NCBI GenBank assembly: GCA_963169675.1 | Contig: CAUJFJ010000108.1 | Location: 1-53,152, forward strand | Origin: Bacteroidota bacterium | Lineage (GTDB): Bacteria; Bacteroidota; Bacteroidia; AKYH767-A; OLB10 | Length of the DNA stretch: 53,152 bases | Direction of reading: 5' to 3' | In this document: positions 1-53,152 of the stretch, piece after piece | Numbering within the stretch: the stretch's first letter is position 1 | How the letters are laid out: the number at the start of each line of letters is the position of its first letter | The notes under the pieces: model-generated | Told to the model about the DNA's origin: nothing | The model's input: the letters and a program-made list of their open reading frames with translations, nothing else | Database searches by the model: none | Made by a program: the position numbers and the translations under genes

Positions 1-143
1 TGTCTGTAAATGGCACTTTCAGAAAATTTCATTTCCTTAGCCAAGTTCTTAATTGTTAGTCCACTTATTCCCGAAGCCGTCAATATTTTTCCTGCCGCTT
101 CAATAATTTCAAGTTGTCTGTCAGAAATTGTTTCTGTTGTCAT
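1..143 (-). CDS. TetR/AcrR family transcriptional regulator, N-terminal fragment (runs off window)
   Basis: Reverse complement of 1-143 reads MTTETISDRQLEIIEAAGKILTASGISGLTIKNLAKEMKFSESAIYR, a typical TetR HTH N-terminus. Confidence 0.85.
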   Translation of the reverse strand, partial: MTTETISDRQLEIIEAAGKILTASGISGLTIKNLAKEMKFSESAIYR

Positions 144-153
144 TTGATATATT

Positions 154-564
154 TTATTCTGTTATAGTTTTCATTTTTAAAAACGCAACACCTAACCAAA
201 TTACAGAGGCTGTCATTGCAATTGCCCCAATTAATACTAAAACAGGAGGCACTCCAAAATACACCTCTGTTAGTATTCCAATTGGCATTAGTAAACCAGT
301 AAGAGCCAACCAAGAAATGGCTTTCACATTTTGGAGTTTGTCTCTAAAATGCAATAGCAAATAGCCAATTAGTATGTTTAGAAAGGCAAACAAGTTGCCG
401 TGAACGTGAGCCAGTCTGCTTTCAAAGTGTTTTCCTATACTGTATGAGTTTACCCATTCTTCCTTTCCCGGAGCAAAGTCTCGGAGATAAATAAGTAGAA
501 AGCCATAAGCCATAAAAAGCCCCATTGTCAGGAAGCCTATTGCAATGTTGTTTTTACCGTTCAT
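154..564 (-). CDS. Small integral membrane protein, conserved hypothetical, in tandem with the TetR gene
   Basis: ORF 154..603; likely start MNGKNN at 564; four hydrophobic segments. Confidence 0.6.
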   Translation of the reverse strand: MNGKNNIAIGFLTMGLFMAYGFLLIYLRDFAPGKEEWVNSYSIGKHFESRLAHVHGNLFAFLNILIGYLLLHFRDKLQNVKAISWLALTGLLMPIGILTEVYFGVPPVLVLIGAIAMTASVIWLGVAFLKMKTITE

Positions 565-686
565 CTTGTATATATTTTTAAGTAAGTGAATATTCGCACA
601 CAAAGATAGGTCTATTTTATTTATACCTGCAAGTTTTTTTGAGAAAACTTTAAAATGTGACGAAAATCATCTTGGTGCGGTGGGTA

Positions 687-751
687 ATTGGCTCTTTTGG
701 GGTTTGCCTGTGTGTCGGGTTGTGTGAGGGGCAAACCCCAAATGTGCCAAT
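687..751. repeat. Long imperfect inverted repeat (about 22-bp arms, 2 mismatches) in a GT-rich intergenic region
   Basis: ATTGGCTCTTTTGGGGTTTGCC ... GGCAAACCCCAAATGTGCCAAT; core 13-bp arms (696-708 / 730-742) are perfect. Confidence 0.8.
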
Positions 752-902
752 GCGGGCTGGCTAAAATTATTTTTTTAAATGTGCGGTGGGAAAATTTTTA
801 AAACCTTGCGTGGGCTTGTGTGTCGGCAAACAAGTCAGGTCTGTGTCGAGTTACAGCGAAATTGTAAACCGAGTTAAGGTCGTTCGAAAATTAGTTTGGA
901 AG

Positions 903-1694
903 TCAAAAGTCTGGGTGTTTTGGTGTCTGCTTGATGGTTGCAAGGGTCGTCATAGGCTTGCTTATAACATTCAACTTATCGCCGTGAGAATTTACAACCG
1001 GAACAAGTGCATTTGCCTTTATCATCATACTTCCTTCGCCGTTCATGTATTTATCACATCCCCGGAACCAAAGCAATGAATTCAATTTCATATTTACGGT
1101 CCAGATAAATGCAGGATCGTTGATGCTGGTATATTGAACTGCAGTTGCTTCATACCAATCATCCTGCTCCGGTTTAAGTTTCATGAATGCGTGTTGTGTT
1201 ATTCTTCCATAACGGATATCCGGTTTCTTTAACACACCACATCTTACTAACCAATTACGCACAGGTTCCGGAAATGATGGAAGGCTCTGTTCCATATTTA
1301 TGGCACTTGAATTTGATGAGGAGTTCTTAAGTATCGTGTTGGTATCTGCAGATACTCTTCCTTCAAATATAAATTCTCCAAATGCGTAAATTACCACACT
1401 TAATAATACCACATTCAACAACGTTCCAAAACGTGCATCTTTCCAAAAGTAAAAAATCAGGAACTGAGAAGTCAATATAGCTAAAAACCCTATTAGCCAG
1501 GCATAACGATGATTGAAACCAAGAGCAAAAGCATACCCCAAGAATAAAATTCCAGCTAATAACCAAACCAATCCCAAAGGTTTAGAAATTGGCAAAGTAA
1601 GTTCTTTCAATTCTTTCAAATCAAAGGCTTTGGCAAAACCTGCAAAATGGATGAAGGCATGTAAAGTTATTAGTAGAATGAAACCAACTTTCAT
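903..1694 (-). pseudogene. DUF6544-like membrane protein, probably C-terminally truncated
   Basis: N-terminal TM segments plus FPEPVRNWLVRCGV...GRITQHAFMKLKPEQDDWYEATAVQYTSINDPAFIW; homology appears to stop near 963 and be replaced by VISKPMTTLATIKQTPKHPDF. Confidence 0.5.
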
Positions 1695-2026
1695 GAATAC
1701 AAATATCCTTAAAGACACACTCTATAAAGGTGATAAATGTTAGCAATTGAAAAAAGAAACAAGCACATTGGAAACTTACATTGAACACTAAGAATATCCA
1801 AGCGATTCCGAGCCATATCTAACAAGAAATACAAACCTTATAGTTTGCTCAGAAAATGAAATAAAAAAACCGAGTTGATGGCTTCAATCACAGCCATGAG
1901 AACTATATGCAAAAGTATTATTTCCTTTAAATGATATAATTCTTGAAACCAAAGCTAATTCAAAGAGTAGAAATATAACATACTTTTAATCATTATGTAT
2001 TTGTTTTTCAACACTTTAAAATATTT

Positions 2027-2069
2027 TCTGACTTTTTTGTCATTTATTATATCCATATTATTATCTTTG
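2027..2069 (+). promoter_or_regulatory. Putative promoter of Rrf2 gene 1: inverted repeat TCTGACTTTTTTGTCATT (2027-2044), 17-nt spacer, -7 box TATCTTTG (2062-2069)
   Basis: Geometry identical to the sites at 9467-9509 and 12929-12971. Confidence 0.5.
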
Positions 2070-2084
2070 GCAAAAATATCCTCA

Positions 2085-2540
2085 ATGTTCTCAAAAGGTT
2101 GTGAATATGCTATTAGAGCTGCTATATACATAGCCAGCAAGTCGGAATATGACACAAAGATAAGCTTGATTGAAATTGCATCAGAAATTGGTGCGCCAAT
2201 TCCGTTCACCGCTAAAATTCTACATAAACTTTCAAAAGGCAGAATTGTAGAATCGATAAAAGGGCCCAATGGGGGCTTTTCGATAAATAATCAATCGATT
2301 TCAAAAGTAAATCTAACTCAAATAGTAGAAGCAATTGATGGAAAATCAGTATTTGAGGAGTGCAAGTTAGGATTTAAAATGTGCAATGATGTAAAGCCAT
2401 GTCCGGTACACCACAAATATAAAGAAATACGTCACACTTTCAAGAAAATGATGGAAACAACATCATTAGCTGAAATGTCAATTGGAATAAAATCAAACCA
2501 AACATATTTAAAACAGACAGAGTTTCTACCACCATGTTAA
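2085..2540 (+). CDS. Rrf2 family transcriptional regulator (Fe-S type)
   Basis: MFSKGCEYAIRAAIYIASKS...; cysteine motif C-x6-C-x5-C-PVH; start moved to ATG 2085 from ORF start 1995. Confidence 0.9.
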   Translation: MFSKGCEYAIRAAIYIASKSEYDTKISLIEIASEIGAPIPFTAKILHKLSKGRIVESIKGPNGGFSINNQSISKVNLTQIVEAIDGKSVFEECKLGFKMCNDVKPCPVHHKYKEIRHTFKKMMETTSLAEMSIGIKSNQTYLKQTEFLPPC

Positions 2541-2625
2541 AACCTATGAGATATACTCCAAAGTACGTCCACAAATTTTGATTTCTAGAATTTAAAAGCA
2601 TCGTTCATATTTTAAAAAAGCTACT

Positions 2626-3369
2626 ATGCAGATAAGCAAATCAACCACAGTAGGGCAAATAGTTGCCAATGAATTCCAGACAGCTAAAATATTTGAGAAA
2701 TACAATATAGATTTTTGTTGCAAAGGCCATATTCTTTTGGAAGATGCTTGTAAACAAAGACAAATAAATTATGAAGAACTTGTGACGCAACTATTGACTG
2801 AAATAAATTCAAACTCACCAAAAGGTGGCAATCCTATAGTATTGAATCCTAAACAACTAATTGATCACATAATTTCAAAACATCACAGATATATTATAAA
2901 TTCCATTCCCAGTATAACTTCATTTCTCACCAAATTATCTTCAGTTCATGGCCCTAAACATCAGGAGCTACACCAAATAAGATCGGAATTTACTCAAGCT
3001 ACCAATGAACTGGCCAATCATATGAGAAAAGAAGAATTGGTACTTTTTCCAATAATTAAAAATCTGTATAAATTAAAAAAGGATAGCTATAAGGTGTCAA
3101 CTGAACTAAACAATGCCATTATACATCCAATAAAGTCTATGATGCGTGAACATGAAATTGAGGGAGAAAGATTTGAGTCCATAAAGCTACTATCCAGTCA
3201 GTACACAGTTCCAGAAGATGGTTGTATAACATATCATGTCACATATAAGATGCTCAAAGATTTTCACCAAGATCTTCATGAACATATACATCTTGAGAAC
3301 AATATTTTATTCCCGATGGCTCTCAAACTTGAAATGGAAGTCAGTGGCACTAACTATTTCTACTCATAA
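2626..3369 (+). CDS. ric: Iron-sulfur cluster repair di-iron protein (RIC/YtfE/ScdA)
   Basis: ScdA_N domain TVGQIVANEFQTAKIFEKYNIDFCCKG, then hemerythrin-like His/Glu motifs. Confidence 0.92.
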   Translation: MQISKSTTVGQIVANEFQTAKIFEKYNIDFCCKGHILLEDACKQRQINYEELVTQLLTEINSNSPKGGNPIVLNPKQLIDHIISKHHRYIINSIPSITSFLTKLSSVHGPKHQELHQIRSEFTQATNELANHMRKEELVLFPIIKNLYKLKKDSYKVSTELNNAIIHPIKSMMREHEIEGERFESIKLLSSQYTVPEDGCITYHVTYKMLKDFHQDLHEHIHLENNILFPMALKLEMEVSGTNYFYS

Positions 3370-3425
3370 CCTGTATATAGTTTCAACAGTTAAAGTGCGC
3401 TCTCAGAAACAAAAGTAAAACAAAG

Positions 3426-3881
3426 ATGCCAGTCCCACTTAAACGCAGCGAATTATTATCAGTTTACAGCAAAGAACATCACTTTGCTTTATTATTTATT
3501 TGGAAGTTGAAAAAAGGGCTTAAGAAAAACGTAGCACTCATACGATTACAAAATTATACCCATTGGTTTTACCAACGCTATATTACTCCACATTTTGAAA
3601 ATGAAGAGCAGTTTCTTTTCCCCTTAGTCGAGGATAAAGTGAGTCTGAACAGACTAATACAGGAGCACAACACGATTAGATTACTGTTTAACAGAAACAA
3701 TGTTGATGAGACCACAATGGTTGAATTATGCACAATTTTGGATGATCACATAAGATATGAAGAACGCATTGTGTTTAAACATTTAGAAACTATAATTCAC
3801 TTTTCAAAATCGGTTCAACAAGATTTAAGTAACAATACTTTGAAAAATGAAATAGAGTATTGCGATATCTTCTGGCTTTAA
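3426..3881 (+). CDS. Hemerythrin domain-containing protein
   Basis: EHHFALLF, HFENEEQFLFPLV, QEHNTIRLLF, DDHIRYEERIVF metal-ligand pattern. Confidence 0.8.
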   Translation: MPVPLKRSELLSVYSKEHHFALLFIWKLKKGLKKNVALIRLQNYTHWFYQRYITPHFENEEQFLFPLVEDKVSLNRLIQEHNTIRLLFNRNNVDETTMVELCTILDDHIRYEERIVFKHLETIIHFSKSVQQDLSNNTLKNEIEYCDIFWL

Positions 3882-4155
3882 ATCCTTTATAATAACACCG
3901 CTTATAGTTATTGCTTCTAAAATTAAATTTCTTAACTACTTTTAAAAATGTAAATTTTAAATTATTTTCATACATATTCTACCCGTTTACTATTCCTTTT
4001 CATTTTATAGTACAATAAAATAATTATTAATATTAAAACAACTGATAGCTAAACGCCCTTCACACCATCAAAAAATGTTAGTAAAGTTGTTAAATTCTAT
4101 TTCCATTCTGTGTATTTTACTCAAGAAGCCTGTGTACTTTTACTTTCATACCAGG

Positions 4156-4197
4156 AGCGTTAATTATAACGCTTAAATTTTTAATAATTAACCTTTG
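4156..4197 (+). promoter_or_regulatory. Putative nrdD promoter: palindrome AGCGTTA-ATTA-TAACGCT (4156-4173) upstream of a degenerate -7 box near 4189-4197
   Basis: Perfect 7-bp arms; placed about 40 nt upstream of the inferred start site, as for class II CRP/FNR sites. Confidence 0.4.
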
Positions 4198-4272
4198 GGG
4201 TGTAAATCAAAATTATTTCAATAAACATTGAACAAATTAATTCTGACATTTTTAATATCAAAGTCAATCAAT

Positions 4273-6387
4273 ATGGAAAATTATGTAATAAAAAGGAATG
4301 GGAAATATGAACCTTTTCTAAAATACAAAATAGAGAATGCGATATCAAGTGCATTCAACAGCGTTAGTGAACCTGTTAACTCTTTTGTTATCGAAAATGT
4401 TATTGCAAAACTTGAAATAAAGACATCATGGACGGTAGAAGAAATCCAAGACTTAATTGAATTGACGCTGTATGAACACAAACATTTCAATCCAATGCGT
4501 TCCTTTATGCAATACAGGCATACAAGAAAGCTTTTGCGGAGCAAGGAAACTGGCTTCACTGATCAAACAACATTTATTGATTGCACTCAAACTATAGATG
4601 AGTACATCAATAACAGTGACTGGAGAATTAATGCAAATGCCAACACATCATTTTCTAATGCTGGTTTAGTAAACAACGCTGCTGGTAAAATAATTGCCAA
4701 CTATTGGTTGGATAAAGTTTATAGCAAGCAAGAAGGCCATGCACATAGAAATGGTGACATTCACATACATGACCTCGATTGTCTAACAGGATATTGCGCG
4801 GGATGGAGCCTGAGATCGTTGCTAAATGAAGGATTCAATGGCGTAAGAGGAAGGGTTGAGAGCCGGCCACCATCTCATTTCAGAGAAGCACTTGGACAAA
4901 TGGCAAATTTTCTTGGGATACTACAAAGTGAATGGGCGGGAGCCCAAGCTTTCAGTTCATTCGACACTTATTTGGCTCCGTATGTTTTCAAAGACCAATT
5001 AAGCTATGAAGAAGTTTTGAAAGCAATTAAAAGTTTTGTCTATAACTTAAACGTACCTGCACGTTGGGGGCAATCACCATTTACAAACATTACTCTAGAC
5101 TGGGTAGTTCCTGAAGATTTAAAAAACCAAATTCCTACAAAAGAAGATAAGCACCTTTTCAGTGGAATAATAGATGATACATTATTAAGTGTAGCAAAAG
5201 AACGGAACGTAAATAGTTTAGAGTCATTGACCTATAGTCATTTTCAAAAAGAAATAAATATAATAAATCATGCCTTTTATGCTGTAATGACAGCAGGTGA
5301 TTCAAACGGCCAACCATTCACATTTCCAATACCAACTGTAAATATCACAGAAGATTTTGACTGGGATGGAGAAAATACGGATATTTTGTTTGAAAATACA
5401 GCCAAAATAGGATCCTCCTACTTCCAAAATTTTATAGGAAGCCAATACACTATCGATAAAGCAGGTAATAAAATGCCAAATGATTCGGCCTATAAACCAA
5501 ATGCCGTTAGAAGTATGTGTTGCAGACTTCAATTAGATCTTAGGGAGCTTCTTAAAAGAGGTAATGGGCTTTTTGGAAGTGCTGAAATGACAGGAAGCAT
5601 TGGAGTTGTGACAATAAATATGGCCAGATTGGGGTATTTATATAAAGGGAACTCAGAGCTATTATACTCAAAACTTGATGAATTACTTGATATTGCCAAA
5701 TCTACTCTGGAGAAGAAAAGGATATTCATACAAAAAATGTATGACAGAGGACTTTATCCATATACAAAAAGGTATTTGAGGCATTTCAAAAATCACTTTT
5801 CTACAATAGGAGTAAATGGAATAAATGAAATGATCATCAATTTTACTAACAACGCAAACGATACTACTACAGGTAACGGAATCAAAATTGCATCAGACGT
5901 TTTAGATTATATACGATCTAAAATGAAGCAGTACCAATCAGAAACGGGAAATCTATACAACCTTGAAGCTACACCTGCAGAGGGCACAACATATAGATTT
6001 GCTAAAGAAGATAAGAAGCGGTTCCCAGATATCAAACAAGCAGGTACTGGCGAAAACATTTACTATACAAACAGTTCTCAATTACCAGTTAACTTCACAG
6101 AAGATCCTTTTGAGGCATTATTATTGCAAGATGATCTACAATGCAAATATACGGGCGGGACTGTTCTTCATTTGTATATGACCGAAAAAATATCTTCACC
6201 AAAGGCATGTAAAAACTTGGTTAAAAAAGTGATCAGCAATTTTAAACTGCCATATATTACCATAACCCCGGTATTCAGTATTTGCCCAAAACATGGCTAC
6301 TTAACCGGGGAGCATGAATATTGTCCAATATGTGATCAACAATTAACAGAATCCAAAAAAGTACTTGAGAATGAAAACATTAACTAA
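4273..6387 (+). CDS. nrdD: Anaerobic ribonucleoside-triphosphate reductase, catalytic and Zn-site portion lacking the glycyl-radical domain
   Basis: ATP-cone N-terminus MENYVIKRNGKYEPF; C-terminal CPKHGYLTGEHEYCPIC Zn motif; terminates without the RVxGYxRP glycyl-radical motif. Confidence 0.93.
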   Translation: MENYVIKRNGKYEPFLKYKIENAISSAFNSVSEPVNSFVIENVIAKLEIKTSWTVEEIQDLIELTLYEHKHFNPMRSFMQYRHTRKLLRSKETGFTDQTTFIDCTQTIDEYINNSDWRINANANTSFSNAGLVNNAAGKIIANYWLDKVYSKQEGHAHRNGDIHIHDLDCLTGYCAGWSLRSLLNEGFNGVRGRVESRPPSHFREALGQMANFLGILQSEWAGAQAFSSFDTYLAPYVFKDQLSYEEVLKAIKSFVYNLNVPARWGQSPFTNITLDWVVPEDLKNQIPTKEDKHLFSGIIDDTLLSVAKERNVNSLESLTYSHFQKEINIINHAFYAVMTAGDSNGQPFTFPIPTVNITEDFDWDGENTDILFENTAKIGSSYFQNFIGSQYTIDKAGNKMPNDSAYKPNAVRSMCCRLQLDLRELLKRGNGLFGSAEMTGSIGVVTINMARLGYLYKGNSELLYSKLDELLDIAKSTLEKKRIFIQKMYDRGLYPYTKRYLRHFKNHFSTIGVNGINEMIINFTNNANDTTTGNGIKIASDVLDYIRSKMKQYQSETGNLYNLEATPAEGTTYRFAKEDKKRFPDIKQAGTGENIYYTNSSQLPVNFTEDPFEALLLQDDLQCKYTGGTVLHLYMTEKISSPKACKNLVKKVISNFKLPYITITPVFSICPKHGYLTGEHEYCPICDQQLTESKKVLENENIN

Positions 6388-6535
6388 ACAACAAGCATTA
6401 CCAGAATTCCCAACAAGTTTAAGAACAAAATGTCTGGTTTATACAAGGGTAATGGGCTATCATAGACCCGTTGAAAGTTTCAATATTGGGAAAAAGGGAG
6501 AACATAAACAACGACTCCACTTCCGTGAATTCTAA
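6371..6535 (+). CDS. Stand-alone glycyl-radical domain of class III RNR (54 aa), absent from the supplied ORF track
   Basis: ATG 6371 translates to MKTLTKQQALPEFPTSLRTKCLVYTRVMGYHRPVESFNIGKKGEHKQRLHFREF*; RVMGYHRP is the NrdD glycyl-radical motif; overlaps nrdD 3' end by 17 nt in the +1 frame. Confidence 0.8.
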   Translation: MKTLTKQQALPEFPTSLRTKCLVYTRVMGYHRPVESFNIGKKGEHKQRLHFREF

Positions 6536-7211
6536 AAATATAATTTATGACATAACACCTTTTACTGCATTAGATTACCCTGATAAGCTAGCGTGTATTT
6601 TATGGTTTGCCGGGTGTAATATGCGCTGTTCATATTGCTATAATCCGGAAATTGTTCTTGGCAAAGGGAACCTTACAAGTAAGCAGGCGTTAAAATTTGT
6701 TAGGTCGAGGAATCTTTTACTCGATGGAGTTGTCTTTAGTGGTGGAGAATGTACAATTCATAAAGAGTTGCCAGATATTGTGTATGAGGTAAAAAAATGT
6801 GGCTTTCTGGTGAAAATCGATACAAACGGCAGTAATCCGGATTGTCTTCAACTACTTATCGACAATCAATTGATTGACTATGTTGCTTTAGATTTTAAGG
6901 CCCTTCCTGACAAAACATACAAAATAACTCAAAGGAATTTATTTTCCAAATTCTCCGAATCACTAGCCATTTTACAAAACTCTTCAATTCCCTTTGAAGT
7001 TCGAACCACAGTCCATAGTCAATTCTTCAGTCGTCCTTACATAAACAAAATGGTGAATTTTCTTGAAATGGCTGGATATACCGGAATATACTACTTGCAA
7101 AATTTTAGAAATGATTGCAATACCTTAGGAAATCTAATGAATGACAATGGGAAGTATTTGATCAACAATTTCATTCAAAATAAAATACATATTGAAATAA
7201 GAAACCTCTAA
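6525..7211 (+). CDS. nrdG: Anaerobic ribonucleoside-triphosphate reductase activating protein (radical SAM)
   Basis: IIYDITPFTALDYPDKLACILWFAGCNMRCSYCYNPE with CxxxCxxC cluster; start ambiguous (TTG 6471, TTG 6486 or GTG 6525). Confidence 0.9.
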   Translation: MNSKNIIYDITPFTALDYPDKLACILWFAGCNMRCSYCYNPEIVLGKGNLTSKQALKFVRSRNLLLDGVVFSGGECTIHKELPDIVYEVKKCGFLVKIDTNGSNPDCLQLLIDNQLIDYVALDFKALPDKTYKITQRNLFSKFSESLAILQNSSIPFEVRTTVHSQFFSRPYINKMVNFLEMAGYTGIYYLQNFRNDCNTLGNLMNDNGKYLINNFIQNKIHIEIRNL

Positions 7212-7235
7212 TTTCTTCTCACAAATCAAAATTAT

Positions 7236-8273
7236 TTAGGGCTCACCAAACAAAGGATTTGTGAATATCGTTGTATCTGTAAGTGTATTTAGAAATGCTT
7301 TTAGATTATGTATTTCAAATGGTGTAAGGCCTAACCCAAATTCTTTTCCGGGTTTAGTCATGATGGGATCAAGCGAATTGCTCAATTTTACGTCATTATT
7401 ATAATGGTTTATAACTTCATCTATTGTGGAGAATCTCCCATCATGCATAAAAGATGACCTGGTTAATACATTTCTCAAAGATGGTGTTTTGAATTTCCCT
7501 TTATCTGCAGGATTTCCCGATGAAAGGAAAAAACCCAAATCAGATCCAACAAAAACAGAATCTAATCCAATATTATGCAACTGACCATCCGTCATTAATG
7601 GAAGTGAATGACAATGGAAACAATCTCCTTTTTCTGAATTAAAAATTGTAAATCCCATCATTTCACTTAAAGACAGATTTTCCTCATGCCTCAAAAATCT
7701 GTCAAACTTAGAGTTCCCGCTGACTATTGATCTCAGAAACTGAGCCAGCGCCATTTCAATTCTTTCGTGGTTTATGTAAGAAGAACCAAAAGCTTTGAAA
7801 AACAACGAAGGATATACAGCAGAATTCTGTAGTTTTGAAACATCTGTTCCAAAAAACTCCCGTACTTCAAATCGCATTGCATCCTCTAACGAATTACTAA
7901 TTCTTCCATTCCATAGAAATTTGGAATTATATGCTAAATTTACATGCGGTAAAACATTAACACCTGGAGCAGAAAATCCAAATTCCTGAAAATGACAAGA
8001 AGAGCAAGATTTAAGATTCCCTGGATGTAATATAGAGTCATAATATAATTTGCGTCCCAATGCTACTCCTTCGAATGTTGCACTATTCGAGACAGGTATA
8101 ATCATTTGAGGAAAATGAGATGGCACATCATAACTATACGGCGTAGGACTATAATGCTCAGCTAAGTTTGTTGACCCATTATCATTGCATCCATAAAATA
8201 AAATGTTAAGAGTAAACACACCTGAAAAGACAAAAAATGATCTAAGCTTAATCACCAAATACATCTTCACCAT
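7236..8273 (-). CDS. Diheme cytochrome-c peroxidase / MauG / MbnH-like protein
   Basis: Two CxxCH motifs (CSSCH, CFHCH); FLRSIVSGNSKFDRF; GKFKTPSLRNVLTRSSFMHDGRF. Confidence 0.92.
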   Translation of the reverse strand: MVKMYLVIKLRSFFVFSGVFTLNILFYGCNDNGSTNLAEHYSPTPYSYDVPSHFPQMIIPVSNSATFEGVALGRKLYYDSILHPGNLKSCSSCHFQEFGFSAPGVNVLPHVNLAYNSKFLWNGRISNSLEDAMRFEVREFFGTDVSKLQNSAVYPSLFFKAFGSSYINHERIEMALAQFLRSIVSGNSKFDRFLRHEENLSLSEMMGFTIFNSEKGDCFHCHSLPLMTDGQLHNIGLDSVFVGSDLGFFLSSGNPADKGKFKTPSLRNVLTRSSFMHDGRFSTIDEVINHYNNDVKLSNSLDPIMTKPGKEFGLGLTPFEIHNLKAFLNTLTDTTIFTNPLFGEP

Positions 8274-8994
8274 TTCTACAAAGTTTTAACATTGCATTGT
8301 CACTTCCCATCGAATAATTTCCATCAATATTAAAATCATATATCTCGGGATCTCGAAACCATTCATTTATATTCATATTTAATCTAATTGTATCTCTACT
8401 GGAATTTACAGTGAAATTTCCCTCTAATTCATTTGTAACTAAATGAGCATTTTTTCCTAAATGTATTGCAAGGCCATAATCCATTCCGGAAGCTTTAAAT
8501 TTTCCCTCAAGTTTCATAAAATGATATCCACCTCCCATTTGGTCGGGCCAGGCCATATTAAAATTATCTGCACTAGGAGTCAGTGAATTTGATATATTAT
8601 GTAATGAATCGAGACCAACACAAAATGATAATGCATCGTACTCACCATACTTTATTCCTGAAAGTGAAAAAATAAAATTGCCCTTATTGCTCGATATATC
8701 TACATAAACTACCGAATCCGAACTGGTTTCCAAAATGCCGTCCTTCCATAGCTTAAACCTGCTCAAATAAAATTGCAATTTATTTACTGTATAAATATCT
8801 CCTGCTTGATTTTGATACTCAACTGAATCAAAAATCAAAGGTAGATTATCAATGATAGCCTTCACAGCAACTGTTACTTTTGTATTTTCTGCCATAGCAG
8901 GAGGAGAATCTTCATTTTTATTACATGCAGTGATTAACCACATAAACATGAACAAACTCAAACATAATAATTTTGGTGCTTTCATTGCCAACAA
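8248..8994 (-). CDS. MbnP-like copper-protein family lipoprotein
   Basis: Lipobox-like LITACNK; VNKLQFYLSRFKLW; WPDQMGGGYHFMKLEGKF typical of MbnP-like proteins; overlaps the MbnH-like gene. Confidence 0.8.
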   Translation of the reverse strand: MLAMKAPKLLCLSLFMFMWLITACNKNEDSPPAMAENTKVTVAVKAIIDNLPLIFDSVEYQNQAGDIYTVNKLQFYLSRFKLWKDGILETSSDSVVYVDISSNKGNFIFSLSGIKYGEYDALSFCVGLDSLHNISNSLTPSADNFNMAWPDQMGGGYHFMKLEGKFKASGMDYGLAIHLGKNAHLVTNELEGNFTVNSSRDTIRLNMNINEWFRDPEIYDFNIDGNYSMGSDNAMLKLCRNGEDVFGD

Positions 8995-9011
8995 TTTAAA
9001 TTATCCTTTTG

Positions 9012-9449
9012 TTAATTTGTCAAAAATACTTGGCCTGTCCTGAGTTTTTTAGCCAGAGTGAGTAATTTAGTATTATGTAACAAATCATTCAGATTCTGTT
9101 TTATATTTCTATATTGACTATGCATAGGACATGGGACATTATCTGAGCATGCTTTTAACCCCATGATACAGACAGAATAGTCTGCTTTTCCATCAACCGC
9201 ATTAACAATATGACACAAGTTTAATGACTCTAATTTTTCTTTCTCAATATCAAAACCTCCTGACTTACCTAATGAAGATCTGACAATGCCACTTTTCTTC
9301 AGCAATTGTAGAAGTTTTGATGTAAAAGCTTCAGGCGACTCTATTTGAATTGAAATTTCTTTCAAATTCACCTTTTCTCCTTCAAGAGATTTTAAGGCAA
9401 TAAATACAGTTGCCCGGATAGAATATTCACTTGCTTTAGATAGTATCAT
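9012..9449 (-). CDS. Rrf2 family transcriptional regulator (Fe-S type)
   Basis: MILSKASEYSIRATVFIALKS...; C-x6-C-x5-C-PMH motif; 17 nt upstream of the MbnP-like gene. Confidence 0.9.
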   Translation of the reverse strand: MILSKASEYSIRATVFIALKSLEGEKVNLKEISIQIESPEAFTSKLLQLLKKSGIVRSSLGKSGGFDIEKEKLESLNLCHIVNAVDGKADYSVCIMGLKACSDNVPCPMHSQYRNIKQNLNDLLHNTKLLTLAKKLRTGQVFLTN

Positions 9450-9466
9450 ATGATCAAATTATTAAT

Positions 9467-9509
9467 CAAAGATACGACAAAATAATTTAATTTGGATAAA
9501 TTAGTCCAA
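9467..9509 (-). promoter_or_regulatory. Putative promoter of Rrf2-mbnP-mbnH operon: palindrome TTGGACTAATTTATCCAA (9492-9509), 17-nt spacer, -7 box TATCTTTG (9467-9474)
   Basis: Palindrome on + strand is TTGGATAAATTAGTCCAA, symmetric at 16 of 18 positions. Confidence 0.6.
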
Positions 9510-9546
9510 TTATATCCAACAGAGTAAATAATCTCTATTGTGTTGA

Positions 9547-10884
9547 TTATATACGTTTTATGGTTTTTGGAGAGTTCAGCATCCAGATCAAAACCAAGGC
9601 CAATGCCGATAAACCCACTGCCAGAAAAGTTCCCGAACTGGCAAATATTATGATCCAAGGTTTTAGTTTTAAAGACAAATCCGTAAAAGATCCATTGGTG
9701 ACTTGATATTGCCAGATTATTTTACAAATTCCAGCGGAGTCTAAAGAAACGACAAATACGAAAAGAGAAATTTGAATGGTCCAGAATAAATAAGAAATCA
9801 TCGTAGTGACTTTGTCTGATAAACATATTCGTGAACAAATAAATTCACTACAGCCTGCTAAAAGAATCATCGAATTGATTCCTATTGTTGTACCCATGGC
9901 ATGTGCTACTGTTACATGCGTACCATGGGTAAACAAATTAAATGCTGGAATTGACATCAAAAGTGCCTGAATCAAATTTAACAGCAACCATGCATCAGCT
10001 GCCATAAGAAACTTAAAAGGTAAATAATGAAAATTCTTGGTAGCAGAATCAATTGTGCTTCTCCAGCTAAATAAAATCTTTAATAAAAAAATCCATTCTG
10101 TCATACTGACAAGATACCCCACTGTTCTCACTATATTATGTGTAGGCAAAGAATAAATATGGTGCCCCCAATTAAACATTAGGTTAAAGAGACCCAACAT
10201 GTAAAAAAAATAGGCCGATCTGGAAGTTGAGGTACCAGTATCTCCTTTGATCTTATCCATGAGATAAAATGCAGTACCATAAATTAATTGATTCCAACTT
10301 CCAACCAAAGATCCATTTGATTTCCATTGAATGGTTGTATCAATTATGTATTGCTCCCGGATAAAAGGGAAAATCCACAAATAATTTTCTAAGAAAGTTA
10401 ACAAGAAAAAACAGCCTCCTGCAAACCACATCCAAAAATAAACTGGCCAATTACTAACTTTGAATAGACTTTTATAAAGGTTGAATAAAAATAAAATCCA
10501 TGAGCCAAGCAAAGGCAATGCAAAAACAGGCGGAAATTCCCAATACTCTCTGCCTCCAAATTTCTGAATAAAATAAGAAGAGAAAATACCCATCAGCGCA
10601 AAAATCAACATTAGCCATTGGAAGAAAGCAAGTGGTACTGAGAATTCAATTTTGGTTGCAGAATACAAATAAATATAAACACAACTAATTGCACCTGTAA
10701 CAATCCACATAGTTACGGCGGTAACATGAATAGGCCGTAATGAAACCATTTCTAAATGGACTCCAGCGATGTCTAGGTCAAAATATTTTGATGAAGCTAA
10801 TACTCCGAACCAAACTCCTATAACTAGTAGAATTAAAGCTGTATTCCAGTAAAGTTTCTGAATCTTAAAATGACTCAACCTCAT
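9547..10884 (-). CDS. norB: Nitric oxide reductase large subunit (cNOR, heme-copper oxidase fold)
   Basis: SLRPIHVTAV, GGREYWEFPP, NWGHHIYSLP and GTHVTVAHAMGTTIGINSM ligand motifs. Confidence 0.9.
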   Translation of the reverse strand: MRLSHFKIQKLYWNTALILLVIGVWFGVLASSKYFDLDIAGVHLEMVSLRPIHVTAVTMWIVTGAISCVYIYLYSATKIEFSVPLAFFQWLMLIFALMGIFSSYFIQKFGGREYWEFPPVFALPLLGSWILFLFNLYKSLFKVSNWPVYFWMWFAGGCFFLLTFLENYLWIFPFIREQYIIDTTIQWKSNGSLVGSWNQLIYGTAFYLMDKIKGDTGTSTSRSAYFFYMLGLFNLMFNWGHHIYSLPTHNIVRTVGYLVSMTEWIFLLKILFSWRSTIDSATKNFHYLPFKFLMAADAWLLLNLIQALLMSIPAFNLFTHGTHVTVAHAMGTTIGINSMILLAGCSEFICSRICLSDKVTTMISYLFWTIQISLFVFVVSLDSAGICKIIWQYQVTNGSFTDLSLKLKPWIIIFASSGTFLAVGLSALALVLIWMLNSPKTIKRI

Positions 10885-11294
10885 TTTCTAATGACCCTTC
10901 CATCGAATTTTATTAAATAATTATCGGGAAGCGATGTTCCCGTTTTGTCTACCAATTCCAAAAATCTAACTATTGATTCAAGTTCTTCAGAGCTCATATT
11001 GAACGCCGGCATCTTTGCAGATCCCGCTTTAATATATGCTTTAATATAATTCGAGCTCTTCCCCTTTTGAGATGATACATTAGTCAAGTCTGGACCCAAA
11101 TATCCGCCAAGTCCATACAACTGATGACAGGCTTGACAGTTGTACTTTTGAAATACTAAATGACCCTCACCAATTTCTGCACTTCGATCATATTCGAAAG
11201 CAGACAATTTAACAGGAGTAATGTAAATCCAAACAGAAAATAGAAAGTACAACACGCATAGCAATATAAAAACCAAGAATTTTTTAGGATTCAT
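10881..11294 (-). CDS. norC: Nitric oxide reductase cytochrome c subunit
   Basis: N-terminal TM anchor, single CQACH heme site, LGPDLTNV, KMPAFNMSSEELESIVRFL; ATGA overlap with norB. Confidence 0.88.
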   Translation of the reverse strand: MNPKKFLVFILLCVLYFLFSVWIYITPVKLSAFEYDRSAEIGEGHLVFQKYNCQACHQLYGLGGYLGPDLTNVSSQKGKSSNYIKAYIKAGSAKMPAFNMSSEELESIVRFLELVDKTGTSLPDNYLIKFDGRVIRK

Positions 11295-11299
11295 CGTAC

Positions 11300-12709
11300 T
11301 TAAGAACTTAGCTTTTCAAATTTTGCCTGAAAAAATCGAAGATACTTCGGTTCATAAACCATTTTGAGGCCTTTCAATTTTTTAGCACCACTAAATACTT
11401 TTGCTGCACTTTCAGCTACAACATCCATATGTGCTTGAGTATAAACTCTGCGAGGAATAGTAAAGCGAACTAATTCCAGTTTTGGAAGTATGTTATTTCC
11501 AAATTTATCCCTTCCAGCTGAGACAACACCTCTTTCCATGGTCCTAACACCTGAATCAATATAAATTTCAGCAGCAAGCGTTTGAGCAGGGAACTGTTCC
11601 TGACTCAGATGAGGCAGAACAGATCGGGCATCTACAAATACTCCGTGCCCTCCAATGGGTCTCACAATTGGTATTCCAAAAGACTCCATTTTTTTACCAA
11701 GATATTCTACCTGTCCCACTCTTGCCATTTGATGGTAGTCATTAACACTTTCAGTTATCCCTATCGCAATTGCTTCCATATCGCGGCCTGCCAGTCCGCC
11801 ATAGGTGTGTAGCCCTTCATAGACTACAACCAAATTTCTTGCTTGCTCATAAATTTCAAAATCATTCACAGCAAGAAATCCACCAATATTTACGAGAGCA
11901 TCCTTTTTTGCACTCATAGTGGCTCCATCAGTCAGCGAACATATCTCTTTCACTATACTTGCTACGGAACGTTGTTCATTTCCCTTTTCTCTTTGCTGTA
12001 CAAAATAAGCATTTTCGGCAACTCTGGTCATATCATGGATGATCTTAATGCCATGTTTTGAAGTAAGCTTACGAACGGCTTTCAGATTTTCAACACTAAT
12101 AGGTTGACCACCGGCCATATTAACATTTGTAGCGATACTAATATAGGGAATTTTGCCTGCACCATACTTTTTAATTAGGTTTTCAAGCTTATGTAAATCA
12201 ATATTCCCCTTAAATGGGAATTCGTTAAAAGGGTGATGCGCTTCATCAACGATGATATCTTTGAAGTTACCACCGGCCAGCTCTTGATGCAACCTTGTAG
12301 TAGTAAAATACATATTACCTGGAATAATATCACCTCTGTTGATTAAAATCTGCGACAAAATATTTTCAGCTCCTCTTCCCTGATGAGTTGGAATCACATA
12401 TTTATAACCATAGTACTTTTGAATTGCAGCTTCCATTTTATAAAAACTCTCGCTTCCCGCATAAGCTTCATCGCCAAGCATCATCCCACTCCATTGTCGG
12501 TCACTCATTGCATTTGTTCCACTATCTGTAAGTAAATCAATATAGACATCTTTGGATTGCAGTAAAAATGTATTGTAGCCTGCTTTTCTTATGTTGCTTA
12601 TTCTTTCCTTTCGAGTTGTCATCTTAAGCAACTCCACCACTTTCATCCTGTATGGCTCTGCCCAGGAATTTTGAATACTCTTTGATCGTTCACGATGATT
12701 CATTGTCAA
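11300..12709 (-). CDS. Beta-eliminating lyase, tyrosine phenol-lyase-like (tryptophanase family)
   Basis: PTHQGRGAENILSQ; MSAKKDALVNIGGF (PLP Lys); specificity positions match TPL: NMYFTTT, TMERGVVS, LRFFQAKF. Confidence 0.85.
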   Translation of the reverse strand: MTMNHRERSKSIQNSWAEPYRMKVVELLKMTTRKERISNIRKAGYNTFLLQSKDVYIDLLTDSGTNAMSDRQWSGMMLGDEAYAGSESFYKMEAAIQKYYGYKYVIPTHQGRGAENILSQILINRGDIIPGNMYFTTTRLHQELAGGNFKDIIVDEAHHPFNEFPFKGNIDLHKLENLIKKYGAGKIPYISIATNVNMAGGQPISVENLKAVRKLTSKHGIKIIHDMTRVAENAYFVQQREKGNEQRSVASIVKEICSLTDGATMSAKKDALVNIGGFLAVNDFEIYEQARNLVVVYEGLHTYGGLAGRDMEAIAIGITESVNDYHQMARVGQVEYLGKKMESFGIPIVRPIGGHGVFVDARSVLPHLSQEQFPAQTLAAEIYIDSGVRTMERGVVSAGRDKFGNNILPKLELVRFTIPRRVYTQAHMDVVAESAAKVFSGAKKLKGLKMVYEPKYLRFFQAKFEKLSS

Positions 12710-12928
12710 ATATCTTTAAGTTTAAGTGCTAGTATTTATCAAATTCGCAATATCCTTTTGGAATTTCAAACCCGTTTTGTTGAGCTGGTGCTGTTTCATG
12801 AAAGAAAAACACCAATTCTATTTAGCTCTGATAGTATGTTTGAATAGGTAATCGAATTGCATCTGTAACGATTGCTCACTTTATAACACATTGTTTTCTC
12901 ATAGGAGTCTATTTAGGTATTTTGCGGT

Positions 12929-12971
12929 CAAAATTAATAACTCCTAATTTATCTCTGACAATTTAGTCCAA
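12929..12971 (-). promoter_or_regulatory. Putative promoter of lyase-norC-norB operon: inverted repeat TTGGACTAAATTGTCAGA (12954-12971), 17-nt spacer, -7 box TAATTTTG (12929-12936)
   Basis: 14/18 identity to the 9492-9509 palindrome and identical spacing. Confidence 0.55.
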
Positions 12972-13197
12972 TTTAAATTTATGATTCTTGTCATGTTTTT
13001 ATTTATTTGACAATCAATTTTTTATAAAATGTACGGGGATGAGAAGTTGTGCTCCATGAAAAGTAGGAAATGTAGAATCAAAAATAACTTGAATTGATGT
13101 GGCATTCTTACTTGAATTCAGCCACTATAAATAGCTTTTTGCTTTTCTAAATTTTTATTGTGTAATTGGTACCTGTAAAACCATATCCGATTTTAAT

Positions 13198-15117
13198 ATG
13201 TCATATCCATACCAAATTACCAGTTACGAGCAATACAATCAGGCCTATGCATCATGCGAAAAAGATCCTCAGGCATTTTGGGGTTCAGTAGCAGAACATT
13301 TTCGTTGGAAGAAAAAATGGAATAAAGTCCTTGACTGGAATTTCAGGGAGCCAAAAATAGAATGGTTCAGTGGTGCAACAATGAACATCACCGAGAACTG
13401 TCTCGATCGGCATATCGAAGAGTTGGGAAATAAGCCTGCTATTATATGGGAGCCTAATGATCCTGAAGAGCATCACCGGATTCTTACCTACAAGGAATTG
13501 CTTTTTAAAGTGAAGCAATTCTCGAATGTTTTAAAAAATAATGGCGTTAAAAAAGGTGATCGGGTTTGCATATATATGGGAATGATTCCGGAACTTGCCA
13601 TTGCAGTATTGGCATGTGCCCGTGTTGGCGCCATTCATTCGGTAGTATTTGGCGGATTTAGTTCGCAATCGATTGCTGACCGCTTGCAGGATGCGAAAGC
13701 GGAATTTATAATTACCTGTGATGGAGCATATCGTGGTGCAAAAGATATTCCACTTAAAAGTTTGATTGATGATGCACTTATAGCATGTCCGTTTGTGAAA
13801 CGTGTTATTGTCTGCACCCGCACCCGTACACCGGTGAGTATGATCAAAGGACGTGATGTATGGTGGGAAGATGAAATAAAAAAAGTAGAAACACATGGTA
13901 ATCCGGATTTTCCTGCTGAAGAAATGGATGCCAACGATATGTTGTTTATTCTATATACATCCGGATCGACCGGCAAACCAAAAGGAGTAGTACATGCTTG
14001 CGGGGGCTATATGGTTTGGGCCAATTACACTTTCGTAAATGTATTTCAATATAAACCAGGTCAGGTGCATTTTTGTACTGCCGACATTGGCTGGATCACC
14101 GGACATAGCTATATCATATATGGTCCGCTGAGTGCTGGTGCAACAACACTTATGTTTGAAGGAATTCCAACCTGGCCTGATGCTGGTCGCTTCTGGGACA
14201 TAGTGGATCGCTATAAAGTTGATATCCTGTATACTGCACCTACCGCTATTCGCAGTCTGATGGCCTATGGAATGGATTATCTTGTTGGAAAAGATCTATC
14301 TTCATTAAAAGTTCTCGGCACAGTTGGCGAACCTATAAATGAAGAAGCCTGGCACTGGTATCATAAAAACATTGGTAAAGAAAAATGTCCGGTAGTTGAT
14401 ACCTGGTGGCAGACCGAAACAGGTGGTGTACTCATTTCTAATCTTGCGGGAGTTACACCAGAAAAGCCATCGTTTGCAACATTACCTCTACCTGGTGTTC
14501 ATCCTTGTCTGGTAGATGAAAATGGAGTTGAAATAACAGGTAATAATGTCAGCGGAAATTTATGTATGAAATTTCCCTGGCCGGGAATTCTTAGAACTAC
14601 CTACGGCGATCATGAACGTTGTCGGTTAAATTACTTTTCAACATATGAAAATCTTTACTTCACCGGAGATGGATGCTTGCGTGATGAAAATGGCTTTTAC
14701 AGAATTACTGGTCGTGTAGATGATGTGCTGAATGTGAGTGGTCACCGGATTGGAACCGCCGAAGTCGAAAATGCCATCAATATGCATGCAGGTGTTGTGG
14801 AGAGTGCGGTAGTTGGATATCCACATGATATAAAAGGCCAGGGAATATATGCTTATGTTATTTACAATGGTCATCATGGTGATGAAGCATTGGCTCGTCA
14901 GGATATTATCCAAACTGTTACCAGAATAATTGGACCGATTGCAAAGCCCGATAAAATACAATTTGTCACAGGACTTCCTAAAACACGAAGCGGAAAAATT
15001 ATGCGTAGAATTTTACGTAAAATAGCCGAAGGGGAAACAACTAATTTAGGTGATACAACAACATTACTCGATCCGGGAGTTGTGGAGCAGATAGCGGGAT
15101 TGAGGATTAAGAACTAG
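13198..15117 (+). CDS. acs: Acetate--CoA ligase (acetyl-CoA synthetase)
   Basis: YTSGSTGKPKGVVHACGGYMV; DTWWQTETGG; TRSGKIMRRILRKIA. Confidence 0.97.
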   Translation: MSYPYQITSYEQYNQAYASCEKDPQAFWGSVAEHFRWKKKWNKVLDWNFREPKIEWFSGATMNITENCLDRHIEELGNKPAIIWEPNDPEEHHRILTYKELLFKVKQFSNVLKNNGVKKGDRVCIYMGMIPELAIAVLACARVGAIHSVVFGGFSSQSIADRLQDAKAEFIITCDGAYRGAKDIPLKSLIDDALIACPFVKRVIVCTRTRTPVSMIKGRDVWWEDEIKKVETHGNPDFPAEEMDANDMLFILYTSGSTGKPKGVVHACGGYMVWANYTFVNVFQYKPGQVHFCTADIGWITGHSYIIYGPLSAGATTLMFEGIPTWPDAGRFWDIVDRYKVDILYTAPTAIRSLMAYGMDYLVGKDLSSLKVLGTVGEPINEEAWHWYHKNIGKEKCPVVDTWWQTETGGVLISNLAGVTPEKPSFATLPLPGVHPCLVDENGVEITGNNVSGNLCMKFPWPGILRTTYGDHERCRLNYFSTYENLYFTGDGCLRDENGFYRITGRVDDVLNVSGHRIGTAEVENAINMHAGVVESAVVGYPHDIKGQGIYAYVIYNGHHGDEALARQDIIQTVTRIIGPIAKPDKIQFVTGLPKTRSGKIMRRILRKIAEGETTNLGDTTTLLDPGVVEQIAGLRIKN

Positions 15118-15185
15118 GTAGTTTTTAGTTCTCATTAAGCTTCTCATTCGCATTTTATTTTGCATCTGCCATGCAGGCTTTGTTA

Positions 15186-15210
15186 CTTTTTGCTTGACCA
15201 AAAAGTAACC
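15186..15210. repeat. Intergenic palindromic repeat unit (CTTTTTGCTTGACCAAAAAGTAACCAAAAAGTCAAG type)
   Basis: CTTTTTG/CAAAAAG and CTTGAC/GTCAAG inverted arms; resembles intergenic repeats common in Bacteroidota. Confidence 0.5.
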
Positions 15211-15326
15211 AAAAAGTCAAGAACAGCATCAGGCACTTTCCTTCTTTCTTTAGATGATTTTGGTAAATCACTTTTTACATAAATGATTCTAAACTGTTGG
15301 CCATTTGCCGTGCGCTGCTTTTTACT

Positions 15327-15358
15327 AAGACAGTTTTTTTCTAATAAAAAACTGTCTT
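15327..15358. repeat. Perfect inverted repeat AAGACAGTTTTT...AAAAACTGTCTT
   Basis: 12-bp arms around a short A/T loop. Confidence 0.8.
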
Positions 15359-15758
15359 GTAAAAAAAGGCGCGAGTCGCGGCGCCAGCGGCAAACTACCA
15401 ACAAGTGCTGGATGCTGTTCAGTCCGTTTTCATAACTGCTCAGAAAATTGGCGAAAGGCAGCGGTATCAAGAATTTCTGCTCAGAAGGAAATTTCGTTAA
15501 AATGATAGATGATAAATGATAGATTGAATACTGCACAGAAAGTTCCATTCTTGCTATTCGTAAACAATAAAATCATCATTAGAACTAGCAATCACCAACT
15601 TTATCAGGGAGAATAAATCCTAAGCGAAAAACGAAATCTTGAAATTTAGCTCCAAAACACTGATCACCCTTCGGCTTCGCTCAGGGCGGCGCTGATTATT
15701 ATTTCCAAGACATGCGGTTAATTCCTTCTGCCTAATATACAATTAGGAGAGAAAAAAC

Positions 15759-18284
15759 TCACTTCTCAACCGGTCTGTATGACCTCCATTTTAAACTTTT
15801 TCCGAGCATTTCTACACTACAATTACTAACAAGCAATTCTTTTGATTTACCCGGCAAAAGATCGAAATAATTATCGCTTAATACAGCGGAAGTTATGGAG
15901 CACTCCAGAAATAAATCTTTAATAAGATTACTGGTTTCTAAAATTAATTTTACGTTTTTCCCTTGCTGTTCATAACGGATGTTCAGATTTGGATCTGTCA
16001 AATTCAATTCAAGAGGCTTCTTAAAATAATGAATATTTTCAACCAACATCGAATCTTTATTGGTAATGGAAAGTTTTAAAAAGTAGCTGTCCGCTGATAG
16101 CCCGTTAAGTAGTTTTGTGACAGACTGCTCATAAATAGTTTGAGCCACCAGATATCCTGTTGAAACGGGACGTTCATAAATACTGATAGGACGTCCTCTG
16201 AAATCAAAAATTTCAGCTTTGAAAACACCGGAAGCACCATCAATTTTATCACTTTGAAAATAGACTTTTACTGAATCCCCATCTTGCTCAGCAAATAAAA
16301 GGTTGGATGCATAGAGTTGTTGCAATTTAAAATGAGCAGCCTTCCATTTCCCTGAAGTCTCTATGGTACTCCATGATGCACCATCCCAGGCATCATTCAA
16401 TTGCCAATACATGGTCCCCATGCAAAATCTGGAATTTTTGCGATGGCTTTCAATTGCTATCTGCATAGCATCCCTTTGAGTTAATTGTGAGAGATAGCAA
16501 AGGTCCTCGAAGCCTGAAAACTTTCCATACCTTGATTCAATGTAACTCGTCAGTAATCTGTTGCCTTTATAGCTTTGTTGCAACCTGTTAATATAATCCG
16601 CACGTACTCCCCCTGAATCTGTGCTGTTTGAAGCTAATGTGCTGTAAGATGGAAATGATTGCATCCCATATTCCGACATAAACCTTGGCACATTTACCCG
16701 AAACGAATCAATGGCTTCCTCACCATGCCAGACACCCCAGTAATGCATATTGTCGAAGTTAAAATTATCTGGTTTTCCCCAATTACTCAATGGTGAAGAT
16801 GGAATATAGGGTCGGCCATCATCCAGCAAGGAAATTTGTTCCGGAATTAAATTCTCAAACAGATATTTATAATCAGTAATAATTCTGGCGGAATCAACAG
16901 AATTAATCTGGTGCTCTTTTTGCCAGCCCCAGTTTTTCCATGCCACATCACTCTCATTGTTTCCACACCAGATTGCAAGTGATGCATGATTCCGCAAACG
17001 TTTTATCTGCTGCGAAACTTCTTCTTTAACATTATTTGTAAAAACTGAATCACCGGGATACATGCTACAGGCGAACATAAAATCTTGCCAGATTAAAATA
17101 CCCCGCTTATCACAATAATCATAAAATGCATCATCTTCATAAACGCCTCCTCCCCAAATGCGCAACATATTCATTCCAACATTTGCAGCGTCATCAATTA
17201 ATGTCTTCTTCCGGTTCCAGGAAACATCCGTCAGCAGACCGGAAGGTGGAACATAATTTGCACCTTTAATAAATACCGGAAATCCATTTACACGAAAGTA
17301 AAAACTCCTTCCATAAGGATCTTCATCACGAAACAATTCGATAGTGCGAATACCGGTACTTGTCCGGGCCGAGTCGACTAAATAACCATTAATGAATAAT
17401 TTCCCGGTAAGATCATACTGTTTTTGTTCACCCATGCCATTGGGCCACCACAGTTCCGGTTGAAGGATACGGAACTTCACAGTTGCGTAATTGGTTCCCT
17501 TTTTAATTCTGAATTGTTTGAATCCATCATAAATGGTCACTGTTGCATTGGTAATATCCTGATTGGAGTGTATTTCAAAATCGGCACTTAACCAGGCGCA
17601 TGTATCGGCAATCTCTACTGTGCGTATCTGAATATTTTCCAGCTTAACACCTCCATGCAATTTAATTGAAACGGGTTTCCAGATTCCGGTTGTCACCATG
17701 GCAGGCATCCAGTCCCAGCCAAACTGATAAGGAGCTTTACGAATAAACACACTAATTTTATCGGTTCCGGCAGGCAATTTGTAGGGAGTAGCTGCCATTA
17801 ACTGCTGCCCTCTTTTGACAGGTGAATGTAACACAACTTTGATAGTATTAGAGCCGCTTTTTATGAAAGGCTTCATTTCATACTCCCACTTACGAAACAT
17901 ATTGTCAGCCTGAAAAAGCAAACTATCATTTACAAAAACTGAAGCATAAGTATCAATTCCTTCGAAACACAACTCAACCGACTGATAATTGAGAAAATTT
18001 TCATCAGCATCAAAAGTGGTTTTATATTCCCAATCCGATTCAGCAATCCATTGCAGCGATTTACCATTATCACTATACAAAGTATTTTTAGCAGTTTTGT
18101 TTCTGAAGAGATCGGCTTGCACCATTCCTGGAACTACTGCAGAATTTTGAATCTCATTTCCACTAAGTGCATATAGCCAGGTCTTATTTAATGGAATATG
18201 TTTAACGGTGCTGATAACCTTATCGGCACATCCTGAAAGAATGCAAACCCAAAAAAGCAGACCATACAAACACCATTTTTTCAT
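15759..18284 (-). CDS. GH2 family beta-mannosidase-like lipoprotein
   Basis: Lipobox LSGCADK; APYQFGWDWMPAMVTTGIWKPV; MLRIWGGGVYEDDAFYDYCDKRGILIWQDFMFAC; MSEYGMQSFPS. Confidence 0.92.
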   Translation of the reverse strand: MKKWCLYGLLFWVCILSGCADKVISTVKHIPLNKTWLYALSGNEIQNSAVVPGMVQADLFRNKTAKNTLYSDNGKSLQWIAESDWEYKTTFDADENFLNYQSVELCFEGIDTYASVFVNDSLLFQADNMFRKWEYEMKPFIKSGSNTIKVVLHSPVKRGQQLMAATPYKLPAGTDKISVFIRKAPYQFGWDWMPAMVTTGIWKPVSIKLHGGVKLENIQIRTVEIADTCAWLSADFEIHSNQDITNATVTIYDGFKQFRIKKGTNYATVKFRILQPELWWPNGMGEQKQYDLTGKLFINGYLVDSARTSTGIRTIELFRDEDPYGRSFYFRVNGFPVFIKGANYVPPSGLLTDVSWNRKKTLIDDAANVGMNMLRIWGGGVYEDDAFYDYCDKRGILIWQDFMFACSMYPGDSVFTNNVKEEVSQQIKRLRNHASLAIWCGNNESDVAWKNWGWQKEHQINSVDSARIITDYKYLFENLIPEQISLLDDGRPYIPSSPLSNWGKPDNFNFDNMHYWGVWHGEEAIDSFRVNVPRFMSEYGMQSFPSYSTLASNSTDSGGVRADYINRLQQSYKGNRLLTSYIESRYGKFSGFEDLCYLSQLTQRDAMQIAIESHRKNSRFCMGTMYWQLNDAWDGASWSTIETSGKWKAAHFKLQQLYASNLLFAEQDGDSVKVYFQSDKIDGASGVFKAEIFDFRGRPISIYERPVSTGYLVAQTIYEQSVTKLLNGLSADSYFLKLSITNKDSMLVENIHYFKKPLELNLTDPNLNIRYEQQGKNVKLILETSNLIKDLFLECSITSAVLSDNYFDLLPGKSKELLVSNCSVEMLGKSLKWRSYRPVEK

Positions 18285-19042
18285 AATCGGCTTAATGCAT
18301 CCCGGATGCCATTAAATTTTTCATGATCGAAAATTTCAATTTCGTATTCTGTCAAGCCGGTTGCGCTACCCATTGATCCTAAAGCAAAATTCTTATGAGA
18401 CATATTGCTTTGAACAGCCTTCCGGCAAGTAAAATGCAAATCATTAACACCGGCTCCTGCAATCAGAGTTGCGTTTGATGGATTTATTCCACTACCTGCC
18501 ATGATTACAATTCTTCCCAAAGCTCTTTTTGCAAGCTCACTGATCACTTCAAATCCGTCTTCTGCAGATTGTGAACCTCCGGAAGTTAGAATATAGTCAA
18601 CACCAATACCAATCAGACTCTCCATGGCAACAAAAGGTTCAGCTACCATATCAAACGCACGGTGACAAGTTACTTTCATAGGCTTTGAAAGCTTTACCAG
18701 CAAATTCATTCGTTCTTTATCAATATCCCCTGTCGAATCAAGAATTCCGAAAACAACTCCTTTGGCACCCGACGATTTTGCATTTACTATATCCATTTGC
18801 ATCTGTTCAAATTCTGCATCCGAATATAAAAAGTCGCCTCTGCGCGGGCGTATCATAACATGAACAGGAATATTAATTTTTCGGCTAACACTAATCATTA
18901 AAGATGATGGAGGTGTTAGTCCCCCTTCACTTAAAGCAGCGCATAACTCCAGGCGCGTTGCACCTTGCTTAGCTGCACTGACCGCCTGTTCAAACGTATC
19001 AACAGCAACTTCGAGAGCGAATTTTTTATTTAGGGAGTGCAT
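18281..19042 (-). CDS. cutC: CutC family TIM-barrel protein (annotated elsewhere as copper homeostasis)
   Basis: ATRLELCAALSEGGLTPP; HVMIRPRRGDFLYSDAE; KVTCHRAFD; ILTSGGSQSAEDGF; IMAGSGIN. Confidence 0.95.
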   Translation of the reverse strand: MHSLNKKFALEVAVDTFEQAVSAAKQGATRLELCAALSEGGLTPPSSLMISVSRKINIPVHVMIRPRRGDFLYSDAEFEQMQMDIVNAKSSGAKGVVFGILDSTGDIDKERMNLLVKLSKPMKVTCHRAFDMVAEPFVAMESLIGIGVDYILTSGGSQSAEDGFEVISELAKRALGRIVIMAGSGINPSNATLIAGAGVNDLHFTCRKAVQSNMSHKNFALGSMGSATGLTEYEIEIFDHEKFNGIRDALSRL

Positions 19043-21053
19043 TTTGAAATAACATCATTACAGATTCAGCAATCATGAGTTCACATTCCTGAACAGGAAG
19101 TGCTGCTTCACTAAGGGTAGCATATGATTCTTTAACCCACGCATCGGGAACCGGAGCACGGGATTCAACATAATGCAAACTTTCCAATCCGATCTTACTA
19201 AGTTTAGAAACGCGTTCCGAGACAATAAGCCATGGTTCCAATGCCGGAATTCCGGAAGCAGCAATCTGAACCTCACCATGCAAAGGTTGCCACTCTTCCA
19301 ACTGTGCTCTGATAGCAGGAATTACATCCGGATCTTTTTTACGAAACCATGTTTCACATAAATCTTTAAATGCCAAAGGCACAGGTGCATCGGCAGCAGC
19401 AATATCGGGTAATCTTGTAAAAGGCAGATCGGTACTATATGCAACACCTTGTGCGTGCCGTTTATAGTCTTTCAATGGCTCTACTAATCCTGCAATTGTA
19501 ATCAGAGATTCAATATTACGATTTCCTGCAATTCGACGAATCATTTTTGCCCGATAAGTAATATGTTCCAGCCCACATTCTTCTAAGCGAATTGAAGTTC
19601 GCGCAAGCCTGTTGTACATTGATGGAATATTATTCACTTCCCTATCAGACCATAACCGCTCTGCAATAGCAGCAGTCCTTGGCCATATTCTTGAATCAAT
19701 ATTTTCCGGAGTTACCAGTTCAGCCCACATGGTTGCTTCTCCACCAAGAATATTTTTCTGTTCTTCAGGAGTAAGCGTATTATTGGCAGGTAATGGATCA
19801 TTGGTATAGTGTTTCCATGCAGGATTGGAAAGATCAATATAATAGCCATTCGATAAAATTACCTGATGTCCTTTTTTTGCTGCAGCTTCCAGCCCTTCTT
19901 TTCCGCGCCATGATTGAATAACAGCATCGGCAGGTAATCCTGGTTGCAATACTTCATCCCAGCCAATCATTTTCTTTTTATTCTTCTTCAGAATTGCCAT
20001 CACCTTTGTGTTAAAATAATTCTGCAGCGCATGATTATCTTTCAACCCATTTTTCTTCATAAACTCCTGAATCTTTGGATTGGCATCCCATTGCTTGCCG
20101 TTATTTTCATCGCCACCAATATGCATCCATGGATCAGGGAAAAGTTCACACATTTCAGTAAGAAACTTTTCGAGAAAGATGTATGTTTCTTTTCTTGTTG
20201 GATCAATGGTAGGATCAAAAACACCAAATTTCTTTTCTATTGTATAAGGTCCGGGACCGGAAGCCAATTCAGGATGCCCTACAAACCAACTGGTGGCATG
20301 GCCGGGCATATCGAATTCAGGAACTACACGTATGCCTCGAACGTTAGCATACTGAATTATTTTCCGCATTTCCTCCTGTGTAAAAAAATCACCATCTGAA
20401 CCATACTGATGCAATTTAGGAAACACCTTACTTTCGATGCGGAATCCCTGGTCTTCGGTGAGATGAAGATGCAGTACATTCATCTTCATCATTGCAAGAC
20501 CATCGATGTTTCTTTTAATGACATCTACAGGAGAAAAATGTCGGGCTACATCAATCAGTAATCCGCGCCATGTAAATCGTGGAGCATCTTCAATGGTAAC
20601 TGACCTGATAAAATATCCTTTCGAATCACTTTCAATTAACTGCAGAAAAGTTTCGAGTCCATGTAAAATTCCAATATCAGTTGGTGCAGTGAGTTCACAA
20701 CCATCAGGAGTAATTTTTAACAAATAAGATTCATTTTCACCGGGAAGTAATTTTGCAACCGTATTGCAGGAAATAGTAAGCAGTTCTTTTTGTTGTTCCG
20801 GTTTTTTATTCAGCCATTCTTTGGCAAGCAGCAAATGCGTTTTATTATCGAGGCGACGAATAAAGCGCGAAACTCCTGCACCTGCCCTTGAACCTGTGGG
20901 TTGATTCACAAATATTCGAAAACCTCCGGTGAAGCGAAACTCTCCGTTTCCGGAGATGATTTTTTGTGGAACCGGCATGAGCATATTGGGCTGTCCGGTG
21001 AGTGATCCTGAGAGTGTAAATAGCAGGAACAGAAAGAAGCAGAATTTATTCAT
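19026..21053 (-). CDS. Beta-N-acetylhexosaminidase, GH20
   Basis: RGLLIDVARHFSPVDVIKRNIDGLAMMKMNVLHLHLTEDQGFRIE; VPEFDMPGHATSW; MHIGGDE. Confidence 0.96.
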   Translation of the reverse strand: MNKFCFFLFLLFTLSGSLTGQPNMLMPVPQKIISGNGEFRFTGGFRIFVNQPTGSRAGAGVSRFIRRLDNKTHLLLAKEWLNKKPEQQKELLTISCNTVAKLLPGENESYLLKITPDGCELTAPTDIGILHGLETFLQLIESDSKGYFIRSVTIEDAPRFTWRGLLIDVARHFSPVDVIKRNIDGLAMMKMNVLHLHLTEDQGFRIESKVFPKLHQYGSDGDFFTQEEMRKIIQYANVRGIRVVPEFDMPGHATSWFVGHPELASGPGPYTIEKKFGVFDPTIDPTRKETYIFLEKFLTEMCELFPDPWMHIGGDENNGKQWDANPKIQEFMKKNGLKDNHALQNYFNTKVMAILKKNKKKMIGWDEVLQPGLPADAVIQSWRGKEGLEAAAKKGHQVILSNGYYIDLSNPAWKHYTNDPLPANNTLTPEEQKNILGGEATMWAELVTPENIDSRIWPRTAAIAERLWSDREVNNIPSMYNRLARTSIRLEECGLEHITYRAKMIRRIAGNRNIESLITIAGLVEPLKDYKRHAQGVAYSTDLPFTRLPDIAAADAPVPLAFKDLCETWFRKKDPDVIPAIRAQLEEWQPLHGEVQIAASGIPALEPWLIVSERVSKLSKIGLESLHYVESRAPVPDAWVKESYATLSEAALPVQECELMIAESVMMLFQNALPK

Positions 21054-21131
21054 AAGACAATCAGCAGGTAATTTGCGAATGCCTAAGATACAAAAGTTAT
21101 AAAAACTGCCGAATTAGTTTGAATAATATCC

Positions 21132-21572
21132 TTATTGATCGATGGCATGCCACTCGGAGTAGGAAGTTGGGGTTTCCTTGAGCTTCAGACTAATAAGTCT
21201 GACATGGCCGGGCAGCATCAGCATGATCCTGTTTTTAAAATCAATCAACATATTTTCACAGGTAGGCTGATAATCGGTAAAGACAACCTTTTCAAAATTG
21301 CTGTCGAGTTCCGGAATATTGCGATGTGGCGAATTACCATTCAGTAAAAGCGCATGATCGAGCCGGTCAACAATTTGATCTTTGACAATTTTCTTGAGGT
21401 CCGAAAAATCCATTACCATCCCGTGTTTGGGGTTGGAGGGGTCGTCGAGCGGCGTACCACCAATGGTAACTTCCAATTCATAGGAGTGCCCATGAATATT
21501 TTTACATGGCCCATCATACCCGTAAAGGGCATGAGCCATTTCAAAATTGAATATCTTTGTGAGGCGTATCAT
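21132..21572 (-). CDS. queD: 6-carboxytetrahydropterin synthase
   Basis: FEMAHALYGYDGPCKNIHGHSYELEVTIGG; MVMDFSDLKKIVKD; LDHALLLN. Confidence 0.95.
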   Translation of the reverse strand: MIRLTKIFNFEMAHALYGYDGPCKNIHGHSYELEVTIGGTPLDDPSNPKHGMVMDFSDLKKIVKDQIVDRLDHALLLNGNSPHRNIPELDSNFEKVVFTDYQPTCENMLIDFKNRIMLMLPGHVRLISLKLKETPTSYSEWHAIDQ

Positions 21573-21598
21573 ATTTCAGGATGCAAAAATCGACAAAA

Positions 21599-22198
21599 AT
21601 GGCGTCATATCAAAATAGCTTGTGTTCAATGGCAGGCGCTTTGGTGCTTTTGATAGCGATATCGGCTCGAAGTGAGGCTCAGGAATTTCCAAAACATGAG
21701 ATATCACCTGGTTTTGGCATATTGGCATCGCCTGTTTTAGCCTCTTTTTTCGATGACTTCTGGCAAGTAAAAGGCAATGACCCTTATACTTACGACATAC
21801 GTGCTTCAGGCACCTTCTTCGGTGGTTATCAGTATGATGTGAAAGAAAATATTGCAATCGGGGTATTTGCAACCCACTTGTTGGTGACCGAAAAATATGA
21901 TTACACTCTGGAACCCGACATCAGAGAAAGAACCCGCTTTATTGGTTTAATGGCACAAGGCAAATTAACCTGGCACGAAGAACCGGGATTTTCTTTTTAC
22001 ACCACATTCGGAATTGGGCGAAAACTGGTTTCCAGACAAACTTACACCGGAAATGCAGTCAGGAATGCCCGTTTTAATGAATTTGCCTTGCAATTTACTC
22101 CGGTTGGCATCCGCTTTGGCGGGATGTTAGGGGGATTTGTGGAAGTTGGGTACGGAATCCATGGAATTGCCCGAGGTGGATTATCGCTTCAGTTCTAA
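21599..22198 (+). CDS. Hypothetical secreted/outer-membrane beta-barrel-like protein
   Basis: Signal peptide; alternating pattern; terminal GGLSLQF. Confidence 0.6.
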   Translation: MASYQNSLCSMAGALVLLIAISARSEAQEFPKHEISPGFGILASPVLASFFDDFWQVKGNDPYTYDIRASGTFFGGYQYDVKENIAIGVFATHLLVTEKYDYTLEPDIRERTRFIGLMAQGKLTWHEEPGFSFYTTFGIGRKLVSRQTYTGNAVRNARFNEFALQFTPVGIRFGGMLGGFVEVGYGIHGIARGGLSLQF

Positions 22199-22302
22199 CT
22201 GATTTTGAAAATTGAAAGTGGCCCTTTTGGCAAAACCCGAAAAAGTATCTAATTTTACAACTCATGCCGGATCGCCGGTTAACCACTCTAAAAATACATA
22301 TC

Positions 22303-22719
22303 ATGAGAAAATTACTTTTTGTACTGACCCTTTCAACTTTACTGATTGCTTGTGCTAAACCCTATAAATATCTGGGAAGAGCGTATGTGCCAACCCCGGT
22401 AGTGAAGTTGTATTTTCGTGAAGCTGATGTTGTGGAACCTTATGAAGTAATGGGAAAACTTGATGTTGAACTTCCGAGTAGCATGAATATGAATAAAATT
22501 CAATCGAAGGTAATGGCAATTGCCCGTTCAAAAGGTGCTGATGCACTTATCATAGACAATTTTGATCAGACAACAGGTGGATTTGTAACAACAGGAGTTG
22601 GAGCTACATCTTCCGGAGACAATGGAAATGTTTCAGGCACAAAACGACGTACTGATATTAAAAAGGATATTGTTGTGAAGGCATCATTATTGAAGTACAA
22701 GAAAAATATTCAGCAATAA
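22303..22719 (+). CDS. Hypothetical lipoprotein
   Basis: MRKLLFVLTLSTLLIACAKPY lipobox. Confidence 0.65.
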   Translation: MRKLLFVLTLSTLLIACAKPYKYLGRAYVPTPVVKLYFREADVVEPYEVMGKLDVELPSSMNMNKIQSKVMAIARSKGADALIIDNFDQTTGGFVTTGVGATSSGDNGNVSGTKRRTDIKKDIVVKASLLKYKKNIQQ

Positions 22720-22726
22720 AAAAATA

Positions 22727-22762
22727 CAGAGGACTCCGTGAACTTATTCAAGGAGTCCTCTG
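22727..22762. terminator. Bidirectional hairpin CAGAGGACTCC...GGAGTCCTCTG between convergent genes
   Basis: Perfect 11-bp stem flanked by A-tract. Confidence 0.8.
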
Positions 22763-25221
22763 ATTCCAAATACAAATCCTGTTTTGGTATTTCCATTTTC
22801 ATCGAAACCAAAAACAATATCGGCACGAATGACGCCGAGTTTTTCCAGACCGAATGACGCCTCAAAGTATGTATCTCTGTCCGGAACATAAAGTGCTCTG
22901 AAGCCAGCCAATTCATTTAACTTAAGTTTTCTTAACAACGGAATTTTGTTGAGAATAAATCCACCGAAACTATGTTCAAGAAATACCTGACCATATTCAT
23001 CGGCAGTACTGTAAGTATAATAGTCGAGTAAGTCGAAGCGCTTTTGTTCGAATCCGGAGAATGCTGTTTTATTTCCATTGAAATGAACTGCATCCATAAA
23101 ATAAACGCGATTATTATTCAGGAACTTTCCATATACTCCATAATAGCTAAGTGTTCCCAGCATACCTAAACGAATCACATCTTCTACCCCACCTTCCAGT
23201 TTATCATAATCAACATCGCTGTCAAAGATATCAGCAATACCCTTCGAATAATTGACAAAAAAGGTTGGGTACTTTGATCCCAGAATATAATTCAGATCAG
23301 GGCGATCGATATATTTTTGCTTGATCCGGATCCGTGCATTTGCCATAATTTTAAATGCATTATTGGTAGGAAAAAACAGCAGGTCGTTTGAAGGCTTCAG
23401 AGGATTGTTTGAAGTATATTCTCTTTTTTTATCATCAATGAAAGTGAAATCCGAATGATTCTTCACTGCATCTCTTTCCGAAAAACTAACTCCTGCACCA
23501 AACCTAATTCCATTGACTGGTTCTAGACCCGATTCCAATGTAACAAACGATTTGCGATAAAGCTTCATATAATTCTTCTCACCAAAAAGGGAATAACTGG
23601 TGTTGATGAGTGGCGAAATTGGCTCTGCTTCATTAAACTGAATTAGCTCACTTCCTCCATGTAGTTTCACACTTCCAAACTTTTTGTTATTGTAAACATA
23701 CTGTGCCGAACCTGTTATTGAAGGTTCTTCAATTGCAAACCCATAACGGGTTTTTAATTCTGTCCTCCAGCTGCGGCGATCTTCGTAACGTTTTACAAAC
23801 TGGGTAACTACACCTATGTTTAATCCTTCCACGGTATTAAACTGGACATTATCCAGTAATCCCGAAACGCTCCATTCTGTTTTCGTATACCGGTCGGCGT
23901 AATCATAGCCCATTATTAATTTCGAAATTTTAAACTTATTCGAAATCCTGTCAAGCGAATCGAGATATGGTTTCGATTCCTTAATCTCGCGTAGAGAATC
24001 CTTCTTGATATAATCAGTAACTTCTTCTGTGGTTAATGGAATTGGTCGAATCATTTCCCAGTAAGTAGTATCTTTCTTATTAGATTCTTCCGAAACAACC
24101 ATCACACTTCCGCTAAAATGTTTCTTTTTAAAAGAAGGATTGATATCATAGCCTGAATAAATTCCAACATAATTTCCATTTCCTTCAATGCCCAGAGCAC
24201 TGAATACAAAACGGAAAGTTACAGATCCGGGCATCCAGATGTCTTCTGCTTTATCGGCAGGAATGAAAACCTGATTTACGCGGAGTGTATCCACAAATTC
24301 AATTTGCGAGTCTTTGGTAAGATATAAATCGGTGCTATGAATCCGCCAGGTGCTGTCCTGAATGTAAATATAGCCGGCAAATACAGGATCATTTTTTCTT
24401 TTGGGGATAACTGCAATTTTATTTACCCATCTTCCATTTTCAAGATATGAACCTTCCAGTTTATAACGATAGTAGAACATGGCACTGCCGGAAATTGGAG
24501 AAATAAAACCACGCTGACTGATTCCGCCGACAGCCATAATATTTTCATAAAAATCAAAATTCATGTCGGATGCCTGGTTAAAGCTAAATGCTTTATTACT
24601 GCCACTCACGCGTGATGAAACCATGACTTCCTTAATATCATCGGGCTTTTTAAAACTATATTTTGATACCGACTCCGACAAATAAATTATACCTGAAACG
24701 GAATCTACAAATTCTCCGAAATTCACTTCCATACCTAAAATTTTCTTAGGGTACTTCGTAATTTTCTGCAATCCTTTGATGTAAACATCGCAGTTGAATG
24801 CATCCACCTGATTCTGATAAAATTTTCGTTTCGTCTGTGCTTTACGAATTATAGCGTATGCAGGGTCTTCGGAATCGGCTTTTATGGTTACTCCCGATAA
24901 AGTAAAATTTTCCGGTTCAAGCTTGACATTCAACTGAAGCGGCTCCTTCAATGCCCCAATTTTTTCGATCCTTAATTTATAACCCAGATAGCGATAAACC
25001 AGTTCGCATGGCATATCTGTAACTTCTAACTTGTAGTAACCATCGAGGTTGGTTGTGGTACCGGTGGAGGTGCCTTTTACATAAACATTCGCAAAAGCAA
25101 GAGGCTCATCGTTGTTGCCTGTCACGCGACCTGAAACAGTGATAGCCTGAAGATGCAGAATGGAATAAAAGAAAAAAAGAAAGGTGATTAATCCGGAACG
25201 AAATAGGGTGGTTATATTCAT
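22744..25221 (-). CDS. Carboxypeptidase-like regulatory domain plus DUF5686 family outer-membrane protein
   Basis: VSGRVTGNNDEPLAFANVYVKGTSTGTTTNLDGYYKL; AYAIIRKAQTKRKFYQNQVDAFNCDVYIKG. Confidence 0.88.
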   Translation of the reverse strand: MNITTLFRSGLITFLFFFYSILHLQAITVSGRVTGNNDEPLAFANVYVKGTSTGTTTNLDGYYKLEVTDMPCELVYRYLGYKLRIEKIGALKEPLQLNVKLEPENFTLSGVTIKADSEDPAYAIIRKAQTKRKFYQNQVDAFNCDVYIKGLQKITKYPKKILGMEVNFGEFVDSVSGIIYLSESVSKYSFKKPDDIKEVMVSSRVSGSNKAFSFNQASDMNFDFYENIMAVGGISQRGFISPISGSAMFYYRYKLEGSYLENGRWVNKIAVIPKRKNDPVFAGYIYIQDSTWRIHSTDLYLTKDSQIEFVDTLRVNQVFIPADKAEDIWMPGSVTFRFVFSALGIEGNGNYVGIYSGYDINPSFKKKHFSGSVMVVSEESNKKDTTYWEMIRPIPLTTEEVTDYIKKDSLREIKESKPYLDSLDRISNKFKISKLIMGYDYADRYTKTEWSVSGLLDNVQFNTVEGLNIGVVTQFVKRYEDRRSWRTELKTRYGFAIEEPSITGSAQYVYNNKKFGSVKLHGGSELIQFNEAEPISPLINTSYSLFGEKNYMKLYRKSFVTLESGLEPVNGIRFGAGVSFSERDAVKNHSDFTFIDDKKREYTSNNPLKPSNDLLFFPTNNAFKIMANARIRIKQKYIDRPDLNYILGSKYPTFFVNYSKGIADIFDSDVDYDKLEGGVEDVIRLGMLGTLSYYGVYGKFLNNNRVYFMDAVHFNGNKTAFSGFEQKRFDLLDYYTYSTADEYGQVFLEHSFGGFILNKIPLLRKLKLNELAGFRALYVPDRDTYFEASFGLEKLGVIRADIVFGFDENGNTKTGFVFGIRGLLE

Positions 25222-25364
25222 TCTTCAAAAATAGTTTTTCCAAACCGAATATACAATTAATCGACATTTTGCTTCCCGCTTAAATCCAAATAAAGCAGTT
25301 CACAAAGCAAATTTTTTTATTCCGGAATTAGTTCACTACATTAGCTACCTTAAATAACCGGAAT

Positions 25365-26786
25365 ATGAAAAAACTACTACCATTATTAATTCTTCTGGCA
25401 GGATTTGAAGGTATCGCACAAACAGCAGATACACTTTACCATGAGGACTTCGAAACCGGAGGGACCTCTTTTACTCTGAATACTGCCGATATGAATGGCA
25501 GCGCAGGCACAACAGGATACAATGAATGGGTCATCAATGATGCTTATGATGGCGGAACAGGACAATTGGTATGTCTCGGACTGCCAACCACTTTTACAGT
25601 TCCCAATACGCAATCGCAGCCCGTTGGCACTACAGGTGGATCATCGACATTTTACATGCATATCACCAGTGATGCGGCAACTGCAGCAGGCATTTATAAT
25701 TGTTCCTATCTGGCAGCAAATGGCTTATGTGGCAATGCTGAATATAATTTCACTGCCATGAATCAGGATATTAATGTGGCAGGTTATGATTCCGTAACCA
25801 CCACTTTTATTTGGCTGTGTGATGGCAGTCAGAATATATATGGGGAGTTATATTACAGCATTGATAGTGGAAGCAACTGGATTTTAGCAACCGGAGGCAC
25901 GGCCCAATACCGCAATCAACCAACATGGGCAAACAAAGCAGTTACATTGGCGATTGCACCGGGCACTACTACATTCCGAATCGGTTTTCGGTTTGTCAAT
26001 CAGGTTTCACTTGCAGCCAATGATCCCGGTTTTGGAATTGATGAAATACACATTATTGGCAAGACAACAGCAGCTGCTCCGGTTGCAGCATTCAGTGTGA
26101 GCGATAGCAGTGTGTGTGCTAACACCTGTGTCGACTTCACCGATCTCTCATCCGGAAATCCAACTTCATGGTTCTGGATTTTCTCCGGTGCAACACCAAG
26201 TTTTTCCACAGCCCAAAATCCGACAGCAGTATGTTATAATTCTCCGGGAAATTATCCGGTATCACTTATTGTTAACGGTCCCGGAGGTTCTGATACGCTC
26301 ACCACCTCAACTATGATTGTGAATGCCATTCCGGGTGCTCCGGTAATAACTGTGAGCGGAGATACCTTATTCGCTACTCCGGGATTTGCAACTTACCAGT
26401 GGTCATTGAATGGAGTTGCTATTTCAGGTGCTACCAACAGTAGTTTTGTCACAACCACAGGAGGTGTTTACGAAGTTGCTGTTTCCGATTCAAATGGTTG
26501 CACTGCAATATCAGCTTCAATTATTATCACAACTTCCATTGCTGCTATTGATGATATTCCGGTATATTTATATCCAAATCCTGCATCCGATTTCATTCAA
26601 CTGCAAACTAATGCACGTGTTACTTCTTTATCTATAAGTGATCTTGCAGGAAGAAAAATAAAACAGTTCTCACCAGCATCGAATAAAGAAATTATAGATG
26701 TTCGTGATTTCACTTCGGGGATTTATGTAATCACCATCACCACAGAAAACCAAAAACAATTCCATCAAAAAATAGTGATTCAATAA
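25365..26786 (+). CDS. Secreted PKD-domain protein with T9SS type A sorting domain
   Basis: Signal peptide; SSGNPTSWFWIFSGATPSFSTAQNP PKD; C-terminal LYPNPASDFIQLQT...GIYVITITTENQKQFHQKIVIQ. Confidence 0.85.
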   Translation: MKKLLPLLILLAGFEGIAQTADTLYHEDFETGGTSFTLNTADMNGSAGTTGYNEWVINDAYDGGTGQLVCLGLPTTFTVPNTQSQPVGTTGGSSTFYMHITSDAATAAGIYNCSYLAANGLCGNAEYNFTAMNQDINVAGYDSVTTTFIWLCDGSQNIYGELYYSIDSGSNWILATGGTAQYRNQPTWANKAVTLAIAPGTTTFRIGFRFVNQVSLAANDPGFGIDEIHIIGKTTAAAPVAAFSVSDSSVCANTCVDFTDLSSGNPTSWFWIFSGATPSFSTAQNPTAVCYNSPGNYPVSLIVNGPGGSDTLTTSTMIVNAIPGAPVITVSGDTLFATPGFATYQWSLNGVAISGATNSSFVTTTGGVYEVAVSDSNGCTAISASIIITTSIAAIDDIPVYLYPNPASDFIQLQTNARVTSLSISDLAGRKIKQFSPASNKEIIDVRDFTSGIYVITITTENQKQFHQKIVIQ

Positions 26787-26805
26787 AACATTAACCAGCT
26801 ACAAT

Positions 26806-26840
26806 AAAAAAAGGGTCGCTTTTCGAAGCGACCCTTTTTT
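26806..26840. terminator. Bidirectional terminator AAAAAAAGGGTCGCTTTTCGAAGCGACCCTTTTTT
   Basis: GC stem with A/T tracts on both sides, between convergent genes. Confidence 0.9.
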
Positions 26841-26856
26841 ATGAGTGAGGTATAAA

Positions 26857-27282
26857 TTATTTACCACTTTTCATTTCCATAACTTTATTCCAGTCTTCAG
26901 TAAGCATACCTCTGAAGGCATACGTAACCTGATTACCTGATTTATCAGTAATAATGATAGTTCCATCAATCGCACTACCATCAACACGTCCACGATATAA
27001 GCGTGTTCCTTCAGTAGCACTGTTCAATGTAACTTCAAAGTTGGTAGTATTCACACTTTGTTTTTCCAGAATTTTGCTGCTGGTGAATCCTTTTTTACCA
27101 AATGCATCAGATATCACTTTGTCGGCTTCAAAAGTAAACTGATCAAAAGTTTCTTCTCCACCGTTTACTGCATCTTTCATCACAAAAGTGTAGCTCTTTC
27201 CGGTTAACCGGGATGTTTGTGCATTAACTGTTCCAATTGTGAACAAGGCAACAAGTACCAATAGGGTTTTGAAATATTTCAT
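26857..27282 (-). CDS. Hypothetical secreted protein
   Basis: Signal peptide MKYFKTLLVLVALFTIGTVNAQ; 141 aa. Confidence 0.65.
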   Translation of the reverse strand: MKYFKTLLVLVALFTIGTVNAQTSRLTGKSYTFVMKDAVNGGEETFDQFTFEADKVISDAFGKKGFTSSKILEKQSVNTTNFEVTLNSATEGTRLYRGRVDGSAIDGTIIITDKSGNQVTYAFRGMLTEDWNKVMEMKSGK

Positions 27283-27452
27283 TTTGATAGATTATTTATG
27301 GGTTTAATTTGAATTTCGAAGTTTAAAAGTAAGGCATATTCTTTAATAAATCAAGAGCCTGATTCTTTTCTTTCAAAACCATCCTGCCAAAGGCAGCCAG
27401 AAAAATAGCAACTATTTGACTTTCAACATCTTGAATTAAAGTAGAACTTTTT

Positions 27453-29372
27453 CTAGTGATGTACCAGGTATTCGGAACCGACCAACTGACGAACGGCATT
27501 CATGATTGCAGCTGCATCAAAATGGCATTCATCATAGAGCTCTTTTTGCTCCCCGTGTTCAATGAACCTGTCGGGGACACCAAGGCGTGTCATAGCTATC
27601 GAATAATTATGATCGGTCATAAACTCCGAGACAGCGCTTCCAAATCCACCTTGAATAGCATGATCTTCCACAGTAATCACCTTTTTATATTTTGAAAAGA
27701 CTTCGTGAAGCATTTCTTCATCGAGTGGCTTCACAAAACGCATATCGTAATGTGCAGGAAAGAACCCTTCTTTAGCTAATTGTTTGCAGGCATCTTCAGC
27801 AAAATTACCGGGATGACCCACAGAAAGGATTGCTACTTCTTCACCTTCCCGCAGTAAGCGGCCGGTACCAACTTTCATTTCTTTGAGTGGTGTTTTCCAC
27901 TCTACCATAACACCATTTCCACGTGGATATCGGATAGAAAATGGTCCGTTGTGACGGGAAGCGGTGAACATCATATTACGAAGTTCCTCTTCATTCATAG
28001 GAGATGCGACCACCATATTGGGGATACATCTGAAATAAGCAAAATCGAATACGCCATGGTGAGTTGGACCATCAGCACCTGCGAGTCCGCCACGATCGAG
28101 ACAAAAGACCACATGTAAATTTTGCAATGCTACATCATGCACAACCTGATCGAAGGCACGCTGCATGAATGAGGAATAAATATTGCAAAAAGGGATCATT
28201 CCCTGAGTGGCCATACCGGCTGAAAAAGTAACTGCATGTTGTTCAGCAATTCCTACATCGAATGCCCTTTCGGGGATAGCCTTCATCATGATATTCATGG
28301 AACATCCGGAAGGCATTGCGGGAGTAACCCCAACAATTTTTTTATTTTTTACTGCAAGCTCAACGAGTGTATTGCCAAATACATCCTGGTATTTTGGTGG
28401 GGATGGCTTGGTTATAACCGGCTTAAAAATCTCACCAGTAATTTTATCGAAAAGTCCGGGAGCATGCCATTTGGTTTGATCCTTTTCGGCCAGCTCGAAA
28501 CCCTTACCTTTCACTGTGATACAATGCAAAATCTTGGGTCCGGGAATATCTCTTAAGTCGCGCATGACCTTAACCAGATGGTTCACATCATGGCCGTCGA
28601 TTGGCCCAAAGTACCTGAACCTCAGCGATTCAAACATATTGCTATGTTTTAAAACAGCTGATTTCAGGGCATTTTCAAATTTCTGAGCAATTGCCTGGGC
28701 ATTTGGTCCGAATTTGCTGATTTTACCAAGAATATTCCAAACCTCATCTTTCACTTTATTATAAGTGTGAGATGTAGTTATGTCGGTAAGATATTCTTTG
28801 AGGGCACCCACATTAGGGTCGATGCTCATGCAATTATCGTTAAGGACTACCAGTAAATTAGAATCTTCCACACCACCGTGATTCAGTCCTTCGAAAGCAA
28901 GGCCGGCTGTCATGGCACCATCGCCAATAATAGCCACATGCTGACGATCGGCTTCTCCTTTTAAACGGGAAGCAACGGCCATACCGAGAGCTGCAGAAAT
29001 AGACGTACTGGAATGTCCTACTCCAAACGTATCATATTCACTTTCAGAGCGTTTCGGGAACCCTGAGATTCCCTGATAGATTCTATTGGTATGAAAAACA
29101 TTCCTTCTGCCGGTCAGAATTTTGTGTCCGTAAGCCTGATGTCCAACGTCCCATACAAGCTGATCGTAGGGAGTATTAAAGGCATAGTGAAGGGCAACGG
29201 TAAGTTCCACAACCCCTAAACTGGCACCAAAGTGACCGCCATTAACAGAAACAATATCAATAATAAACTGCCGCAATTCATCACACACCTGTTTAAGCTG
29301 ATCATCTTTCAGCTTCCGCAGATCTTCCGGAAAATTGATGCTTTTAAGGAGTTCGCCTGGTTGTACTTCCAT
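27453..29372 (-). CDS. dxs: 1-deoxy-D-xylulose-5-phosphate synthase
   Basis: GHFGASLGVVELTVALHYAFNTPYDQLVWDVGHQAYGHKILTGRR; GDGAMTAGLAFEGLNH; DRGGLAGADGPTHHGVFD. Confidence 0.98.
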   Translation of the reverse strand: MEVQPGELLKSINFPEDLRKLKDDQLKQVCDELRQFIIDIVSVNGGHFGASLGVVELTVALHYAFNTPYDQLVWDVGHQAYGHKILTGRRNVFHTNRIYQGISGFPKRSESEYDTFGVGHSSTSISAALGMAVASRLKGEADRQHVAIIGDGAMTAGLAFEGLNHGGVEDSNLLVVLNDNCMSIDPNVGALKEYLTDITTSHTYNKVKDEVWNILGKISKFGPNAQAIAQKFENALKSAVLKHSNMFESLRFRYFGPIDGHDVNHLVKVMRDLRDIPGPKILHCITVKGKGFELAEKDQTKWHAPGLFDKITGEIFKPVITKPSPPKYQDVFGNTLVELAVKNKKIVGVTPAMPSGCSMNIMMKAIPERAFDVGIAEQHAVTFSAGMATQGMIPFCNIYSSFMQRAFDQVVHDVALQNLHVVFCLDRGGLAGADGPTHHGVFDFAYFRCIPNMVVASPMNEEELRNMMFTASRHNGPFSIRYPRGNGVMVEWKTPLKEMKVGTGRLLREGEEVAILSVGHPGNFAEDACKQLAKEGFFPAHYDMRFVKPLDEEMLHEVFSKYKKVITVEDHAIQGGFGSAVSEFMTDHNYSIAMTRLGVPDRFIEHGEQKELYDECHFDAAAIMNAVRQLVGSEYLVHH

Positions 29373-29563
29373 TTAAAATAAGACAAGGAATTAACAAAAT
29401 TACAAAATTTCCGGAAACTCTCTCACGGAAATGCATAAATTCAGTAACAAACGGTAATGTAGGATAGTTTATGGTGTTGAGGCTGAAATAAGTTTGAATT
29501 TTCACAACTACCCTTTCTCCAGCCAATTATATTTGCGAACAGGCGTGCCAGAGCCGTTAAATA

Positions 29564-30736
29564 TTGATAATTTTGCATCAAATGAAGAATATGAAATTCG
29601 GTACAAAAGCCATCCATGCCGGTCAGGAACCTGATCCATCCACCGGAGCCATCATGACTCCGATATATCAAACCTCAACTTACGTACAGGAATCACCCGG
29701 AAAACACAAAGGATATGCCTATGCAAGAGGTAAAAATCCAACCCGAGTTGCGCTTGAAAAGTGTATAGCAGCATTGGAAAATGCCAAGCATGGTTTATGT
29801 TTTTCAAGTGGTCAGGGAGCAGAAGATGCTATCATTAAATTATTGCGTCCCGGCGATGAGGTAATTGCTACTGATGATTTGTATGGCGGTTCATACCGGA
29901 TGTTCACAAAAATTTTTGCGCACTATGGCATTGTATTCCATTTTGTAAACATGCATGATGCCAATGAAATTAAAAATCATCTGAACGCAAAAACAAAAAT
30001 GCTTTGGGTGGAAACACCAACCAATCCGTTGATGAAAATCATCGACATAAAAGCATGCGCTAAAATTGCTGATGATAACAAACTGATTCTGGTTGTCGAT
30101 AATACTTTCGCTTCACCATATTTACAGAACCCTCTTGATTTGGGTGCTGCTATTGTTATGCATTCAGCAACCAAATATCTGGGAGGCCATTCCGATGTGG
30201 TGATGGGAGCTTTATGCACTAACAGTGACAGCCTGTATGAAGAGCTGGCATTCATAGCAAACTCCTGTGGTGCAACACCCGGACCGATGGATAGTTTTCT
30301 GGTAATGCGTGGTATAAAAACTTTGCATGTAAGAATGCAGGCACATTGCAAAAACGGAAAAGAAATTGCGCACTATTTAAAAACGCATCCAAAAATCGAC
30401 AAAGTATTCTGGCCCGGATTCGAAGATCATCCAAATCATCAGATTGCAAAAGAACAGATGCGTGACTTCGGAGGAATGATATCATTCACAATGAAGGGCA
30501 ACGATATGGATGCAGCGTTTCGTATGGCATCAGCACTCAAAGTGTTTTCACTGGCTGAATCACTCGGAGGAGTTGAATCATTAGCTGGGCATCCGGCCTC
30601 AATGACACATGCCAGCATACCAAAAGCCGAACGTGAAAAATCGGGAGTAGTAGATTCACTTATTCGTTTGAGTGTTGGTATTGAAGATATCGAGGACCTG
30701 CTTGCAGATCTGAAGCAGGCACTGGACGCATGTTAA
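29564..30736 (+). CDS. Cys/Met metabolism PLP-dependent enzyme (cystathionine gamma-synthase/lyase-like)
   Basis: FGTKAIHAGQEPDPSTGAIMTPIYQTSTY; ATKYLGGHSDVVMG; AESLGGVESLAGHPASMTHA. Confidence 0.95.
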   Translation: MIILHQMKNMKFGTKAIHAGQEPDPSTGAIMTPIYQTSTYVQESPGKHKGYAYARGKNPTRVALEKCIAALENAKHGLCFSSGQGAEDAIIKLLRPGDEVIATDDLYGGSYRMFTKIFAHYGIVFHFVNMHDANEIKNHLNAKTKMLWVETPTNPLMKIIDIKACAKIADDNKLILVVDNTFASPYLQNPLDLGAAIVMHSATKYLGGHSDVVMGALCTNSDSLYEELAFIANSCGATPGPMDSFLVMRGIKTLHVRMQAHCKNGKEIAHYLKTHPKIDKVFWPGFEDHPNHQIAKEQMRDFGGMISFTMKGNDMDAAFRMASALKVFSLAESLGGVESLAGHPASMTHASIPKAEREKSGVVDSLIRLSVGIEDIEDLLADLKQALDAC

Positions 30737-30774
30737 TTCACATTTCTATTCACAGCAAACAGAAACTTTAAAAA

Positions 30775-31470
30775 ATGTCACAATACAAATTTGCAGTAAT
30801 TGGTCTGGGACAATTTGGGAATGCGATTGCAAGAACACTTGCCATTCGTGGTGCAGAGGTACTGGCAATCGATAGCAACGAAGAGCACATTGAAGATATT
30901 AAAGAAGAGGTTTCCTATGCAGTTTGTATGGATGCAACTGATATAAGAGTTCTTCGTTCTCAAAATGTGCAGGACATGGATGCGGTGGTTGTTGCAATTG
31001 GCGAAGACTTTGAAGCGCTGATGTTGTGTGTAGTTCAATTGATGGAATTGAAGGTTAAAAGAATCATGGCACGCGCTAACGGTAAGCATCAGAGACAAAT
31101 TCTGGAGAAAGTTGGTGTAACCGAAATTCTTTCACCTGAAAATGATGTAGGACTTGCTGTTGCAGAACGATTGCTGAATCCGAACATCCTAACCTCACTG
31201 ATGCTTCCCGACAATTATGAAATTGTTGAGATTAAAACTCCCAGAACAATGGCTAACCGAAGTCTTGGAGATATCAATCTGCGAAGCAAATACAATTTAA
31301 ATCTGATTACTCTCAAGCGCGAAACGGAAGCCATTAAAGATGGTGAGGTAATTAAAGAAGCCCATATCCTTGGAGTTCCAAATTCAGAAACGGTACTAAT
31401 TGAATCGGATACTATTATTGTATTCGGATTAGTTAGAGACATAGAACGCTTCATTGAAATAAACAAATAA
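30775..31470 (+). CDS. TrkA/KtrA family RCK protein
   Basis: VIGLGQFGNAIARTLAIRGAEVLAIDSNEEHIEDI Rossmann RCK_N; C-terminal TrkA_C-like region. Confidence 0.93.
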   Translation: MSQYKFAVIGLGQFGNAIARTLAIRGAEVLAIDSNEEHIEDIKEEVSYAVCMDATDIRVLRSQNVQDMDAVVVAIGEDFEALMLCVVQLMELKVKRIMARANGKHQRQILEKVGVTEILSPENDVGLAVAERLLNPNILTSLMLPDNYEIVEIKTPRTMANRSLGDINLRSKYNLNLITLKRETEAIKDGEVIKEAHILGVPNSETVLIESDTIIVFGLVRDIERFIEINK

Positions 31471-31496
31471 GTTCACCAACGAACTCCGTTGCTTCC

Positions 31497-33053
31497 ATGA
31501 ATCTCTTGAGCAGGCGACAACAGTATTACTTTTCTTCTTTTCTAAAACACGATCTTAAAGCCAGTATTACGGTTTTTTTCGTTGCACTACCCTTGTGTCT
31601 GGGAATTTCACTTGCTTCAGGCGCACCATTATTATCAGGATTACTTTCAGGAATTATCGGAGGCATTGTTGTTTCCGCAATCAGCAGATCGCCTTTAAGT
31701 GTAAGCGGACCGGCTGCAGGCCTTACAGCAATTTGTGCTACAGCAATTGCTGAAACGGGATCGTTGCAGGCATTCTTTCTTGCAGTGTCATTAGCGGGCA
31801 TTATTCAGGTAATTACAGGCACACTGAAGCTTGGTGGCTTCACCCATCTCATTCCTTCTTCCGTAATTAAAGGCATGCTTGCTGCCATTGGAATTCTGCT
31901 CATTTCAAAGCAAATTCCCATTATAATCGGCTATGACCAACCTGATTTCTGGCGAAACGAATTTTTCAATATCATTACTTTCGATCACGCCTTTCAGCAC
32001 ATCGATAATCTGTACCACAAACTTTCACCAGGCTCCTTGATTTTGGCGGCTGCATCAATTGCTGTGCTGATACTGTGGAAAAAATATGCAGCTCACCGGA
32101 TATCTTTTATTCCTACTTCATTTGTAACGGTACTTGTGGGAACATTGCTGGCCTTGGCATTTGCATCTACACAATCGTTGAGCCTTACACCAAATCAGTA
32201 TGTCACCATTCCAAAAACTATTCTCGATCAAATGCAAATGCCGGATTTTCATTTGCTGTTTGAAACGCCTTCCATTTGGAAATACGGAATAGTGATTGCG
32301 CTGGTGGCTTCATTGGAAACATTACTGAGCATTGAAGCAATTGATAAAATTGATCCTCAAAATCGAATCACACCACAAAACAGAGAGTTGATTGCTCAGG
32401 GAACCGGGAATTTGCTGAGTGGAATATTAGGTGGATTGCCTATTACAGCAGTTATAGTCAGAAGTGCTGCAAATGCTGAAGCGGGAGCACGAACACGGCT
32501 ATCCGGGATTTTCCATGGAGTATGGTTAATTCTGGTAATTGTTCTTGCATCTTCATTGGTAAACTATGTTCCCTATGTGGTGTTGGCAGTCATTCTTGTC
32601 AGAACCGGTTATAATCTTGCCAAACCTGCAATGATTCTGAATATATACAAACAGGGGAAAGAACAATTCTTGCCATTCATAGTCACCATAGTTGCCATGC
32701 TTGCAACCGACTTACTGATAGGAGTACTTATAGGAATTGTTTACAGTTTGTATTTTCTTATTCGAAACACTTACAAGGCAGGATATACCATTTCAGAAAA
32801 TGTTCAGGGACATACGATGCACGTGAATATGGAGCTGGCATTAAATGTCAGCTTCCTAAACAAACGAAAAATCAAGGAAGCTCTGGATCGCATCCCACCC
32901 TACTCTATTGTTACAATTGACGGAACAAGAAGCATAAATATTGATCACGACATACTCGAAATATTTCAGGAATTCCGTTCCAAAGCCCGTCAACGGCACT
33001 TACAGCTTGAGTTAAAAAATATTCCGGAGGTTAGTGTGATTGAATTGCATTGA
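31497..33053 (+). CDS. SulP family inorganic anion transporter with C-terminal STAS-like domain
   Basis: FFVALPLCLGISLASGAPLLSGLLSGIIGGIVV; SPLSVSGPAAGLTAI; GNLLSGILGGLPITAVIVRSAANAEAGARTRLSGIFHG. Confidence 0.95.
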   Translation: MNLLSRRQQYYFSSFLKHDLKASITVFFVALPLCLGISLASGAPLLSGLLSGIIGGIVVSAISRSPLSVSGPAAGLTAICATAIAETGSLQAFFLAVSLAGIIQVITGTLKLGGFTHLIPSSVIKGMLAAIGILLISKQIPIIIGYDQPDFWRNEFFNIITFDHAFQHIDNLYHKLSPGSLILAAASIAVLILWKKYAAHRISFIPTSFVTVLVGTLLALAFASTQSLSLTPNQYVTIPKTILDQMQMPDFHLLFETPSIWKYGIVIALVASLETLLSIEAIDKIDPQNRITPQNRELIAQGTGNLLSGILGGLPITAVIVRSAANAEAGARTRLSGIFHGVWLILVIVLASSLVNYVPYVVLAVILVRTGYNLAKPAMILNIYKQGKEQFLPFIVTIVAMLATDLLIGVLIGIVYSLYFLIRNTYKAGYTISENVQGHTMHVNMELALNVSFLNKRKIKEALDRIPPYSIVTIDGTRSINIDHDILEIFQEFRSKARQRHLQLELKNIPEVSVIELH

Positions 33054-33092
33054 AAGCTTCATGCTTCACGGGTTTGATTACATTTGGTTTCA

Positions 33093-33992
33093 TCAATACT
33101 TGTAATATCGAATTGTGATGTATTTGACGGCTTGCTCCATTGTATTTAAAACTGAAACCAATCTTCCCCTATTATCATAATTATATTCTAATGTGTTCTT
33201 TTGAAAATCAACATTCGTAAATGGGCCACTATGGTAAAAATGATGTTCAGCTGTTAATTGCTTTTGAGAATTGTAAGTATAATGAATAGTGTCATTCTTG
33301 CATGTGTGATCTAATCTATTACCATCCATATCCGTAACATATATCTGACAATAACGAATGGTTTTTATATGGCTCCCTTTTTCATCGTAAAAGTGTTCGC
33401 TATTTAAAATGTAACTTTGAGACTTGTCCCTTTGATCATCATAAAACACTTTTTTCAGCCTTCTTTTATCGTCATATTCATATCTTTTAAAATCTACTTG
33501 ATATGAATGAATAAAATCACGTATCTCATTAGAATAAATTATTAAACTATCTTGATAAATATAGCTTGTAAAATTTTGATTTCGTGTTCGAGAATTGAAC
33601 ATATGATCCGGTACGCTATCCATATGCCTTTCAAAATAAAGATTTCCGAATTGGTCGTATAAATATATTGTTATGGATTTTGATGCATCTTTATTCTTAT
33701 TGTCTTTTTAAATCTTTGTAATAATGCTTGGCTGATTGTTCTCATTGTATTGGTAAGATGTTTCATTTCTTACAGTGTCCTTCCAAAAGCTTTGTCTAAG
33801 TTGGATTAATCCTTCGGAATAATATTCTTTAGCTGCCAAAGAGCTATCCTTCCCATCAACTCTAAACTCCAAAACTTCTTTAAGCGACTTATCTGGCAAA
33901 TACGTACTTTTAATAACAATCTCGGAATACTGCCCAAATAGATTGGTTGTTAGCATCATAAAAGTGACGCTTAACTTAAGAATTTGTATCAT
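33093..33992 (-). pseudogene. Hypothetical secreted protein interrupted by an in-frame TAA (33708-33710)
   Basis: ORFs 33708..33992 and 33093..33623 are in the same frame; reading through TAA gives ...QPSIITKI*KDNKNKDASKSITIYLYDQFGNLYFERHMDSVPDH... Confidence 0.65.
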
Positions 33993-34171
33993 ATAGTTGA
34001 GTTTTTATAATAGCACATAAGGTCACGTTTTCTCCCAAAGGTTTTGTGTTTAACGGTTGAGCCGGCCACCAAAATAATAAAAATAGTGCTTTGGAATTTA
34101 TTAATATCCCAACAATCTTGATTGCTTCAAACGTTCCTGAAAATTAGCTCAATGAATGTTCTAAAAATAAT

Positions 34172-35965
34172 TTAATTTTTTTGAATTATCAATTTGCTAC
34201 TCCCGGTAAATTCTCTTGTTGTGATTTTAACCGTATAAAGACCATCGGCAAAATCGGCGGTGTTTACACTGAGCGTATTGTTCTCAAAAAAAGTATGACG
34301 ATAAACTTCTTTCCCGGTAATATCTGTAATTTGAATTTCTGAATTTTCAAAACTTGCATTTAGATTTAAGCTGAATTGATTACTTGCCGGATTCGGAGAG
34401 AGCAGAAAAGTTGCCGGATCGTTGTGTTCATGAATTCCGGTAAGCTCGCTGAGTTTAGCAATCCAGACATCAAAGGAGGCACCGGCGTTAGTCAACGTGG
34501 TGGATCCAAAAGTAACGGTAGGGCTTTGGAATATTCCTGTCAAATAAATTTCCCCTGTATTGCTGATTGCCAAATGATTGCCCAAATCCTGGGATGGCCC
34601 GCCTGTGCTGACTCCCCACTGAGGGGTTCCGTTGCTGGCAAATTTTAGAATAAATATGTCGCTGCTCCCTGAATTGACAAGTGTGTTGCTGCCAAATGAA
34701 ATTGACGGGGCTTCAAAATAACCGACAACAAATACGTCTCCATTGGCATTCACTGAAACGCCATTACCAACATCATAAAATGCACCACCTGTGGAGTTGG
34801 CCCATATAACATTACCATTGTTGTCATATTTTGCCGTAAACGAATCGCTGTATGAAGGGGAATTATTGGTAACTGTAATTGTACCGAAATCCAGTGTTGG
34901 ACCCTGGTAATATCCGGTGATATATACATTGCCGTTTACATCTGTTGCGAGATCATTTCCTGATTTATTAAATAGGCCTTGTGGATTTTGAGCCCATAGC
35001 ACATTTCCATTACTGTCGCATTTAACTAAGAACAGATCTGAAAAACTACTACCTGATGAGTTTGTTAAGGATATGGAACCAAAATTTATTGCGCTGCTTT
35101 TGAAATAACCGGTGACAAAAACGTTACCGGAAACATCTGATTTAATGCTAAGTCCGATATCATAGTCGCTGCCTCCATGACTCTTCGCCCACATAACGTT
35201 ACCGTTTTGGTCGTATTTTGCAACGAAAAGATCCGTTGAACCCTGATTTGTTAAAACAGTTGAACCAAATGAAATAAGAGATGATGCGAATGATCCTGTA
35301 ATTAAAATATTACCATTCCCAACTATCGCTATCCCATTGCAAAAGTCAGAGATAGTACCACCAGCTCTCCTTGCCCAGATGATATTCCCGAGTGAATCAA
35401 ATTTGGCCAGAAAAATATCACTGGACCCACTTGTATTGTTGGTGATGGATATCGGTCCGAATGTGAGAGAAGCTGATGAAAAAGATCCGGCAATACAAAC
35501 ATTATTGTTGTTGTCAATCGCAATAGAAGATGCGTAATCAGTAGATGCCCCTCCTGCACTTTTTGCCCATATCACATTCCCATTGGGGTCATATTTTACA
35601 ATGAAGAGATCGGCGATGCCGCCACTTGCATTCGTGAGTGTTATAGCACCAAAAGTAATAGTTGTGCTCGCAAAGGAACCGACTACATATACGTTTCCGC
35701 TGTTATCGGTAACGGTTCTGCTTGAATTGTCGGCGAAGGCACCAGAACCTGCTTTGGCCCAGTTCCAGACAGGAGACTGAGCAAAACTAGTTGTATTTAA
35801 CACAACTATCGCTAAGGCGAGAAGGCAAATGGTCTGGAAAACGGATTGGGCTTGTTTTCTTCTGATTTGTGGTTTTTTCATTTTGAGTTGGATCTGAATA
35901 GACAGAAAGTCTGTATAAGACGGAGTAAATATATGAAAGATACCTAATATGCAGATAAAAGGCAA
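34172..35965 (-). CDS. SBBP-like beta-propeller repeat protein with T9SS sorting domain
   Basis: Repeats of type GGASTDYASSIAIDNNNNVCIAGSF / GNVIWAKSAGG; C-terminal LLSPNPASNQFSLNL... Confidence 0.88.
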   Translation of the reverse strand: MPFICILGIFHIFTPSYTDFLSIQIQLKMKKPQIRRKQAQSVFQTICLLALAIVVLNTTSFAQSPVWNWAKAGSGAFADNSSRTVTDNSGNVYVVGSFASTTITFGAITLTNASGGIADLFIVKYDPNGNVIWAKSAGGASTDYASSIAIDNNNNVCIAGSFSSASLTFGPISITNNTSGSSDIFLAKFDSLGNIIWARRAGGTISDFCNGIAIVGNGNILITGSFASSLISFGSTVLTNQGSTDLFVAKYDQNGNVMWAKSHGGSDYDIGLSIKSDVSGNVFVTGYFKSSAINFGSISLTNSSGSSFSDLFLVKCDSNGNVLWAQNPQGLFNKSGNDLATDVNGNVYITGYYQGPTLDFGTITVTNNSPSYSDSFTAKYDNNGNVIWANSTGGAFYDVGNGVSVNANGDVFVVGYFEAPSISFGSNTLVNSGSSDIFILKFASNGTPQWGVSTGGPSQDLGNHLAISNTGEIYLTGIFQSPTVTFGSTTLTNAGASFDVWIAKLSELTGIHEHNDPATFLLSPNPASNQFSLNLNASFENSEIQITDITGKEVYRHTFFENNTLSVNTADFADGLYTVKITTREFTGSSKLIIQKN

Positions 35966-36209
35966 AATGCTATACTAAAAATGTGTTTAACGATTTGCAT
36001 ATTGGTGATGGTCTGGCTTTTCAGCGCTAAAGTTCGTTCGGAGAACTGAATTTTCTATAGTTACAATCCTAACAGCTAACGGAATAATATAACCACTTAA
36101 CCGGTAGTTTTGGTTAGCTACTTTTATTGGATGAAACTCTCGGACACAATGATTGCATTAACATCAGTAATATAATGATTATTACTGATGTTAAGTAACG
36201 ACAACCTTG

Positions 36210-37835
36210 CTAATCAACAACAAATTTCAAATTAATAATTGTATTATTATTTAACACGGTACTAATAATATACATACCCGGATTTAGGTTATTTACTGGA
36301 ATTGACATTGGGAAATCAATGCCGTTTACGTTTTGATTAAATAATAACCTACCCCTTATATCAAACAGTTTTATTGAAGAATTGTCCAATGAATTACATG
36401 TCGAATTCAACGTGATTAGTTTATTTGTTGCATAAGTTAAAAATAAATCTTCGCAATGATCCAAATTGTTAGTATTAAAATTCGAACTAAGTATTCCACA
36501 TATAGGTGCCACTAAAGGATTATAAATACTGGGAGGGTTAGAAAAATCTACTCCTAAATAGGGATACATACTTGGCAAAGCAGTCATATTATTCGAAAAT
36601 ACAGAATCAATTATTACAAGACTCATGGGATTCAAAGGATATGGAACATAGTTGCAATTCGGAGCATCTGGATATTGACGTTCAATCTGAATAAATTTCG
36701 TCCCGGGATCATTTGTTCGACGCAAAAAGAGTGCACTTCCATCAGAACCGTCTACTACTGCTGCTTGAAAATAAAAATAATAACCATCGGAAGATCTCCA
36801 TGAATGAACAGCATTGCCTGCTGTATCTAATTCCAAAAGAATTGTATTATTTGAGTTGCCAATAAATTCCCTTGTTCCTGAAATAATAATCCTGCCATTT
36901 GATAATATACCCATATTAAGGCTTCCAAATGTTCCACTTCCTGGAAAAATTACAGTTGGGTCTAGAATTTTAAAAAATGTAGTTTCCCAATTAGCATTCA
37001 ATTTATGAATACAAAGCCTGTTCTGGCTATTCACACTGGCCATCAACACAATATACCTATCACCATTAAACTCTTCATAGTCCTTAATGAGCAAACTTCT
37101 AACTAAGGTAGTGTCGTAATAAAATCTTCTTTCCCAATTTAGATTTTTCAAGGTATCAAAACCATTGATCTGGTAATACCCTGAATCAGGATAAATTAAT
37201 TTTTGCCCAAATATTTTTGTGTTGTTCAGGCTATCCAATGTTGTAAAAAATGGATTAAATAATTCAGTTTGTGAAGTTTTTGAAATTAAATTCAAGTTTG
37301 AATTTAAGGTTACTGCATAATATGAAGGACAGCATACTACATCCAGGATTCCATCATATTCCGTATGAACTCCTTGCAAATATATATCATTACTAAAAGT
37401 ATTAACAGGCCCCCATCGGATAGCTTCTCCGGTTGAGGGGCTATTTATAGATTTAATAAAATTTATTTGGTTCCCATACTTATCAATTTTTCGAATATAG
37501 GCGGTCGAAAACCATGAGAACATGTCCTCTTCAACTGGTGAATTAATGTAGAAACCAGAATCGGGAGATGCAATAATATTAATTTGTCCATATTCTATTC
37601 CTGTACTACTGTTGCCGTAATTTTTACTCCATAAAAGATTACCTGAAACATCCAATTTTAATATTTTTAGCTGGTTATCTGCAATACCACAAATCACATT
37701 CCCATCAGCAGCAATTTGGATAATAGGAGTCGACAAAGAAAATTTCATCGTGTCTAATTGTAATCGATAACTTTGCTGGGATGATGAAGTTTTTGAAACC
37801 AGGAGTAATACAATTAATATGCTAATAATTTTCAT
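36210..37835 (-). CDS. Secreted protein with T9SS type A-like C-terminal domain
   Basis: Signal peptide; IKLFDIRGRLLFNQNVNG...LNPGMYIISTVLNNNTIINLKFVVD. Confidence 0.75.
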   Translation of the reverse strand: MKIISILIVLLLVSKTSSSQQSYRLQLDTMKFSLSTPIIQIAADGNVICGIADNQLKILKLDVSGNLLWSKNYGNSSTGIEYGQINIIASPDSGFYINSPVEEDMFSWFSTAYIRKIDKYGNQINFIKSINSPSTGEAIRWGPVNTFSNDIYLQGVHTEYDGILDVVCCPSYYAVTLNSNLNLISKTSQTELFNPFFTTLDSLNNTKIFGQKLIYPDSGYYQINGFDTLKNLNWERRFYYDTTLVRSLLIKDYEEFNGDRYIVLMASVNSQNRLCIHKLNANWETTFFKILDPTVIFPGSGTFGSLNMGILSNGRIIISGTREFIGNSNNTILLELDTAGNAVHSWRSSDGYYFYFQAAVVDGSDGSALFLRRTNDPGTKFIQIERQYPDAPNCNYVPYPLNPMSLVIIDSVFSNNMTALPSMYPYLGVDFSNPPSIYNPLVAPICGILSSNFNTNNLDHCEDLFLTYATNKLITLNSTCNSLDNSSIKLFDIRGRLLFNQNVNGIDFPMSIPVNNLNPGMYIISTVLNNNTIINLKFVVD

Positions 37836-38331
37836 TTCTTTTTGATTTTACCTATCAATAGTTACTATATAAAAAAAACCAATGGAGTGGTCCTCCGCTA
37901 ACAGTCAGACTGTGAAAATACTCATTTTACCAATACATTTGTTAATTTCTATTGAAAAAAAGGGGCGGAATACGCTCTTCCCACTATTGAAAAAAAAGGT
38001 AAGCGGAATGCAAACCAAGGTGTCAACATCCCGGTATTTTGGTATTAATACCTTCTGAATATCCAACTCATCTGTTCGTAATTAAAAAACAAGGGTAAAC
38101 CCTTGGGTGTTGAGAGCTTTTTTTAGAAAATTCTTCTTAAAATGGGGATGGTGGAGTCGGGGAAAATTTTGCAGATATTGTAAGCGTGTGTCTTTATAAC
38201 AAAAAGTGGGAGATTAAGAAAATATTGAATTCAGGTAAACCTGATCGGTCAACGTGGACACGAATTTTTTCAAAACATCGAAGAGGATTTTTTTATGCTT
38301 ATCATTATTTAGCTTGGCGTCACAACTAGCT

Positions 38332-38643
38332 TTAATAACCAAGAGGTTCTTGGCTAGTGTGTTTAATTCTTAGAACTCGAATTTCTTTTTCATCAGTTTT
38401 AATTTGATATGTCACACGATAACTGAAAACTACAAAAACTCGAAATTCCTTGTTTGGAGAGTTTTTTAATTTGTCCAACTCACAAATGAGTGGGTTTATT
38501 TTAATCAGGTTAAGCCTGGCTATGATAGCACTCTTTACAATCTTAGGAGCTTGATGACTTTGTTTTTCAAGAAAATTTAGAATTTCCTTAAAATGGTCAA
38601 GAGCATTTCTGTCCCAGACTATTTTTAACCTGGGATTTACCAT
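38332..38643 (-). CDS. RelE/ParE family toxin
   Basis: VWDRNALDHFKEILNFLEKQS...FRVFVVFSYRVTYQIKTDEKEIRVLRIKHTSQEPLGY. Confidence 0.82.
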   Translation of the reverse strand: MVNPRLKIVWDRNALDHFKEILNFLEKQSHQAPKIVKSAIIARLNLIKINPLICELDKLKNSPNKEFRVFVVFSYRVTYQIKTDEKEIRVLRIKHTSQEPLGY

Positions 38644-38867
38644 TTGGACAATTCCTTAAGCGCATCTTTATGTGAAACTGAAGTGCCTTTCTCGATTCGA
38701 GAAACAGCATCCTTGATTTCTTTGTTATATTGCTTTCGGGACATCCGTTTGGTATCCTTATCTACATTTAAAAAACTCTTAATCATTTCAAGTACCAATG
38801 CCTGTTGTTTTGCAGAAAGTAAAGGAAGGTAATTGTCTACTTGCTTTTTTATTGCTGTCGTTGTCAT
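38637..38867 (-). CDS. Cognate antitoxin (short, acidic/basic, upstream and overlapping the toxin)
   Basis: MTTTAIKKQVDNYLPLLSAKQQALVLEMIKSFLNVDKDTKRMSRKQYNKEIKDAVSRIEKGTSVSHKDALKELSKW; 7-nt overlap with toxin. Confidence 0.75.
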   Translation of the reverse strand: MTTTAIKKQVDNYLPLLSAKQQALVLEMIKSFLNVDKDTKRMSRKQYNKEIKDAVSRIEKGTSVSHKDALKELSKW

Positions 38868-39079
38868 GAGAATAATTTTTAAAAAACAAATATACAAAGA
38901 AGTATAGTCAAATTAATTCGCTCCGAACTGATCTAACTAAATTTTGATGGAATATGGACAGACTGATATGTAACTGACAATCAATTTTTTATAATTCCCA
39001 AAATCGGTTGCCAGATGGATAAATTTGCATCAAAGCTGCGTCATTGGGTAATTGGCGGCAGAGCCGCGTCATTAAATTC

Positions 39080-39137
39080 AGTCATAGGTCATAAGGGAAA
39101 AAAGCCAATAGACATAAGTCATAGGTCATAAGGGAAA
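39080..39137. repeat. Direct repeat AGTCATAGGTCATAAGGGAAA x2 (39080-39100, 39117-39137)
   Basis: 21-nt exact repeat. Confidence 0.85.
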
Positions 39138-39245
39138 TGTTTTTCGATGAATATTTGTTCGGTATGCTACAAAAAAAGTAATGGCAGCAAAAGGGAATAC
39201 TCCTTACACTCTAAAATATTTACACGCATGCAGCGTTTCAATTGA

Positions 39246-39989
39246 ATGAATCTTACCACCCTGCTTTTTATCCCATTTCTGCTTTATGGCTTTCTGACAT
39301 CTGATTTCAAATCAGAACAAAAGAAGTATGTGCGCGTTCGTGAGGCTTATAGCGAGAAAGAGGCCGCGGTTAAATCGGTTTTGAAATCGAATGCTCTCAG
39401 TATGGAAAGTGTGCAGTTGCTGCTGATTTCTTATAAAGCGGAACAGGAACTCGAGGTTTGGGCAACCGATAGCAAACACTCCACTTTTAAAAAAATAATT
39501 ACTTATCCTGTTTGTGCCGGCTCGGGTGTGGCAGGGCCCAAAGTTAAATCGGGTGATCTGCAAGTGCCGGAGGGATTCTATCATATCAGCACTTTTAATC
39601 CGGTGAGCAGTTACCATCTGTCATTAAAAATAAATTATCCGAATGCTGCAGATCGTATTCGTAGCAAGGGAATGAATCCTGGTGGCGACATTTTCATCCA
39701 TGGGAAATGTGTTACTATTGGATGTCTGCCACTTACAGATGACAAAATAAAAGAGTTGTATATTCTCGCGGTTGAAGCACGGAACAATGGGCAATCAAAA
39801 ATTCCTGTATACTTATTTCCGGCCCGCTTTGGCGGGAAGCTGTATAAGAATTTAACAATCTCACACAAAAACAATCCGGCACTTATAAGTTTATGGGAAA
39901 ACCTGGAAACCGGGTACCGTAAATTTGAGAATGAAAAAAGTCCACTTCAATTTTCGGTTAATGCAAATGGAAAATATATGTTTCAGTAA
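39246..39989 (+). CDS. L,D-transpeptidase (YkuD-type, YafK-like)
   Basis: GDIFIHGKCVTIGCLPLTDDKI catalytic HG...GC motif; N-terminal signal. Confidence 0.9.
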   Translation: MNLTTLLFIPFLLYGFLTSDFKSEQKKYVRVREAYSEKEAAVKSVLKSNALSMESVQLLLISYKAEQELEVWATDSKHSTFKKIITYPVCAGSGVAGPKVKSGDLQVPEGFYHISTFNPVSSYHLSLKINYPNAADRIRSKGMNPGGDIFIHGKCVTIGCLPLTDDKIKELYILAVEARNNGQSKIPVYLFPARFGGKLYKNLTISHKNNPALISLWENLETGYRKFENEKSPLQFSVNANGKYMFQ

Positions 39990-39994
39990 ATACT

Positions 39995-40390
39995 TTATTC
40001 AGTTTTTTGTTCGGTGGCTGCGATGGCAAGCAGACACACTATGAGTAACACACTATACTCTGCGCCTCCCGTATTGTGCCCAACTACAAACCAGCCCTTA
40101 ATGGCATGAACCAAAATAATTCCCATTAATAATTCGAAAATAAATACGGTAGCTATCACTTTTCGAAAAATTCCTGCGGCCATCATTAATCCGCCAATAA
40201 TTTCAAATGCTGTAATACCCCAGGCGAGAAAAATTGCAATTGGGAATCCGTTTGTGGCAAGAAATTCACCAAATTCATTTACAGTACCTTCATAGACACG
40301 GATAAATCCATGTGCCACCAGCAATAATGCTGTTACAATTCTAATTACCAGCAGCCATTGGCTGGAATTCAAAAAAGGATAATGATGCAT
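39995..40390 (-). CDS. DoxX-like membrane protein
   Basis: LLVAHGFIRVYEGTVNEFGEFLATNGFP; GLMMAAGIFRKVIATVFIFELLMGI. Confidence 0.75.
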   Translation of the reverse strand: MHHYPFLNSSQWLLVIRIVTALLLVAHGFIRVYEGTVNEFGEFLATNGFPIAIFLAWGITAFEIIGGLMMAAGIFRKVIATVFIFELLMGIILVHAIKGWFVVGHNTGGAEYSVLLIVCLLAIAATEQKTE

Positions 40391-40609
40391 AAAACATTGG
40401 GGGATGTGTGGTTAGGCAAGAATGCAACTTATGACAACGAAACTTTTGTTTCTATTATAAAAATAAGGCTAAAAAACGAACTGTTAAATTATTTTGGCGA
40501 AACCAATTCAAAAATTGGTAGAAAGCAATAAATCGGATGCCAGAAAATATTTTGTGCTATATTTTCCTAAAAATAAATATTAAAGTCCCTGCATTTTCCT
40601 GCTTAAATA

Positions 40610-42835
40610 TCACCGCTCGCCAGCTTGTTGCTTCACAAACTTAACAGGTGTTAAGTGACTATCGTTCTGTAATAAAATTACAAACATGCCGGGCACCAAA
40701 TTTGAAACATCAATTTTACTGCTGCTAATGCTGCCTTCCTGTAAAATCCTTCCAGACATATCAGTTATTGTATAAGACTTCCCATCAAGACCGGGAATGT
40801 TCAAATTATCGGATACAGGATTTGGGAAAATAGTAAAACTATTTTGTGGTAATAACAAAACTCCATCATCAGTTAAGCTATTTCCTCTGGTATAAAAATA
40901 CAAAGTTGAAGGAAACCATTGATCCCAGGTACCACTCCAGTTAGCCCGCCACTGATATTCGTAAAAAGTGTTTGGCGTTAGTCCTGTAATTCGTCGATAC
41001 CCATTGGAATTGCTGATAGTCTGCCACGTAGTAGTACCTGCCACACGGTATCTGATTTGCATGTTGGTTATTTGAGGTGTTTTGAGCCAATAAATTCTGT
41101 GAGTGGAATCATTCTCTGATTTATCAGCTAAAATATGCAAAACATAATCATTTACGGTAAGTCCCGAGTTGTAATTTTTAATATCAGAAAAGACTGTCCA
41201 AGAACCATTACAAAACGCCCGAATCCGATATTCATAATCTGCTGAATCCGATAAACTATTTAAGGCGACATAAGTTTGTGCAGTTATTTCCGAGTTCCAG
41301 GAAGGGTTTCCCTGCAAACGATACTGCAACTCATACTGTGATGCATCAGGAATATAACTCCAAACAAAGTGAGCACTTGTAAATGATAATGGCACCGGAA
41401 AAACAACTGTTGGATAAGAACAAGATGCAGAAGTTGAAACATCAATTGAAAACAATGGAATTACTGCATTGTATGGTGAACGCGATTGAGAAAAAACAAG
41501 ATTAGATGATGAAACTCCCAAAATAGTATTAAATCCCTGTGTAGCGCTGGAAAACCAATTATCGGTTAAGTGTGTTTCCATGAAGAAAGGCGATGTACCT
41601 GAGTTTCCATCGGCATAAAATATTTCGCAACCAAAAACACTATCTTTATCTGCGTAGAACATTTCATTACCGGAAAAAATATATTTACCGGCATAACTAT
41701 TAAAATAAATGCGGGAAGGATATGATGATTCATCAAAAATATCAGTGACGGGATCATATTGCCAAAAAAACTCACTTGCATAATTATTTACCAGCACCTT
41801 TCCATTCACAACCGGAAATGCCCCATTTTGATCGACACCATTAGGCAAATTGGAAATACGAACTGTTCCTGTATCGGTGCCATCTGATTTCCAAAGTTGA
41901 TATCCGGTTACTCCATCGTTAGCGCTAAAATAGAGTGTGTTCCCAATATGACCGGCATTGGCAACGCTGTAAACCGACAAAACACCACTGGCTCCTCCGG
42001 GATTAATATCTTTAACCTGTACTGTAGATGCATTGCTTCCAGTTGTTTTCCACAATTCCCAGCCATCATTCGTGTTCGCCATAAAATAAAGTATGTTTGG
42101 TGTAACATGAAAATTACATGGCAGTGAGGCCCCGAATACTCCATTGAGATCTTTTAATAATTGCGTTCCTGCAGCGGTTCCATTACTTTTCCATAATTCC
42201 TGACCACTATTATTGACATCGGCAGAGAAATAAACATTTCCATTAAAACCAGTGAGATTTGTTACTATTTGAAACGAGCCAATAGAGAAAGTGCCTGCAG
42301 ATGTTCCATCACTTCGCCATAAAGAACTTCCTGTTCCGGCAGTAAAGAAAAGTAGATTGTTGGTGTGTGTAAATCCACCGGGAGCACCACTGCCAGAGCC
42401 GGGAATAATATCAGCCACCATAAAAGTACCGGAAACTGTGCCATCACTACGCCAAAGTTCTATTCCATTTACACCATTATCGGCACGAAAATAAATGATA
42501 CCATTCATCACATGAGAAGTGGATTCAAAATATCCAATTATGCTGCCACCTATTCCGGGATTAATATCTGCAACCATAAAAGTACCTGCTTCCGTGCCAT
42601 CGGTACGCCAAAGTTCACGTCCGTATGTTTGTGTATTTGCACTGAAAAAAATAATGTTTCCTGCCTGAACAGAAGTTGAAAGTCCACCATAACTATCTGA
42701 ACTAAATGATCCGATTTGTCGTGCCTGACCATTAACAAAATATGGAATTGTCATCCCAAAATAAAAAAACATAAACAACCTTAAAACAGATTTTGGGTTT
42801 TTTGCGATTTTCATAAGCTCCGATTTTGCAAACAT
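40610..42835 (-). CDS. ELWxxDGT repeat protein with fibronectin type III-like region and T9SS sorting domain
   Basis: ELWRTDGTEAGTFMVADINPG, ELWRSDGTVSGTFMVADI, ELWKSNGTAAGTQLLKDL repeats; C-terminal IFPNPVSDNLNIPGLDGKSYTITDMSG. Confidence 0.9.
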   Translation of the reverse strand: MFAKSELMKIAKNPKSVLRLFMFFYFGMTIPYFVNGQARQIGSFSSDSYGGLSTSVQAGNIIFFSANTQTYGRELWRTDGTEAGTFMVADINPGIGGSIIGYFESTSHVMNGIIYFRADNGVNGIELWRSDGTVSGTFMVADIIPGSGSGAPGGFTHTNNLLFFTAGTGSSLWRSDGTSAGTFSIGSFQIVTNLTGFNGNVYFSADVNNSGQELWKSNGTAAGTQLLKDLNGVFGASLPCNFHVTPNILYFMANTNDGWELWKTTGSNASTVQVKDINPGGASGVLSVYSVANAGHIGNTLYFSANDGVTGYQLWKSDGTDTGTVRISNLPNGVDQNGAFPVVNGKVLVNNYASEFFWQYDPVTDIFDESSYPSRIYFNSYAGKYIFSGNEMFYADKDSVFGCEIFYADGNSGTSPFFMETHLTDNWFSSATQGFNTILGVSSSNLVFSQSRSPYNAVIPLFSIDVSTSASCSYPTVVFPVPLSFTSAHFVWSYIPDASQYELQYRLQGNPSWNSEITAQTYVALNSLSDSADYEYRIRAFCNGSWTVFSDIKNYNSGLTVNDYVLHILADKSENDSTHRIYWLKTPQITNMQIRYRVAGTTTWQTISNSNGYRRITGLTPNTFYEYQWRANWSGTWDQWFPSTLYFYTRGNSLTDDGVLLLPQNSFTIFPNPVSDNLNIPGLDGKSYTITDMSGRILQEGSISSSKIDVSNLVPGMFVILLQNDSHLTPVKFVKQQAGER

Positions 42836-42884
42836 TTAATATGTTGAAGCACTAAATTAATAGTTTAATTTTAGATTCCAACTT

Positions 42885-43160
42885 TCAAACAAATTTCTTG
42901 CTAACAAAATTATGTCTGGCAAAAAGCATAGCAACTGCTTCAAAAACCAATTTTAGCACGAATTGCTCACCAAATAATTTCCCTTTACCGGATTCTATCC
43001 ACATTTCAATAATTATGTATATTCCACTAGATTTCAAGTAGATAACATAACCAAATGTACGAACTAAACCAAGCCATCGGCCACATTTGAGTACTTCCGC
43101 ATCAGAAATGTAATAATTGGCCAAAATGGGTTTGGTAATGTCACGAATTAATTCTATCAT
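42885..43160 (-). CDS. Hypothetical 91-aa ORF
   Basis: Open frame only, no recognised motif. Confidence 0.25.
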   Translation of the reverse strand: MIELIRDITKPILANYYISDAEVLKCGRWLGLVRTFGYVIYLKSSGIYIIIEMWIESGKGKLFGEQFVLKLVFEAVAMLFARHNFVSKKFV

Positions 43161-43197
43161 TAACTATTATTTGCACACCTTTTAACACACGCACATC

Positions 43198-46100
43198 ATG
43201 AAATCCAATTTCAATTTAAAATCCTTTTTCTTTCTTGCAATCACCTTCTTATTTCCTTTTACAGGGATGTCTCAGATTTACCGGGATGCAGAAGCTGCAG
43301 CCATTGTAAAAGGAGCTTCGCTGATAAAAATCAGTGAGGAAAGAAAAAGCATTGATTTTTATAAACCCGGTAATACTCATCAAATTTCGGAAGCAGAACA
43401 CATGAACTGGTTACGAGATGAATTATTGCAACTTTCGCAAGCAGAAGAATTACGTTTGGAAAAAACCGAGCGCGATCTGCATGGATATACGCACTACCGG
43501 TATCAGCAATTTTTTAACGGTGTTCGGGTAGAACATGGAGTATACTATGTTCATGCGAAAAATGGTTATGTTACTTCGGCAAATGGGGAATGGTATCTGA
43601 ATATCATGTCGCAAACATCGCCAACTCTATCAAAAGAAGCTGCCTTCGCTAAAGCACTTATAGCTGTACCATCTGAAAAGTATAACGATCATGTCGATAA
43701 TGGATTGGAAGGCTCCAAAGAAAATGGCGAATTGGTAATTTACCAAAAAAAGCAACGTAGCAGATTAGCTTACAAATTTGATATCTACAGCGAAATTCCT
43801 TTAAAAAGAGTTTACATTTATATCGATGCTCAAACAGGAGAAACGCTGGATGAAATCAGTCGCATTTGCGCTACTGATGTACCTGCAACAGCAGTGACAG
43901 CATACAATGGCACAAGAACCATGACAACCGATAGTATTTCTCCAGGTAACTACCGATTGAAAGCAGATATTGGTTTCGGTGGTGTAAGGACTTTAAACCT
44001 GAATAACGGAACCAATTATGCAACTGCTGTTGAATTTACTGATACTGATAATCTGTGGAATGCAACCGGTATCGACAAATACGCTTACGATGCTCACTTT
44101 GGCACGGAAGCTACGCATGAGTTTTACCTGACCAATTTTGGAAGAAACTCCTATGATAATGCGGGAGCTCAAATGGTTTCTTATGTTCATTATTCAAATG
44201 GCTATGTTAATGCATTCTGGAATGGGAATTATATGACCTATGGGGATGGGGATGGAATTGATTTCACACCATTGACATCACTAGATATTGTTGGACATGA
44301 AATTACACATGCCGTAACACAGTTTTCTGCAGCATTGGTTTACGCCAATGAGTCGGGTGCATTGAATGAATCGTTCAGTGATTGCTTTGGTGTAACAATC
44401 GATTTCTTTAAAAATCCTACTACTGCTAATTTCCTTGAAGGTGATCAAATAAATGTAAGTGGTATTCCATTCCGGAACATGTCGAATCCGAACCAATATA
44501 GTCACCCCGATACCTATTTGGGTAATTTCTGGAGTTCTGCAGGAGCCGTTCATACCAACAGCGGAGTCATGAATTACTATTACTATTTACTTTGTCAGGG
44601 CGGAACAGGGACAAACGATAATGGGGACAACTATTCAATCATTCCAATTGGAATGGATCATGCAAGTGAAATCAGTTATCGGAATCTTACTGTCTACTTA
44701 ACACCAAATGCCACTTATGCAGATGCACGATTTTATGCCATTCAATCGGCTATCGATTTATTCGGAAGTTGCTCAGATGAAGAAATACAAGTCACGAATG
44801 CCTGGTATGCAGTTGGTGTTGGAGGCTTATTCAGCAATGCAGTTGTAGCACAATTCAGTTCAAACAATAATTTTCTGTGTACTGTTCCGGCAACTGTTAA
44901 TTTTATTAATCAATCTACTAACGGTTTATCATTTAGTTGGGATTTTGGGGATGGCAATACTTCCACACAAACATCTCCTGCTCACACTTACACTGCAGCC
45001 GGAACTTACACGGTGGAATTAATTACTTATGGCACCGGACTATGTGGCACGTCCGATACTGTTACCAAAACAAACTACATCACCGTAACAAATGGCGGTG
45101 GTCCACTTTCAGCTTCCTGTTCTCCGATAACATTGTCATATTGCTGTAATGCCGGAATAACGAATGTGAACTTTAATACCATCAATAACACAACAGCTGA
45201 TGCCAGCGAAGGGTATAAAGATTTTACCTGTGGAACTGCTACAACTGTAACAGCCGGTGATCCAATTTTGGTATCTGTCACCACAGGCATAGGCAATTCT
45301 GAAGATGTAAGAATGTGGATCGACTACAACAATGATGGAAGCTTTAACAACATTGATGAACTGGTATTCATTTCCGATAATAAAACCGGGAACCATACCG
45401 GAGTTGTTCAGACTGCTATAACTGCAGTATTGAATACCCCACTGCGTATGCGTGTCATTGATGATGTTGCTGCGAATACGATTAATTCAGCATGCTATGA
45501 TCCTGCCAATGGTCAGGCTGAAGATTACACTATTACATTTATTGCCAACGCAGCGCCTCCGGTAGCGGATTTTGTTGCCGATCAGGTTTCGGTACCAGTT
45601 GGTTCAACTGTAAACTTTACAGATCTTACTATTAATGCTCCTACATCCTGGTCATGGACTTTCACAGGGGCAGCTACCACAACATCGACAGATCAAAACC
45701 CATCAATAGTATACAACACTCCCGGTGTATATCCTGTAACATTGACTGCTTCAAATGGATTTGGAAATAATTCTATTACAAAAACAGCCTATATTGAAGT
45801 TGTTACCGCTGTAAATATGTGCGGTGGCACAACAACAATCAGTTCGCAGACTGGCGAATTGTATGATTCAGGCGGCCCGCTCGGAGGTTATCAGAATAGC
45901 GAAAATTGCTCCTTGATAATTGCCCCTCCATGTGCAACAAGCATTACACTTTCATTTCTGCAATTTGTTACACAGTCGAGTGACATTCTTTATGTGCATA
46001 ACGGTGATCAGTTGACTGATCCTATTATACTTACTGCTTCCGGATCTACTATACCGGCAAATGTCACAGCTACTTCAGGCAAGATGCTGATTCGATGGGT

Positions 46101-49100
46101 GTCGAACAGTTCAACAACTTTTGCAGGATATTATGCAACATGGACATCCGTAATAGGAAGCCAGAATCCAACTGTTGCTAACTGGAATGTACCATCCTTC
46201 AATCCACCTTTTGGTATTGCTGTGCCTTTTACAGATGCTTCAACCAACGCGCCTGAATCGTGGCTTTGGGATTTTGGTGATGGGGCAACTTCTACACAAC
46301 AAAATCCTTCGCACGCTTATTTTGCTTCGGGTGTTTTTCCTGTTACATTGATAGTCACTAACTGTGTTTCAACTGATACTTTAACACAAAATATAACAGT
46401 TCAGGCTATGCCAAATATTGAAGTCAATCCCGATTCTATTGGTGTGACTTTAAATTGCAATGATTCCATTACTGTATCGTATACTATTTATAATACCGGC
46501 ACTGGGGATCTAGTTTACAATACTACAGGTGGATCCTATACTGATTCGGTAAATGTATTGTCGATGACACATGGAGTGGATTTGAGTACCGAATATCCAA
46601 ATACCCTTACTGCTATAAATAACTATTTCACTAATTACAATCTTACAACATCATCCACTACCGATTCTGCGGTTTTCCGTTCAGTGCTTGCCGGAAAAGA
46701 TCTGGTACTTTTCCCTGAACAGGAATCAGGCACCATTACTCAGTATCCACTATTCACCCCGATCATTCAAGACTTCATGAATAACGGAGGTGTTGCTTTG
46801 GTATTGGGATCGGTCGGGGCCGGAAGTCAGGATCGTGTATACACCATGGGCATGTTTACCGGGAACTACATGACCAATGCAAATACAGGAACAATGACAG
46901 TTACAGATACAACGCACGAATACATGGAAAATATTCCACTTGCTGTTAATGCTGTAAATGCTACATTCTATCATAACTTCACCAATCTTGATAAAGAAAC
47001 TCTTATTATTCACAACACCGGAGATGTTTTATCTTATCGGAATATTGGTGCAGGAAGAGCAGTGTTCCTTGGATTCGATTACTTCGCGAGTAGCGCTCAA
47101 ACGCAACGCATTATTGCAAATATTATTGAGAACAGCAGACTGAATGCCTTGCCACCATGGGTGCAAACAACTTCCACAACTGACACAATTGTACCTGGTG
47201 ATTCGGTAGTTGTTTACCTCACCTTTAACAGTTCAGGTCTGACTGCAGGTACTTATACCAGTCAAATAATAATTAACTCAAATGATACAGCACATTCACC
47301 ACTGATCATTCCGATTACATTAACCGTAGCTGGAGATCCATTGATGACAGTTTCCGATTCCTGTTTGCACTTTGGACAGATCGGACAATATTTATCAGCT
47401 TCTCAAAACTTAACTTTTGGCAATAATGGGTGCGATACTTTAGAAATCACATCAATTAATCCAGCGAATAATGCTTATAGTGTAAATCCCTCAACACTTA
47501 CCATTGCTCCGGGTGGAACGCAATCCGTTTCCGTTACATTTAATCCACAAACAGCAGGAACATTCAATAGTTTCCTTACGGTACAAAGCAATGATGTAGA
47601 TACTGTAATTTGTTTGACCGGTAACAGTACACTTGCTCCACAGATTCTTACCCTTCCTGATTCCATAATTGTAAATCTGGATGCCTGCTCAGATTCAGTT
47701 ACCATTCCAATGTGGATTTACAATACCGGTGGACCTGATTTAATATTCAATACCAGTGGTTACAATTTTACTGACACGGTCAATGTCTTAGCATTGACAC
47801 AGGGTGTAGATATGACCGGTGAATATCCAAATACTATTGCTTCTATCAATGCCTATTTTACCAAGTACACCATTACCACATCGAACACTACAGATGCAAG
47901 TGTATTGACAGGACTTCTAAATGGTATTGATTTATTACTGATGCCTGAACAGGAAACCGGTACAAGTACTCACTATACATCCTTTGCTCCTGTTGTTCAG
48001 AACTTCATGAATGCCGGAGGTACAGTTGTGGTCCTGGGATCTGTTGGCGGTAATAGTTCAAACAGAATTTATGATATGGGAATGTTTACAGGAAGCTTCC
48101 TGACTAATGTCAACAACGGGACATTAACCATAACAGATACTACGCATGCTTACATGGATAACATTCCATTAAGTATCCCAATCCCAAATGCAACCTTCTA
48201 TCACACCATTACCAATCCTGATAAAGTGACATTGGCAACTTACAACACCAGTGATGTAATCAGCTACCGCAATATTGGTTCAGGAAGAGGTGTATTTCTT
48301 GGTTTCGATTACTTTGCTTTCAATGCTTTTACACAACGAATAATTGCAAATATTATTCAATATGGAAATGCTAATTCTGTATCACCATGGATACAATTAA
48401 GCAGCTATTCGGACACTATAACGCCTGGAGATTCATCACTAATTTATGTTACGGTAAGTTCAGGACAGCTAGCAGCCGGATCCTACAATTCATATCTTAT
48501 TATTTCCAGTAACGACCCGCTCACTCCAAAAGATTCGATTTATATTTCAATGACTATAAACGGAAACCCATGTGCTGATTTCGATTTTGCAGGTACCGGG
48601 AACTGTTCAGGCACTGTGAACTTTACAGATGAAACAATAAATGGAGCTACTTCCTGGTTGTGGGATTTTGGTGATGGCGGCACTTCCACTTTGGAAAATC
48701 CGGTTCATACATATATTTCTGCAGGAACCTATCCGGTGAAACTGATTACCTGCAATGCCCTTGGTTGCGATTCGGTAATTATTTCAGTTACTATAAATGG
48801 TGTGAATGGGCCATCAGCACCATTATGTAGTCCTATTACTTCTGCTTTCTGTTGTAGTGCCGGAATAACAAATGTTACATTTAATACAATAAACAATACC
48901 ACTCAGAATGCTATTCAAGGCTTCCAGGATTACTCCTGTACCGTATCAACTATTGTAACGCAAGGTTTAAGTTATCCGATATCTGTTATCACTGGAGCTT
49001 CCTCAAATGAATACGTGAGATGCTGGATTGATTTCAACAATGATGGAATATTTAGTGTTTCTGAAAATGTTTTCGGTTCATTGGCAATAGCTAGTCACAA

Positions 49101-50004
49101 TGGAAATGTTACTATTCCTCTTACTTCGGTACTTAATACACCATTGCGAATGCGTGTCGGGTCAGACAGATCAGTAAATGCGATTCCTTCCCCATGTACA
49201 AATCTGGTAAACGGACAATTTGAAGATTATACAGTAACTGTTATCAGTAACAGTCTGCCTCCGGTTGCTCTTGCTGCTATTGATTCAATAGACAATTGCA
49301 ATGGAATAGTGAGCTTTACAGATGGTTCGAATAATTTACCTACTACCTGGCTATGGTATTTTGGAGATGGTCAAACTTCGATGTTGCAAAATCCAACACA
49401 TCAGTATACCACCAGCGGTGTATATCAGGTTTCATTAGTTGCAACAAATGCATTTGGAAGTGACAGTACATCCATTTCAGTTACGGTTTCTGTGGTAAGT
49501 GCAGCTTTCACAGTAAGTGGGCTGCAGCAAATCGGACAATCGTTGCAGTTTACTGCTGCTACGCAGGGAGCAACAGCCTATTTGTGGAATTTTGGAGATG
49601 GGTTCTTATCAACTTTAGCAAATCCAACACATATATATACTGCTGCTGGCTCTTATCCGGTTACATTAACGGTAACTTCAGGTCCATGTGTGGTTACTTT
49701 AACGGACACTATAACTATTCTTCCGGTTGGCATTGATTATCCTGAAGGAATAACTTACTTGTCACTTTTACCCAATCCCTTTAAAGATGATGTTACCATA
49801 GAATTTGTACTGAGTGGCGAAAAAGTAATTTCGTTACAGGTAAATGATGTACTGGGACAAGTGGTGAAAGAATTGGTAACTGATTCCAAATTGCCTGCCG
49901 GTAAATACACATTCAAGTTCACTGGTGATGCACCAGGGGCATACATGGTGATTTTCCATATTGATGGCATTCCATTTACTCAGCGGATTTTAAAAATCAA
50001 ATAG
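43198..50004 (+). CDS. Multidomain M4 (thermolysin-like) metallopeptidase with PKD, GEVED-like, CUB-like, duplicated inserted domains and T9SS sorting domain
   Basis: VGHEITHAVTQF...NESGALNESFSD M4 site; SWDFGDGNTSTQTSPAHTY PKD; CCNAGITNVNFNTINNTT...GQAEDYT x2; CUB-like GELYDSGGPLGGYQNSENC; C-terminal LLPNPFKDDVTIEF. Confidence 0.92.
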   Translation: MKSNFNLKSFFFLAITFLFPFTGMSQIYRDAEAAAIVKGASLIKISEERKSIDFYKPGNTHQISEAEHMNWLRDELLQLSQAEELRLEKTERDLHGYTHYRYQQFFNGVRVEHGVYYVHAKNGYVTSANGEWYLNIMSQTSPTLSKEAAFAKALIAVPSEKYNDHVDNGLEGSKENGELVIYQKKQRSRLAYKFDIYSEIPLKRVYIYIDAQTGETLDEISRICATDVPATAVTAYNGTRTMTTDSISPGNYRLKADIGFGGVRTLNLNNGTNYATAVEFTDTDNLWNATGIDKYAYDAHFGTEATHEFYLTNFGRNSYDNAGAQMVSYVHYSNGYVNAFWNGNYMTYGDGDGIDFTPLTSLDIVGHEITHAVTQFSAALVYANESGALNESFSDCFGVTIDFFKNPTTANFLEGDQINVSGIPFRNMSNPNQYSHPDTYLGNFWSSAGAVHTNSGVMNYYYYLLCQGGTGTNDNGDNYSIIPIGMDHASEISYRNLTVYLTPNATYADARFYAIQSAIDLFGSCSDEEIQVTNAWYAVGVGGLFSNAVVAQFSSNNNFLCTVPATVNFINQSTNGLSFSWDFGDGNTSTQTSPAHTYTAAGTYTVELITYGTGLCGTSDTVTKTNYITVTNGGGPLSASCSPITLSYCCNAGITNVNFNTINNTTADASEGYKDFTCGTATTVTAGDPILVSVTTGIGNSEDVRMWIDYNNDGSFNNIDELVFISDNKTGNHTGVVQTAITAVLNTPLRMRVIDDVAANTINSACYDPANGQAEDYTITFIANAAPPVADFVADQVSVPVGSTVNFTDLTINAPTSWSWTFTGAATTTSTDQNPSIVYNTPGVYPVTLTASNGFGNNSITKTAYIEVVTAVNMCGGTTTISSQTGELYDSGGPLGGYQNSENCSLIIAPPCATSITLSFLQFVTQSSDILYVHNGDQLTDPIILTASGSTIPANVTATSGKMLIRWVSNSSTTFAGYYATWTSVIGSQNPTVANWNVPSFNPPFGIAVPFTDASTNAPESWLWDFGDGATSTQQNPSHAYFASGVFPVTLIVTNCVSTDTLTQNITVQAMPNIEVNPDSIGVTLNCNDSITVSYTIYNTGTGDLVYNTTGGSYTDSVNVLSMTHGVDLSTEYPNTLTAINNYFTNYNLTTSSTTDSAVFRSVLAGKDLVLFPEQESGTITQYPLFTPIIQDFMNNGGVALVLGSVGAGSQDRVYTMGMFTGNYMTNANTGTMTVTDTTHEYMENIPLAVNAVNATFYHNFTNLDKETLIIHNTGDVLSYRNIGAGRAVFLGFDYFASSAQTQRIIANIIENSRLNALPPWVQTTSTTDTIVPGDSVVVYLTFNSSGLTAGTYTSQIIINSNDTAHSPLIIPITLTVAGDPLMTVSDSCLHFGQIGQYLSASQNLTFGNNGCDTLEITSINPANNAYSVNPSTLTIAPGGTQSVSVTFNPQTAGTFNSFLTVQSNDVDTVICLTGNSTLAPQILTLPDSIIVNLDACSDSVTIPMWIYNTGGPDLIFNTSGYNFTDTVNVLALTQGVDMTGEYPNTIASINAYFTKYTITTSNTTDASVLTGLLNGIDLLLMPEQETGTSTHYTSFAPVVQNFMNAGGTVVVLGSVGGNSSNRIYDMGMFTGSFLTNVNNGTLTITDTTHAYMDNIPLSIPIPNATFYHTITNPDKVTLATYNTSDVISYRNIGSGRGVFLGFDYFAFNAFTQRIIANIIQYGNANSVSPWIQLSSYSDTITPGDSSLIYVTVSSGQLAAGSYNSYLIISSNDPLTPKDSIYISMTINGNPCADFDFAGTGNCSGTVNFTDETINGATSWLWDFGDGGTSTLENPVHTYISAGTYPVKLITCNALGCDSVIISVTINGVNGPSAPLCSPITSAFCCSAGITNVTFNTINNTTQNAIQGFQDYSCTVSTIVTQGLSYPISVITGASSNEYVRCWIDFNNDGIFSVSENVFGSLAIASHNGNVTIPLTSVLNTPLRMRVGSDRSVNAIPSPCTNLVNGQFEDYTVTVISNSLPPVALAAIDSIDNCNGIVSFTDGSNNLPTTWLWYFGDGQTSMLQNPTHQYTTSGVYQVSLVATNAFGSDSTSISVTVSVVSAAFTVSGLQQIGQSLQFTAATQGATAYLWNFGDGFLSTLANPTHIYTAAGSYPVTLTVTSGPCVVTLTDTITILPVGIDYPEGITYLSLLPNPFKDDVTIEFVLSGEKVISLQVNDVLGQVVKELVTDSKLPAGKYTFKFTGDAPGAYMVIFHIDGIPFTQRILKIK
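46408..47333 (+). repeat. Internal cassette copy 1 of the M4 protein
   Basis: NVLSMTHGVDLSTEYPNTLTAINNYFTNYNLTTS...YRNIGAGRAVFLGFDYFASSAQTQRIIANII. Confidence 0.85.
47653..48566 (+). repeat. Internal cassette copy 2 of the M4 protein
   Basis: NVLALTQGVDMTGEYPNTIASINAYFTKYTITTS...YRNIGSGRGVFLGFDYFAFNAFTQRIIANII. Confidence 0.85.
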
Positions 50005-50018
50005 TCAAAATCCAGATT

Positions 50019-50057
50019 TAAATCGGGCAACATATAAACTTATGTTGCCCGATTTTA
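50019..50057. terminator. Bidirectional terminator AAATCGGGCAACATA...TATGTTGCCCGATTTTATTTT
   Basis: Near-perfect stem between convergent genes. Confidence 0.85.
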
Positions 50058-50059
50058 TT

Positions 50060-51127
50060 TTAGAATGATTCGCCAAAAGCTACATAAAACCCGGAATTAT
50101 TATAAGACCCAACAGCATAATCGAGTCTTAAATTGGTCTTCCCTTTCCGATCGATCATAAATCTCAGACCTGTTCCGGCATTTCCAAACAATTCCGCTTT
50201 ATTTACTTCCATATTGCGTCTGTATAACGTTGAGCCGCCTCCAAAAACAGCAATTCCCCATCTTCTGTAAACAGTATATCTGTATTCCAATTGAAGTACA
50301 GTTGAATTATTATCAAAAAAACGGCCACTGTAAATGCCTCTTGTAATGTCATCCCCTCCAATTCGTGGCAAATCAAAGTAAGGTGTTTCTGAAGTACAAA
50401 ACTCCTGAAAAAGTCTCATGGATAAAGTATTCCCCCTTCTTCCGGAAAAATATTTTCTAAAATCAACTATCAGCTTCATATAATTTAGTTCGGAAGAAAA
50501 AAATCCTCCGTTAAACCAAAAATAAGAACCTTTTGAAGGAGTTAGTAGATGATCTCTTGAATCAAATACTAAAGTCGGACCGCCACCAATAACAGTAGCA
50601 TTGCCATTTCGAATAGTGATATTCGATGGAAGTGAATCCTTCAAAATTGCATAATCCACATACTTAAAACTGATTCCGCCATATAAATGGTTATTCACTT
50701 TCTTAAGAAAGGATGTTTCCGCAAAAAATCTTTCGCTCAAAAAATAATATCCTTCAAAATCTGAAATGTTTCTAATATTTGCGAAATAACGATCGGGGTA
50801 TTTAGAATAGTGAATTAATCCTTTTGTAAAATGCTTTCCTGAATTAACAGGCATATTCCATTCTGTTTCCAGGATAATCTGTTTCTTCAATGTATACACA
50901 AATTCTATTTTTGCATTCCCGGCCCTTGAAAGGGAATCGGAAATTTTCTGGAAAGTAAAAAGTGCTACGGCACCAAAATAAGTACCGGTTTCAGGAGCAT
51001 ATCCGAATGAAGGTACCGGCAAAATGCCAATGCGGTTTTTCGGAATTGTGTCTTGAGCATTCATCGAAAAAGGAATGCAGCTATAAAACAAATAAACAAG
51101 GACAGGGAAATCTAGTTTAGTTCTCAA
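50060..51127 (-). CDS. BamA/TamA-family (surface antigen D15-like) outer-membrane protein
   Basis: FGYAPETGTYFGAVALF; GGGPTLVFDSRDHLLTPSKGSYFWF; LPRIGGDDITRGIYSGRFFDNNSTVLQLEYRY. Confidence 0.82.
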   Translation of the reverse strand: MRTKLDFPVLVYLFYSCIPFSMNAQDTIPKNRIGILPVPSFGYAPETGTYFGAVALFTFQKISDSLSRAGNAKIEFVYTLKKQIILETEWNMPVNSGKHFTKGLIHYSKYPDRYFANIRNISDFEGYYFLSERFFAETSFLKKVNNHLYGGISFKYVDYAILKDSLPSNITIRNGNATVIGGGPTLVFDSRDHLLTPSKGSYFWFNGGFFSSELNYMKLIVDFRKYFSGRRGNTLSMRLFQEFCTSETPYFDLPRIGGDDITRGIYSGRFFDNNSTVLQLEYRYTVYRRWGIAVFGGGSTLYRRNMEVNKAELFGNAGTGLRFMIDRKGKTNLRLDYAVGSYNNSGFYVAFGESF

Positions 51128-51143
51128 ATACCTTTAGTTTAAC

Positions 51144-51827
51144 TTACTTCTTTGCTGCTCCATAAGCAATATATTTCCAGTTATCAGGTACAACAGAATT
51201 GCAAATCATTTTATCAATGATTGAAAACCCATTTCGCTGCGATTCTGATCTTCCAAATGCACTTGCAAAACCTGTTGCACGTATTTCAACATCGCGAAAT
51301 TCCTTTGTGAATTCCTTTAATTCATCCATAGAAACATAACGCCAGGTATCACCCCATTTAACAAATTTCTTTCTTAGGAACTGATGCAATGGTGATGCAA
51401 TTAAATTTTCAGCAAATAATAAATAACCTCCAGGCTTTAGTGCTTTGTGTATACTATTGAAAGTCTTTTGCTGCAAATCCATCCCGCCAAAGCGGCCAAT
51501 ACCACCAATTATGGATTTAAAAACGATAACATCGAAATGATCCTGAAATGGAATAGCTGATGCATCAATATCGGCATAACTAATATTTGCAAGTTTATAC
51601 TTTTGATGCAAAGGTTTTGCTGTCACTTCACTATCACTGAGATCGGAACATATAACATTGAAACCCTTATTGGCAAGCCAAAGCGACAATCCACCCTGGC
51701 GTCCACCTAACTCAAGCGCATTCCCTTTTGCCATAACTTTAGTTTTTTGCTCCCAGAAAGGCAAAGCTGTCGACCATGCTTTCACATCCCATTGGAAAAT
51801 ATCATTTATCATTTGGGGACTAGTCAT
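51144..51827 (-). CDS. Class I SAM-dependent methyltransferase
   Basis: ALELGGRQGGLSLWLANKGFNVICSDLS; DVIVFKSIIGGIGR; KALKPGGYLLFAEN. Confidence 0.88.
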   Translation of the reverse strand: MTSPQMINDIFQWDVKAWSTALPFWEQKTKVMAKGNALELGGRQGGLSLWLANKGFNVICSDLSDSEVTAKPLHQKYKLANISYADIDASAIPFQDHFDVIVFKSIIGGIGRFGGMDLQQKTFNSIHKALKPGGYLLFAENLIASPLHQFLRKKFVKWGDTWRYVSMDELKEFTKEFRDVEIRATGFASAFGRSESQRNGFSIIDKMICNSVVPDNWKYIAYGAAKK

Positions 51828-52045
51828 AAGGAGCTACAAGAGTTTATGCTTCGGGTAAAAATACCTAAAAAAAGTAAATAATATTGTTCCTGTTGTGTCA
51901 GTACTGAAATATCGCGTAAGCTTTAATTATTGTAATAATCTGATATTCCAACAGATAACTATCCGGAACACGTGGTGAGCCAGTAGTAAACCATTTCATA
52001 AAAACTTTGTTTCTTTGATGCAACCTGACCTGAAAAATCAGTGGG

Positions 52046-52924
52046 TTGAATAGAATGAAAAAGAAAATTTTGCAAGTAGTGTCCCGGCCAGGGCGATATG
52101 GCATGGTTGGAGATGGTTTCAGGGTATTCAATTATTTCCCCGGAATGATTTCTGATCGAAAATTAGTGAGTCCCTTTTTGATGCTTGATTTTAATCCGGC
52201 ATACGACTTCGGACCAAGTGAACAACCCCGTGGTGTTGATGTACATCCTCACAAAGGATTTGAAACAGTAACTATTGCCTATCAGGGAAGTGTTGCTCAT
52301 CACGATAGCAGTGGCAACAGTGGAGTGATACATCCGGGTGATGTGCAATGGATGACTGCGGGTGCAGGAATTTTGCATAAGGAGTATCATGAAACCAATT
52401 TTTCGAAAGCAGGTGGACCTTTTGAGATGGTGCAGTTATGGGTTAACTTACCTAAAAAGGACAAGTTAACACCTCCAAAATATCAGGCACTGGAAGCTGC
52501 AAAAATGAATAAAATCACATTGGCTGATAATGGAGGATATGTAAATATTATTGCCGGTGAATTAAATGGGAAAGCAGGTTCTGCCACTACCTTCACTCCA
52601 ATAAATGTTTATGATGTGAAATTAAATGCAAATGGAAGTATGGAATTCGATACTCCGGAAAAACACAACACATTTATACTGGTGATTAATGGCAAAGTAG
52701 AAGTCAATGGAGAAGCTGCAGATTCACACCAGTTTGTAATATTCAAAAACGAAGGTGAATCTATAAGCATCAAAGCACAAACCGATAGTGTTTTGCTTGT
52801 TCTTAGTGGCGAACCAATTGATGAGCCAATTGCGCAGTATGGTCCGTTTGTAATGAACACACAGGAAGAATTACAAGAGGCCTTTCAGGAATTTCAATCA
52901 GGAAAATTTGGTGTACTGAATTGA
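52046..52924 (+). CDS. Pirin family protein
   Basis: GVDVHPHKGFETVTIAYQGSVAHHDSSGNSGVIHPGDVQWMTAGAGILHKEYH. Confidence 0.95.
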   Translation: MNRMKKKILQVVSRPGRYGMVGDGFRVFNYFPGMISDRKLVSPFLMLDFNPAYDFGPSEQPRGVDVHPHKGFETVTIAYQGSVAHHDSSGNSGVIHPGDVQWMTAGAGILHKEYHETNFSKAGGPFEMVQLWVNLPKKDKLTPPKYQALEAAKMNKITLADNGGYVNIIAGELNGKAGSATTFTPINVYDVKLNANGSMEFDTPEKHNTFILVINGKVEVNGEAADSHQFVIFKNEGESISIKAQTDSVLLVLSGEPIDEPIAQYGPFVMNTQEELQEAFQEFQSGKFGVLN

Positions 52925-52940
52925 TCAGAACAGAATCTAT

Positions 52941-52979
52941 AAAAAAAAGAGCGCAGTTTATGACTGCGCTCTTTTTTTT
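52941..52979. terminator. Bidirectional terminator AAAAAAAAGAGCGCAGT..ACTGCGCTCTTTTTTTT
   Basis: Perfect stem with A/T tracts. Confidence 0.9.
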
Positions 52980-52991
52980 GATAAAGTATTC

Positions 52992-53152
52992 TTATTGATA
53001 CGTAACATTAAATGCGCCGGCAGTCAAATTATTGGTTGTTCCGCCACCGCTTAAAGGCCCTGCAACGAAATTGAAGGTTCCAACAATATTTTTGGTTGTA
53101 GTATTGTGAGATGTAATTGTAACAGATCCAGATGTTGAAACAGAAAATGTTG
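52992..53152 (-). CDS. C-terminal fragment of a hypothetical secreted protein (runs off window)
   Basis: Reverse strand reads FSVSTSGSVTITSHNTTTKNIVGTFNFVAGPLSGGGTTNNLTAGAFNVTYQ*. Confidence 0.6.
   Translation of the reverse strand, partial: TFSVSTSGSVTITSHNTTTKNIVGTFNFVAGPLSGGGTTNNLTAGAFNVTYQ

Follow-up and report, generated by a model that had tools for sequence, protein, structure and literature searches.

A probable DNA switch of an NsrR-like regulon in Bacteroidota: an operator-like element recurring at Rrf2 and nitric oxide genes

Three promoters in a Bacteroidota gene island for nitric oxide (NO) and anaerobic metabolism carry similar inverted repeats upstream of their -7 boxes, which raises the question of which regulator reads these sites and to what signal it responds. 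The window, that is, the whole stretch of 53,152 nucleotides analysed here, is contig 108 of a 3.87-Mb draft genome. According to the original prediction, an 18-nt inverted repeat, a 17-nt spacer and a TAnnTTTG box follow one another at 2027-2069 on the plus strand and at 9509-9467 and 12971-12929 on the minus strand. The 18-mers, spacers and boxes were all found at these positions (Table 1), and the latter two 18-mers were indeed identical at 14 of 18 positions. However, the description as an 18-nt inverted repeat held only for 9492-9509, with 7 of 9 pairs matching, as compared to 5 of 9 at 12954-12971 and 4 of 9 at 2027-2044. The element common to the three sites, here called operators O1 to O3, is instead a 14-bp core, NGAY-N6-RTCN, whose distance from the -7 box is constant.

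Table 1. Coordinates of genes and promoter features in the window.
Feature	Coordinates	Strand	Evidence
Candidate Rrf2 operator O1, TCTGACTTTTTTGTCATT, divergent core TGAC-N6-GTCA, over the rrf2-1 -33 region	2027..2044	+	Matrix score, same-genus identity
-7 box of rrf2-1, TATCTTTG	2062..2069	+	
rrf2-1, Rrf2-family regulator, Glu and C-x6-C-x5-C-x2-H	2085..2540	+	PF02082 and TIGR00738 above cut-off
ric/ytfE-type Fe-S cluster repair di-iron protein	2626..3369	+	TIGR03652, 226.7 bits (cut-off 204.7)
Second hemerythrin-domain protein	3426..3881	+	PF01814
nrdD and nrdG, anaerobic ribonucleotide reductase and activase	4273..7211	+	
mbnH (di-haem MauG-like) and mbnP, downstream of rrf2-2	7236..8994	-	
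rrf2-2, Rrf2-family regulator, Glu8 and C-x6-C-x5-C-x2-H	9012..9449	-	
-7 box of rrf2-2, TATCTTTG	9467..9474	-	
Candidate Rrf2 operator O2, TTGGACTAATTTATCCAA, best palindrome	9492..9509	-	Score 30.9
norB and norC, cytochrome-c-type NO reductase	9547..11294	-	PF00115, PF13442
Tyrosine phenol-lyase/tryptophanase-family beta-lyase heading norCB	11300..12709	-	TIGR02618, 723.3 bits (cut-off 720.7)
-7 box of the lyase-norCB promoter, TAATTTTG	12929..12936	-	
Candidate Rrf2 operator O3, TTGGACTAAATTGTCAGA	12954..12971	-	Score 21.1
Crp/Fnr-like palindrome, ATGACAAGAATCAT, centre about -63, upstream of O3	12981..12994	-	

Since the TAnnTTTG family represents the sigma-A -7 element, which in Flavobacterium psychrophilum maps to -12 to -5 (PMC9723704), the operator centre was recalculated as about -38.5, as against the previous estimate of near -40. 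The box was present in all 3 promoters, and the proximal half of the operator contained TTG in O1 and O3 and TTTA in O2, such that the window promoters have the -7 box and the upstream TTG-type -33 element of Bacteroidota sigma-A promoters. O1 is intergenic because rrf2-1 begins at the ATG at 2085, within a longer mechanical open reading frame that starts at 1995. It was also noted that the left half of O3 resembles O2 (TTGGAC), and that its right half (GTCAGA) is the complement of the left half of O1 (TCTGAC). With halves of both kinds combined in O3, the lyase-norCB promoter may answer to both Rrf2 paralogs, as judged from these few bases.

The pattern GAC-N6-RTC-N20-TAnnTTTG, which was composed after the sites had been seen, matched the window 3 times against a mean of 0.01 expected, and none of 100 dinucleotide shuffles reached 3 matches. 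As an independent test, a matrix was trained on 13 Rrf2 promoters from elsewhere in the taxonomic order, with neither the window nor its genus represented. It ranked the 3 operators at the top, with a score of 30.9 for O2 and 21.1 for both O1 and O3, the next best site in the 53 kb scoring 15.5, although O1 was weak (7.8) on a phylum-wide matrix without the box. No operator was scored at the promoter of nrdD and nrdG in the matrix scan of the window. Within the genome, loose patterns (18-mers with 3 mismatches and loose cores) matched no more often than in the reversed control, since most of their matches are coding background; discrimination of the sites from background required the tighter patterns or the trained matrix. 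Strict matches outside coding sequence were located mainly at rrf2, nor-operon, and COX2-type genes, including one at a third rrf2 gene, found where contig 323 ends.

In a genome of the same genus, the entire gene block of the window was present in unchanged order. O1 was identical in a region that is mostly conserved between the 2 genomes, while the flanks of the rrf2-2 promoter had diverged and O2 was still symmetric (TTGGACTAATTTATCCAA in the window vs TTGGATTAAATTATCCAA). As read from this pair of sequences, the half-sites of O2 have drifted but its symmetry has been retained. The conservation of O3, which is located within a block of more than 110 nt without substitutions, is weaker evidence because the whole intergenic region is conserved.

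To place these sites in a broader context, we analysed 80 named Bacteroidota Rrf2 loci, which are related to one another, so that the counts do not represent independent events; two of them are from genomes also present in the other genome set examined. The operator was found upstream of 77 of the 80 Rrf2 homologs. Among the Rrf2 homologs of the taxonomic order, most were preceded by GGAY-N6-RTCC, followed after 16 to 20 nt by TAnnTTTG and after another 25 to 31 nt or so by the ATG. Over the named loci, the spacing from the core to the box peaked at 15 to 18 nt. The operator and box together scored at least 18 at 62 of the 80 loci vs 25 of 18,774 control segments, and many of these 25 matches were other promoters of the same regulon. 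The operator alone yielded 278 strand-hits with scores of at least 18 over the named loci and none in the reversed sequence. Since the retrained phylum matrix includes the rrf2 promoters themselves, only matches at non-rrf2 genes are independent. The element is neither at background frequency nor lacking at orthologous promoters, 2 of the outcomes that would have spoken against the original prediction.

The position of the operator relative to the core promoter differed among genes. Of 60 distinct sites, 37 had the -33 TTG in the promoter-proximal half or quarter of the operator and 9 had it in the distal part (p = 2e-7), which means that the operator and the -33 element are the same DNA at most rrf2 promoters. 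Such an overlap is what a repressor needs, as far as promoter layout can tell. At ric and the gene for quinol-type NO reductase (qNOR), the operator was close to the start codon, at a distance of about 25 nt, and no clear box followed it, and at nirK and a c-type cytochrome gene it was located about 20 bp from a Crp/Fnr-like site. This variable placement argues against an activator that requires one fixed position, and it also means that a single simple model of occlusion may not hold for every gene.

Operators were identified upstream of 39 of 66 ric genes, 20 of 25 nirK genes (identified by passing NCBIfam TIGR02376), 15 of 22 qNOR genes (identified by PF22085) and 16 of 21 copies of the c-type cytochrome gene, as well as at genes for tryptophanase/tyrosine phenol-lyase (TPL), a 600-residue uncharacterised protein, a globin and a COX2-type protein. 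The recurrence of the operator at Rrf2 and NO or denitrification genes across Bacteroidota supports the proposal that the 3 window promoters belong to one regulon. A relative of NorB was present in 62 of 296 genomes of the class. In 7 of the class members, an operator heads a P619/tnaA/TPL-norC-norB cluster or directly precedes norC, and another genome has a weaker operator of the same kind, while the operon head lacked the operator in about half of the 20 nor loci inspected. The closest match to the arrangement in the window was found at locus L213, where the genes P619-tnaA-norC-norB-rrf2B-mbnP-mbnH, including the same rrf2B-mbnP-mbnH order, are accompanied by 3 operators. Within the window, the second hemerythrin-domain gene is probably a member of the rrf2-1 operon. 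The lyase cleared the tyrosine phenol-lyase cut-off only narrowly, and no paper linking tyrosine phenol-lyase to NO reductase was found in the open-access literature. For the 600-residue neighbor protein, a fold search with a poor model (mean pLDDT of 57) gave no match at E <= 0.001. The same model gave a hint of a TIM-barrel-like fold.

Rrf2-1 and Rrf2-2 were both assigned to the Rrf2 family, with 89.3 and 83.0 bits to TIGR00738 (cut-off 73.3) and 84.7 and 80 bits to PF02082 (cut-off 30). Glu8 and the C-x6-C-x5-C-x2-H motif were present in all 77 operator-bearing Rrf2 proteins, and E8, C94, C101, and C107 were invariant in 14 of 14 aligned sequences. The proteins thereby display the 3 cysteines and the acidic ligand near residue 8 that characterise NsrR, and the operators at ric, qNOR, norCB, nirK, globin, and rrf2 genes correspond to an NsrR-type regulon. 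The score of Rrf2-1 against the NsrR equivalog NF008240 was only 39.5 bits vs a cut-off of 182, with no listed match for Rrf2-2, and the scores against the IscR equivalog TIGR02010 were 61.9 and 57.1 bits vs 207.55; those against the NCBIfam equivalogs for RirA and CymR were likewise well below the cut-offs. A small tree, in which deep support was weak and the placement of one row (L285_rrf2y) was disregarded, contained one strongly supported branch of 6 Rrf2 proteins without the operator; 2 Bacteroidota proteins nearest to E. coli IscR also lacked it, and most of the remaining ones had it. A comparison of recognition helices with half-sites suggested that Glu at position 40 tends to accompany GG..CC sites, and no clean rule was obtained among these related rows.

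The original prediction had left open whether the repeat binds an Rrf2 repressor or a class II activator of the Crp/Fnr family. The Rrf2 repressor is the favored reading of the palindrome at -38, and the Crp/Fnr-like palindrome is a separate one, centered at about -63 of the lyase-norCB promoter. By itself, the ATGACAAGAATCAT-type pattern occurs at chance frequency in the window. It was absent from the rrf2 promoters of the window, where the lyase-norCB promoter was the only one of the 3 with ATGAY-N4-RTCAT, and in other genomes P619/tnaA promoters likewise had this motif upstream of the operator. Furthermore, ATGAY-N4-RTCAT was centered 29 nt before the box, corresponding to -41.5, in 12 of 12 cytochrome and 7 of 8 nirK cases; it was found at none of 66 ric genes and at 1 of 22 qNOR genes. 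From these motif positions, a Crp/Fnr-type input evidently exists as a site separate from the Rrf2 operator.

That O1 to O3 could themselves be class II sites for activators of the DNR, NnrR, or HcpR type might seem plausible from their centers at about -38.5, close to -41.5, from the Crp/Fnr-like sites at such promoters and from the 5 to 6 Crp-type helix-turn-helix genes in the genome. We nevertheless consider this very improbable, as none of the 3 sites has the TTGA/TGAY-N4-RTCA-type palindrome at -41.5 expected of class II sites, and ATGAY-N4-RTCAT is another sequence in another place, at -63 of the lyase promoter and at -41.5 of the cytochrome and nirK promoters, while GGAY-N6-RTCC is tied to rrf2 genes at a variable distance from the box. 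The class II identity was therefore rejected on both motif sequence and position. Even less credence can be given to an origin of the pattern in core promoter sequence (TTTG and TAnnTTTG in AT-rich DNA) or in chance. The operator consensus does contain TTTG, often as TAnnTTTG, and some of the loose genome matches are background, but the excess in the window, the empty reversed control and the concentration of strict non-coding matches at a few gene types refute this explanation for the whole family of sites.

A different reading accepts the same Rrf2 operators but takes cluster supply, iron or redox state as the signal, as in IscR or RsrR, the NO genes being targets because NO damages Fe-S clusters. 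RsrR has an acidic cluster ligand at the position corresponding to Glu8, E. coli IscR likewise has a His two residues after its third Cys, and rrf2-1 adjoins ric, a cluster repair gene. Glu8 also matches the acidic ligand position of NsrR (Asp8, PMC5411485). We regard this reading as unlikely, although it should be kept in mind, since the operators are located at nirK, nor, ric, globin, and cytochrome genes rather than at isc or suf genes, and since the Bacteroidota proteins nearest to IscR in the tree lack the operator.

It is thus quite probable, on the basis of site, protein and gene content, that O1 to O3 are operators of a clade of NsrR-like Rrf2 iron-sulfur repressors that is widespread in Bacteroidota and relieved by NO. 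Under this NO-relieved repressor model, an Rrf2 homodimer with an intact cluster would bind NGAY-N6-RTCN, and the promoter-proximal half of the operator, which contains or abuts the -33 TTG, would block access by the sigma-A RNA polymerase. Damage to the cluster by NO would cause the dimer to leave the DNA, allowing expression of the rrf2 genes (autoregulation), ric, mbnP/mbnH, and lyase-norCB, the latter with a second input, probably an activator acting through the Crp/Fnr-like site at about -63. With somewhat better than even confidence, we further suggest a Bacteroidota-specific clade of NO-sensing Rrf2 proteins with its own operator and a two-site code shared with Crp/Fnr activators for denitrification and NO defence, in which reductase and cytochrome promoters carry both sites and repair and detoxification promoters the Rrf2 site only, and in which the unexpected regulon members TPL/tryptophanase and the 600-residue protein may have a part in NO metabolism. 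Among the denitrifiers and N2O reducers of soil, sea, and sludge, Bacteroidota are abundant. With the operator defined and its gene set mapped, the sequence itself would suffice to predict when these organisms switch on nirK, nor, and related genes. The system also allows the sharing of one promoter by an Rrf2 sensor and a Crp/Fnr activator to be examined directly.

Among known systems, IscR and RsrR belong to the same family and are the closest solved structures by sequence, but the operator described here is not linked to isc or suf genes. The Crp/Fnr regulators DNR, NnrR, and HcpR similarly control nir, nor, nos, and hcp genes, and look-alikes of their class II sites at -41.5 occur beside the operator at cytochrome and nirK promoters, although their palindrome is of the TTGAC-N4-GTCAA type, unlike O1 to O3. 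A published survey assigned NsrR to proteobacteria and Gram-positives and HcpR to Bacteroides (PMC1274295). In marine sediment metagenomes, Rrf2 genes have been noted in CFB/clade II nos clusters, next to clade II nosZ, in passages that describe no operator, regulon, or mechanism (PMC6264515), and no description of an Rrf2 NO regulon or NO-responsive repressor in Bacteroidota was found in the open-access literature. The nearest parallel is NsrR, the Rrf2-family NO sensor of Proteobacteria, Bacillota, and Actinomycetota, for which the cluster ligands in Streptomyces are 3 cysteines and Asp8 (PMC5411485). The systems have in common the Rrf2 fold family, the 3 cysteines, the acidic residue at position 8 and a regulon for NO detoxification and denitrification with autoregulation, at least in Streptomyces (PMC1274295, PMC9338935, PMC5411485), and the control site described here most likely serves as the DNA switch for the Bacteroidota NO response, in an NsrR-like regulon that would have its own operator. 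It differs from NsrR in the operator, GGAY-N6-RTCC as compared to the published gATGyAT-N5-ATrCATc (PMC1274295), which was not found at the window sites, in the x6/x5 spacing of the cysteines with a His after the third, in scores far below the NsrR equivalog cut-off, and in its targets, among them TPL/tryptophanase-norCB and a Bacteroidota nirK with a cytochrome c fusion.

Tyrosine phenol-lyase (TPL)/tryptophanase-like β-lyases, the genes for which frequently occurred as tandem pairs, were among the neighbours of norCB kept across the class Bacteroidia. The gene for a conserved protein of about 600 residues was either the first gene of tnaA-TPL-norCB operons or lay beside them, and was preceded in several genomes by predicted Crp/Fnr-like and Rrf2 sites. 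Searches of Pfam, NCBIfam and PDB sequences with this protein returned no match. Its AlphaFold model is of poor quality, with hints of a core resembling a TIM barrel. The two additional Crp/Fnr-like matches in the window are probably background, since the pattern occurs there at the frequency expected by chance.

The gene order rrf2-globin-TDO-like (TDO, tryptophan 2,3-dioxygenase) was found again in L210, L273 and L277. The third rrf2 gene of the source genome was interrupted by the contig end, and the similarity of its upstream DNA to window positions ~660-790 suggests a dispersed repeat. Strict operator sites preceded a COX2-type subunit gene in 2 genomes, and this subunit is possibly part of an NO- or O2-reducing haem-copper enzyme in the proposed Rrf2 regulon.

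Features in the window and in fetched Bacteroidota loci (L-handles)
Feature	Location	Strand	Remarks
TPL/tryptophanase-like β-lyases by norCB	window 11300-12709; L170-L177, L183, L184, L187
Conserved ~600-residue protein	L213:1077-2933	+	homologues: L276, L217, L287, L266, L170, L171, L177
Additional Crp/Fnr-like matches	window 11729-11742; 30029-30042
Truncated globin and TDO-like protein	L253:12597-14657		operators upstream; [Muricauda] okinawensis
Third rrf2 gene	L304:9082-9362		operator present; end of contig 323, G000 (source genome)
COX2-type (CuA-like) subunit gene	L289:8162-8839	-	strict operator upstream
COX2-type (CuA-like) subunit gene	L290:1810-2494	+	strict operator upstream
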